Part shown: positions 1-50,830 of the stretch, piece by piece
Numbering within the stretch: position 1 is the first letter of the stretch
How the letters are laid out: the number at the start of each line of letters is the position of its first letter
Virus record (IMG/VR): IMGVR_UViG_3300037521_000133
Location: 1-50,830 of that record
Length of the DNA stretch: 50,830 nt
Direction: 5' to 3' (one strand)
From: a virus
Made by a program: the position numbers and the translations under genes
Notes under the pieces: generated by a model
The model's database searches: none
What the model was told of the DNA's origin: nothing
Seen by the model: the letters and a program-made list of their open reading frames with translations, nothing else

Positions 1-118
1 AAAAAGATTAACTAAATTATCCTATCTTTACGGTGTGTCTGGAAGCACAAATAAGAACTTTACAAATTCCCTCGATTAAGTGGTCTTCCAGACGCTTGGT
101 TGGGGGTTTTGTGTTTAA
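1..118. repeat. Terminal direct repeat, left copy
   Basis: These 118 bases are identical to 50713-50830. The base before the right copy is an A that has no counterpart on the left, so the identity runs to the window edge. The simplest reading is that the genome is circular or circularly permuted and the assembler left an overlap; a genuine short direct terminal repeat is possible. The repeat carries almost all of the structured leader of the first gene. Confidence 0.95.
23..30 (+). promoter_or_regulatory. Bacteroidota-type promoter -7 box
   Basis: TATCTTTA matches the TAnnTTTG-like -7 element of Bacteroidota promoters in seven of eight positions. It lies directly before the structured leader RNA of the methyltransferase gene. 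No clear TTTG -33 box is visible upstream across the junction. Confidence 0.5.
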
Positions 119-128
119 ACAATTTATT
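31..128 (+). ncRNA. Structured 5' leader RNA, copy D (kissing-loop family)
   Basis: This leader lies between a promoter and the ATG at 129. GTG (35-37) and CAC (46-48) close a loop TCTGGAAG (38-45) that is complementary to CTTCCAGA (85-92). The second segment sits in the loop of a long stem formed by 62-71 with 103-112 (one mismatch) and 73-80 with 95-102. The architecture matches the leaders at 5389-5506 (-), 13336-13446 and 27925-28041. This copy lacks the GCC/GGC pair around the second loop seen in the other three, so it is the most divergent. The helices are seen in the sequence; any regulatory role is inference. Confidence 0.7.
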
Positions 129-866
129 ATGACAAAAGAAGAAGTGTTAAAAGAATGTACAATTGAAGGAAACGTTGTAAAGCTTCCAGAAGGGCAACTA
201 GACAGGAAAGTATATTTAGAGGTTAAGAAATCTCTTGAATTAATTAATGGTAAATGGAAAGGGGGTAAAGTAATGGGATTTGTATTCCAAGAAGATCCGA
301 CAGAATTACTAGCTCAAGTTGCCAACGGTGAAAAACGAAACCTTAAAAAAGAGTATCAGTTTTTCGCAACACCTGATGAACTTGCTACTGAGTTGGTAGA
401 TTTAGCTAATATTGAATTCGGTGACTCTGTTTTAGAGCCTAGTGCGGGTCAAGGCGCAATTATTAAAGCCATAAGGAAACAGTTTCCAAATATCAGAATT
501 TGTGCAGTAGAGCTTATGGATATTAACAGAACCTTTTTAAAGAAGTTTGAAAACATAGAGTTGTTTGATGAAAAGGATTTTATGAACCATCCTGAACATT
601 GTACATACGACATCATTATAGCTAACCCACCATTCACAAAGAATCAGGATATAGACCACGTAATGAAAATGTATTCAATGCTTAACGATGGTGGCAGATT
701 AGTTTCAATTACATCTGAACATTGGGAGGGATCGACAAGAAAAAAAGAATCAGAATTTGAAGAGTTCCTGCATGTCAACGGTGCTGAGATAATCAATATT
801 GAAAAGGGTGCGTTTAAAGAAAGTGGAACTATGGTAGGTGGAAAAATAGTTGTTATAGACAAATAA
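129..866 (+). CDS. SAM-dependent DNA N6-adenine methyltransferase
   Basis: This 245-residue protein has the class I SAM-binding motif LEPSAGQGAI near residue 101 and the catalytic NPPF motif near residue 166, the signature of amino-methyltransferases that modify adenine N6. I chose the ATG at 129 because the open frame upstream overlaps the structured leader and 129 follows an A/T-rich stretch ending in TTATT, as in the sister leader genes. It probably protects phage DNA from host restriction. The N-terminal 80 residues are not recognised. No restriction partner is adjacent, so it is likely an orphan enzyme. The next feature is a strong terminator. Confidence 0.85.
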   Translation: MTKEEVLKECTIEGNVVKLPEGQLDRKVYLEVKKSLELINGKWKGGKVMGFVFQEDPTELLAQVANGEKRNLKKEYQFFATPDELATELVDLANIEFGDSVLEPSAGQGAIIKAIRKQFPNIRICAVELMDINRTFLKKFENIELFDEKDFMNHPEHCTYDIIIANPPFTKNQDIDHVMKMYSMLNDGGRLVSITSEHWEGSTRKKESEFEEFLHVNGAEIINIEKGAFKESGTMVGGKIVVIDK

Positions 867-908
867 ATCACTTAACCTATATCTTCAACACCACCACTAA
901 ACACAAAG

Positions 909-941
909 AAGCCCCTAGCGTAATAGTTAGGGGCTTTTTTG
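909..941 (+). terminator. Rho-independent terminator
   Basis: AAGCCCCTA (909-917) pairs with TAGGGGCTT (928-936), followed by a run of T. It ends the methyltransferase transcript. Confidence 0.9.
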
Positions 942-951
942 TTTGATTCAG

Positions 952-1030
952 GTAAATTTTCCTGTTTTATTATATTTTTTCCTGTTTATTGGAAATTAAT
1001 ATGTAAGTTTGAAGTACCAAAAAACACAAA
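952..1030 (+). promoter_or_regulatory. Duplicated promoter/operator block, copy 1
   Basis: These 79 bases differ from 6342-6420 at only four positions. The block holds two direct repeats of TTTTCCTGTTT about 20 bp apart (957-967 and 977-987), then a -7 box TAAGTTTG (1004-1011), and ends at the ATG of the next gene. Conservation of the whole block, including the spaced repeats, suggests two promoters under one regulator. Each copy sits directly after a terminator. Confidence 0.8.
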
Positions 1031-1477
1031 ATGAAAAAAATAACATTAAAAGAATTAGCACCTTACTTGCCTTATGGGGCACAATATAAGAGCGGTTACG
1101 GGAATATAAGAAAGCTTAACCTTTCTAGCGTTGTAAAGTTATACGCTTACAAGAAGATAGATTGTAAGATAATCCTACGCCCTTTGTCGGATTTGACGAA
1201 GGGTAATCGCAGTGAAGAAGGTGACTCTTATCTTGATGAATTAGATCATATGTATGGAGACTGTGTGAGTACATTTGAGATATCTAAAAATAATGAGCTA
1301 TTATACTTTACTGCTAAAGACGAGGTGTCACAGACCGAAACACATACGTACACAGAGCGATCAATGCCGTGGTATTTAATGGAGTTCTTATTGCAACGTC
1401 ATTTCGACGTATTCGGACTTATCGACAAAGGACTAGCAATCGACATCAACACTTTATCCCAACCCTCACAGGATTAA
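1031..1477 (+). CDS. Hypothetical phage protein, 148 aa
   Basis: The protein starts at the end of the duplicated promoter block, so it is probably the first gene of a regulated unit. It has no membrane segment or enzyme motif that I recognise. The C-terminal segment FDVFGLIDKGLAIDINTL is of a type I associate with small accessory proteins of Bacteroidota phages, but I cannot assign a function. The start is well set by the ATG ending the block shared with 6421. Confidence 0.75.
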   Translation: MKKITLKELAPYLPYGAQYKSGYGNIRKLNLSSVVKLYAYKKIDCKIILRPLSDLTKGNRSEEGDSYLDELDHMYGDCVSTFEISKNNELLYFTAKDEVSQTETHTYTERSMPWYLMEFLLQRHFDVFGLIDKGLAIDINTLSQPSQD

Positions 1478-1554
1478 ACCCCAATCAAGGAGTAAGTACA
1501 ACAATTTATTAATAAAGTTGCTTAGAGCGGCTTAAAACAATCAAATAAACGATT

Positions 1555-1968
1555 ATGGACAGAGAAATTAAGTTCCGAATGTGGGACATAGAAAATAAGC
1601 ACATGCACAACGATGTACAAAATGGATTAATGGCAGAAAAGGACGGTAAAATGGTTTTAGGTTGTTCGTTTGGAACTCTTTGTACTGATTCTGGAAATCA
1701 CATGATGCAATTTACAGGACTTAAAGACAAGAACGGTGCGGAAATATATGAGGGGGATATACTGAATGTAAAATTTGGTGATGGTGTAAACTCTTCTCGT
1801 CACGAACATAAAAACGTAGTTGTTTACTGGAATGCTGATCTTCGGTATTGCGTAAAAGGTGGGAACATATTATCCTATTCTTTTCCTACATCATTAATGG
1901 GGTATCATAAACCAGAGTATGAAGTAATCGGAAACATTCATGAAAACCCCGATTTGTTAACTAAGTAA
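1555..1968 (+). CDS. YopX family protein (paralogue 1)
   Basis: The 137-residue protein has the YopX layout: an N-terminal REIKFRMWD segment, a central [18 protein letters not shown] motif and a C-terminal VIGNIHENPDLL tail. YopX proteins are common in phages of Bacillota and Bacteroidota and their role is unknown. Two more members are encoded at 11149-11517 and 13447-13881. It starts after a 77-bp gap and is followed eight bases later by a promoter-like box and a large stem-loop. Confidence 0.85.
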   Translation: MDREIKFRMWDIENKHMHNDVQNGLMAEKDGKMVLGCSFGTLCTDSGNHMMQFTGLKDKNGAEIYEGDILNVKFGDGVNSSRHEHKNVVVYWNADLRYCVKGGNILSYSFPTSLMGYHKPEYEVIGNIHENPDLLTK

Positions 1969-1975
1969 AATTCAT

Positions 1976-1983
1976 TACCTTCG
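1976..1983 (+). promoter_or_regulatory. Promoter -7 box of candidate small RNA
   Basis: TACCTTCG fits TAnnTTYG and has the same TTCG ending as boxes at 22568 and 25952. It begins eight bases after the preceding stop codon, and no coding gene follows for about 570 bp, so any transcript would be non-coding. Confidence 0.4.
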
Positions 1984-2098
1984 TTCTGTTAGTTCTGCTG
2001 AAAGGCACGTCTCACGCTAACCAGACAATATAGATATTAGGGCTTAGGCTCAAATCAATATAGAAGGTTAAACACGTGAGACGGTTTAGCCTTTTTTT
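1984..2098 (+). ncRNA. Candidate small RNA / long stem-loop terminator
   Basis: The segment folds into one long stem: AGGC (2003-2006) with GCCT (2089-2092), CGTCTCACG (2008-2016) with CGTGAGACG (2075-2083), and TAACC (2018-2022) with GGTTA (2067-2071), ending in seven T. A promoter-like box lies just upstream. It may be an independent RNA of roughly 110 nt, or merely an unusually large terminator for the YopX gene. Confidence 0.5.
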
Positions 2099-2104
2099 AT
2101 GAAC

Positions 2105-2216
2105 AACAATTAGCTTTATCCGATGGCAGGTGGAATCGGGGCGTGTGGTTGCTCATCTTAGTGAATAGCACGATTCAATACTAAGGTGGCGTGGTTCAAA
2201 TCCACAACTAATTGTT
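2105..2216 (+). ncRNA. tRNA-like RNA element 1
   Basis: AACAATTAG (2105-2113) pairs perfectly with CTAATTGTT (2208-2216) like an acceptor stem. GTGG-TTCAAAT-CCAC (2191-2205) is a good T-arm with the canonical seven-base loop. CCGAT/ATCGG (2120-2124, 2135-2139) resembles a D-arm with GG in its loop, and CATCTTAGT/ACTAAGGTG (2154-2162, 2180-2188) forms a nine-bp arm. The element is about 112 nt, too long for a normal tRNA, and I cannot place a convincing anticodon arm. It shares GGTGGCGTGRTTCRAAT with the RNA at 29175-29377. It could be a degenerate tRNA, a tRNA mimic or another structured RNA. Confidence 0.45.
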
Positions 2217-2553
2217 CGTTTGTAAAAGCAGACCTAACATTCAATGTTGGTCGGGAGAGATTACCAGTAGCTTCATTGAATTATGTGTTACTATGGGGTC
2301 AAACAAAGCACAAACGATAGTATAAGGGTTGAAGTCGTAAGATTTGGTCGGAAGGTAATTTCCGTAACAGTTGCAACCAAGGTGAAGAACATTACTGTTT
2401 ACTTCATCCAATTGAAACGAGGGTGACGCTTACGTGTAAGTAAGGTTACAGTAAGAGTAAGAGAGGTTTAAAAGAGTTTGAAATAAAAGTTGTTTAGTTG
2501 TCTAACAACCACAGACAACCAAAATAAATAGGTTTAATTAAAAAAAAAGAGTT
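2216..2553 (+). other. Non-coding structured region upstream of 2554
   Basis: No open frame of note is present on either strand. Visible helices are TCGTTTGT (2216-2223) with ACAAACGA (2310-2317), enclosing GACC/GGTC plus AACAT/ATGTT (2231-2252). Further hairpins follow: CGGAA/TTCCG and a TGAAG/CTTCA stem. CATTCAATG near 2238 can also pair with CATTGAAT near 2273, giving an alternative fold. The region reads as tandem structured RNAs or a long leader for the gene at 2554. Confidence 0.4.
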
Positions 2554-3144
2554 ATGAAATTAGTAATGATCGGTGTTCAGCTTCAAGACCTTAATCGTGT
2601 GTCTCTGAGCGAGAAAAATGTAGATATTTTAAGAAAGTTAGAGCATTTATTACTCGCTTTAAAGGATGAAAATCCAATAACTTTAACCGAGGCATATTTA
2701 ACAGCTATTAGTTTCGAAAATATTGAGCTCGGTATTATACGCTGTCCTACAACTCACAAGCTATATCCTGTTAGAATTGAACATGAAAACACCGAGTTAA
2801 AAGAAACCTCCGTAGAACTGAATAGAGAGGATTTAGAGAGGATTCATATTTTAATAAAAGTCGCAAACCCAGCATTCGAGCCAAATAAAGCTGAATGTAA
2901 CGATCTTAACATCCACGCTTTTATTGATAGGTACATTGATGAATTACCTAAAGAATGGAGAACAGCACTTGATATGCGTATAGCTATGAAAAATTCAATG
3001 TTAGAGGCTTTATCTAATCCAAGGAAATTCTTGTCACCCGTTAAAAACATGTTTGATGGAATTAAACCATTAGAAGGAGAGGAGCTCAGAATTATGAATG
3101 AATTCACAGATAGAATAATCGAGAAGCCTAAAAATAGAAAATAG
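2554..3144 (+). CDS. Hypothetical protein, 196 aa
   Basis: The protein is soluble-looking, charged, and mostly helical in its C-terminal half, without signal peptide or membrane segment. I do not recognise a family. It follows the longest non-coding structured stretch of the left arm and precedes a methyltransferase by 38 bp, so the two are probably cotranscribed. The ATG is preceded by a run of nine A. Confidence 0.65.
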   Translation: MKLVMIGVQLQDLNRVSLSEKNVDILRKLEHLLLALKDENPITLTEAYLTAISFENIELGIIRCPTTHKLYPVRIEHENTELKETSVELNREDLERIHILIKVANPAFEPNKAECNDLNIHAFIDRYIDELPKEWRTALDMRIAMKNSMLEALSNPRKFLSPVKNMFDGIKPLEGEELRIMNEFTDRIIEKPKNRK

Positions 3145-3182
3145 TAAGAGTAAAGAGGTTAGAAACATTTAAAACAAACAGC

Positions 3183-3662
3183 ATGAACAAGAAATTAATA
3201 TTAGACGCATGTTGTAGTGGTCGAATGTTTTGGTTTGACAAAGAACATCCAAATGTTACTTACATGGATATTCGAAAAGAGTCAGCTGGTTTTATTCCAG
3301 AACAGCCACTATTTACAATTGCCCCTGACGTTGTTGCCGACTTTACAAATATGCCATTTTTAGACAGCAGCTTTAAAATGGTTGTATTTGATCCACCGCA
3401 TGCAAAAATTGGATTAACAGGAATTCTAGGAAAGAAGTACGGAACTTTACCGACAGATTGGGAATCCATGTTAAAAGATGGTTTTTCTGAGTGCTGGAGA
3501 GTCTTAGAAGATTTCGGGGTGTTAATATTCAAATGGAACAGTAAAACGCTTCCATTGTCACGCATAAGCCATACGTTCCCTTCTAATCCTTTGTTTGGGC
3601 ATACGACAGCAAAGAGCGGAAGTACTATATGGGTAACTTTCATGAAAATACCTACCTTGTAA
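3183..3662 (+). CDS. Class I SAM-dependent methyltransferase
   Basis: At 159 residues this is a compact methyltransferase. LILDACCSGRMFW (residues 5-17) is the SAM-binding motif I, DVVADFTNMPF leads to the acidic strand, and FDPPH near residue 70 is a DPPY-type catalytic motif, as in enzymes acting on exocyclic amino groups of nucleic acids. The substrate could be DNA or RNA. The fold core is present but no target-recognition domain is visible. The next gene starts eight bases after its stop. Confidence 0.75.
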   Translation: MNKKLILDACCSGRMFWFDKEHPNVTYMDIRKESAGFIPEQPLFTIAPDVVADFTNMPFLDSSFKMVVFDPPHAKIGLTGILGKKYGTLPTDWESMLKDGFSECWRVLEDFGVLIFKWNSKTLPLSRISHTFPSNPLFGHTTAKSGSTIWVTFMKIPTL

Positions 3663-3670
3663 AAAAAACC

Positions 3671-3931
3671 ATGTCGATCAAAACGAAAATCACAGACTGC
3701 AATATAGGCGAGAACTACTATCAGCTTAAATTGGTAAGCGACCACAAGAAGGTTAATGAACACGCCAAAGAGTGGGAGCAACGCCAAATAGACTCTTACA
3801 CGGTAGTTGTTGAAGAAAAGACGTATGTTATTCAGAAGTGTTTTAAACAGTCTAACATTCAATCTAGGGCTACTGAGCTTTCGAGTGAAGATGTGACGGA
3901 TGAGATTAAAGCGATTTTGGGAATTGTTTAA
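3671..3931 (+). CDS. Hypothetical protein, 86 aa
   Basis: I placed the start at the ATG at 3671, right after the preceding stop, rather than at the upstream ATG inside the methyltransferase gene. The product is small, hydrophilic and rich in beta-type segments (YTVVVEEKTYVIQK), with no recognised domain. Confidence 0.6.
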   Translation: MSIKTKITDCNIGENYYQLKLVSDHKKVNEHAKEWEQRQIDSYTVVVEEKTYVIQKCFKQSNIQSRATELSSEDVTDEIKAILGIV

Positions 3932-3935
3932 TGTG

Positions 3936-3981
3936 TATATTTGGGATGGCACTTTTGCCACATACATAAATATATACATAC
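3936..3981 (+). promoter_or_regulatory. Promoter with 5'-end hairpin
   Basis: TATATTTG (3936-3943) is a perfect TAnnTTTG -7 box, with TTTTGG at 3915-3920 as a plausible -33 region. The expected transcript start is followed at once by TGGCA-CTTT-TGCCA (3946-3959), a hairpin that would sit at the very 5' end of the mRNA for the gene at 3982. Confidence 0.65.
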
Positions 3982-4275
3982 ATGTACACACTAAGAAGAG
4001 TAACCTCTACGGGGGTTGCAATGAACCATTCGTTAGGAAATGAATACACGTTTATCGGTCGAGCGTATTCATACGAAGAATTCAAAAGAACGTTCAAAGA
4101 GTATTTCGACAAGGATCACGTTGCAGATTTGGACAAAAAAAGCGATAAGGAAACAAAGAATGTTTTTGGTTTCGTTGCTGGTAGAGGTGGTTCTTACATT
4201 CAACCGCTTTATAGCAATCAAACAAACTTTATCGTTACAGAAAACGGTAGAACGCTGGAGAGATTGAAAATTTAA
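3982..4275 (+). CDS. Hypothetical protein, 97 aa
   Basis: This gene has its own strong promoter and a terminator, so it is a single-gene transcript. The protein has no membrane segment and no motif that I can name. It faces the minus-strand operon tail to tail and shares a bidirectional terminator with it. A start at the first ATG after the hairpin leader is well supported; a second in-frame ATG occurs 13 codons in. Confidence 0.65.
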   Translation: MYTLRRVTSTGVAMNHSLGNEYTFIGRAYSYEEFKRTFKEYFDKDHVADLDKKSDKETKNVFGFVAGRGGSYIQPLYSNQTNFIVTENGRTLERLKI

Positions 4276-4292
4276 TTACAGTTAAAACAAAG

Positions 4293-4324
4293 AAAGCCCT
4301 GCTATTTGCTTAGTGGGGCTTTTT
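4293..4324. terminator. Bidirectional terminator
   Basis: AAAGCCCTGCTA (4293-4304) pairs with TAGTGGGGCTTT (4311-4322), flanked by T on the plus strand and by A (T on the minus strand). It can stop transcription from the left and from the converging minus-strand operon, whose last codons overlap it. Confidence 0.85.
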
Positions 4325-4678
4325 CTTTAAAGCTCTATCACTATAATCTCTACTAACACCGTTTCCGCATTTCCAACAAGTTTTATTTCCTTCTTTTGGT
4401 CTGGTGGATTTCGCAGTATCATGTCCACACTTTTCACAAGGCTTGTACCAAATGTCATAATCTCCTAACGTTCTTCCTCGCATAACATCGATGAAACCCT
4501 TCGATTCTTCTTCGTTCAAATGTGTTTTACCTATCGTTTTGACGAAATCACTAATCTCTTCTCTCATTTCAATTAAATCAGAATCATCTTCTGGTAAAAA
4601 TGGAGGCTTGCATTCTTGACACGATGCCATGTTGTTGCCGTGTATGCACATTCCGTAAACTATATCTATTTTACTCAT
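4310..4678 (-). CDS. Zinc-ribbon-like hypothetical protein
   Basis: Paired cysteines CEKCGHD and CWKCGNG in the C-terminal half, about 20 residues apart, form a probable zinc ribbon; an N-terminal CIHGNN with CQEC gives a second possible metal site. Such ribbons usually bind nucleic acid or protein, but no specific family is recognised. It is the last gene of the minus-strand operon, two bases after its upstream neighbour, and its C-terminus runs into the shared terminator. Confidence 0.65.
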   Translation of the reverse strand: MSKIDIVYGMCIHGNNMASCQECKPPFLPEDDSDLIEMREEISDFVKTIGKTHLNEEESKGFIDVMRGRTLGDYDIWYKPCEKCGHDTAKSTRPKEGNKTCWKCGNGVSRDYSDRALKKKPH

Positions 4679-4680
4679 AA

Positions 4681-4944
4681 CTACTTCTTTTTATCTCGTG
4701 AATACCAAACCAATGTGATTAACCTCTGATCTTCGTCACGTTTTAGCATTGTTATTAAATCCGACTTGTAAACCTTCATGTTGTACCGTGTAATGCGCTT
4801 GTCTTTTCTTGGTGAACATTTGACCTCTGCAACATGGTAAACGCTGTTAGATTGCTTCTTTCCTATCGCTATGAGGAAATCGTCAACCTCGACTCCCTCA
4901 TCCCAACTAGGCATATCGATGTATAGTGATTTAAGCTCATCCAT
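4681..4944 (-). CDS. Hypothetical protein, 87 aa
   Basis: This is a small basic protein of the minus-strand operon with strand-like segments (VYHVAEVKC, LITLVWYS). No membrane segment or known motif is seen. It lies four bases from the short gene at 4949-5086. Confidence 0.6.
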   Translation of the reverse strand: MDELKSLYIDMPSWDEGVEVDDFLIAIGKKQSNSVYHVAEVKCSPRKDKRITRYNMKVYKSDLITMLKRDEDQRLITLVWYSRDKKK

Positions 4945-4948
4945 TTTG

Positions 4949-5086
4949 CTACTGATCAGGAAAATCTAGTTGTCCATTTTCATACATCTCATGTACAAAG
5001 TTTGGCGGTATTCCGAGACTATCCGCAATATCAATTAACTCTCTCTTTTGCTGTTTTGTTAAGTCGTCCCAATTTCTATTTTTCAT
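4949..5086 (-). CDS. Small hypothetical protein, 45 aa
   Basis: A 45-codon frame starts at the ATG at 5086 and ends in TAG at 4949, fitting tightly between its neighbours in the operon. The sequence KQQKRELIDIADSLGIP resembles a short helical, HTH-like segment, but it is too short to assign. Its support is its exact fit in the operon. Confidence 0.55.
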   Translation of the reverse strand: MKNRNWDDLTKQQKRELIDIADSLGIPPNFVHEMYENGQLDFPDQ

Positions 5087-5097
5087 GGTTATTACTG

Positions 5098-5388
5098 TTA
5101 ATGGGTTGATGGTTCGGTTACTTCGTATTCAAATGTTCGTTCATCAGTCTTTTCGAATTTCGTGAAATAACTTGTAAAGTGAGACGACATGGTGTCCTCC
5201 TTTTTAATCAATTCTTTTCGTTTAGCTTCTGATATTGACACCCTCAAGAAGCCAGTGCAAAATGATTTTATCACATGGTCACTATAATCAACCTCTGAGT
5301 TGTTCACTATTCGGTAACGAAAATAACTGTCTCCGTACGCTCTTCTTTGTCCCGATTCTAAGACTTCTACATCAAACTTGTATTCCAT
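5098..5388 (-). CDS. Hypothetical protein, first gene of minus-strand operon
   Basis: I place the start at the ATG at 5388 (MEYKFDVEV), not at the upstream ATG at 5406, because the upstream codons overlap the leader RNA and the other leader copies also end in an A/T-rich ...TTATT before the ATG. The 96-residue product looks beta-rich and carries charged C-terminal residues. No family is recognised. It is the gene directly controlled by leader copy C. Confidence 0.6.
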   Translation of the reverse strand: MEYKFDVEVLESGQRRAYGDSYFRYRIVNNSEVDYSDHVIKSFCTGFLRVSISEAKRKELIKKEDTMSSHFTSYFTKFEKTDERTFEYEVTEPSTH

Positions 5389-5506
5389 AATAAATATTTT
5401 ACACACAATACCCCCACTAGGTAGCCGACTAGGAGTGGCATTCCACCGTGGGGATATTGTGCTTTTCTTAAAATTCTTTGTGAGTTCCTAGTCCACTTAA
5501 GATGCG
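5389..5506 (-). ncRNA. Structured 5' leader RNA, copy C (kissing-loop family)
   Basis: On the minus strand GTG (5496-5494) and CAC (5482-5480) close a loop containing GACTAGGA, which is exactly complementary to TCCTAGTC in a second loop (5434-5427). That loop is closed by GCC (5439-5437) and GGC (5426-5424) and caps a 14-bp stem formed by 5404-5417 with 5448-5461. Unpaired CACAAAG, GGAATGCC and GGCTA match copies A and B, while the paired segments differ from them but keep complementarity. Confidence 0.8.
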
Positions 5507-5514
5507 GCAATATA
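5507..5514 (-). promoter_or_regulatory. Promoter -7 box for leader copy C
   Basis: TATATTGC on the minus strand is the same -7 box as at leader copies A and B and is followed by a similar start region (CGCATC versus GGTATC). Confidence 0.6.
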
Positions 5515-5543
5515 CAATTAAAAACTAAAACACCAACTTTTCG

Positions 5544-5551
5544 TACTTTAG
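5544..5551 (+). promoter_or_regulatory. Promoter-like -7 box before the endolysin
   Basis: TACTTTAG lies 17 bp before the endolysin ATG and is divergent from the leader C promoter. It is a weak match to TAnnTTTG. Confidence 0.35.
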
Positions 5552-5567
5552 CTGAAACTATTTAATC

Positions 5568-6230
5568 ATGAAAGAATCAGTTAAAAAACTTCAAACAATA
5601 TTAGTTGAACAGGGATACGACCTTGGAGCCTATGGAATAAACAAAGACGGAATAGATGGAAGTGCAGGAAAGCTAACTCGTGATGCTGCTTTTCATTGGG
5701 CTAAAAAGACAACCGAAGCGTTAGGACTTCGCCATTGTCACAACAATATGGTTGAATTGAGAATGTCGGGGGAGTTCACTGATAGGTTTTCGGATCTAAA
5801 CTTGATCATTTCCACAAACAAATGCGTGGCTATAATTCCTTGGACAACGAAAGCTGGTCGATATTGGGTGAATAATCCTTTAACCGTAGGAGGCATTACA
5901 GGAACGGGGGTTGTAAAGGAGGGGCAAATGCTCGATTCTTACATTTTCCACGACTCAGGTAAACGCAAGTGGGGTAACAGGGGGTATTTTAAACAAGTTA
6001 AGCCGATCAACGTTTACAGGGACGGAAACAAAGATAACACTCTCGACAAGGATGTTGTTAAAGTTGCACCGTCATGGTACGGATTTCAAATTCATCCGAT
6101 GGGCAAAGGGTATAGAATATGGAATTGGAGTTCTGGATGTCGAGGTTGTTCAAAAGCACTTTGGGAGCAGTACATTCTACGTTATTTCAAGAACGGTCAG
6201 GTAATCTCACCTATCATACTTGAAATTTAA
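5568..6230 (+). CDS. Probable endolysin (peptidoglycan-binding + YkuD-like domain)
   Basis: Residues 5-55 look like a peptidoglycan-binding repeat (VKKLQTILVEQGYD, then DGSAGKLTRDA). The C-terminal half holds FQIHPMG near residue 174 and WNWSSGCRGC near 186, an H...SxGCxxC pattern like the catalytic His/Cys of L,D-transpeptidase (YkuD) folds. Proteins with this build serve as murein-active enzymes in Bacteroidota phages. There is no signal peptide, so it would need a holin; candidate holins are at 50110-50723. It has its own promoter and a terminator. An endolysin role is inferred from the domains. Confidence 0.6.
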   Translation: MKESVKKLQTILVEQGYDLGAYGINKDGIDGSAGKLTRDAAFHWAKKTTEALGLRHCHNNMVELRMSGEFTDRFSDLNLIISTNKCVAIIPWTTKAGRYWVNNPLTVGGITGTGVVKEGQMLDSYIFHDSGKRKWGNRGYFKQVKPINVYRDGNKDNTLDKDVVKVAPSWYGFQIHPMGKGYRIWNWSSGCRGCSKALWEQYILRYFKNGQVISPIILEI

Positions 6231-6300
6231 CTACATTCGTAATTCGAAATGTTAATTGTCACTCCAGTGATATTTTCGTTTTGGTTCTTTGGTAGAACAT

Positions 6301-6330
6301 AAAAACCCTCGATTCATTCGGGGGTTTTTT
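6301..6330 (+). terminator. Rho-independent terminator
   Basis: AAAAACCC (6301-6308) pairs with GGGTTTTT across a short loop and is followed by T. It ends the endolysin transcript and directly precedes the second copy of the duplicated promoter block. Confidence 0.85.
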
Positions 6331-6341
6331 ATTGAATCTCT

Positions 6342-6420
6342 GTAAATTTTCCTGTTTTATTATATTTTTTCCTGTTTATTGGAAATTAATGTGTATGTTT
6401 GAAGTACCAAAAGAAACAAA
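6342..6420 (+). promoter_or_regulatory. Duplicated promoter/operator block, copy 2
   Basis: This block is 75/79 identical to 952-1030. It holds the same TTTTCCTGTTT direct repeats (6347-6357 and 6367-6377) and a -7 box TATGTTTG (6394-6401). It drives the gene at 6421 and probably the early/recombination operon that follows. Confidence 0.8.
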
Positions 6421-6861
6421 ATGAAAAAATTAAGAATCACAACAGGTGCTATCGAAGTAGAAGGAAGCACAGAAAAACAGTTAAAAATCAAAAGCGTTGA
6501 TGAAAAAAGAACAATCGCTTACATTCCGAGTTTGAATCCAGACGCTGAAGGTAATGTTGAGTTATTCGTTGATGCTCTCAATGTGGCTAATAAATACGAC
6601 TACACTCCATCCATGCTAATGGAGGAAAACAAAGTATTACAGGATAATGCAAAGGACACTTTCGAGGCTATGCAAGAAGTTCTACAATCAGATTTAGCAT
6701 TATCTGAGATTGTTTCCCAACGTAAGGTGTTCCTTTTCCATTTAAAAGAAGCTAGAGCAAGACTTATCGTAAATAATTCTGACGGTTTGGACGGTGTATA
6801 CAATGAGAATTGTGCCGATTCATCTTTTATCATACTCCTAGACACTTTAATTAATCCGTAG
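6421..6861 (+). CDS. Hypothetical protein, 146 aa
   Basis: This is the first gene behind the second operator block, so it is probably expressed together with the gene at 1031. It is soluble and helical in its C-terminal half, with an EGNVELFVDALNVANKY segment. A domain is not recognised. A hairpin with a T-tract follows it, which may cut expression of the downstream genes. Confidence 0.7.
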   Translation: MKKLRITTGAIEVEGSTEKQLKIKSVDEKRTIAYIPSLNPDAEGNVELFVDALNVANKYDYTPSMLMEENKVLQDNAKDTFEAMQEVLQSDLALSEIVSQRKVFLFHLKEARARLIVNNSDGLDGVYNENCADSSFIILLDTLINP

Positions 6862-6883
6862 TTCACTTGACATGCGCGGGTTG

Positions 6884-6919
6884 AACCTGAGCCCTGTTCT
6901 TTCGAGTTCAGGGTTTTAG
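6884..6919 (+). terminator. Possible terminator hairpin
   Basis: AACCTGA pairs with TCAGGGTT (one bulged G) and is followed by TTTTAG. The T-run is short, so it could attenuate rather than end transcription into 6948. Confidence 0.5.
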
Positions 6920-6947
6920 TGCGTATAAACAATTAATTATAAACACA

Positions 6948-7361
6948 ATGGGATTAGAACAAATAAAGGTTACTTGCAACAGTAGTTTAACCACTACTAC
7001 ACACTTTAAAGACAAGGATAAAAACGAAATAATGGTAGAGATTTTTCTAACGACCAATTGTACGGTATCAAATAGAACCACTCTTTACAATTATAATATT
7101 CGTGTTCGTAAATTTAGATGTAGAAATTATACGTTCATAAAAGGTGGGAGTTGTAACAGTAAAGGCATGACAGGAACAATAATTGACAAGCAAACCTTTT
7201 ACGTTGCTATGCATAACCATTGGGATCAATTAAACCCACTTCGTAGATTCGGAAAGTCTTATGTAAATTCTAAAACAGTAGGGTTCACAGTTGACGAAAA
7301 GTCGCCAACCAAGTCAGATAGTTTCTATGCGTTAAGAGCTACTTACAAATCTTTTGGTTAA
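6948..7361 (+). CDS. Hypothetical protein, 137 aa
   Basis: This Thr/Asn-rich, basic protein has several short beta-like segments and no membrane part. I do not recognise it. It starts a run of closely packed genes (gap of 2 bp to 7364) leading to the recombination genes. Confidence 0.6.
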   Translation: MGLEQIKVTCNSSLTTTTHFKDKDKNEIMVEIFLTTNCTVSNRTTLYNYNIRVRKFRCRNYTFIKGGSCNSKGMTGTIIDKQTFYVAMHNHWDQLNPLRRFGKSYVNSKTVGFTVDEKSPTKSDSFYALRATYKSFG

Positions 7362-7363
7362 TC

Positions 7364-7615
7364 ATGGCAAATCTTAAACCATTATTCGAAGGGCTGAACG
7401 AAAAGCCAAATCAAAAAAGCGCATACGACAAAGTAGATATTCCTGTATTGAATGAGCGTTATCATGTATCATGGAGTAGTGATGCAGGAATGACTTTTAC
7501 TCTTGTGGATTTCGGTAATAAATACGCAACTATGGGATTCGTTAACAGAAAGAAGGTTTTTGCATGTCTGTTAAGCGATCTACGCCACACTAGAAAATCA
7601 GCAAAAACAGAGTAG
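7364..7615 (+). CDS. Hypothetical protein, 83 aa
   Basis: A small basic protein, two bases after the previous stop. The C-terminus (DLRHTRKSAK) is strongly basic, which would suit nucleic-acid contact, but no domain is recognised. Confidence 0.6.
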   Translation: MANLKPLFEGLNEKPNQKSAYDKVDIPVLNERYHVSWSSDAGMTFTLVDFGNKYATMGFVNRKKVFACLLSDLRHTRKSAKTE

Positions 7616-7672
7616 TATCAGTTCACGATGCGAGTACACACAAACCACGTAAAATCAAATAAATCAATAATT

Positions 7673-8197
7673 ATGAACGGAGAAGTAAAAATGGAAATGA
7701 ATATTAGCGATGAAGAATTGCAATATCAAGTTAAACAATTAGTTCGAGAGCTTTGCGAAAGTGAAATCAAGAAGATGATAAAGAATACGGCTCAGTCAAT
7801 GGTAGATAAAGAGATTTCTAAAATAATTCATCCTTTGGTTTTGTCAGAACTTACAGAAGGTAAACACGATTTCATTGGGAACTATCACAATTACAAGCAC
7901 AAAGGAACGTTAGATTCAAAATTAAGAATCATGATCAAGAAACAACTTGATTTGCCCGTATACAACTACAATCCTGAAGCTAAAAAGCTATCGCAAAAAT
8001 ATACCGCTGCACACAGTGATTCGAACCCATCATTAATTGAAATGGTCGTTAAAAACGAAGCTGAAAAAATTATATTCAGTACCGTTGTTCCAGAGGTCGA
8101 AACATTGGTTAAAAAGTTCATTCAAGACAAGGAAGAAATAGCCAAATTAGTTGCTAGTAAATCAAAGGAATTATTAGCAGGCACTTTAAAATCATAA
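7673..8197 (+). CDS. Hypothetical helical protein, 174 aa
   Basis: I chose the ATG at 7673 because it follows the A/T-rich leader AATAATT used elsewhere in this genome; an upstream ATG at 7628 would add 15 residues. The protein is rich in Lys and Glu and probably mostly helical or coiled. No function is recognised. It is packed two bases before 8200. Confidence 0.6.
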   Translation: MNGEVKMEMNISDEELQYQVKQLVRELCESEIKKMIKNTAQSMVDKEISKIIHPLVLSELTEGKHDFIGNYHNYKHKGTLDSKLRIMIKKQLDLPVYNYNPEAKKLSQKYTAAHSDSNPSLIEMVVKNEAEKIIFSTVVPEVETLVKKFIQDKEEIAKLVASKSKELLAGTLKS

Positions 8198-8199
8198 CC

Positions 8200-8733
8200 A
8201 TGTATTTAGTAACCACAAGAACAGCAACCGACCCAATAGCCGTAGAATATTGGGTAGACGAATTGAGAGCCTATTTAAGGAGTGATATAATCAACAAGAT
8301 GACTGATGAGTTTACAGGAGCAATTGTTGAGGAAATGACAGATTTATATGGTAAAGTTGCACAAGATCAACATGAAGATTATCCAGATTTTTACATTGAG
8401 TACACTTGGAAGAACAAAAACCAGCTAAGTGGAATTTCATGTGATGTTGAAATAGCTTTGAATATTTGGATCAAATGCGAGTTAGAAGTTCGCCTAGATG
8501 TAAATGGGAGCGATGTAAGCTACGTTGTCAAGTTGGGGGGTGTAATCTACCAAGATGAGGAAAAGGGCGACATACCACTTCATTTAAATAGCAAAACCAC
8601 CGAACTTCTACAACAACTCATATCTGAAGATTCAGCAGAAAAAGAATACTTCCACCAACATGACAGTGAAGAAGTAGACGAAGCAAATAGGCTTTCGTTA
8701 GAAGATAGTCAACCAAACGTAAATACACTTTAA
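8200..8733 (+). CDS. Hypothetical protein, 177 aa
   Basis: The protein is acidic, with alternating helix- and strand-like segments and a very acidic C-terminus (HDSEEVDEANR). No signature is seen. One base separates it from the next gene. Confidence 0.6.
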   Translation: MYLVTTRTATDPIAVEYWVDELRAYLRSDIINKMTDEFTGAIVEEMTDLYGKVAQDQHEDYPDFYIEYTWKNKNQLSGISCDVEIALNIWIKCELEVRLDVNGSDVSYVVKLGGVIYQDEEKGDIPLHLNSKTTELLQQLISEDSAEKEYFHQHDSEEVDEANRLSLEDSQPNVNTL

Positions 8734-8734
8734 T

Positions 8735-8998
8735 ATGGAATTCAAAGGAACAAAAGAAGACGCTTTAAGGTATTTAGACGTTTTCCACGCATTAGAGCCT
8801 AAATATGGGACGGTAGAAATTACATGTGAAGGATTAGCAGATCATATGATAATGTTCCATCAGCACTGCAAAACAGATGTAGAAAAAGCAGCCCCCGAAT
8901 TGTTAGAGTTTGCAATGGAAATGGTAAAGAGATACCCTAACAGCCCTTGGATATATGAGCAAGGACAAAAAGCAATTAACAAAGCACTAAACAAATAG
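8735..8998 (+). CDS. Hypothetical protein, 87 aa
   Basis: A small acidic, probably all-helical protein in the operon leading to the recombinase. No family recognised. Confidence 0.6.
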   Translation: MEFKGTKEDALRYLDVFHALEPKYGTVEITCEGLADHMIMFHQHCKTDVEKAAPELLEFAMEMVKRYPNSPWIYEQGQKAINKALNK

Positions 8999-9002
8999 AA
9001 AA

Positions 9003-9278
9003 ATGGCAAAAGTAAAACTAGAACAGGAAAACGGAGAGATGTCATCCATGATCAAAATACTAATGTCGGCGAATGACACAAATTTAATGAAGGTTTGCTA
9101 TGAACACAAATTGAATTATTCGAGTACCGACAAACGGATTAGAGCTAAGAAAGTAGATTTGGCGTTCTTAAAAGACTTGATAGGCAAGATAGATCCAAAA
9201 GCGAAGTTTTCCGTAGACGTGAATATTTCCCTCACAGCAAACGGGAAAGAGATTTTTAACCAAAAAACCGAGAAGTAA
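9003..9278 (+). CDS. Hypothetical protein, 91 aa
   Basis: The frame ends in TAATG, so its stop overlaps the start of the annealing protein (9278) and the two are translationally coupled. Coupling suggests a helper of the recombinase, but no domain is visible. Confidence 0.6.
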   Translation: MAKVKLEQENGEMSSMIKILMSANDTNLMKVCYEHKLNYSSTDKRIRAKKVDLAFLKDLIGKIDPKAKFSVDVNISLTANGKEIFNQKTEK

Positions 9279-9931
9279 TGAGCGAAAATAATTTACCGGC
9301 GTTAGTTGATATTATAGAGGGCAATGCGCTGACGAAAAAAGAAAATCAGTTAATGGTTATTCTGAATCAACCACCTCCTGAAAAATGGCTAAAGAATCAT
9401 CCGTTTGTAACTGGTCACAGATATTTAGCGATAGAACATGTTGAATATCTTTTGACGGCTATTTACACGAAATGGTGGGTCGAAGTTTTAAGTTCTAAGG
9501 TAGTGGCCAACTCGATGGTTGTTGAGGTAAGGGTGTTTGTAAAGAATCCATTGACGGGTGAAATTGAACACCAAGACGGAATAGGAGCTGCACCAATTCA
9601 AACTGAAGCTAAAACCGCTGCAATGGATTTAAGCAACGTTAAAACTAGCGGCGTTCAAATGGCTGCTCCAATGGCTAAAACTTATGCAATCAAAGATGCA
9701 GCAGAGGAATTCGGTAAAATATTCGGTAGGGATGTTTCCAGGAAGAACCAATTGAATTATGACAAGCTTTTGAAAAAGGATGTAGATCCGATGGTAGACA
9801 GATTTTCAAAGTTGATTGATGCAGCGAAGACAACCGAAGATTTAGACGAATTAGGAACAAACGCAGATTTTCCAAAATCACTAAACAAAAAAATTGGAGA
9901 TCGTTATAACGAATTAAATAATCCTGAATAG
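9278..9931 (+). CDS. Probable single-strand annealing protein (Rad52/ERF-like)
   Basis: The N-terminal 145 residues have the pattern of phage Rad52-like annealases: HPFVTGHRYLAIEHVEYLL, a beta-hairpin region (VVEVRVFVKNPLTGE), then a helical segment MAKTYAIKDAAEEFGKIFGR that resembles the core helix of that fold. The C-terminal part is a charged, less conserved tail. It would coat and anneal single-stranded ends during replication and recombination. The nuclease immediately downstream is the expected partner. The subfamily is uncertain. Confidence 0.6.
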   Translation: MSENNLPALVDIIEGNALTKKENQLMVILNQPPPEKWLKNHPFVTGHRYLAIEHVEYLLTAIYTKWWVEVLSSKVVANSMVVEVRVFVKNPLTGEIEHQDGIGAAPIQTEAKTAAMDLSNVKTSGVQMAAPMAKTYAIKDAAEEFGKIFGRDVSRKNQLNYDKLLKKDVDPMVDRFSKLIDAAKTTEDLDELGTNADFPKSLNKKIGDRYNELNNPE

Positions 9932-9933
9932 TT

Positions 9934-10908
9934 ATGAAAGCAGAAATATTATTCCGTCCGTCTGAATGTGATCCGTTGTTATCTAAACCGAGAGATAAAT
10001 CTAATCGTGAGATTTACGATAAAACAGTTGATAGTTATCAGACAAATAAGCTCGAATACTTGAACATGAAGAACAAGGATACTAAAACGGCTGTAAAACT
10101 ATCTGATCTGATTGATCGATTCAAAAAGAAGATTGATGATCAAGAACGATTGAAAGACCTTCCACACTTCTCTGAAGGTGCTAAAAAGCTACTCAAGTCT
10201 AAAATGATTGAAATCCGTTGGGGTAGACGTAAGAACATTGATAACAAATACACAACCAAAGGGAAAGAACAAGAGGAAATTTCCGTCACTCTTTACTCGC
10301 TTATCAAGAATCGTATTTTCAAGAACAACAAAATTCGAGTTGTCAACGATTACTTTACAGGTGAAATAGATCTTCCTTGGTTCAATAAGCTTAAAGTAAT
10401 GTTTGCAATAACGGACGCTAAGAGCAGTTATGATGTTCATACCTTCTACGATAATGAAGATACCATTAAACGCGCTAATAAGACGCAAGGTTTGGGTTAT
10501 ATGGACTTATATCCAACAGTCAAACACTACCATATTGCAAATCTTCTTGTAAACAATACAAATGATGCAATCTTAGGGCTTATTCATAAAGAATCTTACA
10601 ATTGGAAAGATGGTGACGTTGCTCAATGGAGACAGATTGAAATAATCAAAGAGCATATTTTTGATCAAGACTCGTTTAATCAATTTTGTGGTTTCCAATT
10701 CTATACAGGAATAGACGAAGAAGGTCAAAAGCAATTTGAATCATTTGTTGAGATTCCGAAAGAGAATAGAATGATCGAACACACTTTTGAAAGAGATGAA
10801 AGTGAAATTGAGAATCTAAAAAAGCAAATTGATAAGGCGCGTATTTATATGAGTATGATTTACAACATTACTCAAGATGAAATTAAATCGTTTTACAAAA
10901 ACAAGTAA
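9934..10908 (+). CDS. PD-(D/E)XK nuclease, recombination exonuclease
   Basis: The core motif is GEIDLPW near residue 143, followed after a strand by ITDAKSSYD near 160, giving the D...(D)xK catalytic pattern of lambda-exonuclease/YqaJ-type enzymes. A helix with GLGYMDLYPTVKHY follows where a substrate-facing helix is expected. The protein is 324 residues and directly follows the annealing protein, matching the Red-like exonuclease plus annealase pair in which the nuclease makes 3' single strands. The C-terminus is coiled-coil-like. Confidence 0.65.
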   Translation: MKAEILFRPSECDPLLSKPRDKSNREIYDKTVDSYQTNKLEYLNMKNKDTKTAVKLSDLIDRFKKKIDDQERLKDLPHFSEGAKKLLKSKMIEIRWGRRKNIDNKYTTKGKEQEEISVTLYSLIKNRIFKNNKIRVVNDYFTGEIDLPWFNKLKVMFAITDAKSSYDVHTFYDNEDTIKRANKTQGLGYMDLYPTVKHYHIANLLVNNTNDAILGLIHKESYNWKDGDVAQWRQIEIIKEHIFDQDSFNQFCGFQFYTGIDEEGQKQFESFVEIPKENRMIEHTFERDESEIENLKKQIDKARIYMSMIYNITQDEIKSFYKNK

Positions 10909-11156
10909 TGTCGAAGCTGAAAGCAGTCAAGCACCTAGTAATCGAAATGGAGTTTCGGGATATGAGAGACTTCGATACGGCTATGGAGCAAATAAGAAAG
11001 CAAGTGCGAACTGGAGTCCAAGAATCAAAGCAAGTTCAGGATCATGTACGCTTTGAATATGGCATGTGCTACTTACAGGAATTCGATTGCAGAATAGAGA
11101 ATATTAACGGGGTTGAACATATTGTTATCCCATCAAAAATGAAAAGTTATGAGTAG
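10908..11156 (+). CDS. Hypothetical protein, 82 aa
   Basis: The start overlaps the nuclease stop (TAATG), and its own end overlaps the next start at 11149 by eight bases, so it sits inside a coupled chain. It is a small basic protein with an N-terminal strand and a helix. No family recognised. Confidence 0.6.
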   Translation: MSKLKAVKHLVIEMEFRDMRDFDTAMEQIRKQVRTGVQESKQVQDHVRFEYGMCYLQEFDCRIENINGVEHIVIPSKMKSYE

Positions 11157-11517
11157 AGAAAATAAATACAGAGCGTGGGATAGTAAGTACGAAAAGATGT
11201 ATTATTCGCATGGTGAAAATCCAAGAGTTAATTTGTTTCACGGGAAATGGGAAATAGATTTAGAAGGTGACAATGGCGACACTATTGGAACGGTTGAATG
11301 TGACGAAAAAACCTATCCACTAATGGAGTACATTGGATTAAAAGACAAGAACGGTGTTGAAATCTGTGAAGGTGATGTAGTTTTTGTTCCATACAATTAC
11401 ATAGGAAATCAGGTCGTCAGTTTTAACAAGGGAAAATATAATATTAGTAGTTACAATATTTCAAAGCTTAAAATAGTCGGCAACATTCACCAAGACCCTA
11501 AACTCCTAAAACAATGA
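11149..11517 (+). CDS. YopX family protein (paralogue 2)
   Basis: It has the same three hallmarks as the protein at 1555: KYRAWDSKYEKMYY at the N-terminus, IGLKDKNGVEICEGDVV in the middle and IVGNIHQDPKLL at the end. The middle of the protein diverges, so the three paralogues are old relatives rather than recent duplicates. Function is unknown. It overlaps both neighbours (8 and 4 bp), indicating coupled translation. Confidence 0.85.
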   Translation: MSRENKYRAWDSKYEKMYYSHGENPRVNLFHGKWEIDLEGDNGDTIGTVECDEKTYPLMEYIGLKDKNGVEICEGDVVFVPYNYIGNQVVSFNKGKYNISSYNISKLKIVGNIHQDPKLLKQ

Positions 11518-11765
11518 AACCAACAATATTTGCGGGATTTCCTGATACTGTCAACCCTGAAAACTATTTCTTATCAACCTATTTACAAGGTGAGAATCTA
11601 TGTGAAACAAAGGGTTTAAGCTATGATCACTTTGATATGGTAAGCTTCTTTCGTGAGTCAAAATGCCAACTAACAAAGAGAGATATAGTACATGCAATAG
11701 GGTCGAGAGATTTAGAGAAGCAGAATGTGATATTAATTTTAAGAAAAAGGGTGAATAGTAACTAA
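11514..11765 (+). CDS. Hypothetical protein, 83 aa
   Basis: This gene overlaps the YopX stop by four bases (ATGA). The product is small and basic at the end (ILRKRVN), with no recognised domain. Confidence 0.6.
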   Translation: MKPTIFAGFPDTVNPENYFLSTYLQGENLCETKGLSYDHFDMVSFFRESKCQLTKRDIVHAIGSRDLEKQNVILILRKRVNSN

Positions 11766-11776
11766 TAATTAAAGAG

Positions 11777-12136
11777 ATGAATACACTACACTTAAATTTA
11801 AAAAAGAAATGGTTTGATATGATACTGTCAGGCGAAAAGCAAGAAGAGTATAGAGACTTAACAATGTTTTGGGATGCAAGATTCACAGATAAAATCTGTT
11901 GTAATTCTGTGCTGGATGAACAAACGGGAAAGACTTGGCTGTACGATATTGATATTGAAGATATAGTTTGGAAACAATTTGATACTGTTACTTTCTCCAA
12001 CGGAATGGCAAAAAACGCACGAAGATTTGTTGTTGAATTCAAAGGTTTTGAAATCCGAGGCGGTAAACAAGAGTGGGGAGCAACTGACTATGGAGAATAC
12101 TTCGTTGTTAAGCTTGGTTCTCACCTTCCATTTTGA
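11777..12136 (+). CDS. ASCH-domain protein
   Basis: The 119-residue protein starts with LNLKKKWFDMILSGEKQEEYR, trimmed here to its key features: a W-F-x-x-I-x-x-G-x-K-x-x-E-Y-R motif typical of ASCH domains, followed by a FSNG loop and a C-terminal beta-barrel strand (YFVVKLG). ASCH domains are small PUA-like folds that bind RNA or modified nucleosides; some cleave modified cytidine nucleosides. The role in this phage is not known. Confidence 0.7.
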   Translation: MNTLHLNLKKKWFDMILSGEKQEEYRDLTMFWDARFTDKICCNSVLDEQTGKTWLYDIDIEDIVWKQFDTVTFSNGMAKNARRFVVEFKGFEIRGGKQEWGATDYGEYFVVKLGSHLPF

Positions 12137-12173
12137 CAAACCCAACAAATAGTATTAACCAAAAACACCAATC

Positions 12174-12368
12174 ATGTTAAATCACGAATACACCACCAAA
12201 ACAATAGTATCATTCGGAATTCACCAAAACAAACCACTTGGAAAAGTTCCTGCAAGCTATCTTTTGTACTTATACGAGTCTCAAGATGGAATTACAAACG
12301 AAAAGCTCTTAAAGTATGTTGAGGACAATTACAGCAGACTTGAGAGTGAGAGAACTAAAGCAAATTGA
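12174..12368 (+). CDS. DUF3820-like small protein
   Basis: The segment SFGIHQNKPLGKVPASYLLYLYE matches the FGKHKGxPLxxVPxxYLxWL pattern of DUF3820, a small conserved domain found in phages and near exonuclease-type genes. Here the pattern spans nearly the whole 64-residue protein. Its biochemical role is unknown. The next gene begins three bases after the stop. Confidence 0.65.
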   Translation: MLNHEYTTKTIVSFGIHQNKPLGKVPASYLLYLYESQDGITNEKLLKYVEDNYSRLESERTKAN

Positions 12369-12370
12369 TT

Positions 12371-12754
12371 ATGAAAGAGACTGATATTCGTAAATATAGA
12401 CCTAGTAATGGAACAGAGGGGGATGGTTTTATGTCAAATCATTGCTATCAGTGTATTCATGAGAAGTTCATTCATACCAATCAACATGGTAAGCAGTGTG
12501 ATATTCTCGACAGAACTATGATGCATGGAGTAGATGACGAAGAATATCCTACAGAGTGGGTTTATAATGAGAACAATAAGCCGACTTGTACTAACTGGGA
12601 AAAATGGGATTGGGGCAATGATGGTGATCCTGATGACCCCGACAATCCAAAAGCTCCAGTTGTAGAAGATCCTAATCAATTATGTTTGCCATTTGAATTA
12701 ATGGCTATTGAGCAAGAAGAAACAAAAGAATTAGTTGAATTAAATAACGCATAA
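12371..12754 (+). CDS. Hypothetical cysteine-containing phage protein, 127 aa
   Basis: I took the ATG at 12371 rather than the in-frame TTG two codons earlier. The N-terminus (YRPSNGTEGDGF) and cysteines in HCYQC, QCDIL and PTCTNWE suggest a small metal-binding fold, of a type widespread in phages with unknown role. The C-terminus is acidic and proline-rich. Confidence 0.65.
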   Translation: MKETDIRKYRPSNGTEGDGFMSNHCYQCIHEKFIHTNQHGKQCDILDRTMMHGVDDEEYPTEWVYNENNKPTCTNWEKWDWGNDGDPDDPDNPKAPVVEDPNQLCLPFELMAIEQEETKELVELNNA

Positions 12755-12756
12755 CT

Positions 12757-13302
12757 ATGGAAATTCTAATATTAGACAAAGAAACAAGTGGCTTTAACAC
12801 CAACCGAAACAAGATTGTTGAAATCGGAATAACTGAACTCAACCTTGAAACGGGAGAACGAAAAATAATATTCGATCAAGTCATGAAAGAACCAGGATTA
12901 ACTTTAGCTGAATGTGAAAAGTCTTGGGTTTGTCAAAACTCAACTTTGGATCCAAAAACGATCATGGATTCATATCGACTTGATTTCCATCGAGGGAAAA
13001 TACAAGACTTATATCACAAGTACCCTTTGGGAGTTACTGCTTTCAATTCTGTGTTTGATTTCCGCTTTGCAGATAGTAGAGGCTTTATATACCACAAATT
13101 ACCGTGTTTAATGAAGCTTTGTAGACCTATTGTTGAAGCATTGGATAAAAACGGTAGGGTTAAAAATCCAAGTGCTCAGGAGGCTTATGATTTCTTCTTT
13201 CCTGATAGTGGATATGTTGAGTTACATAGAGCTGGAGATGATTCTTTTCATGAATCTGCAATAGCCTTAAAACTTTATGAATTGGGAATATTGATTGTTT
13301 AA
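12757..13302 (+). CDS. DEDDh-family 3'-5' exonuclease (DnaQ-like)
   Basis: Motif I is ILDKETSGF with D7 and E9. Motif II is AFNSVFDFRF near residue 95. Motif III is HRAGDDSFHE near residue 156, giving the His and Asp of DEDDh enzymes. The size (181 aa) suits a stand-alone exonuclease domain. It could serve recombination or proofreading of host polymerase products, or trim RNA ends. It is the last gene before leader copy A, whose promoter overlaps its 3' edge. Confidence 0.75.
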   Translation: MEILILDKETSGFNTNRNKIVEIGITELNLETGERKIIFDQVMKEPGLTLAECEKSWVCQNSTLDPKTIMDSYRLDFHRGKIQDLYHKYPLGVTAFNSVFDFRFADSRGFIYHKLPCLMKLCRPIVEALDKNGRVKNPSAQEAYDFFFPDSGYVELHRAGDDSFHESAIALKLYELGILIV

Positions 13303-13335
13303 TTTGGAATTATCGAATTGTAATCAGTATATTGC
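13303..13335 (+). promoter_or_regulatory. Promoter of leader copy A
   Basis: TTTG at 13303-13306 and TATATTGC at 13328-13335 are separated by 21 bp, close to the Bacteroidota -33/-7 spacing. The 15 bases GTATATTGCGGTATC (13327-13341) are identical to 27916-27930. Confidence 0.65.
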
Positions 13336-13446
13336 GGTATCATAAAGTGGCTGGAAATCACAAATTTTTTATTGAGAGTAACCTGTATCAGAATGCCATT
13401 CCAGCGGCTACTGGTATAGGACTCTCAACGTTTAAAACATTTCATT
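13336..13446 (+). ncRNA. Structured 5' leader RNA, copy A (kissing-loop family)
   Basis: GTG (13347-13349) and CAC (13359-13361) close the loop GCTGGAAAT. GCTGGAA (13350-13356) is exactly complementary to TTCCAGC (13399-13405) in a second loop closed by GCC (13395-13397) and GGC (13406-13408). That hairpin caps a long stem: 13372-13379 with 13421-13428 (8 bp) and 13382-13391 with 13411-13420 (10 bp). Unpaired CACAAA, AGAATGCC and GGCTA are shared with copies B and C. The leader ends at the ATG of a YopX gene. Confidence 0.85.
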
Positions 13447-13881
13447 ATGAATAGAGAGGTTAAGTTTCGTGGAAAGCAAACATACGGTGGCTGGATTTAC
13501 GGTTATCTTTTTAAAGACATTCGTTCAAGGGGAGCGTTGGCATACATTATTAAAGCGGGATTTGTTCCAGCGGTTTCAATGCCTGTATCAAGATTTATTG
13601 AAGTCGATATTAAAACTATTGGACAGTTCACAGGATTAAAGGATAAAAACAACGTAGAGATTTACGAAGGTGATTATTTGGTAATAACTGGCGCAACAAT
13701 TAACGAATGGGACTTTGAAGGTGAGGTAGTATTTATTGACGGTACATTCTGCTTAAAATCTAAAAATCAACCTAAAAATAACACACATACTGAATGTGTA
13801 AAGATTTGGAATGATGGATCACACGACCATTACAGCCTAGAAATTATTGAATCATTTGAAATGGAGGTAAAAAAAGTGTGA
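13447..13881 (+). CDS. YopX family protein (paralogue 3)
   Basis: [20 protein letters not shown] at the N-terminus and [18 protein letters not shown] in the centre mark the YopX fold; the C-terminal IGNIH segment of the other two copies is replaced by a divergent end. It is the first gene after leader copy A and is followed after one base by the replication gene, so the leader may control the whole replication operon. Confidence 0.85.
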
Positions 13882-13882
13882 T

Positions 13883-14500
13883 ATGGCGAAATTAGGTTAT
13901 ACATGGTATCCAAAAGACTGGAACAACTCAGAAGCAGTATTTGAACTAAATTTAACTGAGCGCGGTTTATATCGGGAATTAATTGATTTGGCAATGCTTA
14001 ATGATAATAAAACTATTTCAAATATTTCAGTATGGCGTAGGCGGTGGGATGCTACAGAAGAAGAATTAAAGTCTATTCTTCTTAAGCTATCAAATTTAGG
14101 GCTTATAGAGGTTGAAGATCAAAACATATTTATACCAAGTTGTGAATCACGATTGAACTTATCACGCGGAGGTAAAAAAGGAGGTGAAAAGAAGCCTACC
14201 CCCAAGCCTGTAGTTAAGCCTACTGCGAAGCCTACCCCTAAGCAAAAGAAAGAAAAAGAAACTAAAGTAAAGGAATATAGAAAATTCGCACACTTGTCTT
14301 TATCAATTGAAGAGTTTGATAGTCTCAAAGAAGATTATACAAAAGAGCAAATTGATGAAATATTGGATTCGATAGAAAACTATGCTAAAAACACTGGTTA
14401 CAAATCATTAAATCTCACTGCTCGTAAATGGCTTAAAAAGGAATATCCTAAACCAAGTACAAATAAACCACAAATACTTAATTATGACCCTGTAAACTAA
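13883..14500 (+). CDS. Replisome-organiser/DnaD-like replication initiation protein
   Basis: The N-terminal half is a winged-helix domain of the DUF1376/phage replisome-organiser type ([23 protein letters not shown]). A Pro/Lys-rich linker at about residues 98-130 ([14 protein letters not shown]) leads to a C-terminal helical domain ending RKWLKKEYP, typical of helicase-loader proteins. Its stop overlaps the start of the helicase gene (TAATG), so the two are coupled. It probably recognises the origin and loads the ATPase encoded next. Confidence 0.7.
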
Positions 14501-15504
14501 TGTACACAAGACTAGAAGACATACAGACTGATTTACAAACTTTTCGAAAGAAGGGACTACAACGTGGTTATTCGATTGGTTGGGATTGGGATATGTTACC
14601 ACTAACGATAAAATTAGGATGTACAACCTACATGGGATCAGCACCAGTAAGTGGAAAATCTGAGTTGATTAAGGAAATACAGATAAATCTCAGCTGTCTT
14701 CATAACTTAAATCATGTGATATTCACTCCAGAGACAGGTGATCCAAAAGAGATATTTGCAGAACTTTGTCACTCTTACATAGGAAAACCATATTTGGAAG
14801 GTAAAAATTCAATGACGATTAGTGAATGTGCTCAAGCTGAATACTTCATTAACGAGCATTTTGTAATTATCGATCCTGTTGATGCTGATTTAACAATGAC
14901 AGAACTCTATGACATGGTGAATGGTATCGAAGATGATTTAGGGAAAAAAATACACACCACATTAATTGATCCATGGAATGAACTTTCTGAGGAATATATA
15001 ACAGCCGATTTAGGTAGAGAAGATAAATATTTGTCTAGGATTCTCGGTAAGGCTCGTAAAAACGCTAGAGCTACCAATCGACATCATTTTATAATAACCC
15101 ATGTTAGAGATCAAAACATGGTGTCTGTTGGTGAAGTTAGATACTTTCCCGCACCACACGCTAGAGAGTTTGCTGGCGGTCAAGTATGGTATAGAAAAGG
15201 GCTATTAATGATTATTCCTTGGAGACCACCGTTCGGATTAAGTGGAGACGACAATATTCAATATGAAAAAAACGAACTCCATTTGAAGATTGTCAAAGCT
15301 AAACCAAAAGGTGTTTCAAGAACAGGAACTTTCAAACTGTATTTAGACACTGATAAATATCAATATTACATGCTTCATCCTTTCGATAAAAAAAGGGTGT
15401 ATGCAGACAGGAAAGAAGGCGCACCAAAACCTGTAGAAATAGAACCTACTATAGATTTTGAAACAAATACGAACGATAACGGTAAAGACGATTTACCATT
15501 CTAA
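14500..15504 (+). CDS. DnaB-like replicative helicase ATPase
   Basis: This 334-residue protein has a RecA-type core. The Walker A-like loop is GSAPVSGKS (residues 46-54), a TPETG segment follows, and TTLIDPWNEL near 154 is a Walker B-like strand. It corresponds to the C-terminal motor domain of DnaB without the usual N-terminal primase-binding domain. Unusually, it ends in NDNGKDDLPF, an acidic tail like the partner-recruiting C-terminus of SSB proteins. Coupling with the upstream loader-like gene fits helicase loading. Confidence 0.75.
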   Translation: MYTRLEDIQTDLQTFRKKGLQRGYSIGWDWDMLPLTIKLGCTTYMGSAPVSGKSELIKEIQINLSCLHNLNHVIFTPETGDPKEIFAELCHSYIGKPYLEGKNSMTISECAQAEYFINEHFVIIDPVDADLTMTELYDMVNGIEDDLGKKIHTTLIDPWNELSEEYITADLGREDKYLSRILGKARKNARATNRHHFIITHVRDQNMVSVGEVRYFPAPHAREFAGGQVWYRKGLLMIIPWRPPFGLSGDDNIQYEKNELHLKIVKAKPKGVSRTGTFKLYLDTDKYQYYMLHPFDKKRVYADRKEGAPKPVEIEPTIDFETNTNDNGKDDLPF

Positions 15505-15514
15505 AACTATAATT

Positions 15515-16015
15515 ATGAAAAACGAAAAATTGTACACAGAAAAAACGATTAAGACAATTTCAGGACATTATATCAATGTATTCGATCCTGACCCTGAAAC
15601 AATAGATATTATTGATATAGCTCATTCTTTGAGTCAGACACCCAGATGGGGAGGTCATTTAAAACATTTCTATTCAGTTGCTCAGCACAGTATCAAAGTT
15701 TGCGAAAATTTGCCCGATAATTTGAAGTTAGAAGGTTTGTTACACGATGCAACTGAGGCGTATATTGGTGATATACCAAAACCAATAAAAAGAGGTATGC
15801 CTGATTATAATTTAATCGAAAAAAATTTAGATGTAGCAATCCGAAAAAAATTCAACTTAGATTTAACTCCATCAATACTTTTGAAAGAAGCAGATAAGAA
15901 AGAGTTGGAGTGGGAATGGGAAACACTGAAATTAAACCATATCAATTGCTACTCCGACATGAACTTAGTCAGAGATCAATTCCTCCAGATATTTAGAAAT
16001 TTAACCAATGACTAA
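15515..16015 (+). CDS. HD-domain phosphohydrolase (YfbR-like)
   Basis: The ATG at 15515 follows AACTATAATT just after the helicase stop and is preferred to an upstream frame extension inside that gene. HFYSVAQHS supplies the first His, and LLHDATEAYIGDIPKPIK (near residue 74) contains the HD pair and the following D, as in HD nucleotidases of the YfbR type. It may dephosphorylate deoxynucleoside monophosphates and so tune nucleotide pools or support modified DNA. Confidence 0.75.
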   Translation: MKNEKLYTEKTIKTISGHYINVFDPDPETIDIIDIAHSLSQTPRWGGHLKHFYSVAQHSIKVCENLPDNLKLEGLLHDATEAYIGDIPKPIKRGMPDYNLIEKNLDVAIRKKFNLDLTPSILLKEADKKELEWEWETLKLNHINCYSDMNLVRDQFLQIFRNLTND

Positions 16016-16331
16016 AGCCCAACAAGATAAAACTGAACAGATATACGCTGACTTAATGTTACAGACCACCAACTGTTTGTTGACTGTCACAAGGTTAATG
16101 TTTCTTCGCGCTCAAATCATAGAAAAAACGCCTGATCGAAAAGACTTAATTCAGGATTTCGATAATATGATTGATAATTTGAATAGCGTTCACCGAGCAG
16201 AAGAAAACAAGACTTTAAAGCTAAAAGTTCTTACTAGAGCGGTCTATAATCGTAATATAAAAATAAGGGATTTGGAGTACGATCTTAAAAAGGCATTGAA
16301 AATGAACGAACACTTGATGGATGGAATCTAA
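16008..16331 (+). CDS. Hypothetical coiled-coil protein, 107 aa
   Basis: This gene overlaps the HD-protein stop by eight bases. The product is almost entirely helical with heptad-like repeats and a basic C-terminal half. No family recognised. Confidence 0.6.
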   Translation: MTKAQQDKTEQIYADLMLQTTNCLLTVTRLMFLRAQIIEKTPDRKDLIQDFDNMIDNLNSVHRAEENKTLKLKVLTRAVYNRNIKIRDLEYDLKKALKMNEHLMDGI

Positions 16332-16485
16332 AAGAGAATTTGAAATAGGGATTGAAGTAACGAGTAGCGTTATAATTGTCAAGAAAATAGAAGCCCACAC
16401 ACATTGGGAGGCTATAGAATTGCTCTACGTTCGTGAGGGATATCATGAATTGCAGCCCGACAGAAGCAAGTATAAAAAGGATTAA
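16321..16485 (+). CDS. Small hypothetical protein, 54 aa
   Basis: A 54-codon frame starts at the ATG at 16321, overlapping the previous gene by 11 bases, and stops at 16485. It has mixed charged and strand-like character (VTSSVIIVKKIEAHTHWEAI). Support is its packing between two genes. Confidence 0.5.
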   Translation: MESKREFEIGIEVTSSVIIVKKIEAHTHWEAIELLYVREGYHELQPDRSKYKKD

Positions 16486-16509
16486 TTGAATGGGTTAAAA
16501 CAGATAGAG

Positions 16510-16722
16510 ATGAATAGAGAAGAAGACCTAAAAGAATCAATAGAGATTCGAGACAAGTTAAAGGCTTTAATGGATGAATATTCTATTGGAGGCGCAATGG
16601 TTCGTACAGGATGGTTTAGAAAACCAATTATGCTTTCAGGTATTCCACCCCCACAATACATGATGGATTCGTATTTAGAGATGGAAAAACACATACAGGA
16701 ATTACAAACACAAAATAAATAA
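16510..16722 (+). CDS. Small hypothetical protein, 70 aa
   Basis: I use the ATG at 16510; a TTG at 16486 directly after the previous stop would add eight residues. The protein is helical at both ends with a Gly/Pro-rich middle (SGIPPPQYM). No family recognised. Confidence 0.55.
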   Translation: MNREEDLKESIEIRDKLKALMDEYSIGGAMVRTGWFRKPIMLSGIPPPQYMMDSYLEMEKHIQELQTQNK

Positions 16723-16732
16723 AAATAACACT

Positions 16733-16933
16733 ATGATAATAGGGAGAAAAATTAAAATGGTAAAGATGCCGAACTTTTTAAGTTTCGAGCAGAAAGCAGG
16801 AAAGCGTGAAGACGGGTTTAAAACAAATGACGCGATTGATGTGGGTGATTTAACCTCTGAGGAAGCTGAACAATTTTCTGACGAAATGAAACAGGCTTTT
16901 ATTGATCACTGGGATTCACTACATAATTCTTAA
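16733..16933 (+). CDS. Small hypothetical protein, 66 aa
   Basis: It follows the previous gene by ten bases. The N-terminus is basic and the C-terminus acidic (LTSEEAEQFSDEMKQ), suggesting a small helical protein. A start at the internal ATG near 16748 or 16757 is also possible. Confidence 0.5.
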   Translation: MIIGRKIKMVKMPNFLSFEQKAGKREDGFKTNDAIDVGDLTSEEAEQFSDEMKQAFIDHWDSLHNS

Positions 16934-16935
16934 AC

Positions 16936-17085
16936 ATGCAAGAACTACTTGAAAAAATAGCACAACTGGAAACATTGAATATGAACCTAGTTGATTTTAT
17001 TCTAGGGAGCCAAGCTCCAGAAATGGATAAGGATGATTTTGACACATACATAAAATGGAGAATCCAAAACGGGTTGTCTACTTAA
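16936..17085 (+). CDS. Small hypothetical protein, 49 aa
   Basis: A 49-codon frame beginning two bases after the previous stop. It reads as a short amphipathic helix followed by an acidic segment (DKDDFDTYIKW). Support is its tight fit in the gene chain. Confidence 0.5.
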   Translation: MQELLEKIAQLETLNMNLVDFILGSQAPEMDKDDFDTYIKWRIQNGLST

Positions 17086-17094
17086 ACCTTCGTA

Positions 17095-17169
17095 ATGAAA
17101 GAGACTGAAAAAACACGAGAAGCAAAGACGTTTGTTGAGTCGTTTATTAAAGAGAATGAACGACCTTGA
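17095..17169 (+). CDS. Tiny hypothetical protein, 24 aa
   Basis: A 24-codon frame, mostly Lys/Glu, lies between two other small genes with gaps of nine and three bases. It may be a real micro-gene or just a spacer frame. Confidence 0.3.
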   Translation: MKETEKTREAKTFVESFIKENERP

Positions 17170-17172
17170 ATT

Positions 17173-17316
17173 ATGGAAAGAATGAAAGCAATCGGAAAAG
17201 GAAACTGGAAGACAATTGTAGAAGCTCCAAAGGGTGCTACAAGGGATCAACTAGAAAAGAAAGCCCGTAATACATTAAGGGTAATTACACTGTTAAAACT
17301 TAGGATAAATGAATAA
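17173..17316 (+). CDS. Small basic hypothetical protein, 47 aa
   Basis: A 47-codon frame, strongly basic, overlapping the next gene by eight bases. A helix-rich, Lys/Arg-dense composition would suit nucleic-acid contact, but there is no recognised motif. Confidence 0.5.
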   Translation: MERMKAIGKGNWKTIVEAPKGATRDQLEKKARNTLRVITLLKLRINE

Positions 17317-17602
17317 TCGAAATACCGTAAGGGCGAATCTTAGAATTAGATTGTATCAGGTTTATTCTGGTGTGTTTGACTCTATCATTGAAATACCAAA
17401 GCACGATAGGTATAAATCAAATGAGGGTGATAAGATTATTGAATTATTCAGAACGAAAATAGGATACTCCAAAACAACATTTGATAGAGATATCCTACAC
17501 ACCGCTGTTATGGGATATGTAAGATGGAAAGAAACAGGTAAAGGGAAACCAATCTACCAAAGCCATCAAACTGTGCGGAAATATAAACTACTTAATTCTT
17601 AG
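17309..17602 (+). CDS. Hypothetical protein, 97 aa
   Basis: A basic protein with helix segments and a final strand region (KPIYQSHQTVRKYK). It overlaps the preceding micro-gene and is followed after three bases by a zinc-ribbon gene. The pattern resembles small conserved phage proteins of unknown role. Confidence 0.6.
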   Translation: MNNRNTVRANLRIRLYQVYSGVFDSIIEIPKHDRYKSNEGDKIIELFRTKIGYSKTTFDRDILHTAVMGYVRWKETGKGKPIYQSHQTVRKYKLLNS

Positions 17603-17605
17603 TAT

Positions 17606-17809
17606 ATGACTAAACAAGAAATATTTAAACAGGAAAGAAAGAACGAATCTATTTGTGATTTTTGTGGTGTCGAAATGGACGAAGTAAAAGCTAAAAAGAA
17701 AAACAGATACAGCAAGGAAAACACGTATTATAAATGCTCTATTTGTGGACATCAACACAGAAAAAGAACATTAAACGAACTTGCAAGAGATTGCGGATTT
17801 AGAAACTAA
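17606..17809 (+). CDS. Small zinc-ribbon protein, 67 aa
   Basis: Two knuckles, CDFCGVEM and CSICGHQH, are spaced about 25 residues apart within a Lys-rich protein: a classic two-CxxC zinc ribbon. Such minimal ribbons bind DNA, RNA or the transcription machinery. Target unknown. Confidence 0.7.
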   Translation: MTKQEIFKQERKNESICDFCGVEMDEVKAKKKNRYSKENTYYKCSICGHQHRKRTLNELARDCGFRN

Positions 17810-17820
17810 AAAATAAAACT

Positions 17821-18048
17821 ATGAGTACAGGATGGGAAGATTACGAACCAGCTCCGTTAGAATTTTTTCACGGTGAATTGATGGATGGGTTTCATGAATA
17901 CAGAAAGTCAGTTACGGAAAACACCACCGTTGAGATTAATGGGACTATTTTAAGTAAGATAATCGCAAAGGCAAAGCGATCAACTAAAGCAAAATATCCA
18001 GATAGCATCCTACCAAAAGATGCAATTTTAAAAACAGAGTTCAAATAA
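17821..18048 (+). CDS. Hypothetical protein, 75 aa
   Basis: An acidic N-terminus and a basic C-terminal half (IIAKAKRSTKAKYP). No domain recognised; placed by spacing in the gene chain. Confidence 0.55.
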   Translation: MSTGWEDYEPAPLEFFHGELMDGFHEYRKSVTENTTVEINGTILSKIIAKAKRSTKAKYPDSILPKDAILKTEFK

Positions 18049-18058
18049 TCGTTGAATT

Positions 18059-18277
18059 ATGGCACTATCAAAAAAGCAGAAAGAAGACAGAATACACTTT
18101 TGGGTTGTAACTCTCGGTTGTTTCCTAGGGATTGGAATAACTGCAATAGTGGTTCTCAAGGATGAATCAAAACCCGATCAAGAGAAAGTAGATCCAGGAT
18201 ACACGATTTTCGAGAATTCTGACAGCCTAGAAATTACGAATCCAAAGTACTTGGAGGAACACTTTGATACATTGTAA
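18059..18277 (+). CDS. Single-pass membrane protein, 72 aa
   Basis: A basic N-terminus is followed by one membrane helix at about residues 14-33 (WVVTLGCFLGIGITAIVVL) and an acidic tail. The charge pattern suggests N-inside topology. It could be a small inner-membrane effector; there is no lysis gene beside it. Confidence 0.6.
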   Translation: MALSKKQKEDRIHFWVVTLGCFLGIGITAIVVLKDESKPDQEKVDPGYTIFENSDSLEITNPKYLEEHFDTL

Positions 18278-18279
18278 TT

Positions 18280-18453
18280 ATGAAAGAAGAAACTACAAAA
18301 ATTTGTGACGGGTGTAATGTTCGCGGAGTTTGGGAGCATAGGTGTCACGGTGAAGGTTGTGATTGTGATAACCCTATATGTATGGAATATCAAGGCAAAA
18401 TAACTCACGATGAATTAATGGATATAGTAAACAAGAGTAATGGTTCACGCTAG
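18280..18453 (+). CDS. Cysteine-rich small protein, 57 aa
   Basis: Cysteines at CDGC (9-12), then RCHGEGCDCD and ICME give six Cys in 57 residues, so a zinc-binding fold is likely. Its last 14 bases overlap the start of the cytosine methyltransferase at 18440, suggesting coupled translation. Confidence 0.6.
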   Translation: MKEETTKICDGCNVRGVWEHRCHGEGCDCDNPICMEYQGKITHDELMDIVNKSNGSR

Positions 18454-19309
18454 TTTATTCTCTGGAATCGGAGGTTTCGACCTTGCAGCCGAGTGGATGG
18501 GGTGGAAGAACGCCTTTCATTGTGAATGGAATCCATTTGGACAACGAATATTAAAACACTACTAGCCTAAAGCAAAAAGTTATGAAGACATCACCAAAAC
18601 AGACTTCTCTATTTGGAGAGGAAAAATTGACATCCTCACAGGTGGATTCCCTTGCCAACCGTACAGTAACGCAGGAAGTAGACTTGGAACGGAAGATGAC
18701 CGCCACCTCTGGCCGGAAATGCTTAGAGCGATTCGAGAAATTCAGCCAAGTTGGGTTGTGGGAGAAAACGTTCGTGGGATTGTTAGTTGGAATGAAGGGA
18801 TGGTCTTCGAAGAGGTGCAAGCTGACTTGGAAAATGAAGGGTACAAAGTACAATCGTTTCTACTTCCAGCTTGCTCCGTCGGAGCTCCCCACAGAAGGGA
18901 TCGAGTTTGGTTTATTGCCTACCGTGACAACGGACTCAGTGAACAACAGGAAGAAAAAATACAATCAAGGAGGGAAGCCGCTATCGATGGTAATAAACCA
19001 ACTGATACCGACACCAATGGCGACGGATTACAAAGGGGGAAGGACAACGGAAGCGTTGAAAAAATCAGGACGCTCAGAAAACAACAATCTACAAGATTTC
19101 TTCCACCAACCTGGAAAGACTTCCCAACTCAGCCCTTTATTTGTGGCCGAAATGATGGGCTTCCCACCAAATTGGACAACATTACCGTTTCAAAATGGAG
19201 AAGTGAATCAATCAAAGGATTCGGAAACGCAATAGTTCCAGAGTTAGCACATCAAATTTTTAAATCAATTCAACAATATGTCGATATCACCGAAGAAGAA
19301 GAAATGTAA
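18440..19309 (+). pseudogene. C5-cytosine DNA methyltransferase with in-frame amber codon
   Basis: The frame opened by the ATG at 18440 carries every major C5-methyltransferase motif in order: FSGIGGFDLAAEWMGW (motif I), GGFPCQPYSNAG with the catalytic Cys near codon 72 (IV), GENVRG (VI), APHRRDRVWFIA (VIII) and GFGNAIVPELAHQIF (X). One TAG at 18563-18565 (codon 42) breaks it, inside ...LKHY-stop-PKAKSYEDI, where relatives usually have Trp. The rest is intact with no other stop or shift. An in-frame ATG at 18719 would give a fragment lacking motifs I and IV. Options are amber readthrough, a very recent TGG-to-TAG mutation, or a sequencing error. Confidence 0.8.
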
Positions 19310-20156
19310 GGCTATAGGCAAAGCAACTGGAACCGATGTAACTGGATGTGGAAAAGAGGTTTACAAGCGCACCTATGGATTATGTGACAAATGTTATAAA
19401 GAATGGTTGTTTAATACTCCTGAAGGTAAGCAAAAGCAAAAGCAGAGTTTACCAAAGTGTGATGAATGTGGTGAACGGTTTACTCCGTTCTACAATAATT
19501 CACTTCAAAAGCACTGTATGCAAAAAGATGAATGTATAACGGCTTCTTTAGAGCTTCACAAAGAACAGCAGATAAAAAAAGCTGATCGTGACAAATCCAA
19601 GCATAAAAAGGAAAACATGTCAAAGGACAATTACCGCAAAACGTACATTCAACCTCTGATAAATCACATTGCCAGATTAATTGACAAAGATCAACCATGC
19701 ATTTGTACGGACTTACAAGATGGTAAAATGAGCGGAGGCCATCGACATTCAACAGGATCAAACAGAACATTGACCTATAATTTGCATAATATCCACAATC
19801 AATCTTTTCACTCGAACCACCACCAAAGCGGGGATCATTTGAAATACAGAATTGGATTAAAACGAGTATATGGGAATGATTATGCAGACTACATTGACGA
19901 AAAACTGATGCAATGCCCAAATTTACACTTGGAGAAAGACGATTTAATTGCTGTTAAACCTGTTTTAGAGTCGATTAAAAGACGTTTACTGACATTAAAC
20001 ATGACTTACACCCAAAAACAGAGAAAACGCCTTAGAGACGAAATAAACGAGGAAATAGGATTGTATTCTGATGAATTCGCATCGTTTTCCTACTACCAAG
20101 AATCAAAGAAGAATAAAAAACCAGAAGATAAGAGTCAATTAGGATTAAAATTTTAA
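19278..20156 (+). CDS. ninG: NinG/Rap-family recombination protein
   Basis: The N-terminus has zinc-type cysteine pairs (CDKC, CDECGERF). The core HH-type region from about residue 137 includes CICTDLQDGKMSGGH, NIHNQSFHSNHHQSGD and the segment GLKRVYGNDYADYI, characteristic of lambda NinG (Rap), a structure-specific nuclease that assists Red-type recombination. It overlaps the methyltransferase end by 32 bp. It fits with the annealase and exonuclease encoded at 9278-10908. Confidence 0.8.
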   Translation: MSISPKKKKCKAIGKATGTDVTGCGKEVYKRTYGLCDKCYKEWLFNTPEGKQKQKQSLPKCDECGERFTPFYNNSLQKHCMQKDECITASLELHKEQQIKKADRDKSKHKKENMSKDNYRKTYIQPLINHIARLIDKDQPCICTDLQDGKMSGGHRHSTGSNRTLTYNLHNIHNQSFHSNHHQSGDHLKYRIGLKRVYGNDYADYIDEKLMQCPNLHLEKDDLIAVKPVLESIKRRLLTLNMTYTQKQRKRLRDEINEEIGLYSDEFASFSYYQESKKNKKPEDKSQLGLKF

Positions 20157-20160
20157 AGAT

Positions 20161-20868
20161 ATGTGGAGTTACTACGGAGCAAAAACAAATGTAATTGATC
20201 ATTATCCACCGCCAAAGGAGGATAAGATTATCGAGCCGTTTGCGGGTACCGCGAGATATGCGTTAAAGTATTTTGAAAAAGATGTTTTGATTGTTGATAA
20301 ATATGATGTAGTGATCAACATTTGGAAATGGTTGCAGAAATGCTCTAAGAAAGATGTGCTGAGTTTACCAAACATGAAATTTAGGGAGCATGTTGATGAT
20401 TATACTTTTGACTGTATAGAAGCAAAGCAGTTAATGGGTTTTATAATTGGTTTCATGACTGAATCACCTAGAAAATCGGCAACAATACGAATGCAACAAC
20501 GACCAAACACAATAAATTTTACACTGAATCGAATATCTAATAATCTACACAAGATTAGACATTGGGAGATTAGGCACGGATCCTTCGAGGATATCAAAAA
20601 CGAGAAAGCTACTTGGTTTATAGATCCGCCATATGTTCAAGGTGGGCAAGTCTACAAATGTAGTAATAAGAACCTCGATTATTTAAAATTAGCTCAATGG
20701 TGTAAATCTAGAGAGGGGCAAACGATAGTGTGTGAAAAACACGGTGCAAACTGGTTGAATTTTAAACCTATAACAACACAAAAAACTAGATTTGGGCGTC
20801 AGAGTGAAGTTATTTGGTCCAACTATCCCACAGCATTCGATAATGAACAAACAAAGATTAATTACTAA
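20161..20868 (+). CDS. D12-class adenine DNA methyltransferase (Dam-like)
   Basis: PFAGTARYAL (residues 25-34) is the SAM-binding motif I and FIDPPY near residue 154 is the catalytic motif IV. A YYGAK segment at the very N-terminus and the motif order (I before IV, with the recognition region between) match the D12 alpha class. At 235 residues it is close to the family's usual size of about 260-280. It is the third clear DNA methyltransferase of the genome, next to the cytosine enzyme. Confidence 0.8.
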   Translation: MWSYYGAKTNVIDHYPPPKEDKIIEPFAGTARYALKYFEKDVLIVDKYDVVINIWKWLQKCSKKDVLSLPNMKFREHVDDYTFDCIEAKQLMGFIIGFMTESPRKSATIRMQQRPNTINFTLNRISNNLHKIRHWEIRHGSFEDIKNEKATWFIDPPYVQGGQVYKCSNKNLDYLKLAQWCKSREGQTIVCEKHGANWLNFKPITTQKTRFGRQSEVIWSNYPTAFDNEQTKINY

Positions 20869-20898
20869 ATTTAACCTCAATATTTACCAGAAACCAAA

Positions 20899-20994
20899 AT
20901 GGAAGAAACACCAACAGGCTTTATACTAGGAGTTGCGTACATAATCACAGCATTAGGCTTTCTGTTTTGGTGTCTTCTTTCCAAAAACAAGTAA
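20899..20994 (+). CDS. Small membrane peptide, 31 aa
   Basis: A 31-codon frame with one hydrophobic helix (FILGVAYIITALGFLFWCLL) and a basic end, with good spacing after the methyltransferase. Possible micro-protein; function unknown. Confidence 0.45.
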   Translation: MEETPTGFILGVAYIITALGFLFWCLLSKNK

Positions 20995-21010
20995 CAAATA
21001 CAATCAACAT

Positions 21011-21109
21011 ATGGGAAAATCAAGTACAAAGCAAAAATTAGCAACGTTGTGGTCATGGAGACCAACGGTAAAAATTCCAGTTAACAAAGCAAACCCAAAA
21101 TCAATATAA
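21011..21109 (+). CDS. Small basic peptide, 32 aa
   Basis: A 32-codon frame rich in Lys/Ser/Thr lies between the membrane peptide and the gene at 21113. Support is position only. Confidence 0.4.
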   Translation: MGKSSTKQKLATLWSWRPTVKIPVNKANPKSI

Positions 21110-21112
21110 ATT

Positions 21113-21583
21113 ATGTCAACAATCAAAAAACCCGAACAATTCAATCTTGCTTCAGTAGAGGTGAAAGGGTCTAAGATGAAAGTATCTTGGATCGACGAGG
21201 GGAATGAACACAGCAGAGTTTCTGCACTTCCAGTGCATCCCGATTTCAAATTAGTAATGAATCGACTTGTTTCCATTCTCACAAAGTATTACGATATGGA
21301 TAAAAGCGATGAATACACTTCATTCAAAAAGGTTGGTGTTAACAATTACGAAGATGATGAAGGTCAATCAGTCCAAGTAAAAGGTGTTTACAGTCATCCA
21401 AATGGAGACCAGAACACTACAATTTCCACGGCAAAGATTCAAACACACCAAGACGCTTACGGTTTTGAAACTGAATTAAAAACATGCATTGGAGAGCTTG
21501 CAGATGAGGCGTGTGCGTATGTATTCGATAACAAGTCTAATCAAGCAGAAATGGACTTTAAAAAAGAAGATGAAGCAGCCTAA
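21113..21583 (+). CDS. Hypothetical protein, 156 aa
   Basis: The protein has an N-terminal beta-like half and an acidic C-terminus (AEMDFKKEDEAA). I cannot name a family. A GC-rich hairpin follows the stop. Confidence 0.6.
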   Translation: MSTIKKPEQFNLASVEVKGSKMKVSWIDEGNEHSRVSALPVHPDFKLVMNRLVSILTKYYDMDKSDEYTSFKKVGVNNYEDDEGQSVQVKGVYSHPNGDQNTTISTAKIQTHQDAYGFETELKTCIGELADEACAYVFDNKSNQAEMDFKKEDEAA

Positions 21584-21590
21584 TTATTAA

Positions 21591-21616
21591 CCGCCCTCGG
21601 TATTCTGTATCGGGGG
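21591..21616 (+). terminator. Intergenic hairpin, weak terminator
   Basis: GCCCTCGGTAT pairs with GTATCGGGGGC over 11 bp (three G-T) with a three-base loop. The following ATTT is poor in T, so it may stabilise the upstream mRNA end rather than terminate efficiently. Confidence 0.5.
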
Positions 21617-21637
21617 CATTTACCAAAAACTAACATT

Positions 21638-21844
21638 ATGACAGGAAACGCTATTGAACCAAAAGATAAAGCCAAAGAGCTTTACGACCAAATGAAAGGT
21701 TTTCGAGTAACCAATAAGCATAGAAAAAAATGTGCTAGGGTCGCTGCTGAACATCTATTGGGATTAGAAAAAGAATTTGCATGTGGAAACCCACGAGAAT
21801 ATTATCTATACGAAGAAGTATTAACCGAAATTGAGAAATTATGA
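21638..21844 (+). CDS. Hypothetical protein, 68 aa
   Basis: A small helical protein with KDKAKELYDQM and a VLTEIEKL end, overlapping the next start (ATGA). Similar in style to the protein at 28709 (KAKELVKKYIDYM). Function unknown. Confidence 0.65.
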   Translation: MTGNAIEPKDKAKELYDQMKGFRVTNKHRKKCARVAAEHLLGLEKEFACGNPREYYLYEEVLTEIEKL

Positions 21845-22188
21845 TTAACGGAGAACACACAGTATTGAAGAAAGAAACTTACGATGGTCTTATGACTCAG
21901 GAGAGATTGTTTAAGGAGTCTGAAGATGAGTACAAAACAGAGATAAAAAACCTCAAAGACAGAGATGTTGTTGCTGAAATTAAAGTTACAAAGCGTAATA
22001 TATGGGGTGAACCTCTTGAATCATTCCTTCTAATCAAAAGCGACTCAAAACTAATCCAAGCATCTTTTGACGAACTGAAACAAATTCACAGAGATGAGTG
22101 TGCTGCCGATAGAAAGGCATACAAAGAACAAATAGACAAACTGACAAACCGTAATTGGTTACAACGTCTAATCAACAAGAAGTCATGA
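21841..22188 (+). CDS. Hypothetical coiled-coil protein, 115 aa
   Basis: Charged, mostly helical, with four-base overlaps on both sides. No recognised domain. Confidence 0.6.
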   Translation: MINGEHTVLKKETYDGLMTQERLFKESEDEYKTEIKNLKDRDVVAEIKVTKRNIWGEPLESFLLIKSDSKLIQASFDELKQIHRDECAADRKAYKEQIDKLTNRNWLQRLINKKS

Positions 22189-22448
22189 TTAAGGAGCTAG
22201 TACAAGGGATAAAGCAAAAATGGAACGGCATAACCGAAAAGGCTAGTGGAGAATTTCAAGCTCGTACCATTCTGATGTTGTTCAACTCGAAACGTTTCTA
22301 TTTTGGCACACGCAAGCAAAGAACCCAACGCTTTCGAGGCTCATTACGGTTGAATAATTCTACCAAGAACAGATCTATCCGGAGCATCAAAACATCAAAC
22401 CATATCGCTAAGGGTATTTACTTCAAAGATTGCCCAGATGGAAACTAG
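22185..22448 (+). CDS. Small basic hypothetical protein, 87 aa
   Basis: The ATG at 22185 overlaps the previous stop. The product is very basic (TRKQRTQRFRGSLR), suggesting nucleic-acid contact. No family recognised; the sequence also reads partly plausibly in another frame, so confidence is reduced. Confidence 0.5.
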   Translation: MIKELVQGIKQKWNGITEKASGEFQARTILMLFNSKRFYFGTRKQRTQRFRGSLRLNNSTKNRSIRSIKTSNHIAKGIYFKDCPDGN

Positions 22449-22563
22449 AATGCGCATAATGTGGAGAAACCACCGAGAGGACAAACGAAACGATATATTC
22501 GAAAAGGGCGCACTAATCGGATATTACAAGAATCCAGAAGAAACAGATGGAGATGGAAGTTAA
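22438..22563 (+). CDS. Small hypothetical protein, 41 aa
   Basis: A 41-codon frame overlapping the previous gene by 11 bases, ending NPEETDGDGS. Support is the overlap pattern and its position just before a promoter-like box. Confidence 0.4.
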   Translation: METRMRIMWRNHREDKRNDIFEKGALIGYYKNPEETDGDGS

Positions 22564-22567
22564 TTTG

Positions 22568-22575
22568 TATCTTCG
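22568..22575 (+). promoter_or_regulatory. Promoter -7 box of candidate small RNA
   Basis: TATCTTCG, a TAnnTTYG box, lies five bases after the preceding stop and about 40 bp before a terminator. Confidence 0.45.
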
Positions 22576-22646
22576 GCTCACTAACAAAGGTTAGTTGTGA
22601 AAGGTTTAGATTAAAAGGGTGATACTACGGTGTTGCCCTTTTTTGA
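22576..22646 (+). ncRNA. Candidate small RNA with terminator
   Basis: After the promoter box come ACTAAC-AAAG-GTTAGT (22580-22595), a hairpin, and then an 11-bp terminator stem AAGGGTGATAC/GTGTTGCCCTT (22615-22640) with a run of six T. The unit is about 65-70 nt with no open frame, a compact small-RNA gene layout. It could instead be just the terminator of the preceding operon. Confidence 0.5.
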
Positions 22647-22855
22647 TAACGCTCCGCTACCTCATCGGACAGTTCGAGACAGGTAGACGGTTACACCTCA
22701 TCAAAAATTTGGCAAATTCAATCCCTACGGGTCGAAATTCAATTTATTTTTCTATGAAAAACAAGCTTTGACTTTCTTTGAATTTGCCTCCCCAAGAAAT
22801 TTAAACAAATCTTCCTCCGCACGTAGTTACAGTACATAAGTTCCCGCATTTTCAC
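22647..22855. other. Non-coding interval with no assigned function
   Basis: No convincing open frame or strong promoter lies here. GCAAATTCAA near 22714 and TTGAATTTGC near 22779 are inverted repeats that could close a loop of about 55 bases. Otherwise I see nothing I can name. Confidence 0.4.
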
Positions 22856-22863
22856 TATATTTG
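22856..22863 (+). promoter_or_regulatory. Promoter -7 box before protease leader
   Basis: TATATTTG is a perfect TAnnTTTG box. The transcript would carry a leader of almost 200 nt before the first ATG at 23062. Confidence 0.6.
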
Positions 22864-23061
22864 AAATGAATCCGACGCTTCTGTTATCCTTAATCAGGTT
22901 TTGAAATTTCGGAATGAATCCTCAACCAGGAGCGGGTTCAAAACCTTCAAGTATAACCCGAAGGTATTCAGACATAACAGCAGTTATAGTCCGTCTTTCA
23001 GACTAATCCAACCTATAACTGAGCATTATGTTAAATACCCTCACAAACGAGCATTTAACTT
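22864..23061 (+). promoter_or_regulatory. Long structured, possibly switching 5' leader
   Basis: CTGTTAT (22881-22887) pairs with ATAACAG (22974-22980), enclosing GGTTTTGAA (22897-22905) with TTCAAAACC (22937-22945). AGTTATAG (22982-22989) pairs with CTATAACT (23013-23020) around GTCT-TTC-AGAC. GTTAAAT (23030-23036) pairs with ATTTAAC (23053-23059), next to the start codon. ATAAC (22974-22978) can also pair with GTTAT (22983-22987), excluding both neighbouring stems, so two folds compete. Confidence 0.6.
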
Positions 23062-23124
23062 ATGAAGAAATCTGAAACAAAAACCACTACTCTAGATTAC
23101 AAAATTGAGGGAAATGAAATTTAA
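23062..23124 (+). CDS. Leader peptide-like micro-ORF, 20 aa
   Basis: This 20-codon frame begins MKKSETK, the same seven residues that open the HTH protein at 23727, and overlaps the protease ATG (23114) by 11 bases. It could be a leader peptide that couples translation to the protease, or the remnant of a duplicated HTH gene start. Confidence 0.45.
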   Translation: MKKSETKTTTLDYKIEGNEI

Positions 23125-23587
23125 AAGAATTGACATCGATATACCTCCATATATGTATCTTGGCATACAAGAAAATATCATGGAAAATAAACCTTTCAAT
23201 TTTAATAAAATCATCAAAGGGGAATTAGTGAACGGAAGCCCGTTTCTAAAATTGAAATACAGAGAAATTGAGCTTGACGCTATGATAGATACTGGAGCCA
23301 AAAAATCCATGTTAGGTAGAAAGATTGTACCATTACTAAAAGAGTGTTACAACATAGAAAAAACAGGTGAAGCAGGCATTAATAACCCAGCGTTTGAATC
23401 AATGGTAATATTAGACACTTTTTTATTAGAGTTTAAAATGCTTGGTATTGATGAATTATTTACTGATGAATTTGTTGAAATGCCAAATGACTATCTATAC
23501 CCAATTCTGTTAGGAACAGATTTTTTAATGAGATGCAAAGAGTTTCATTATATGTCCGACAATAAAACATTTGAATTGTTTCTGTAA
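23114..23587 (+). CDS. Retropepsin-like aspartyl protease
   Basis: The 157-residue protein has AMIDTGAKKSML with the catalytic DTGA at residues 59-62, and a C-terminal ILLGTDFLMRC segment (about 131-141), the two hallmarks of single-domain retroviral-type aspartyl proteases that work as dimers. I start it at the ATG at 23114; an upstream TTG would add three residues. The gene is far from the capsid operon, so a prohead maturation role is uncertain; it may instead cleave host or early phage proteins. It has a long structured leader of its own. Confidence 0.75.
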   Translation: MKFKRIDIDIPPYMYLGIQENIMENKPFNFNKIIKGELVNGSPFLKLKYREIELDAMIDTGAKKSMLGRKIVPLLKECYNIEKTGEAGINNPAFESMVILDTFLLEFKMLGIDELFTDEFVEMPNDYLYPILLGTDFLMRCKEFHYMSDNKTFELFL

Positions 23588-23726
23588 CTCAATCTAGGCG
23601 AAACTACTCATATTCAATGAGTAGCTATTCAGAACCATTATAAATAAATGAGTACCCTCACCTATTTCATATACTGTTTTTAATCGTTATTTTGAAGTGA
23701 ACCACTAAGCAATTAAATATTCACTT

Positions 23727-23993
23727 ATGAAAAAAAGCGAGACAAAAGAGTACATTTCTGCTCAAAACAAACGCGCAAGATTAAAACGTATATCCAAGCC
23801 TATCAACGATAAAGAGATAGTAATCATTAAAATGGTATGTGCAGAACTTACATCTAAAGAAATAGCGAAAGCAACCAATCAAAGCTATCGAACAGTTGAA
23901 AATAGTAGGCAGATAATTATGAAAAAGATAGGTTGTGATAGCTCATTTGGAATAATGAAGTACGCAATACAGGAAGGTATTTTTAAATTATAA
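23727..23993 (+). CDS. LuxR/GerE-type HTH DNA-binding protein
   Basis: Residues 27-85 match a LuxR-type helix-turn-helix: INDKEIVIIKMVCAELTSKE, then IAKATNQSYRTVENSRQ and IMKKIGC. No receiver or ligand-binding domain precedes it, so it is a bare DNA-binding module of 88 residues. It is the only clear HTH transcription factor that I see and is a candidate regulator of the phage promoters, including the duplicated operator blocks. It starts MKKSETK like the micro-ORF at 23062. Confidence 0.75.
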   Translation: MKKSETKEYISAQNKRARLKRISKPINDKEIVIIKMVCAELTSKEIAKATNQSYRTVENSRQIIMKKIGCDSSFGIMKYAIQEGIFKL

Positions 23994-24017
23994 CTATGAT
24001 TGTTTGTACTCATTGAT

Positions 24018-24025
24018 TACATTTA
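24018..24025 (+). promoter_or_regulatory. Promoter-like -7 box
   Basis: TACATTTA lies 24 bp before the ATG at 24050, a fair match to TAnnTTTG. Confidence 0.35.
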
Positions 24026-24049
24026 GGGTGAACATCAAATTTATTCACC

Positions 24050-24214
24050 ATGGACGAAGAAAACGAAATGACTCAATTAGACCGTATTGAGCATAATCAA
24101 AAAATGATTAAGAATAGGCTTAAAAAAACACATGGAAACACTTTATTTTTCGTGGTATTATTTGTTCTGAGCGTCGCTGCGTCGTTTTTTTTGTACGATA
24201 CTTATAGCGGTTAG
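24050..24214 (+). CDS. Single-pass membrane protein, 54 aa
   Basis: A 54-codon frame with a charged helical N-terminal half and one membrane helix (LFFVVLFVLSVAASFFL) near the C-terminus. Layout resembles spanin-like or small tail-anchored proteins, but no partner gene is adjacent. Confidence 0.55.
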   Translation: MDEENEMTQLDRIEHNQKMIKNRLKKTHGNTLFFVVLFVLSVAASFFLYDTYSG

Positions 24215-24303
24215 ATCCCACGCTGATTTGTTTACCCTTTAAAATTCCTCTTTTTTCTCAAACGAAAAACAGAATTTTTGCAGGGGTATTTCTTGGGGGG
24301 AGT

Positions 24304-24340
24304 CGAGATCTACAATCTCGTGAAAAGGCCTCACCTTTTC
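24304..24340 (+). other. Tandem twin hairpins
   Basis: CGAGAT-CTACA-ATCTCG (24304-24320) and GAAAAGG-CCTCA-CCTTTTC (24322-24340) are two perfect hairpins one base apart, both with five-base loops, in a non-coding gap of 230 bp. They are preceded by a G6 run. They may be part of an untranslated RNA or a binding site. The rest of the gap holds nothing I can name. Confidence 0.6.
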
Positions 24341-24390
24341 TTGTATGCGATTTTTGCTTACATTGCACTTTCATAGAGTAGATTGGTTTA

Positions 24391-24398
24391 TACTTTCG
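24391..24398 (+). promoter_or_regulatory. Promoter-like box abutting a terminator
   Basis: TACTTTCG fits TAnnTTYG, but the terminator stem begins at the next base, so a transcript would start inside the stem. It may be a chance match. Confidence 0.25.
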
Positions 24399-24430
24399 AG
24401 GCTCCACAATAGTAGTTGTGGGGCTTTTTT
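24399..24430 (+). terminator. Rho-independent terminator
   Basis: AGGCTCCACAA (24399-24409) pairs with TTGTGGGGCTT (24416-24426) followed by T. It isolates the secreted-protein gene from upstream transcription. Confidence 0.85.
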
Positions 24431-24432
24431 TA

Positions 24433-24440
24433 TATATTGG
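24433..24440 (+). promoter_or_regulatory. Promoter-like -7 box next to the ATG
   Basis: TATATTGG resembles the TATATTGC box of the structured leaders and ends four bases before the ATG at 24445. If used, it would give a nearly leaderless mRNA. Confidence 0.3.
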
Positions 24441-24444
24441 CATC

Positions 24445-24870
24445 ATGAAACGTTTCATTTTGGTTTTATTGGTGTCTGCTGTATCAGCGTTCGCCAACGC
24501 GTCAGTTACTTTTGATGTCGCGCCACAAATCACAGATGATGTTATCATATCCACAGATGTAGACGCTCCAGCAATGGAGATTGTAAACACAATGGATTAT
24601 GATTTCACCATTACAAGAGAACATGTCTTGTTTAGCGAGGCAACGATCACAGTTATTTCATCTTACCCAATAATCCCGATCGACATCGATCATGATTACG
24701 GACTGATTTTATCAGAAGATGCCAAGGGAATTAACAGTACAACAGAACTTGGAGGTATAGCGGAAACTTATCAAACACAATATTTGCGAACCAATTACAA
24801 TAAGTATCAGGCATGCAAAGAGTTTTATAATTGTAGAAATACAGGAAGTTATACCGCCTCTCATTCGTAG
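24445..24870 (+). CDS. Secreted protein with signal peptide
   Basis: The ATG at 24445 opens a clear signal peptide: MKRF, then hydrophobic ILVLLVSAVSAFANA with a likely cleavage after ANA. The mature part (about 120 aa) is acidic, beta-rich in its first half, and has two Cys near the end (ACKEFYNCRN) that could form a disulphide in the periplasm. Isolated between two terminators, it is a single-gene unit. Candidate roles are superinfection exclusion or host-envelope modification; none is proven. Confidence 0.65.
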   Translation: MKRFILVLLVSAVSAFANASVTFDVAPQITDDVIISTDVDAPAMEIVNTMDYDFTITREHVLFSEATITVISSYPIIPIDIDHDYGLILSEDAKGINSTTELGGIAETYQTQYLRTNYNKYQACKEFYNCRNTGSYTASHS

Positions 24871-24891
24871 AGGCCACACACGATAGTATTT

Positions 24892-24929
24892 AACCCTCAT
24901 TATTGATTTAATGAGGGTTTTCTTTTTTT
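24892..24929 (+). terminator. Rho-independent terminator
   Basis: AACCCTCATT (24892-24901) pairs with AATGAGGGTT (24910-24919) followed by a long T-tract. A further hairpin, GCCTCT/AGAGGC (24856-24874), spans the stop codon of the upstream gene. Confidence 0.9.
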
Positions 24930-24931
24930 CG

Positions 24932-24939
24932 TACATTTG
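24932..24939 (+). promoter_or_regulatory. Promoter -7 box
   Basis: TACATTTG is a perfect TAnnTTTG box 20 bp before the ATG at 24960. Confidence 0.6.
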
Positions 24940-24959
24940 GAACACCAAAACAAGCAAAC

Positions 24960-25319
24960 ATGAACATACTAAAAACAATCTGGCTTTACTTCTACTACGG
25001 GATATCAACTATATGGCTTTTCACGGTGTACATGACAACAAGAATAATGAAGGCTCCACTTTGGGATGTTGAAATAGATCCATTTGCTTCCTGGAGGCTC
25101 TTTGACGATCAAATACTACGCGACACCTCAATATTCACAGTAACAGCCCTACTAGCAACAGGCTACTACTTTCTATCATGGTGGTGGTTCCTAATAGCTC
25201 TAGGCATCGCAATACTAAATTTCATTGTATTCATTGTGTGGCTATGGATAAAGTCCCGCAAAGAAGATTCAGACATTGGAACGACAATAGCAGTGTTAAA
25301 AGGTAAATTTAAAAGGTAA
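24960..25319 (+). CDS. Multi-pass membrane protein, 119 aa
   Basis: Three hydrophobic segments are visible: residues 5-26, about 57-75 and 77-101, followed by a basic cytoplasmic tail. It has its own promoter and precedes the kinase-like gene by two bases. No family recognised; a host-takeover or exclusion role would fit its position outside the lysis genes. Confidence 0.6.
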   Translation: MNILKTIWLYFYYGISTIWLFTVYMTTRIMKAPLWDVEIDPFASWRLFDDQILRDTSIFTVTALLATGYYFLSWWWFLIALGIAILNFIVFIVWLWIKSRKEDSDIGTTIAVLKGKFKR

Positions 25320-25321
25320 TT

Positions 25322-25813
25322 ATGGATACTAAAGCCAACTATAAAAAGGAGGCTCTTAAACGTTTAGGCAACTCAAAGCCATTACTCAATGCAATGCTAG
25401 GAGAATGGATAGGTTGCGGAATAAGCCGAGAGGTATTTGAGTGTCCCTACGATGAACGATTAGTTATTAAGGTGGCTATCGACACGCCAAACGCAAACGT
25501 TTTAGAGTGGGAGATGTGGGATATAGTACAGTATTCCGATCAATCTAAGTGGTTTGCCCCATGTGAGTTCATTTCAGATGATGGTTTAATCCTAGTACAG
25601 AAACGCACAACACCACTCGAAGATACTAAAGGCTTACGTATACCGACATACTTCACCGATGTGAAAGACTCTAACTTTGGAACGATAGACGGGGAGGTGG
25701 TTTGTCACGATTATGCTAGCAGTTTAGTAAGATTTATGTTGTTTGGTATGCCTAACCGATTGGTTGATTATAACAGGGCATATAAAAGGTGCGATGGTGT
25801 CAGAGAGAGTTAA
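25322..25813 (+). CDS. Small protein-kinase-like fold protein
   Basis: The order of motifs resembles a minimal protein-kinase lobe pair: glycine-rich GCGISREVFE (residues 31-40), VIK with K50, an acidic helix (LEWEMW), a hinge strand LILVQKR, a catalytic-loop-like FTDVKDSNFG (D113, K115, N118) and VCHDYA (D130), where kinases carry DFG. At 163 residues it is far smaller than real kinases and lacks a C-lobe substrate region, so it may bind nucleotides or act as a pseudokinase. Such proteins occur in many phages without a known role. Confidence 0.5.
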   Translation: MDTKANYKKEALKRLGNSKPLLNAMLGEWIGCGISREVFECPYDERLVIKVAIDTPNANVLEWEMWDIVQYSDQSKWFAPCEFISDDGLILVQKRTTPLEDTKGLRIPTYFTDVKDSNFGTIDGEVVCHDYASSLVRFMLFGMPNRLVDYNRAYKRCDGVRES

Positions 25814-25835
25814 TTTAGAAATCCAATACTAGAAA

Positions 25836-25876
25836 ACACACCCAAAACATACAACAGCAAAGGATGTGTCTTTTTA
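25836..25876 (+). terminator. Probable terminator before the packaging operon
   Basis: ACACACCC (25836-25843) pairs with GGATGTGT (25862-25869), one mismatch, followed by CTTTTT. It separates the kinase-like gene from the terminase promoter. Confidence 0.55.
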
Positions 25877-25951
25877 TCGAAAAGTATAAAACCGCATTTC
25901 ACGATACTAGGAATACAATAATAACACCAAACCCATTAATCTTATTTTCCC

Positions 25952-25959
25952 TATATTCG
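25952..25959 (+). promoter_or_regulatory. Promoter -7 box of the packaging genes
   Basis: TATATTCG fits TAnnTTYG. The leader is only about 12-15 nt and ends in AACAGACT-ATG, a context repeated before other head genes. Confidence 0.55.
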
Positions 25960-25978
25960 TAAAAACCTATAACAGACT

Positions 25979-26476
25979 ATGGGGGCACCTAAAGACAATA
26001 AGTTTTGGATGTTACGATCCAAACATGGTAGAGACACGATATTTGCAACACCTCAAACAATGAAAGAGGCGTGTTATGAATATTTCGAGTACCAATCAGA
26101 ACAATCATGGGAAAGAGTTGACTTTAAGGGCAAAGAAGTCGAAGAGGTCAAAATCCCTACATCGTCACCATTCACATTAACAGGATTGTGCATTTTCTTA
26201 GACGTTAACACTGATTATTTCAATCAATTTGAATCAAACTTAAAAGGTAAAACGGATAAGAAATCAAAAGATTTTTCTGGGGTCATCACACACATAAGAG
26301 ATATCATCTACAGTCAAAAGTTTGAGGGCGCGGCTGTTGGAGCTTACAACGCTAACATAATTGCACGTGATTTAGGCATAGTTGATAAACAAGAATTAGA
26401 CATTAAAGGCGTTCTTTCAGAAGAAGATCGAGAGAAGCGTATTAAGGCGTTAGAGCAAAAAATGAAAGACTCTTGA
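25979..26476 (+). CDS. terS: Terminase small subunit (gp3-like packaging protein)
   Basis: The 165-residue protein begins with a segment (ATPQTMKEACYEYFEYQ) and continues with SPFTLTGLCIFLDVNTDYF and an IRDIIYSQKFEGAAVGAYNANII helix, the layout of the gp3-type small terminase of Bacteroidota phages. It selects phage DNA and hands it to the large subunit. Its stop overlaps the TTG start of the large subunit by three bases. The C-terminal charged helix probably contacts the motor. Confidence 0.8.
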   Translation: MGAPKDNKFWMLRSKHGRDTIFATPQTMKEACYEYFEYQSEQSWERVDFKGKEVEEVKIPTSSPFTLTGLCIFLDVNTDYFNQFESNLKGKTDKKSKDFSGVITHIRDIIYSQKFEGAAVGAYNANIIARDLGIVDKQELDIKGVLSEEDREKRIKALEQKMKDS

Positions 26477-27900
26477 GCCTCACAGATGCCGAAATATACG
26501 AATTAGAGGAACTTTACGAGGAAAGGGAGGTTGACAAGCGTTATCAAGTTCTAAGAAATCCCACAGAGGCTAATTCAAGCCCTAACTATCGAGTATTACA
26601 TGAAGCTATAGAGACTCAGGAATGGGTAAAAGATAAAAAGGGTGTGCCTAAATTGGAGTCGGGTTATGCCGGTTACATCCTTGAAGGAAGCTCAAGAAGC
26701 ACAAAAACGTGGTCAGGAATCGATATAATCATTTGGTTGTGTACAGAACGTCACAAAGACAAGGGGTGTAAGATCAACATATATCGAGAGACTTATAATG
26801 AATTCAAAGAGACACTATATGATGACTTCAGACAGAGATTAGATGATTTCGATTTAGACAACAAATTCAAACGAGCAGACGAAATAAAGACATTCAAAAT
26901 AGGAAAGAGCCGTATTGCCTTCTTAGGAGATGGAAAACATGGTGGTACGTGTGATTATGCCTTTTACAATGAAGCAATGTTTATCAAAAGACAGGTGTTT
27001 GATCAATCTGAAATGAGGTGCAATATATTTTGGTGGATGGATTACAACCCATCATTTACACATCATTGGGTATTTGACAATGTACAGCCTCGACATGATG
27101 TAGGATTCTTACGCACAACGTTTAAAGACAACAAATTCATATCACCAACACAGCTTAACAAAATATTAAGCTACGAGCCTTGGTTGCCTGATTCGTATTA
27201 CATCGAGAATAACGTATTGATGTATGATGGTAAATTGATTACCGAGAAACATCAACCGCCACCCCATCCAGTAAATACAGAAAATGGTACACGTGATGAG
27301 TTCATGTGGAAAGTGTACGGTTTAGGATTGCGTGGAGCAATGAAAGGATTGATTTATCCGTTATACACACGTATAGACAAATTCCCAAACATTGCATTTA
27401 CTTATGGTCTGGATTTTGGGTTTACTGTAGATCCCTCAGCACTCGTTAAATACGCTCGTAAAGGTAGAAACATCTACATTCAGCCCCTTTGGTATAAGCC
27501 AACCGAGACAAGTGAGGAAATGCACCAAGCCTTAAGAGCATGTAAAGTCCGAATGATCACACCAATCACAGCTGATAGTGCTGATAAATACGTTTCTGAG
27601 CGTAAAGGTGTGGTTCAAATGGTACGTGAATTGTTCGCCAGGGGTTGGGAAATTGCCAAAGTGTCAAAAACAAAAGGTATCATGTTCTGGATAACTGACA
27701 TGAAGAGTTACAAGATTCATATAGTTGTCGATTTGTCAACAGAACACGGTAGGGCTATGTGGAAAGCCATTAAAAAGGAGTTGGAGAACTACAAGATGAA
27801 AGAGGTTCAAGGCATCCTAATCAACCAGCCAATCGACGGATTTGATCATTTGCTTTCGGCAGCACGCTACGCTCATATGGCACACGGTCAAGAGTTGTAG
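26473..27900 (+). CDS. terL: Terminase large subunit
   Basis: GYILEGSSRSTKTW (around residue 71) is the Walker A-like loop of phage terminases. FYNEAMF near 165 follows in the Walker B position. The RNase H-like nuclease half opens with YGLDFGFTVDPSA (near 312) and carries further acids (ADSADKY, DGFDHLLSAARY). It powers DNA packaging and cuts the concatemer. The start must be the TTG at 26473, overlapping the small-subunit stop (TTGA); no ATG lies near. The length of 475 aa is normal. Confidence 0.9.
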   Translation: MSLTDAEIYELEELYEEREVDKRYQVLRNPTEANSSPNYRVLHEAIETQEWVKDKKGVPKLESGYAGYILEGSSRSTKTWSGIDIIIWLCTERHKDKGCKINIYRETYNEFKETLYDDFRQRLDDFDLDNKFKRADEIKTFKIGKSRIAFLGDGKHGGTCDYAFYNEAMFIKRQVFDQSEMRCNIFWWMDYNPSFTHHWVFDNVQPRHDVGFLRTTFKDNKFISPTQLNKILSYEPWLPDSYYIENNVLMYDGKLITEKHQPPPHPVNTENGTRDEFMWKVYGLGLRGAMKGLIYPLYTRIDKFPNIAFTYGLDFGFTVDPSALVKYARKGRNIYIQPLWYKPTETSEEMHQALRACKVRMITPITADSADKYVSERKGVVQMVRELFARGWEIAKVSKTKGIMFWITDMKSYKIHIVVDLSTEHGRAMWKAIKKELENYKMKEVQGILINQPIDGFDHLLSAARYAHMAHGQEL

Positions 27901-27916
27901 AATTGAATATTATTAG

Positions 27917-27924
27917 TATATTGC
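27917..27924 (+). promoter_or_regulatory. Promoter -7 box of leader copy B
   Basis: TATATTGC, with GTTG 19-20 bp upstream (27894-27897) as a possible -33 element. The 15 bases 27916-27930 equal 13327-13341. Confidence 0.6.
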
Positions 27925-28041
27925 GGTATCTGAAGTGGCTTGCAAATCACAAAGATCTTAATTTTGAAACCCTTATACTGGAATGCCATGCAAGCGGCTA
28001 CTATATCTAGTGTAGGGGTTTTGACACGTAAAACAAGTATT
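27925..28041 (+). ncRNA. Structured 5' leader RNA, copy B (kissing-loop family)
   Basis: GTG (27935-27937) and CAC (27948-27950) close the loop GCTTGCAAAT. GCTTGCA (27938-27944) is exactly complementary to TGCAAGC (27989-27995) in the second loop, closed by GCC (27985-27987) and GGC (27996-27998). That hairpin caps a 15-bp uninterrupted stem, 27967-27981 with 28007-28021. Unpaired CACAAAG, GGAATGCC and GGCTA equal those in copies A and C. The leader ends at the ATG of a small membrane protein. Confidence 0.85.
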
Positions 28042-28245
28042 ATGGAAATAGTAGGAAAATTATTAGTAGGATTATTAGTAGCGTTAGGATTAAGTTTATT
28101 GGTTTCCCTGCCAGTTTATTGGTTGTGGAATTGGTTAATGCCTGAAATATTCGGTTTGAAAGTAATTACATTTTGGCAGTCTTTAGGGCTTTCGTTATTA
28201 TGTAGCCTACTATTCAAGAACTCAAGTAGCAGTAGTAACGACTAA
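28042..28245 (+). CDS. Two-pass membrane protein, 67 aa
   Basis: I start at the ATG at 28042, since the upstream frame lies within the leader RNA. Two membrane helices (residues 3-25 and about 42-58) surround LWNWLMPEIFGLK, a motif I associate with small membrane proteins common in Bacteroidota and their phages. Role unknown. It is the gene directly behind leader copy B. Confidence 0.7.
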   Translation: MEIVGKLLVGLLVALGLSLLVSLPVYWLWNWLMPEIFGLKVITFWQSLGLSLLCSLLFKNSSSSSND

Positions 28246-28255
28246 AACAAACATT

Positions 28256-28483
28256 ATGAAAATAGAAAGCCCATTAGAAGCTGAGATGTTGTTATGGTAC
28301 ATACATAGCCCAAACCCATTTCCTAGTATTGACACACCCGCATGTAAGTCATTAATTGAAAAATTTGAGAAGAATGGTATAATGAGATATAAGGACGACA
28401 AACTAATCATTGTCCAAGATGCGTTAGAATGTTTCATGAACAAGATTAGAGAGATTGAACTACCTAAACAAGTATGGGTTTAA
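28256..28483 (+). CDS. Hypothetical protein, 75 aa
   Basis: A small soluble protein with mixed helices, following the membrane protein by ten bases. No recognised domain. Confidence 0.6.
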   Translation: MKIESPLEAEMLLWYIHSPNPFPSIDTPACKSLIEKFEKNGIMRYKDDKLIIVQDALECFMNKIREIELPKQVWV

Positions 28484-28502
28484 CGACTAACAACTATAGA
28501 GT

Positions 28503-28712
28503 ATGAAACTATTTAAACGAAAGAACAAAACCATAGAATTAGTCTTGTTGAAGCAGAAGCGCGAGAGATATATAAAGCTTGATGATTTACTTGTCGAAGG
28601 AGGATTTGTTCACCACACAAGCCAGAAACAAATGCATAGATTCTATCTTGATGAAATAACAAAAATGGAGGAAAGGATTGTAGAAATCTCACCTAAAATG
28701 ACCAAAGTATGA
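28503..28712 (+). CDS. Small basic hypothetical protein, 69 aa
   Basis: Lys-rich, helical, overlapping the next start by four bases. No recognised domain. Confidence 0.55.
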   Translation: MKLFKRKNKTIELVLLKQKRERYIKLDDLLVEGGFVHHTSQKQMHRFYLDEITKMEERIVEISPKMTKV

Positions 28713-28960
28713 CAGCAGAAGAGAAAGCAAAGGAGTTGGTAAAGAAATATATTGATTATATGCCTAGCGTGAATGAGTATTACCAAGAGCATGAGCCAGA
28801 CGAAGATTCAGCGAAGGAATGCGCCTTAATAACGGTTGATGAGATACTTAATTCCACACCACTAACATCTTACCCTAAAAGCTATATTGAAAAACATGGA
28901 ATACCAGTAGGTTCAAAAGACTGGTGGAAAGAAGTAAGAACAGAAATTGAAAAGCTATGA
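28709..28960 (+). CDS. Hypothetical phage protein, 83 aa
   Basis: KAKELVKKYIDYM and AKECALITVDEILNS give a pattern of small helical proteins common in phages of this host group. It overlaps both neighbours by four bases. Function unknown. Confidence 0.65.
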   Translation: MTAEEKAKELVKKYIDYMPSVNEYYQEHEPDEDSAKECALITVDEILNSTPLTSYPKSYIEKHGIPVGSKDWWKEVRTEIEKL

Positions 28961-29136
28961 TAGAAGAGTTTGAGTTACTAAGCACCTATTTAAGTTGGTA
29001 CATCGACAACCTAAAGCCTGTAACCCTAGATTATCAACTAAAGGTATATGCTGAACACGGATACATCAACGAGGGTAGAACTCGACAACAGCTACCAAGT
29101 TTTGAACAATGGAAACAATTAACAACCGAATCCTAG
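28957..29136 (+). CDS. Small hypothetical protein, 59 aa
   Basis: A 59-codon frame starting at the ATG that overlaps the previous stop (ATGA). Residues look helical and aromatic-rich. It is the last coding gene before the tRNA-like RNA. Confidence 0.55.
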   Translation: MIEEFELLSTYLSWYIDNLKPVTLDYQLKVYAEHGYINEGRTRQQLPSFEQWKQLTTES

Positions 29137-29174
29137 ACGGTTTCTAGGTAACTAAGTAATAGGTTAAAACATAT

Positions 29175-29377
29175 GGGGATATGACAGGGAAATGTTCAGA
29201 CAAATACAGAGTAGCTTTTAGCTAAAGGAAATCTGTAGAAGTGATTTTGTCGATGCTTTACTTCCTTGGTGTCAAATGGGTGGCGTGATTCGAATATCAA
29301 ACTAAAGGTAATCACTTACTTTTGATTGTTATCGTATATCATTAGATCGGTTGAAGGTTCGATTCCTTCTGTCCCTA
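29175..29377 (+). ncRNA. tRNA-like RNA element 2, about 200 nt
   Basis: GGGGATA (29175-29181) pairs with TGTCCCT (29370-29376, two G-T), directly after a perfect T-arm GAAGG-TTCGATT-CCTTC (29353-29369): a true tRNA 3' half with discriminator A, then CTA rather than CCA. The interior is about 170 nt and has its own helices: TAGCT/AGCTA inside ACAGA/TCTGT (29206-29236) and AAGTGATT/AATCACTT (29239-29246, 29310-29317) enclosing GGTGGCGTGATTCGAAT, shared with element 1. TGACAGG after the acceptor recalls tmRNA, but the RNA is too short and I see no tag frame. It may be a reduced tmRNA, an interrupted tRNA or a mimic. Confidence 0.55.
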
Positions 29378-29384
29378 CTAAATT

Positions 29385-29413
29385 AAAGCGTGTCAGAAAT
29401 GATGCGCTTTTTT
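29385..29413 (+). terminator. Rho-independent terminator
   Basis: AAAGCGTGTCA (29385-29395) pairs with TGATGCGCTTT (29400-29410) over 11 bp, loop GAAA, then T. It ends the tRNA-like RNA transcript. The next 93 bases to the portal start hold no other feature I can name. Confidence 0.9.
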
Positions 29414-29506
29414 ACGCCCAAAAATTAATAACATTACACCCAATTTCTGTTTAATTTTCATTATGTTAAAATAATTCTTTAGTTTTGATTAAAATAACAT
29501 TCTTTA

Positions 29507-31255
29507 GTGTCACGAGAATTCATCGAACAGAAAATAGGATCACAATCGATTGCTGAGGCAAGACGACAACAGAAAGAACTCGCCTATTTTACCCAGTCAA
29601 GCATACAGCAACCAATTACTCAAGCGTATCTAAATCAATGGGTAGAGAAGGAATACGCGGGAAATGATGAGTTCCTAAACTGGATTAAAACGATATTTGG
29701 AGGTAACAACTTTTTATCGTTCTACAAGTATTTGAGTTTTCCAGTACCTTCAGCAAATATCGTAAACAATAAAATTCGACCTCAATTAGAAAGGGTTTTC
29801 TTCAGTGAAGATTCTTTTTTCAAATATACTATTAAGGGTCAACAGGTCGAAACGCCTGAAAGTCTCAATTTCGTTCATTTTGATCAGTGGATTTTAAACG
29901 CCATGATGTTTCGTCACAATGACATTCTTATTACCGATCTTGAGAAGATAAACACACCATTTCGAGATCTTATTTCTATTGATAATGTGGTGGCCTTGCA
30001 GTCATCAAAGAGTGTTATTGAAAGAATTGCGTACACGGCAGCAGTTCCAATCACAAAAGAAGACGGTACAGTTGACATGAGGAATGGTTTTCTCTACATG
30101 GATGACAAAGAGTACATCTTCTATGATGAGAAGGTTGAGCCAATTCTTACAGTTCCTCATGATTTAGGTAAATGTCCAGCGAATTATATTGTTCCTGAAC
30201 CATTTTCAGATGATGATATTGTGCGTAAATCAATATTCTCATTCGTCAATCCAAAATTAAAAGAATACAGTTTCTTGACAACACTACAGAGAATGACAGA
30301 CCCAAACGGTGTTGTTCCTGTAACGGCCATACTTAGATTCAAGGATAAAGGACAAGTTGATGGTGAAGCCGAAGATGTAGATTCTGTAGATAAAGCGCCA
30401 CCAACTCCCCTGTCTATTAGTAGCCAACAATCCAGACAACAAAGAGAAGTTGTAGGAAAAGAGAGCGAAACGCAAGCGGGAACGGTTATCGATGTAATAC
30501 CACGATTAAAAGAAGATGGTTCTATTGATTCAGCAGCAGTTCAGAATTATATCAAGTTCTATCACATGCCAGTTGAGTCGATGAAACACCTAAACGAGCG
30601 CATTCTACAAATAGAGAACGATATTATTCAATCGGTAACGGGTGACTTCAAGGAGCAAAACGAAGAGGCTCAGAACGAAAAACAAGTATCCAAGGGATTC
30701 ATAAGCAAAGAAGATGCGCTTAGAAAAGTGTCCAAAGGGATGTCCAGGATTAGAAAACTTTCCGATTTTGATATGTTAGCGTTAGAATTTGGTACGGAAC
30801 AAGTGACAAATGACGCATTCTATGGATCTGATTTCTTCCCTGAAACTCAAAATGAACTCTACAAACTTTTCGAAATAGCTCCAAACCCTATTGAGCGCAG
30901 AAATATTCTACTCAGATTAAGCCGAAATAAGAACAGGTTTAACAGAGACAAGGCAGAACGAGAAGAGATTTTGATAACATTGATGCCTTATTCAGCAGAT
31001 GTTGATTTTAATACGGCTGTAGATAATCAAAGAATCGATTCAATTAACTTTCAGTATTACACTAGATTTCCATATTGGATCGGAATATTTGAAGCGACCT
31101 ATGGAGACATAGTGATATTCTTTAATGACTTCCCTGAAGGAACGTCTAACGAAGCGAGACTAACATCAATAAACAATTTAATTAAGGATTTAATAACAAA
31201 AGCTGGAATACCTGAGCCACCGAAGCCAGAGCCAGTAAATACACCAACAACGTAA
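29507..31255 (+). CDS. Portal protein
   Basis: At 582 residues and directly before the scaffold/capsid cluster, this is the best portal candidate. It contains helix-rich regions and a segment (residues about 365-420) with a long stem-like helix (ILQIENDIIQSVTGD). The start codon is GTG. The C-terminus is proline-rich (PEPPKPEPVNTPTT). The portal forms the dodecameric DNA gate at one capsid vertex. The call rests mainly on size, gene order and fold impression. Confidence 0.6.
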   Translation: MSREFIEQKIGSQSIAEARRQQKELAYFTQSSIQQPITQAYLNQWVEKEYAGNDEFLNWIKTIFGGNNFLSFYKYLSFPVPSANIVNNKIRPQLERVFFSEDSFFKYTIKGQQVETPESLNFVHFDQWILNAMMFRHNDILITDLEKINTPFRDLISIDNVVALQSSKSVIERIAYTAAVPITKEDGTVDMRNGFLYMDDKEYIFYDEKVEPILTVPHDLGKCPANYIVPEPFSDDDIVRKSIFSFVNPKLKEYSFLTTLQRMTDPNGVVPVTAILRFKDKGQVDGEAEDVDSVDKAPPTPLSISSQQSRQQREVVGKESETQAGTVIDVIPRLKEDGSIDSAAVQNYIKFYHMPVESMKHLNERILQIENDIIQSVTGDFKEQNEEAQNEKQVSKGFISKEDALRKVSKGMSRIRKLSDFDMLALEFGTEQVTNDAFYGSDFFPETQNELYKLFEIAPNPIERRNILLRLSRNKNRFNRDKAEREEILITLMPYSADVDFNTAVDNQRIDSINFQYYTRFPYWIGIFEATYGDIVIFFNDFPEGTSNEARLTSINNLIKDLITKAGIPEPPKPEPVNTPTT

Positions 31256-31268
31256 AACATAACAGACT

Positions 31269-31874
31269 ATGAAAAACGAAAAAAAAGAAAAAGAGCTAAT
31301 TGTAACGCTCAGAGTTTATCACCCAACTATCAGAAAGGATAAGGATGACAACCCGTACTATGAGAACCACCCCGTTAAAATCGAGGGATATGGTCGTTTA
31401 GCATGGAAAACATTCATGAAATCAGCTAAAATTCAGTACAAAAAAGTGTTAGTTGAAAAGGTACACGAAGAAACAATTTGGCTTGAAGATGGAAAGGATC
31501 GAAAAGGAAAGCCTATTAAAATTCGTAAAACCAAGTACGATCTTATTGAAACACCTCAAGAGATTATTGATGCGGTGGCTGAAGCAATGCAAAAAGTGAG
31601 TGAAAAACTTACTCCAGATCAGCAAAAAATAGTTGATTTAGAAGCTAAATCTAAATTACAAGAGGAGCAAATTGCTGAGTTAATGGCAAGCAACAATGGA
31701 AACACAACTACTGACACTGACACCGACACTTCTGGTAACGATTCGACCGATGTAGACAAAGAACTTGCCGCATGGAGAGAGAAGTACGAAAAAGTGATTG
31801 GTAAAAAGGCACACCCAATGTCAAAAGCTTCAACTTTAGAGAAGAAAATTGAAGAACATTTAGCAAAACAATAG
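31269..31874 (+). CDS. Head-region hypothetical protein, 201 aa
   Basis: The start follows AACAGACT-ATG. The first 110 residues are charged and beta-rich, then a coiled-coil, a Thr/Asp repeat tract (TTTDTDTDTSGND) and a C-terminal helical domain. It may be an accessory head or scaffold-related protein; no family recognised. Confidence 0.6.
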   Translation: MKNEKKEKELIVTLRVYHPTIRKDKDDNPYYENHPVKIEGYGRLAWKTFMKSAKIQYKKVLVEKVHEETIWLEDGKDRKGKPIKIRKTKYDLIETPQEIIDAVAEAMQKVSEKLTPDQQKIVDLEAKSKLQEEQIAELMASNNGNTTTDTDTDTSGNDSTDVDKELAAWREKYEKVIGKKAHPMSKASTLEKKIEEHLAKQ

Positions 31875-31900
31875 TAACATATAAAAATTCATAACAGACT

Positions 31901-32167
31901 ATGGAAACAGGATTAAAAGCAGATAAGCTAACTGTAGGAAAAATGTATCAGTGTATCATTTCAGGAGAAAAAGGGCTAATTACAGAAAGCCAACGTCAAA
32001 CTGGAACGAAACCATCAGGAAAGAAAGACAAAGAAAAGAATGACATTCTAGAGCCAGTATTTGAAGACGTTAAGGCGTTGAAGTCTTTTTATAAAGATCC
32101 AAACGGGAAACCATCCTATTTGTACAGCGAGGTCAATGACGGACAGATGAAGGAAATCGAAGCTTAA
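31901..32167 (+). CDS. Head-region hypothetical protein, 88 aa
   Basis: It starts in the repeated context AACAGACT-ATG. It begins KADKLTVGKMYQCI, similar in style to VKDLQVGKSYKN of the next gene, so the two may be distant paralogues with a small beta-barrel-like fold. Role unknown. Confidence 0.6.
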   Translation: METGLKADKLTVGKMYQCIISGEKGLITESQRQTGTKPSGKKDKEKNDILEPVFEDVKALKSFYKDPNGKPSYLYSEVNDGQMKEIEA

Positions 32168-32193
32168 TTAACAATTTAACTAAATAACGGACT

Positions 32194-32421
32194 ATGAAAG
32201 TTAAAGATTTACAAGTGGGGAAATCCTACAAAAACAAGCAAACAAACGCTAGATACCTTGTTGAAAGAGGCGGCTTTTTGAGGCTTAAAAAGGTTGGTGT
32301 TATCCGAAGACTTATAGAAAACGGAAGTGTTGAAAAGGATATATATCCCTTAACAGATGGAATTCTAGAAGAATTAGGTGATGATGACTTGTCTAAAATA
32401 AGACAAAGACAACGCGATTAA
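32194..32421 (+). CDS. Head-region hypothetical protein, 75 aa
   Basis: It starts in the context AACGGACT-ATG. A small basic protein with an N-terminal LxVGKxY motif like its neighbour. Role unknown. Confidence 0.6.
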   Translation: MKVKDLQVGKSYKNKQTNARYLVERGGFLRLKKVGVIRRLIENGSVEKDIYPLTDGILEELGDDDLSKIRQRQRD

Positions 32422-32442
32422 TAATTAAACAGACTTAATATT

Positions 32443-33348
32443 ATGGCATTAGAAATAACAGAAGATCAAGCAACAGAATTAGGGCTTTCAACTGATCAGG
32501 TTGCAAAAGTAATTGGGTTCGTCAATCCTTGGCATGATTCACAACTAGCAGAATCAAAGAAAGGTTGGGACACCAAAGCAAATACGGACGCACAAGGTAT
32601 CTTAGACGGAGCAATGACAGGAATTGCTACAGCTACGAAAATAGCTCGTAACGAAGGTGAAAAAGCAATGGACTATATCCCACGTGCATGGGGGGCTTTC
32701 TCTAAATCAGAGACTGATAGTGTAGCCGCTTTAAAATTGGACTACGAAACAAAGCTTAAAGACTTTGACGGTGATGCAGGAACTAAAGAAGCCCTACGTG
32801 TATCAGAGGATAAACTTAATAAAGCTTTAGAAAAATATGCTAAGTTCGATGAGTTAAGCGAAACAGCAGGAAAGTATGATCCGCTAAAGGAGAAATACGA
32901 GTCTATGAAGAAGCTTGTTAGTTATGGCAACGTAAAGCCTGCCTTTCCTGATACTGTAGACGAATATAGAGCTACGGCTAAATGGAATGAGTTCATATCT
33001 AGAATAGAAAAAGACTGGATTGTTGAAGTTGATAAGGACGGAAAGTCAATCGCTAAGAGCAAAGAAAACGAGTACACTATTGTAGACTTGTCTTCGCTTG
33101 TTGAAAAGGATGAAGAAATTTCTAAACTCTTAGAAGGTAGAAAGCAAGACGGTCTTAACGGGAAAGAAAAGGATTTACAAGATGTCACGGACGTGCCTTT
33201 TAAAGTTCCTGCTGATGCTGATAGTATCGTTATATCGAAACTGATTAAAGAGTATTTGGCATCGAAGAATATTAACCCGATGACAGATGATCATACAAAA
33301 CAATTTGCTGAACTAAACAGCAAGATATTAAAGGGACTTAAAAAGTAA
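32443..33348 (+). CDS. Probable head scaffolding protein
   Basis: This 301-residue, highly charged protein is mostly coiled-coil (residues about 90-160: KLDYETKLKDF, KLNKALEKYAKFDELSE) and lies directly before the major capsid gene, the usual place of the scaffold in siphophages. A scaffold guides capsid assembly and leaves or is cleaved before packaging. No protease domain is fused to it. Confidence 0.6.
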   Translation: MALEITEDQATELGLSTDQVAKVIGFVNPWHDSQLAESKKGWDTKANTDAQGILDGAMTGIATATKIARNEGEKAMDYIPRAWGAFSKSETDSVAALKLDYETKLKDFDGDAGTKEALRVSEDKLNKALEKYAKFDELSETAGKYDPLKEKYESMKKLVSYGNVKPAFPDTVDEYRATAKWNEFISRIEKDWIVEVDKDGKSIAKSKENEYTIVDLSSLVEKDEEISKLLEGRKQDGLNGKEKDLQDVTDVPFKVPADADSIVISKLIKEYLASKNINPMTDDHTKQFAELNSKILKGLKK

Positions 33349-33445
33349 CAGACTACTTCCCTTAAACATCGAATAAAATTAGACAAGAAAATCGCAACGG
33401 ACTGCGTAGAACAATTATTTATTCATTCATTAAAAAAGCAAAATT

Positions 33446-34528
33446 ATGGCTTTATTAGATGCAACACAGTGGAATGATTGGCAAGACACATTCGCAACGA
33501 GCGATCAAAGATTCGCACCTCATGGTGTAGTCGATGTCTTCAAAGAATCCACTCCTTTTGCTAATTATATTTCAGCAGAAGCACGAGAAAGGCTGGCGAC
33601 TACTTCTTCTCTAAGAGAAGTGAAAATCCCAGTAATTAAAGAGCAAACGGTAACGGTTGTCGATACTCCTGGTTTCGAGTTTATTCCTGACAATCTTACA
33701 GAATCAGCAGAATACAGCTTTGTAGCGGTTGATTTCTTCTCTGGTTTCCGTCAATACAACTCACAGTATGCAAACAACACTATTGCAGCAGAGGAAGACA
33801 GAAACATTAAAATGACCAATATCGCTGATGCAATGGCAACGGCAATGGAGGTATTCGGAATCACGATCCTTGAGGCTAGAAAAACTCAAGTATTAGGCTT
33901 TACTGAGCAAGTAAATCACAGTGTAGGAGGTGGTACTTACGTGTTTAACGCGGGTACTGATACACTCGAAATCGACGAAGCAGCACAACAAGAAACAATG
34001 TTTGCTTCATTGACTGAGCTTATGCGTGCAAACAAATTGGGAGGGCAGTACATGTCTTTAGTTAGTCCAGCAGGATTGGCAACTCAAAAATTTGAAGCGC
34101 TTAAATTTGGTGAGAGCAATCAGCAAAACATTCGTGCGCTTGGTATGATTCCAGCGGAAGACATGCACAACTCTCACAGCCTTGCTCCAGGATCAGATAT
34201 TTTCAATGGCTTTTGGGTACGTAAAGGCGCTGTTGGTATTTATGGGAATTTCCCGTTCGACTTTAGAGCAGGAACAACATTGGCAGATCAGAAATGGTCA
34301 GTATCAGATGTAGAAATTGGGCCAACTCGAATGAGAGCGAATATCTACACTAACAAATTTGCGGCTAACGCAACTGGACTTGTAGGAACTGGAACGGACT
34401 CCAACCTTATCATGACGGCTGGTGAAGAAATGGCAATTTGGATTCGTGCTTATTATGTGTTTAAGTTCAACACAGATATTACATCGAGAGCAAATGATAT
34501 TGTCAAAATCAAAGGTTTAGCTGCTTAA
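33446..34528 (+). CDS. Major capsid protein
   Basis: The protein (360 aa) follows the scaffold and has the length and composition of an HK97-type capsid protein: a mixed alpha/beta N-terminal half (FKESTPFANYISAEARERL), a central domain and a C-terminal strand region (RMRANIYTNKFAANATG). No long N-terminal delta domain is visible, consistent with a separate scaffold. The call rests on gene order, length and sequence style. Confidence 0.75.
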   Translation: MALLDATQWNDWQDTFATSDQRFAPHGVVDVFKESTPFANYISAEARERLATTSSLREVKIPVIKEQTVTVVDTPGFEFIPDNLTESAEYSFVAVDFFSGFRQYNSQYANNTIAAEEDRNIKMTNIADAMATAMEVFGITILEARKTQVLGFTEQVNHSVGGGTYVFNAGTDTLEIDEAAQQETMFASLTELMRANKLGGQYMSLVSPAGLATQKFEALKFGESNQQNIRALGMIPAEDMHNSHSLAPGSDIFNGFWVRKGAVGIYGNFPFDFRAGTTLADQKWSVSDVEIGPTRMRANIYTNKFAANATGLVGTGTDSNLIMTAGEEMAIWIRAYYVFKFNTDITSRANDIVKIKGLAA

Positions 34529-34542
34529 AAAAAATAGAAATT

Positions 34543-34980
34543 ATGGCAAAATTTTATATAGTACGTGCAGATGGCACGAAAGTACCTTTTGAAGGGTTTG
34601 GAATGCTTGCAAATGTTGAGCAAGTAACCGTAGACAAAACGTTAACTGTTGAGGATAGTGGTAAAACATTCATCTTAAATGGTGCAACTGATGGAGCGGA
34701 AATATTACTTCCTCCTGTATTCAACGGAATGTATTACAAATTCAAGGTGGGGGCAAATTTCGCAACTACTGATTGGACAATTGTAAGCACAACAAACGTT
34801 ATTCAGGGTCATGCCTTGGTAGCGGGTGCGCCTGTAGTGGCAGTAAATGAGAACACTATAAGCTTCGTATCTACTGTTGAATCGGTTGGTGACTACGTTG
34901 AAATTGAAAGTGATGGTACAAACATTTATGTGAACGGATCAGCTGTAACGGCTTTATCGATTACATTCACAGCACCATAA
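34543..34980 (+). CDS. Probable head decoration/surface protein
   Basis: This 145-residue beta-rich protein comes 15 bases after the capsid gene, typical for decoration proteins. Its TFILNGATDGAEILLPPV region resembles MTTGATGKDIVLPAVV of the protein at 49495, so both may share a small beta-sandwich used on the virion surface. Confidence 0.5.
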   Translation: MAKFYIVRADGTKVPFEGFGMLANVEQVTVDKTLTVEDSGKTFILNGATDGAEILLPPVFNGMYYKFKVGANFATTDWTIVSTTNVIQGHALVAGAPVVAVNENTISFVSTVESVGDYVEIESDGTNIYVNGSAVTALSITFTAP

Positions 34981-34989
34981 AACTGAGCA

Positions 34990-36144
34990 ATGATTTTATC
35001 CTTTGCAGAGAAATTAACTGACACGGTAGTACTCGATAGCGAGTTAACTGCGGCACCTGATAGTAAGATGTACTTCAACAGTGGGGTACATCCATCTATC
35101 ACTACGCAAAACTTACTCTCGTATTTACCGAATGTTGACTTTACCTTTGCGGATTATGTACCTGGAGACACCTACGGGAAATTCACGGATAGCAGAAACC
35201 GTACAGATCTAGTTACGTCAGGAGGTTTGATTTATCAATCGTTATCGGCAAGCAACACAGGGAACGACCCAGCGTCTTTTCCTTTGAAATGGCTTGAAAC
35301 TAACATTGAATCGCTTAGGATAAAAACATTTGCTTTAAGCTCACAGGATAACGCAATATCTGAGTTAAACCTACAAGATAGGCTAGTGGACAGTCAATAT
35401 CTGTACAATGTTGCAGAGATTGAAGAAAACGCTACGGCTACGCTCTTGCCAAATGACTATGCAGCATGGGTATTTGAGCCGAAAGGGTCTGATTATGTCG
35501 AATTCACTATTAACGAAGTCGCATTTCAGGCAACAACGGCAGTGCCTCAAAATCTGTATGTCATTAACCAAGGGGTGTTGATTGATACGCTTATACTGAA
35601 TCCAAACGCTGAAGGAAGGCTTGTGTTCGAAGACATTGATTACGTATTCTCTGGAAAGGGAAAATTCATCTTTGCAGTCGATGCACAAACAGTACTAACT
35701 AACGGTGCTACAATAGACCCATTGAAATATAAGGGGTTTGTTGTGTATACAGCAACGGGAATTGGTGCAACTCCAGAAGGCGCAGACTATTCAATAAGCA
35801 CAACAAACAACGGTTTAGGTTTCAACATCTCGGTTAATCTCGATTCGACGATATATCTTAACAAGAATCTTAAGTATTACGGGCAGTTTCTGCAAGCTAC
35901 ATGGGAGTTAGACGTGTTAAACATGTTTTTACACAACTCTCACAACCGTAGCAATAGGGAACAACGTATTCAATTAGACGTTAAGATGTTACAAGCAGAG
36001 ACAAAAGATGATAAGTCTGGAGGCTCTATTTTGTCGAAGTTCAAGAGCGAGAAGAGAAAGGCGTTAGCAAAGATAAAAACCACTTTTGACAACCAGTTGG
36101 TTGATAAAAACAAAGGCGGTCAAACAACGTTAAGATCGGTATAA
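34990..36144 (+). CDS. Virion protein, probable neck/head-completion region
   Basis: The protein (384 aa) lies between the decoration and neck genes. It has a beta-rich N-terminal two thirds with Ser/Thr/Asn-rich surface strands and a basic helical C-terminus (SKFKSEKRKALAKIK). Its end overlaps the next start by one base. A structural role is inferred from position. Confidence 0.5.
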   Translation: MILSFAEKLTDTVVLDSELTAAPDSKMYFNSGVHPSITTQNLLSYLPNVDFTFADYVPGDTYGKFTDSRNRTDLVTSGGLIYQSLSASNTGNDPASFPLKWLETNIESLRIKTFALSSQDNAISELNLQDRLVDSQYLYNVAEIEENATATLLPNDYAAWVFEPKGSDYVEFTINEVAFQATTAVPQNLYVINQGVLIDTLILNPNAEGRLVFEDIDYVFSGKGKFIFAVDAQTVLTNGATIDPLKYKGFVVYTATGIGATPEGADYSISTTNNGLGFNISVNLDSTIYLNKNLKYYGQFLQATWELDVLNMFLHNSHNRSNREQRIQLDVKMLQAETKDDKSGGSILSKFKSEKRKALAKIKTTFDNQLVDKNKGGQTTLRSV

Positions 36145-36689
36145 TGGCACTTATTCAAAAAACAAACCCAGTTGGATTAGATCATAGAATTAATCAGTTT
36201 CAGCCTTTTTTATACAAAAAACTGAACCTTTCTGATTATGAGTCTTTGCCTAGGGTTTATTTGAATGAGACAGAGATTGAAGGTAAGAAAGGGTTAATAC
36301 CTGAATATTTCGAAGGAAATAAAGAGTATCAAGACATATTGTTTAATGACAATCATGCAGCGACTTCTTTTTTCTTTCGTATGCCTGTTGATTCGACACA
36401 TGAAAACGGTGTTGAAACGGCTAGAGTAGCTTTGATCTTTCAAGTTAAACTGGACAAGTTGTTTGTTGACCCTCCACATAGGTTCGATGAAGAGTTAAAT
36501 GGTCTTGTAGAAAGCGCATCTATTGGATTCTTTGGGTATAGCTTCTTTAAATTGGACAACACAGTCCAAGGGATTAGAGATGTTTACCAGGAGTTCTTAA
36601 TAGACAAAATACGATACACTAATATGCAGCATTTTTATGTTGTACGATTCGAGTTCATAGTAAAATTTAGACCGAACATGACGTGTTAA
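36144..36689 (+). CDS. Probable head-tail connector/tail completion protein
   Basis: A 181-residue protein with strand segments and aromatic residues (YFVVRFEF-like end: HFYVVRFEFIVKFRP), placed directly before the tail tube gene. The size and position suit a tail terminator or neck protein. No firm family. Confidence 0.45.
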   Translation: MALIQKTNPVGLDHRINQFQPFLYKKLNLSDYESLPRVYLNETEIEGKKGLIPEYFEGNKEYQDILFNDNHAATSFFFRMPVDSTHENGVETARVALIFQVKLDKLFVDPPHRFDEELNGLVESASIGFFGYSFFKLDNTVQGIRDVYQEFLIDKIRYTNMQHFYVVRFEFIVKFRPNMTC

Positions 36690-36720
36690 ATAATAACAAT
36701 TAATTAAAAAAATAGAAATT

Positions 36721-37662
36721 ATGGCAGTAGCAGGATGTCTGTGTACAGGCAAACTAGGAAACACTGGAATACCAGGCGGGATTAAGCCGTTTGGGATTAC
36801 TAGTGGTATTGTGATGGTTCCGATTAGAGCAAAAGACGGAACGAGAAACGGTTTAGACCGTACATCAGCAACATTAGGTCAAGATTGGCTTGATCTATTG
36901 AACAACCCAGATCCAAGTAAAAGAGGTTATCCATACCTTGACTTGAAAAATGTTGTTCATGAAGAAACGGATCCAAATTTTGAAGAAGACGACAAAGGAG
37001 AGCGTAAGAAAACAAGAGATGGTATCAAGCGTATCACTTACGAAAAGTGGGAAGTTAACGAGCAGTTTTTTGATAAAACATCCGCAGCTTGTGTTGAATT
37101 TGGTATATATGAGATTGATGATTGTGGAAACATAAAAGGTCAATTGGAAGGTGATAACCTATTTCCACGCCCAGCTAACAAGGGGTCGTTTGATGCTAAG
37201 TTCATCAATGCAACAGCAGATTTAGGATCAAAAGTAATGTTCACAGTTGATTACAAATTCATTACAAATGATGGTAATCAGTGGATGTTGTTACAATCTG
37301 ACTTCATTTCTGTAGTTGATCCACTTGAGGGTCTTGGTATGATTGATGTTCAATTCACTACAATTGTAGTTGATTCAGCAACGGAAATTACTGTTCAATG
37401 TGATTTCCAATACGGGCCAGCAAACGCACTTTTTCCGTTTACGGGAGCGATCGCGGCTGACTTCTCATTACTGAACATAACTACTCCGGCGGTTATCGTA
37501 GTGGCTACTGCGGTTGAAAGTTTGACAGTTCCAGGAGAGTACGCAATTACTTTCTTAGCTCAAACAACGAATGATGTTGTAGAGTTGGATGAGTTCAAAG
37601 CGGCGACAGGAAACCTTGTCAACGGTTTTGAAGGTATTGAGGACACATTTGTAGCACTTTAA
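36721..37662 (+). CDS. Probable major tail tube protein
   Basis: The 313-residue protein has an N-terminal AGCLCTGKLGNTGIPGG segment, a central beta-rich domain and a C-terminal Ig-like part (residues about 215-313, beta strands with VVDSATEITVQCDF). Its location two genes before the tape measure, and a separate C-terminal domain, are typical of tail tube subunits. The start follows AAAAAAATAGAAATT. Confidence 0.55.
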   Translation: MAVAGCLCTGKLGNTGIPGGIKPFGITSGIVMVPIRAKDGTRNGLDRTSATLGQDWLDLLNNPDPSKRGYPYLDLKNVVHEETDPNFEEDDKGERKKTRDGIKRITYEKWEVNEQFFDKTSAACVEFGIYEIDDCGNIKGQLEGDNLFPRPANKGSFDAKFINATADLGSKVMFTVDYKFITNDGNQWMLLQSDFISVVDPLEGLGMIDVQFTTIVVDSATEITVQCDFQYGPANALFPFTGAIAADFSLLNITTPAVIVVATAVESLTVPGEYAITFLAQTTNDVVELDEFKAATGNLVNGFEGIEDTFVAL

Positions 37663-37672
37663 TACTTGAGCT

Positions 37673-37849
37673 ATGAGCGTGATCAAAAACCAACATTACC
37701 AACTTGATGGTGATTTTCTTAAATCCACAACTCTTAGTAAGGCTGTAAAGTCATACGATGGGATAATACCTGAAGAGATTGTTACAAAGGAGTGGGAAAA
37801 GCTACATCCGAAGTCTAAGAAAAAGACTTCAGAGGAAACAGATGATTAA
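37673..37849 (+). CDS. Small tail-region protein, 58 aa
   Basis: A 58-codon frame between the tail tube gene and a hairpin, with a basic then acidic C-terminus (SKKKTSEETDD). Tail assembly genes often include such short proteins. Function unknown. Confidence 0.55.
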   Translation: MSVIKNQHYQLDGDFLKSTTLSKAVKSYDGIIPEEIVTKEWEKLHPKSKKKTSEETDD

Positions 37850-37854
37850 AAAAC

Positions 37855-37876
37855 GGGGGCTATTTATTTAGTCCCC
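37855..37876 (+). terminator. Intergenic hairpin, weak terminator
   Basis: GGGGGCTA (37855-37862) pairs with TAGTCCCC (37869-37876), one G-T. The following T content is low, so it probably sets the ratio of tail tube to downstream mRNA rather than ending transcription. Confidence 0.5.
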
Positions 37877-37886
37877 TTCATTTATT

Positions 37887-38339
37887 ATGGCAATAGGTCA
37901 AAGCAAGTTACACTCGTTTCTACGGCGCGGAAGGGTTTTATTTGATTCAGTCGCATGGTTTGAAGCTTTTACACCAAAAACGAGGGAAGATATACTTGAT
38001 TTGGTTCGAGAGGCACAACTTAGAGCGGAAGGAATAGATGGTGACGGTGAGGAAATCGGGTTTTACTCGTTTGCATCGCAGATAGCCAACCCCGAGAAGC
38101 AGGAAGGAACACATTTTACATTTGATGATACAGGGGAGTTTTTCCGATCAATGTTCCTGAGAGTTTTGGCCAATAGCTTTGAGATAGTTGCAGATGGTCA
38201 AAAGGATGATGATAATTTATTCGTTAAGTACGGTGAAGAAATAATAGCATTAACAGATGAGAATCTTGAAAAAGTTACGAATATGGTACGTGAAGCGTAT
38301 GTTAATTACGTCAAACGGATATTACTTGGAACTAGATGA
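37887..38339 (+). CDS. Tail-region protein, possible tail assembly chaperone 1
   Basis: A 150-residue acidic, helical protein upstream of the tape measure. It overlaps the next gene by 41 bases in the +1 frame, the position held by the gpG/gpGT pair in other siphophages. I see no clear slippery site, so two separate proteins are assumed. An alternative is a minor head or tail-completion protein. Confidence 0.5.
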   Translation: MAIGQSKLHSFLRRGRVLFDSVAWFEAFTPKTREDILDLVREAQLRAEGIDGDGEEIGFYSFASQIANPEKQEGTHFTFDDTGEFFRSMFLRVLANSFEIVADGQKDDDNLFVKYGEEIIALTDENLEKVTNMVREAYVNYVKRILLGTR

Positions 38340-38844
38340 TTTGTCTTTGTACAGATGGGATAAGGCTAAAGTAGGTCACATGCAATTCCTTAGAAGGGAT
38401 TTGATCGAAAGCAAAATGCCGTGGTTGGTAATTCAGTTAATCAAACCGTTTAAATGGTTGTGGAATGCGTTTAACCACGTTCTAAGGCTACGTAAAGGCA
38501 TTGTTGATGCGTATGTATTCGAGAGGTTATTTAACGGACATATACAACGATTCGGACAACCTGACACCCAAAAGGATTATCTAGCATGTAAAATGCGATT
38601 GACCAAACTCAGGTATCAACGAATAATCACAGGGAATAGGTTTTTAGAGAATCAGATTGCTATTGAACAAATCAACTTACAGAATTTAGATCCCGCGAAC
38701 AAACAAGGGATGGATACAGATGAATGTTTGTCGGTGTTAGCTAAATTCCAAGGAGTTGCGGTTATACACAAAAAAGACATTACAGTAGTAGAGTTTGAAA
38801 ATTTAATGAAGTCTTATGGCAGAGAATCCAGTAGAAAAAAGTGA
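38299..38844 (+). CDS. Tail-region protein, possible tail assembly chaperone 2
   Basis: I use the ATG at 38299; an earlier ATG at 38257 would lengthen the overlap. The product is basic, helical and aromatic-rich (LIKPFKWLWNAF), 181 aa. It overlaps the tape measure start by 29 bases. The pairing with the upstream gene suggests tail assembly chaperones, but there is no sequence motif to prove it. Confidence 0.5.
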   Translation: MLITSNGYYLELDDLSLYRWDKAKVGHMQFLRRDLIESKMPWLVIQLIKPFKWLWNAFNHVLRLRKGIVDAYVFERLFNGHIQRFGQPDTQKDYLACKMRLTKLRYQRIITGNRFLENQIAIEQINLQNLDPANKQGMDTDECLSVLAKFQGVAVIHKKDITVVEFENLMKSYGRESSRKK

Positions 38845-41800
38845 CATCATTAAAGGTGATCCAATTGGGGAGATCAAAACACAACTTGATTCCGCCCTTA
38901 CTTCATTGACTAAATTCGATGAGGGGTTGACAAAAATTGCCAAAACTCTCGATGGTTCATTTAAGAAAGCTCAATCTGATACTTTAAAAGGTATCAATGA
39001 TATAAATAAAGCTGAACGAGAAAGTGAAAAACTACTACAGGAAAAAATACGCACTGAGCAGACATTAATAAAATTAGATGCTGAACAATCCAAACTTAGA
39101 AAAGTAGAGGAACAGGAAAAACAGCAAGCGTTAAAAACTCAGATTGCATTTGCAAAGGAAACTGAGAGATTGGCAAAGGTTAAGGAGCGTGAGGCAAAAG
39201 CCTCAATAAAAGCTAAAAAGGCTGTAATTGACTCCTTAAATCCTTATAGACGATTAACAAAACAGGTTGACACCGCTCAGAATCGCTTTAAACGTCTTGC
39301 TGTACAGTATGGCGAAAACTCCAAACAGGCAAAACGAGCAGAGAAAAACTTCCTACGTTTAGATAAGCAATTAAGAAGGGTAAACACTGATGCAAAAGAC
39401 GGTAGACGCGATGTAGGGCGTTATGGATTAGCCACTGAGAAAATGGGCTTATCTGTTCGTAAGGTAACAGGACTACTCGCTCAGTTTGGTTTAGCTATGG
39501 GTGGTGTCGCAATAGCAAGATCAGCAGTTAAAGTAATTGCTGATTTTGATGAGAAGGTTGCAGATGTTGCAAAAACCACAAACCTCACAATAAAGGCCGC
39601 TAAGGAACTTTCTTTGGAATTGCTTAAGATTGATACTAGGACATCAATTACAGCACTACAAGAACTCGCTAGTGCAGCGGGTCGTTTAGGTGTCGAAGGT
39701 AAAGACGATATACTAGCGTTCACAGAATCAGCCGATAAGGTATTTGTTGCTCTTGGTGACGATCTAGGTGGTACGGCTGAGGAAATTGCGACAAATCTAG
39801 GTAAGGTTTCAGCTAATTTCGGATTATTAGAAGAGTTTGGAGTTGCTGGAGGTATTGAAAGAATCGGTTCAAGTATGAATGAGCTTTCGGCCAGTGGAGC
39901 AAGTAGTGCGGGTGCTATTCTGGATTTCACTAATCGTATGGCTGGACTTTCTAATATATTGGAGGTGCATGAGGTTCAGGCGTTAGGAGCGTTATTTGAT
40001 GAGAGTGGACAATCAATAGAGGTTGCGAGTTCAACACTATCAAAACTACTACCAACCCTTGCTACTGACTTTAAAGAGTTCGCGAAAATAGCTGGTAAAA
40101 CACCTGAAACATTCAAAAAAATAGCGGAGACATCCCCATTTAGAGCTTTACAGTTGGTTGCTAAAGGGGCAAAGAATAATGAAAAAGGATTATTCAAATT
40201 AACTAAAACGCTGGAATCTTTCGGTGTAACAAGTGCTAGAGCGGCGGGAATTGTCGGAACACTCGCTAATAAAACGGATCGATTAACAAGATTAAATAAA
40301 ATTAGTTTTAACGCGATAAAAGATAATGAGTCTGTTACTGATGAATTCAACAAGAAAAATGATACGTTAATAGCTAATTATGAGAAATTAAAAAATCAAC
40401 TTACAGCGTATATTTTAGGTACTGAAGGTGCGACAGGTGCTAGTGAAAAGTTAAAAAATTCTTTAAAATTCATCACTCAAAATTTAGGGACTATAATCAC
40501 AGTGCTAGGTAAGCTAATAAAGCTGTTTATCGTTTTTAAGCTTACAATGGCAGCGTTAAAACTTAAAGAACAAGTTGCCAATTTTAAGAAGTTTGGAGGT
40601 GCTGCAAAGAATGCGGGAGAAGGACTAAACGAAGGTGCTAAAAGTGCTAAGAATTTTGGTAGGGCATTAAAGGGAATTGGACTTGGTTTAGCTATCGGAT
40701 TAATACTTGAATTAGCTCAAGGGATGTGGGATGTTGTAAGTGGTGCGCAAGCAGCCAGAACAGCAATTGAAAGGTTAAGGAAATCAGTAAAAAAAGGAGA
40801 TGAATTTGCAACAGCAAGAATTGAAAATAGACAAGCACTATTAGTAAAAGCGTTAGCAGAGGAGCAACGTTTATTAGATCAAGGAAAACAAACTACCGAG
40901 GAATTTTTAGCGGAAAAGGAAAGATTAATAAAAGCAACAGAGGATCAGATTAAAGCAGATATTAAATCCATAAGAATACGGAAAGATGGAGAATTAGAGA
41001 TGCTAAGATTACTTAAACCAATAAAAGAGGGAGGACGAGTAAGAAGAAGTAAAGGTGAGCAGGAATTATTAGAGTCAATGGGATTGGCTGATCCTAAGAA
41101 ATTAGCAGGAAGGGTTGCACAATTAAAGGCAAATATAGCCTCACAAACAGTAAAGATAAGATTATACAAAGAAGAATTAGAAGGAGTAACCGAAGCCTCA
41201 AAAGATGCGATTTCAGCCATTATATCACATACTGTAACTGTAGAAGATAATACTAAATCAACAAAGAAGCTTAACACCGCGCTGGGAGAGCAAAATGAGC
41301 TTCTAAGCCGTCAATTAAAATTGCTCCATGAGATAGATCAACTAGATTTTGATGTTAGTGTGCGTGAACTTCAAGAACAAATCAACGAAGAGGTTGCGAA
41401 TGCAGCTAAAGGAGCTAGGGAAACCGCTGAATTAGATGTTGATTTTATTGAGGAATTAATTCAAAAGAAAAACGACATATTAAAAGACGCAGCAATAGAC
41501 CGTCAAGAATTTGAGATCGCTACTTTAAAAGAACAAGCCCGTATTGAGGAATCTGAGGCGTTAAGTTCTTTGGAAGACAAAAAAGCCAAACTTTTGAAAC
41601 AAGAAGGTTTATCGGCGGCGCAAAAAGAAAATATAGAAAAGCAATTCCAAATACAATTACAACAATTGGAAAGGGATCAATTACAACGTGCTGCGGATTT
41701 AGAGTTAGAAATACGACTGTTAAAGACCCGTACAAAAGAGGAGTTGATTGAGATTACCAAATCTCAAAACGCTGAGATAAACGCTGTAAACGATGAGTTG

Positions 41801-42673
41801 ATTGACGCACAAATCGAAGGTGCTGAAAAACTGAATGAAGCAAAAAGGGAGGCTGATAAAAAGGAGTTAGAAGACAAAAAAGAATTTATTAAAACCCTTC
41901 TTTCGATAGAACAAGCGATTACTGATGCGCTATCGGATCAAATCGACAGACGTATTGCACTCAAGGATAAAGAAATTTCCAAGGCTCAGGAGGCTCAAGA
42001 TTTCTTTAAGCAATTAGCAGCCAACGGAAACATTGAGGCCAAACAATCGATCAAGGAACAAATTGAGTTTGAAAAAGAGGCTCAACGTGAACGCGACAGA
42101 TTAGAACGTCAAAAAGCCAACCTACAATTAATCAGTTCAGGTATACAAACATTTACCAAACAAATCGAAGCTGGAGCTAAACCTGGCGAAGCACTTGCAA
42201 CTACAATTGTAACAACTACGGCATTAACCGCTTTCTTGGCTGGACTGTTCAATTTCTTCGAAGTAGGTACTATGAATGCACCTGAAGGAATGGCGGTTGT
42301 TGACGAAAAGGGAGCTGAGATAATTACTGATAAAAAAGGTAATATTAAATCGCTTGGTACAGGATCGGGTGCTAGATCTACTTATTTGGATTCTGGAGAT
42401 AAGGTTTATACCGCAGCGCAAACGGTAAATATCATGTCAAGGTTGGACAATGCAAGCAACGCAAACAGGATGAATAGTAAAATCGACAGTGCTGGCTCAA
42501 CGTTTGATTTAATCGCAATGGAGAAAGGTATTTCAAGATCGTTCGATAGCTCGATAAAGAAAATGCCACACAGCAACGTTAATTGGCAAAATGTAGCGCA
42601 TGGAGTAGCTAAGGTTGTAACGGACAATGTTCGTGGCAATTATGTTCAACGGACAAATGATTGGATATCATGA
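38816..42673 (+). CDS. Tail tape measure protein
   Basis: At 1285 residues this is the longest gene. Long Lys/Glu-rich coiled coils flank hydrophobic segments at about residues 220-235, 558-580, 620-636 and 1128-1150, a standard tape measure layout with membrane-insertion segments. With roughly 0.15 nm of tail per residue, the tail would be near 190 nm, so this is a siphovirus. A Gly/Ala-rich region with ASAAGRLGVEG and SSAGAILDFTNRM follows the first segment and resembles the TP901-type tape measure core. Confidence 0.9.
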   Translation: MAENPVEKSDIIKGDPIGEIKTQLDSALTSLTKFDEGLTKIAKTLDGSFKKAQSDTLKGINDINKAERESEKLLQEKIRTEQTLIKLDAEQSKLRKVEEQEKQQALKTQIAFAKETERLAKVKEREAKASIKAKKAVIDSLNPYRRLTKQVDTAQNRFKRLAVQYGENSKQAKRAEKNFLRLDKQLRRVNTDAKDGRRDVGRYGLATEKMGLSVRKVTGLLAQFGLAMGGVAIARSAVKVIADFDEKVADVAKTTNLTIKAAKELSLELLKIDTRTSITALQELASAAGRLGVEGKDDILAFTESADKVFVALGDDLGGTAEEIATNLGKVSANFGLLEEFGVAGGIERIGSSMNELSASGASSAGAILDFTNRMAGLSNILEVHEVQALGALFDESGQSIEVASSTLSKLLPTLATDFKEFAKIAGKTPETFKKIAETSPFRALQLVAKGAKNNEKGLFKLTKTLESFGVTSARAAGIVGTLANKTDRLTRLNKISFNAIKDNESVTDEFNKKNDTLIANYEKLKNQLTAYILGTEGATGASEKLKNSLKFITQNLGTIITVLGKLIKLFIVFKLTMAALKLKEQVANFKKFGGAAKNAGEGLNEGAKSAKNFGRALKGIGLGLAIGLILELAQGMWDVVSGAQAARTAIERLRKSVKKGDEFATARIENRQALLVKALAEEQRLLDQGKQTTEEFLAEKERLIKATEDQIKADIKSIRIRKDGELEMLRLLKPIKEGGRVRRSKGEQELLESMGLADPKKLAGRVAQLKANIASQTVKIRLYKEELEGVTEASKDAISAIISHTVTVEDNTKSTKKLNTALGEQNELLSRQLKLLHEIDQLDFDVSVRELQEQINEEVANAAKGARETAELDVDFIEELIQKKNDILKDAAIDRQEFEIATLKEQARIEESEALSSLEDKKAKLLKQEGLSAAQKENIEKQFQIQLQQLERDQLQRAADLELEIRLLKTRTKEELIEITKSQNAEINAVNDELIDAQIEGAEKLNEAKREADKKELEDKKEFIKTLLSIEQAITDALSDQIDRRIALKDKEISKAQEAQDFFKQLAANGNIEAKQSIKEQIEFEKEAQRERDRLERQKANLQLISSGIQTFTKQIEAGAKPGEALATTIVTTTALTAFLAGLFNFFEVGTMNAPEGMAVVDEKGAEIITDKKGNIKSLGTGSGARSTYLDSGDKVYTAAQTVNIMSRLDNASNANRMNSKIDSAGSTFDLIAMEKGISRSFDSSIKKMPHSNVNWQNVAHGVAKVVTDNVRGNYVQRTNDWIS

Positions 42674-44391
42674 ACAAGATTAAATATATCCTTGATGGTG
42701 TCGTATCGCACCCACGTAAACAAATCACTGACGACAATAGTGGCGTTCAATACTCTTTTGATTTTGGAGGGTCGAGAACGCGCCTATTGGAATTAGCCGT
42801 TTCAAACCTTGAGTTTGTAGGTGAGGATTATTTTAGAATTAAAAATTGGCTAAACACAAAGGGGTATTATTTAGGGATGCCAATGGACATTGAATATTCG
42901 CAGTTGGACATTGAAAAATACTTACTCGACTTTTCGGCTGAGAGTTTCAGGGAAAAAGAGGGTTTTTCTTATACAGTACCACTACGTAAATTTGAGGGAA
43001 CGGATAACTTTTTCGATAATGCTATGGGTGTTTCGTTCGCTCGACTACCATGGCAACCCGCCGACTTTGTAGATATCGACTATGTAATTGTACCAGAAGC
43101 TCAGTTTAGTTATTTCATATCATTGGCTATTGCGACTTTTGGACTTGCTCGGGAGTTTGCTAATTCAATTCAAGAGATTCAGGAAGGTATTGCAGATGTA
43201 GTAAAAGCAAGTACACCTGTGGGCTTTCCACCTGTGCCTGATTGGGGAGCTATTATAGTCGCTATTATTAAATTGGCCGCCCGTATAGCATACGCGATAT
43301 TCATAATCATAGCATTAATAAAACTAGCTATAGAAATACTTAACCTTATTTTTCCGAAAATCAGACAATTCAAAGGGGTTGGTGTTAAGCGATTAATTGA
43401 GCGTACGGCAGAGAAATACGATCTTGTATTGAATTCAACACTATTGGACTCGTTGGAACCATTAACTATTCTTCCAGCACCATTGCGTAAAAAGGAACCT
43501 TCTTGGTTTACTGAGTTGTTTTTTCCAGCGACATTGGCTTTTACATATGGCTATCCATCTCCAAAAGATGTTGTTAAGTCTCCTGGACAAGTAATAAAAG
43601 TTGTTGAGGATGTGTTTAATGCTGAGTCTGTTGTTAGAAATGGTGAATTAGTTATCGAAAATGAGGAGTTTTTCATTCAAAATGCAGCTACCAATATTGA
43701 TTTAGCTTACAACATCCAAGAAAGTATTGATAATTCGAAAGGAAATAATGCTGATGAGATATTCAAACGTATCGTTATCGACTATCCAACTGACCCAATG
43801 GATTTCAATACGTTTGATGATACTAAGGATAGTACAAACGAACAATCGAGTGAAATTATAAACTCTCCAGGTGCAAGCTACGAGTTAATCAAAAATCTTG
43901 ATTTCAGAACAACGACTTTTGCACGTGGTACTAGAAAGGGAAAATTAACTTTTGTTGAAAAGGTGGCAAAAACATTCGCTGAAGGAATAGACCTTTTCAC
44001 AGGTTCCGATTTGGCCTCTATTATTGAGGACAGAAAAAACGTTCTACAATTAGAAACTCAATACCCATCGGTTACAAAATGGCTTTGGATGAATGGTTCG
44101 AGATTGCACGAGGATCAAAATCAGTTTATCGGTGCTAAGGCACTTGAGGCTTTCCATATACCAAGACAAATTGAAAACAACCAAAAAGACACCGTTGAGA
44201 AAATGCCGTGGGCATCTACAAAGGAGGAGTTGTTTGATTTGCTGGATAATAATTACGTAAATTTAGACAACGGTAAGGTTGCTAAGGTGCTTAGAGGTAC
44301 ATGGAGCGAAGAGACACATATAGCCCTTATTGATCATGAGGTAAAACGTGCCTCGGTAAATGAAGAAACTATAGAAATAAATCCAGGATGA
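42670..44391 (+). CDS. Distal tail protein with hydrophobic helices
   Basis: The ATG at 42670 overlaps the tape measure stop (ATGA). The 573-residue protein comes where the distal tail/hub protein normally lies. Residues 1-190 are beta-rich. Unusually, residues about 192-227 form two strongly hydrophobic helices (GAIIVAIIKLAARIAYAI, FIIIALIKLAIEIL), which could insert into the host membrane during DNA injection. The rest is mixed. Confidence 0.55.
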   Translation: MNKIKYILDGVVSHPRKQITDDNSGVQYSFDFGGSRTRLLELAVSNLEFVGEDYFRIKNWLNTKGYYLGMPMDIEYSQLDIEKYLLDFSAESFREKEGFSYTVPLRKFEGTDNFFDNAMGVSFARLPWQPADFVDIDYVIVPEAQFSYFISLAIATFGLAREFANSIQEIQEGIADVVKASTPVGFPPVPDWGAIIVAIIKLAARIAYAIFIIIALIKLAIEILNLIFPKIRQFKGVGVKRLIERTAEKYDLVLNSTLLDSLEPLTILPAPLRKKEPSWFTELFFPATLAFTYGYPSPKDVVKSPGQVIKVVEDVFNAESVVRNGELVIENEEFFIQNAATNIDLAYNIQESIDNSKGNNADEIFKRIVIDYPTDPMDFNTFDDTKDSTNEQSSEIINSPGASYELIKNLDFRTTTFARGTRKGKLTFVEKVAKTFAEGIDLFTGSDLASIIEDRKNVLQLETQYPSVTKWLWMNGSRLHEDQNQFIGAKALEAFHIPRQIENNQKDTVEKMPWASTKEELFDLLDNNYVNLDNGKVAKVLRGTWSEETHIALIDHEVKRASVNEETIEINPG

Positions 44392-44642
44392 ATTTAGAGC
44401 AGACCATATTGAATGAAATGAAAAGCATGGGTAAGAGAGCAGCTAGTCTACTTGATGATGCAGCCGCTACCGAAAGTATGCTAAGTGGATTACTTGCGAA
44501 CCGCGATGATGTACCTAAAGATATGCTGAAACCCTTGGACGATGAATTAAAGACAATACGTGAGGGTAAGTCAAATTTGAATGAGAAGTTAGCAGATATT
44601 GAAAAAACGTTAAGAAGAAATGGCAACAACAATAGAAAATAA
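44388..44642 (+). CDS. Small coiled-coil tail protein, 84 aa
   Basis: Overlaps the previous gene by four bases and the next by 23. It is all-helical with heptads (LDDELKTIREGKSNLNEKL) and would suit a trimeric or dimeric linker in the baseplate. Confidence 0.6.
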   Translation: MNLEQTILNEMKSMGKRAASLLDDAAATESMLSGLLANRDDVPKDMLKPLDDELKTIREGKSNLNEKLADIEKTLRRNGNNNRK

Positions 44643-46962
44643 GAACTATTCTACTCGTAATTATCCTGCGGGGAATGAATTTGAGTTATCGAATGCTACA
44701 CAATTCGTCACTGATGTAATTGATATTGTTGTTGATTTTGATTTTGAGAGTTCAATGGCTTTTCAAGTTCAGATAGTTGACCAGTTTTCTATTAAAATCC
44801 TTGGCGGGAATTGGCAACAACTTGGATTTAAGATCGGTCATGTTTTAGACTTAAGCGGAAGTATCCTAAACGGAGGAAACACGGTAATATATAACCCGTT
44901 GAATGTTACCGTTACAAATGTTGTGGGTGATATAATGACTTTCAATACAACGTTAGAAGATCCCGTACCTTTTCCACCATCTCAAACGACCTCTGTTGTG
45001 GGCCAATTAATGCCACAACCAAGCGGAAGCACTTCAAACACAACACTTGGAATCGTAAACACCTCCATAACTGCCCCTGAATCGATTGAGATATTTCATA
45101 ATCTAGTACAAAACTCTTCGCAAGGTTCTGACTTTTCGCTATTTGATGGTGAGGTAAATAGATTTAGAGCGATAGGAACGGACGCAATGGGTATCGGTGC
45201 ATTCATAACAATGACTCAATTGGGTGATAAATCTGGAGGTACTTATAAATCTGTAATTCTTGAACGGCTTGCAGATGTAGGTGGCAAGTTCTCTTATCAA
45301 ATAGTATTCATTTTAGCGAACCCTTATAAATTTGAGGCTGCTAATTTCGATGAGCCAACACAATACAACGGAAGCGCATCTCTAAAGCCGTATTACAGGA
45401 TACTTGCACTTCCTGTAGCGAATGATCCAAATAGCTTCTTAGAAGCGACATATGCCGTACAACAAGGCAATTTGGGTTGGTATAATGAAAGTTACAACCA
45501 AGGGAGTAATGATTTTGTTGTCGAATCGGTTACTTTCGCAACGGTTGGGGCTGTTCAATTGGCAAAACCAGACTACTCACAAATAAACGTAGTCACGGTA
45601 GTAATATCAGGTAGTGTTAATTTCATAGAGAAGATCGAGGGGGAGTTTTATTTGATACCGCCAATCGATACAGTGAAAAACCAACTTGACAACCAAGGTG
45701 ATAGCACATCGCTTTCGAATTTTTACTTTGATGATACGGGCGCACCATTTATAGAAATATATGTTTTTGGGAGTGGAGGGGCAACAATTCCAACAAGTGC
45801 GCACTCGATAGTTATAGGGGCGAATGAAATCACAATTTCTTTTAGGCTTAACCCAACGGCTAACTTCGAGGCTTTGGTAGATGCTCTTAATGATGATCAA
45901 CGAAACTACAGAATAGGGTTAAATGTCGAAAGTGTTGGAGGTACTGTTAATGTGAATAATTCTGTTTCTTTAGCTGTAAGCGAGGGGTTAATGGAAAAAG
46001 CCCCTTTGATAGGTGGTGATTTTGACGGACTACGATCGGCAACATTTTACAACCATAAAAATATAATTGGTGGTGCGGGTGCTGCAACATTCCCAGGCAA
46101 TCCCGAAGATGATGTATTGTATTATGCAAATATTGATTTTGAGAAAGCCGATACATGGTCTAGCGCGACACTCGATATTCGAATCACAAGAGATTCGGAT
46201 GGGTTGTTTTTTATACTTGATGAGCAATTTATCCCATTCGGATCATACGTTACAACAAACGATGGTGTTCAGCAGATAGATTTTTTACAGCAAATTCAAC
46301 AATATTTAGAGTCTCCAGATAGAAATAAGATTCAAATGTTGGTCAATGGAAACGATACACCAACGACATACGAACTTGATATTATTTGGTCAATCATGAT
46401 TAACTGGCGAAAATGGATAGCTCAATCAAATGCTTTTGTTGATTTCTACGATAATACATTACCTCACAACGGACTCAATAGAGAGTGGATGCGTTATTTA
46501 CGAATAGCGGGTTATACTTTATCCGTTGAGGTTACTTTGATAGATGACGCAAATACGGCGTTTAGATTTGGATCTGAAATTACATTAGTTGATTATGATG
46601 ATACTCCAGATGTGACGACAACGGTTTTATATTATGATGAGAATGATGTAGCGACTCCTAATTTTATAAATGGTCAAACAAACCGTATTGAGGCTACGCA
46701 TGTAAATAATGTTGGCGCGTGGAATCAAGATGATACGTGGGGATGGAACTCATTGAGACCTGAAGGTGATGAACCAAATAAACGAATTTCAACAGTTTGG
46801 GATTGGACATCGCAAAACCTACCGTTAAAACCATTGGCGGGGTTTACGAAAGCCAAAATAACATATCCTGTAGCGAACACATGTATAATTGAATGCGGTG
46901 TAGACACAAACATGACAACAGATATTAGTTCAGTAATTGTAAAAATTGATGACGCGAAATAA
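44620..46962 (+). CDS. Large tail/baseplate protein, 780 aa
   Basis: A long beta-rich protein, Asn/Thr/Val-rich, with many short strands and no coiled coil. It starts inside the previous gene and its stop overlaps the next start (TAATGG). It is probably a baseplate or tail-tip component. The central region (residues about 320-460) has Ig-like features such as NSVSLAVSEG. Confidence 0.55.
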   Translation: MATTIENKNYSTRNYPAGNEFELSNATQFVTDVIDIVVDFDFESSMAFQVQIVDQFSIKILGGNWQQLGFKIGHVLDLSGSILNGGNTVIYNPLNVTVTNVVGDIMTFNTTLEDPVPFPPSQTTSVVGQLMPQPSGSTSNTTLGIVNTSITAPESIEIFHNLVQNSSQGSDFSLFDGEVNRFRAIGTDAMGIGAFITMTQLGDKSGGTYKSVILERLADVGGKFSYQIVFILANPYKFEAANFDEPTQYNGSASLKPYYRILALPVANDPNSFLEATYAVQQGNLGWYNESYNQGSNDFVVESVTFATVGAVQLAKPDYSQINVVTVVISGSVNFIEKIEGEFYLIPPIDTVKNQLDNQGDSTSLSNFYFDDTGAPFIEIYVFGSGGATIPTSAHSIVIGANEITISFRLNPTANFEALVDALNDDQRNYRIGLNVESVGGTVNVNNSVSLAVSEGLMEKAPLIGGDFDGLRSATFYNHKNIIGGAGAATFPGNPEDDVLYYANIDFEKADTWSSATLDIRITRDSDGLFFILDEQFIPFGSYVTTNDGVQQIDFLQQIQQYLESPDRNKIQMLVNGNDTPTTYELDIIWSIMINWRKWIAQSNAFVDFYDNTLPHNGLNREWMRYLRIAGYTLSVEVTLIDDANTAFRFGSEITLVDYDDTPDVTTTVLYYDENDVATPNFINGQTNRIEATHVNNVGAWNQDDTWGWNSLRPEGDEPNKRISTVWDWTSQNLPLKPLAGFTKAKITYPVANTCIIECGVDTNMTTDISSVIVKIDDAK

Positions 46963-48647
46963 TGGCAAAGAACGTACACATAGAAGAAGTATCTAAAATT
47001 AGAATTCCATCCGTTGCAACAATGGAGGATCGCGGGTTAAAGTTCTGTAAAACACCTATTCGCGCAGTTGCTACTTTGGATTCTGTTGATTTAGATAAGA
47101 ATTCAAGACTAGGATTGGCTTATAAATTCGATGTCATTACTGTTGAACTTGAGCGCCAAAGAGATGGTGTTACAATTCCCGCTCCTGGAATAGCGGTTAA
47201 TTTTCCACATCAATCTGACGCTATTGGATTTATTATTGATTGGCGACAACTTACACGATCAGGGCCAGGAGGTGTTGAACTTGATCAAGGATGTTATAGA
47301 GTTAAAGTTAATTGGACGGCTGGCATTGCTGCGGGATTCTTTTACGAGTGTTCAATAAACCTTTTGCAGTACAACAATTTCAACACCGAGGATCATGTGA
47401 ACATGTTTGTTGTTTTAAATGACTATGTGAAGCACCAAGGAATCAACTATAAAGATTCTGGATTCGCTACAACTATAATGTTTAGAGGTCAATTTGGGTA
47501 TATGCAGCCTAACTATTTGACTGTAAACAATATTTATTCCTCAGATGATTCTCGCAGGAAAGTAGACATTAAAGCGATTAGAACGTATGAACTTAGAACA
47601 AATCAACTTCTATCATGTGTTACTCAACAAATCGACGAACGGTATCTTTTAGCCGCTAATCAGATATATATAACCGATTGGAACGCAAATAATCATGTTC
47701 GGGGTGAGTATGTGAACTTCCCAGTAATTTTATCTGAGGACGAAAGCCCTAGTTTTGAATATAACACAGGGGTTTTTGCAAAAATGACAGCTGTATTTAA
47801 GGATAAACAGCAACTTTTCGAAAGTAAATACAATGGTGACATTAAGGGATCTGATAATATTATCCTTGAATTGCCTTTATTGATTGGGTCAGGTGCGGAA
47901 TGTGAGCCTGATTATTATTTAGATTTGTTTTTGACGGCTACGGGAATAACCGACCCAATAATAGTAGCAGCACTTACAGTGTTCGTTAATGAGCTTAAAA
48001 TAAACAACCTTTGGAACAAGATAACTGCATTGTGGCCTTTTGTTGGAGGAACCGCTGCGACACATAAGTACAATTTAAAAGACGCTAGAGACCTTGATGA
48101 AGCGCATAGATTAGAGTTTATTGGTACGTGGGTACATGATTCTGACGGTGCAGCTTCTGACGGTATTGCGGGATCCTATGGTGATACAAACTATAACGCC
48201 GAACAACAAAATCCTGTTCGTTACAAGCATTTGAGCGGATACATTCAAACGGATCTTGCTGGCGGGTTAATAGGCGCGGTACAAAACCCTGCCGATCAAA
48301 TAGTCCAATTGGGCGGTTCGTTGTTTAGTTCGCTATCTGGTGGTGTGTTAAGCTCTGCCGTTGCAGCCGATAAAGGTCTGTATCTCGTTACAAGGGATGA
48401 CAATACCGACTCAAGAACTTATATTAATGGTGTCTTGGCATATACGGCAGTTGGTGGAATACTCGGTCTAGGAAACAAAGATTTGAACTATTATTTTGCT
48501 GCGAGAAATAACGATGGTGTTGCTGATTTTTTAATGGATAATCCATATAGCCTTTTAACAATTGGTAAGGCGTTTGATGCTACAGAACAAGCAGCGTTTG
48601 ACACAATTGTAACGACCTTTCAAACAGCATTAAGTAGAAATGTATAA
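46962..48647 (+). CDS. Tail fibre-like protein with lectin-like C-terminus
   Basis: The 561-residue protein has a baseplate-type first half and, from about residue 385, a LamG/concanavalin-like domain: GTWVHDSDGAASDGI, then a ligand-display region with DSRTYINGVLAY and NYYFAARNNDG strands, ending in helix SLLTIGKAFDATEQAAF. Such domains bind sugars, so it is a candidate receptor-binding protein. It overlaps its upstream neighbour by one base. Confidence 0.6.
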   Translation: MAKNVHIEEVSKIRIPSVATMEDRGLKFCKTPIRAVATLDSVDLDKNSRLGLAYKFDVITVELERQRDGVTIPAPGIAVNFPHQSDAIGFIIDWRQLTRSGPGGVELDQGCYRVKVNWTAGIAAGFFYECSINLLQYNNFNTEDHVNMFVVLNDYVKHQGINYKDSGFATTIMFRGQFGYMQPNYLTVNNIYSSDDSRRKVDIKAIRTYELRTNQLLSCVTQQIDERYLLAANQIYITDWNANNHVRGEYVNFPVILSEDESPSFEYNTGVFAKMTAVFKDKQQLFESKYNGDIKGSDNIILELPLLIGSGAECEPDYYLDLFLTATGITDPIIVAALTVFVNELKINNLWNKITALWPFVGGTAATHKYNLKDARDLDEAHRLEFIGTWVHDSDGAASDGIAGSYGDTNYNAEQQNPVRYKHLSGYIQTDLAGGLIGAVQNPADQIVQLGGSLFSSLSGGVLSSAVAADKGLYLVTRDDNTDSRTYINGVLAYTAVGGILGLGNKDLNYYFAARNNDGVADFLMDNPYSLLTIGKAFDATEQAAFDTIVTTFQTALSRNV

Positions 48648-48652
48648 ATATT

Positions 48653-49462
48653 ATGGCTGATAGATTTAAAATACAGGGAAATGACTTTCTAATTTTTGAT
48701 AGTGCTGCACCAAAGGATGAATCTTTGCGGTACAATCGCGCTTTGTTGGGATTCCAAAAAACTGCAACTGATATTTATCTTTTCAAGAAACTGGAGCATG
48801 AAACGGTGAAAGGCCGTGGTAATGGTTATCCATTTGCAAACATTATAAATGACGACACTGGACTTGCTTTTACTTCGCCTGACGAATTAAACCTATTCTT
48901 ATCCACGAATCTAGGTAGTTTGGTTCCTGCGGTACTCCCTGAGCGACCAAAAGGAATAGTCGATTTCTTTATAGATACGATTGGTCATGTTGGCACAGGA
49001 GTTGGCTGGGGGGATATTGGACTAATTGGTGATGTTCCTGTAGTTCTTTTCGATAAGAACGCAGAAGAGGCACAGGTGGACACGTTTAAAGTGCTGTCGC
49101 GAATATTGTTAGCTGATGTTGATCCAATTATTCGGTTCGTTACTTATTCTACGGGCTTACCAGTATTAACAACAGGCGATAGTGTTCGTTGGCAATTAGA
49201 GGCTCGGTATATTTCTGAGGACGAACTGGCGACAAAATCACCTGACGAAACATTATTGATAACTCAAACATTTCCATATATAACGGCAAATGATAGACAA
49301 GATGATTTATCGTTTACATTAGATCGTACATTAATGACGCTACAGGATAGTATACACCTTACTCTTAGTCGAATTGCTGGCGATGGTGCGGACAACTATA
49401 ATGCAGATGTTGGTGCAAGTGAATCGGATTTAAGTGTGGAGGTTACGACATTTAATCCGTAA
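48653..49462 (+). CDS. Tail fibre/tip protein with C-terminal beta knob
   Basis: The C-terminal 120 residues are a compact beta unit with a VRWQLEARYI strand and DDLSFTLDRTLMTLQDSIHL, resembling fibre knobs of other phages. The N-terminus probably attaches to the baseplate. It is a second candidate receptor-binding protein. Confidence 0.5.
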   Translation: MADRFKIQGNDFLIFDSAAPKDESLRYNRALLGFQKTATDIYLFKKLEHETVKGRGNGYPFANIINDDTGLAFTSPDELNLFLSTNLGSLVPAVLPERPKGIVDFFIDTIGHVGTGVGWGDIGLIGDVPVVLFDKNAEEAQVDTFKVLSRILLADVDPIIRFVTYSTGLPVLTTGDSVRWQLEARYISEDELATKSPDETLLITQTFPYITANDRQDDLSFTLDRTLMTLQDSIHLTLSRIAGDGADNYNADVGASESDLSVEVTTFNP

Positions 49463-49494
49463 TTTAGAACAAATACTAATTAAAATTTTATCTT

Positions 49495-49881
49495 ATGGCA
49501 GGAGACGAAGCATATATACCAATTCATTCTAATGGGGATGACATATCTCAAACGCCTAATATGAAGTTGATTGATGTTTTAGGAACGTTTTACAATTCTC
49601 TGTTTAAAATACAGGAGGTTTCAGCAAATCATAATGCAGCAAGCGGAGAAATGATTTATATGACGACAGGGGCGACAGGTAAAGATATTGTTCTACCAGC
49701 AGTTGTAGCAGGGAAAACTATAGTGGTGTTTGCAACGAAAGCAGATAATGGAGCGGGAGCGGTTACGGTTAAGTGTACGGGTGAAGATTTAATCGAAGGT
49801 AACACAACTGACACGCTTTCTGCGCAGTTTGACAAACAAAAGTATATTAGTGTGAACGGGACGGATTATTTAAAATGGTAA
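49495..49881 (+). CDS. Small beta-rich virion surface protein, 128 aa
   Basis: Thr/Val/Gly-rich beta strands (MTTGATGKDIVLPAVV) resemble part of the decoration-type protein at 34543. It probably decorates the tail or fibre tip. Start preceded by ATTTTATCTT. Confidence 0.5.
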   Translation: MAGDEAYIPIHSNGDDISQTPNMKLIDVLGTFYNSLFKIQEVSANHNAASGEMIYMTTGATGKDIVLPAVVAGKTIVVFATKADNGAGAVTVKCTGEDLIEGNTTDTLSAQFDKQKYISVNGTDYLKW

Positions 49882-49915
49882 TTTGCGGTATTATTAATCA
49901 TTAAAAAATATAATT

Positions 49916-50110
49916 ATGGGTGCAGTAACGATTGAAGCTTTTAACGGGAACGGTGAACCAATTTCGTTAACAGGAGTAGACCTTTCGCAGGGAGATGTAA
50001 CGATATCGACTATTGATGAAAATCAGGATTGGACATTGAAAACAATAGATGACAGTCCAGAAACGTACGAATCAGATTTTTCGGGCGGTAGACCTGATGG
50101 ACGTTCGTAA
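49916..50110 (+). CDS. Small acidic virion-region protein, 64 aa
   Basis: An acidic, beta-like protein ending in GGRPDGRS, one base before the next start. Role unknown; position suggests the tail tip. Confidence 0.5.
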   Translation: MGAVTIEAFNGNGEPISLTGVDLSQGDVTISTIDENQDWTLKTIDDSPETYESDFSGGRPDGRS

Positions 50111-50427
50111 TGAGTACGTGGCAAAAAATATGGTTTCTATTAGGATTCATAAGTGTTGAATTAGCCTATGCAGCATATCCTTTATTGTGGGAAGGTGCTT
50201 GGTACGATTTAGTTGCAATATCATTTATGGCTTTTACCAGAGTCATATACCTACAGAGTAAAGGCAATTGGTCAATAGCATGTTTTACCGTTTGGTTATT
50301 CGCTTGTAATAATCTGATGGATGAACTATTCTTTGATCCAACTGAAATGGATTACAACGAACATGTAGGATTCTTGTTGATAATCCTTATAGTGACTATA
50401 CAGCGCAAGAAATGGACTAGAAAATGA
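50110..50427 (+). CDS. Multi-pass membrane protein, possible lysis protein
   Basis: Four hydrophobic segments (about residues 5-25, 35-50, 56-70, 85-97) and a basic end (QRKKWTRK). It overlaps the holin-like gene by four bases. A holin or antiholin role is possible; it may instead be a membrane helper of injection or exclusion. Confidence 0.5.
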   Translation: MSTWQKIWFLLGFISVELAYAAYPLLWEGAWYDLVAISFMAFTRVIYLQSKGNWSIACFTVWLFACNNLMDELFFDPTEMDYNEHVGFLLIILIVTIQRKKWTRK

Positions 50428-50723
50428 GAAACGTTAACTTTTGGGAAGACTTCGGAATACACATTGAGATAATACTAGCAGGTGTACTTGGTGGTTTATT
50501 ATCTCTCGAAGATAAAAAGGGTCTTTCTACATGGGAGAAAATCGGTGTATTTATGTCAGGAGGTGTTATCAGTAACTATTTGACACCTATCATAGTAGAC
50601 TGGACAGGAATCGGACAAAATTACACGTATGGTTTAGCGTTTCTTCTTGGTTATACAGGATTAACAGGAGTCAAAATTCTTGTACTTTATATTCATAGGA
50701 AGTTTCTCAAGAAAAAAGATTAA
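50424..50723 (+). CDS. Holin-like membrane protein
   Basis: The 99-residue protein has three likely membrane helices (about 10-28, 40-58, 68-92), separated by short charged turns (SLEDKKGLSTWEK), and ends in RKFLKKKD, the charge pattern of holins. The endolysin is at 5568, about 5.5 kb further on the circle, so the lysis genes are not adjacent. The stop lies within the terminal repeat. Confidence 0.55.
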   Translation: MRNVNFWEDFGIHIEIILAGVLGGLLSLEDKKGLSTWEKIGVFMSGGVISNYLTPIIVDWTGIGQNYTYGLAFLLGYTGLTGVKILVLYIHRKFLKKKD

Positions 50724-50830
50724 CTAAATTATCCTATCTTTACGGTGTGTCTGGAAGCACAAATAAGAACTTTACAAATTCCCTCGATTAAGTGGTCTTC
50801 CAGACGCTTGGTTGGGGGTTTTGTGTTTAA
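50713..50830. repeat. Terminal direct repeat, right copy
   Basis: Identical to 1-118 (see the left copy). Here it holds the last bases of the holin-like gene and a second copy of the promoter and leader D. Confidence 0.95.

Follow-up and report, generated by a model that had tools for sequence, protein, structure and literature searches.

The 50,830-nucleotide stretch of phage DNA analysed here (the window, positions 1 to 50,830 of IMG/VR record IMGVR_UViG_3300037521_000133) carries, immediately ahead of a gene starting at 13447, two hairpins whose loops can pair with each other, which raises the question of whether this arrangement is a selected RNA fold and how it could serve the phage. The window record is a virus, a 50.7-kb Bacteroidota-type phage on a terminally redundant contig in which bases 1-118 recur as a direct repeat at 50713-50830. 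Judged by its terminase, portal and tail genes, it belongs with the flavobacterial-type siphophages, and the closest terminase found was that of Cellulophaga phage Nekkels_1 (56% identical). To our knowledge, little is known about the control of transcription in Bacteroidota phages.

Four Kissing-Loop Leaders in the Window

The original prediction held that four transcripts of this phage (copies A, B, C and D) begin with a GTG/CAC hairpin whose loop is complementary to that of a second, long-stemmed hairpin. All four complementary loop pairs were found in place, extending over 7 bp in A and B, 8 bp in C and 9 bp in D. The shared architecture consists of a P1 hairpin, an A-rich linker, a long P2 hairpin, a P3 cap and a kissing helix of 7-9 bp.

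In copy A (plus strand), the −7 promoter box TATATTGC at 13328..13335, with a predicted +1 at 13340, is followed by the GTG/CAC hairpin P1 with its loop L1 (13347..13361; kissing strand GCTGGAA, 13350-13356) and by P2 (13372..13428), formed by TTGAGAGT, CCTGTATCAG / CTGGTATAGG, ACTCTCAA together with an AAU/UA internal loop. P3 (GCC 13395-13397 / GGC 13406-13408) closes loop L3, which holds the second kissing strand TTCCAGC (13399-13405). Copy B, also on the plus strand, has the box TATATTGC at 27917..27924, P1 at 27935..27950 (kissing strand GCTTGCA, 27938-27944) and P2/P3/L3 at 27962..28024 (kissing strand TGCAAGC, 27989-27995). Copy C lies on the minus strand, with TATATTGC at 5507..5514, P1 at 5480..5496 (kissing strand GACTAGGA, 5493-5486) and P2/P3/L3 at 5404..5462 (kissing strand TCCTAGTC, 5434-5427). 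In copy D (plus strand), the box TATCTTTA occupies 23..30, P1 34..49 (kissing strand GTCTGGAAG, 37-45) and P2/L3 60..112 (kissing strand CTTCCAGAC, 85-93). Because bases 1-118 recur at 50713-50830, copy D spans the contig ends and is present twice, its second appearance (50735..50830, plus strand) being inside the terminal direct repeat.

The pattern of residues shared by A, B and C matched only these three elements in the window and nothing in 100 shuffles. The segments CACAAA, AATGCC and GGCTA are constant, as had been proposed, but they are not all unpaired: CAC makes up the 3′ side of P1, and GCC and GGC, which had also been taken as unpaired, pair with each other as the 3-bp helix P3 and so close the second loop. 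What is both constant and truly unpaired is the AAA that follows P1, together with the AAU/UA internal loop separating P2 from P3. Copy D belongs to the family by its architecture, which is kept, but not by AAUGCC/GGCUA, which are absent.

Further Copies in Other Phages

Covariance-model and pattern searches, proposed together with the original prediction, recovered further copies. The IMG/VR scans were performed with patterns or covariance models devoid of any kissing letters, and every real copy that they returned had a perfect kissing helix, each spelled differently. A promoter-plus-P1 pattern led to copy E in locus L008, situated between terminase and portal as copy B is, with the loops GACTGGA/TCCAGTC. 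Model R1, a covariance model without the pseudoknot, retrieved copy G from the L081 record with 45 bits; in this copy even P1 differs, reading GUAA/UUAC, and the kissing helix has 9 bp. When only the residues around the loops were fixed, the search of all IMG/VR produced four stretches (three distinct elements, one of them previously known), all four with a 9-bp kissing helix. A wider pattern matched 22 stretches, one of which (L266) was identical to another (L265); six of the 22, representing five distinct elements, had kissing helices of 7-9 bp and 16, mostly one repeated G+C-rich sequence, had 3 bp or fewer, with none intermediate. Model R2, trained on A, B, C, E and G alone, scored copies J, K and M at 59-74 bits. 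Kissing-loop leaders occur in other flavobacterial-type phages, mostly uncultured.

The GCC/GGC helix P3 closing the second loop is found in A, B, C, E, G, J, K and M, as is a GAAY...UAC internal loop between P2 and P3 (GGAU in G), and copies D, F, H and I have the architecture without the constant residues. Folding z-scores were −3.2 to −3.6 for A, C and D and −2.7 for B. Unconstrained folding recovered the P1-P3 helices in most copies; when the kissing loops of A-F were held unpaired, P1 and P2 formed in six of six and P3 in all except D, capped by a 5-bp helix.

Several searches returned nothing of the kind. Neither the first IMG/VR pattern nor a genome-contig pattern (58 loci) gave copies, none of their loci having the right kind of GCC/GGC-closed kissing loops. 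A portal-protein search with the window sequence alone found nothing, and a search with a portal alignment found extra phages but no new leader copies among them. Across 398 Flavobacteriales genomes, R2 detected no copy among the 11 candidates scored per genome, and the pattern gave a single match, which is chance level. Matches in Arachidicoccus were ordinary terminators, and L160 and other weak R1 matches were rejected on inspection. The Cellulophaga phages Nekkels_1, phi38:1 and phi17:2 contained no copies by model or structure scan. BLASTN of copy B against phage records also found nothing, since the leader sequence diverges too fast.

Covariation and Chance Controls

Covariation was strong in an alignment of eight sequences, more than the original four, that had been fitted to P1-P3 and not to the kissing helix. 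In these eight copies, the kissing helix was 98.2% paired, with double changes at six of its seven pairs, and P1 was 100% paired. The covariation score reached 0.55 compared to 0.22 in shuffles, none of 500 being as high, and slid controls gave about 0.1. Loop sequences differed in every copy: across 12 copies, each loop matched its own partner over 7-9 bp, none of the 132 cross-copy combinations reached 7 bp, and composition-matched shuffled loops reached 7 bp at a frequency of 0.004. The further copies and this covariation bear out the claim of a selected tertiary fold with covarying kissing loops, and the conserved RNA fold is almost certainly real.

We also scanned 2.8 Mb of phage DNA, in loci that partly overlap, for the structure behind −7 boxes. 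Fifteen matches scored −26 or better, whereas the six shuffles gave 0-2 apiece; a threshold of −22 yielded 26 matches in the phage DNA and 3-10 per shuffle, so weaker matches need individual support. Two of those at −26 or better (L288 +34429 and L110 +12426) appear to be chance matches within coding sequence, and L085 +13042 is a differently structured leader. The latter (L085, 13042-13159) is the portal gene leader of a related phage; it starts at a TATCTTTG box, closes with a hairpin resembling a terminator (AACCCTGTT..AACAGGGTTTTTT) that is followed at once by the ATG, and lies near the position corresponding to window copy B with a different structure.

Candidate Leaders in Cultured Phages

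The structure scan pointed to two cultured phages. Olleya phage Harreka_1 carries the architecture TATATTTG with kissing strands GTGGTGG/CCACCAC and a T7 tail, just upstream of gp54 and with a replication protein two genes further; Croceibacter phage P2559S has kissing strands GTGCAG/CTGCAC and a T7 tail. The Harreka_1 leader is located near 30070-30187 of NC_062748 and the P2559S leader near 33901-34000 of NC_018276. Their scores (−24.1 and −22.1, respectively) fall in the range where shuffles also yield some matches, and both were accepted because of the promoter box, the tail, the ATG and a common GAGUA...GAAA internal loop. They are very probably related elements. Their internal loop resembles a loop-E motif.

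The annotated start of P2559S gp48 (33955) falls inside the predicted leader (L288, 33911-34000); translation more likely begins at an in-frame ATG beyond the T7 tail, near position 34000.

Position of the Leader Relative to Promoter and Start Codon

The TSS map of F. psychrophilum puts the −7 box at −12 to −5 (PMC9723704), and the +1 of each copy was predicted by this rule. On this count P1 starts between +1 and +8 in 13 copies out of 15, the exceptions being F (+19) and H (+21). The last G or C of the P2 stem falls at predicted +72 to +101, mostly +80 to +92. T makes up 71% of the 8 nucleotides after P2 (85 of 120 positions over 15 copies), for which a binomial p of 1e-14 serves as a guide only since the copies are related. 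T counts in this tract were 2 of 8 in copy A and 4 of 8 in copy B; CCC...GGG stems followed by T-runs are present in G, J, K and M, and T-runs also in Harreka_1 and P2559S. The first ATG comes 10-64 nucleotides past P2 in 14 of 15 copies and 10-26 nucleotides past it in most, copy K having the distance of 64 and copy N no ATG nearby. As judged from these sequences, the leader is fixed in position relative to the predicted promoter and variable relative to the start codon. Given the median 5′ UTR of 24 nucleotides in F. psychrophilum (PMC9723704), kissing-loop leaders are unusually long.

The boxes of A, B, C and E (L008 4152, minus strand) are all TATATTGC and fit the TAnnTTGY motif (SM5), which in F. 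psychrophilum is most likely that of an alternative sigma factor (PMC9723704). Most other copies have sigma-A-type TAnnTTTG boxes.

Two copies show further peculiarities. Copy F has an additional 5′-terminal hairpin, CTGTCG/CGACAG, ahead of P1 (L140, 4162-4185). In copy N (L085, 3284, minus strand) a promoter is followed by hairpins with the kissing strands GGTCGAG/CTCGACC and by a T7 terminator, which makes it a candidate for a stand-alone RNA or an attenuator variant.

Genes Behind the Leader

Copy A precedes a YopX gene at 13447, a replisome organizer and a primase/helicase. Copy B lies 3′ of the large terminase gene; behind it come a gene for a small membrane protein, starting at 28042, and then portal and structural genes. 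A small membrane protein and then the portal also follow copy E. On the minus strand, three small genes in a row (5388 to 4310) stand behind copy C, and a methyltransferase gene beginning at 129 stands behind copy D. Elsewhere, the genes behind the element encode a replication protein and primase/helicase (G), a replication protein and DnaC-like ATPase (J), primase-polymerase-like proteins (K and M) and endonuclease-like, homing-endonuclease-like proteins (H and I). The gene names for G, J, K and M were assigned by reading the sequences; there was a weak match to the window primase/helicase for G, and matches to Cellulophaga phage primase/polymerase genes for K. Replication operons, behind five copies, are the commonest place, and in the window phage the leader has spread to operons beyond replication. 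With replication, structural, methyltransferase and homing-endonuclease-like functions, the downstream genes are not tied to one ligand or pathway.

Proposed Mode of Action

The leader probably controls the switching-on of phage genes. Its fixed distance from +1 and free distance to the ATG favour transcription over translation as the level of control, the unrelated downstream functions suit a device that acts on polymerase, and a general device fits the mixed gene content better than a metabolite switch does. The original prediction had suggested a ligand-sensing riboswitch, a 5′-end stability element or a regulator binding site; promoter anchoring and the terminator-like tail make a role in transcription at least equal to these. 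We therefore prefer, with a probability of about 0.4 on the sequence features at hand, a transcription-level device, either a cis-acting attenuator or a put-like antiterminator, that would act soon after promoter escape. The leaders form a class of cis-acting RNAs directly behind predicted promoters of Bacteroidota-type phages, and the RNA would fold while leaving RNA polymerase and act there. P2 may serve to pause or terminate polymerase close to the promoter, with P1 capturing the P2 loop; the kissing complex, perhaps aided by a phage or host factor, would then determine whether polymerase enters the operon, by the logic of an attenuator or put-like antiterminator. In this way a single device would serve the window phage in its replication, structural and methyltransferase operons as well as in one opposing operon. 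The weak U-tracts of A and B argue that P2 is no classical intrinsic terminator in every copy. A more specific version, in which an RNA-only, promoter-anchored device folds on polymerase and sets read-through of a promoter-proximal terminator, phage-wide and copyable between operons, is put forward tentatively. Against control of transcription stand several points: few terminators in the window are likely to need read-through, and the pair at 24.4 and 24.9 kb could be plain operon ends; the computed folds make evident neither an alternative antiterminator pairing nor a leader peptide; and U-rich, A-rich leaders are common in such AT-rich genomes.

The start of P1 at +1 to +8 in most copies would equally suit a 5′-end stability element, a fold that shields the mRNA from 5′-end-dependent decay or exonucleases and so raises operon expression. 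Such a role, which we regard as possible but doubtful, agrees with the functionally unrelated operons, early and late, that the leader heads and with a sequence that varies freely among copies while the fold is kept; however, a simple 5′ hairpin would suffice for it, leaving the kissing helix, the fixed position of P2 and the U-rich tail unexplained, and P1 starts late in F and H, with another hairpin coming first in F. Binding of a metabolite or of a phage or host protein that switches transcription or translation of the operon would account for the unpaired AAA after P1 and the AAU/UA loop beside a covarying scaffold, which are typical of a binding site, for the GAGUA/GAAA constants of Harreka_1 and P2559S, for the five replication operons and for the closeness of P2 to the first ATG in most copies. 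This explanation is unlikely, since one genome uses the leader for replication, structural, methyltransferase and other genes, unlike a metabolite regulon, the constant residues are absent from D, F, H and I, and the start codon is not the anchor, as K and N illustrate. The riboswitch for one metabolic pathway was downgraded because of the mixed downstream genes.

P2 and its U-tract would also yield a transcript of about 90 nucleotides, and copy N, with its promoter, kissing hairpins and T7 tail and no nearby ATG, is what would be expected if the leader were released as an RNA acting in trans or as a decoy, the downstream gene being reached by read-through. The ATG within 64 nucleotides in 14 of 15 copies and the absence of a common loop sequence that would point to one target make this improbable. 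Finally, inverted repeats near operon starts could bind proteins, and the repeats might act as DNA in protein binding, recombination, or as origin or packaging signals; we consider this very improbable, because it is the complementarity of the loops and not their sequence that is conserved, P2 contains G-U pairs, and the element always follows closely on a promoter box and is oriented with transcription.

Relation to Known RNAs

Consistent with the earlier statement that the pattern belongs to no named class, neither the window elements nor the eight loci holding further copies matched Rfam 15 at the gathering threshold, and the window elements had no match even with E up to 10. No described element of such form was found in the open-licence literature, and on its sequence characters we file the leader as a new family of cis-acting phage leader RNAs. 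In purine and guanidine-II riboswitches two hairpin loops also pair with each other. Purine aptamers have a closing P1 helix that encloses both hairpins, whereas the leader has no closing helix around them; guanidine-II riboswitches have short conserved ACGR loops, whereas those of the leader vary freely over 7-9 bp. Rfam found neither riboswitch at the leader copies scanned. The Pistol ribozyme has a 5′ hairpin loop that forms a pseudoknot with a downstream segment and an A-rich strand after P1, but its pseudoknot lies in an internal loop with the cleavage site and that of the leader in a terminal loop; it had no Rfam match in the window even with E up to 10. Flavo-1 RNA is an Rfam family, and gave no match in the window or the eight loci holding further copies. 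In flavobacteria it forms a structured 5′ leader whose function is unknown (PMC9723704).

Promoter-proximal attenuators and the late-gene terminators of phages, for example lambda tR′ with Q, resemble the leader in that a terminator-like hairpin near the start site gates a long operon; they differ in that the hairpin loop of the leader pairs with an upstream loop, and no Q-like protein was identified. The nearest working precedent for the proposed mechanism is the put RNA of phage HK022. The putL and putR elements are phage-encoded and cis-acting, have two stem-loops and occur in more than one copy per genome, putL lying just downstream of an early promoter; put, about 70 nucleotides long and known in lambdoid coliphages, binds the zinc-binding domain of the RNA polymerase beta′ subunit, which gives a precedent for a promoter-proximal two-hairpin phage RNA acting on polymerase (PMC9378689). 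The kissing-loop leader likewise has two stem-loops just downstream of a (predicted) phage promoter, but these are separated by an A-rich linker of at least 10 nucleotides and joined by a kissing helix. No kissing loop was seen in the description of put (PMC9378689), and architecture and absence from Rfam set the leader apart. No sequence relation between the leader and put was apparent.

Being portable between operons, promoter-anchored, strongly covarying and present in the cultured phages Harreka_1 and P2559S, the leader offers a testable handle. Control of elongation would make it an antiterminator or attenuator that is based on RNA and unrelated to put. With a stabilising or sensing role it would be a new leader RNA family all the same, and a candidate expression part for Bacteroidota, for which Shine-Dalgarno-based tools are lacking.

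Other Features of the Window

A possible independent small RNA lies at 1954-2104 (plus strand), where a TTG...TACCTTCG promoter-like box is followed by a structure with CGTCTCACG/CGTGAGACG arms that terminates in GCCTTTTTTT. The adjoining 2105-2550 (plus strand), about 450 nucleotides of noncoding sequence, contains a tRNA-like T arm (GTGGTTCAAATCCAC) and had no match with ARAGORN or Rfam. Neither program called anything at 29120-29400 (plus strand), a noncoding stretch that precedes the portal gene and has a tRNA/tmRNA-like 3′ part (GGTTCGATTCCTTCTGTCCCTAC). Two strong intrinsic terminators are located on the plus strand at 24398-24427 and 24892-24919. A TACATTTG promoter with a short leader comes after the second of these, so the kissing-loop leader is not on every window transcript.

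The window phage encodes three YopX-like paralogues (1555-1965, 11149-11514 and 13447-13878; phrog_98/8684), the third of which directly follows copy A. Copy G, in its own record, is immediately preceded by a YopX-like gene.
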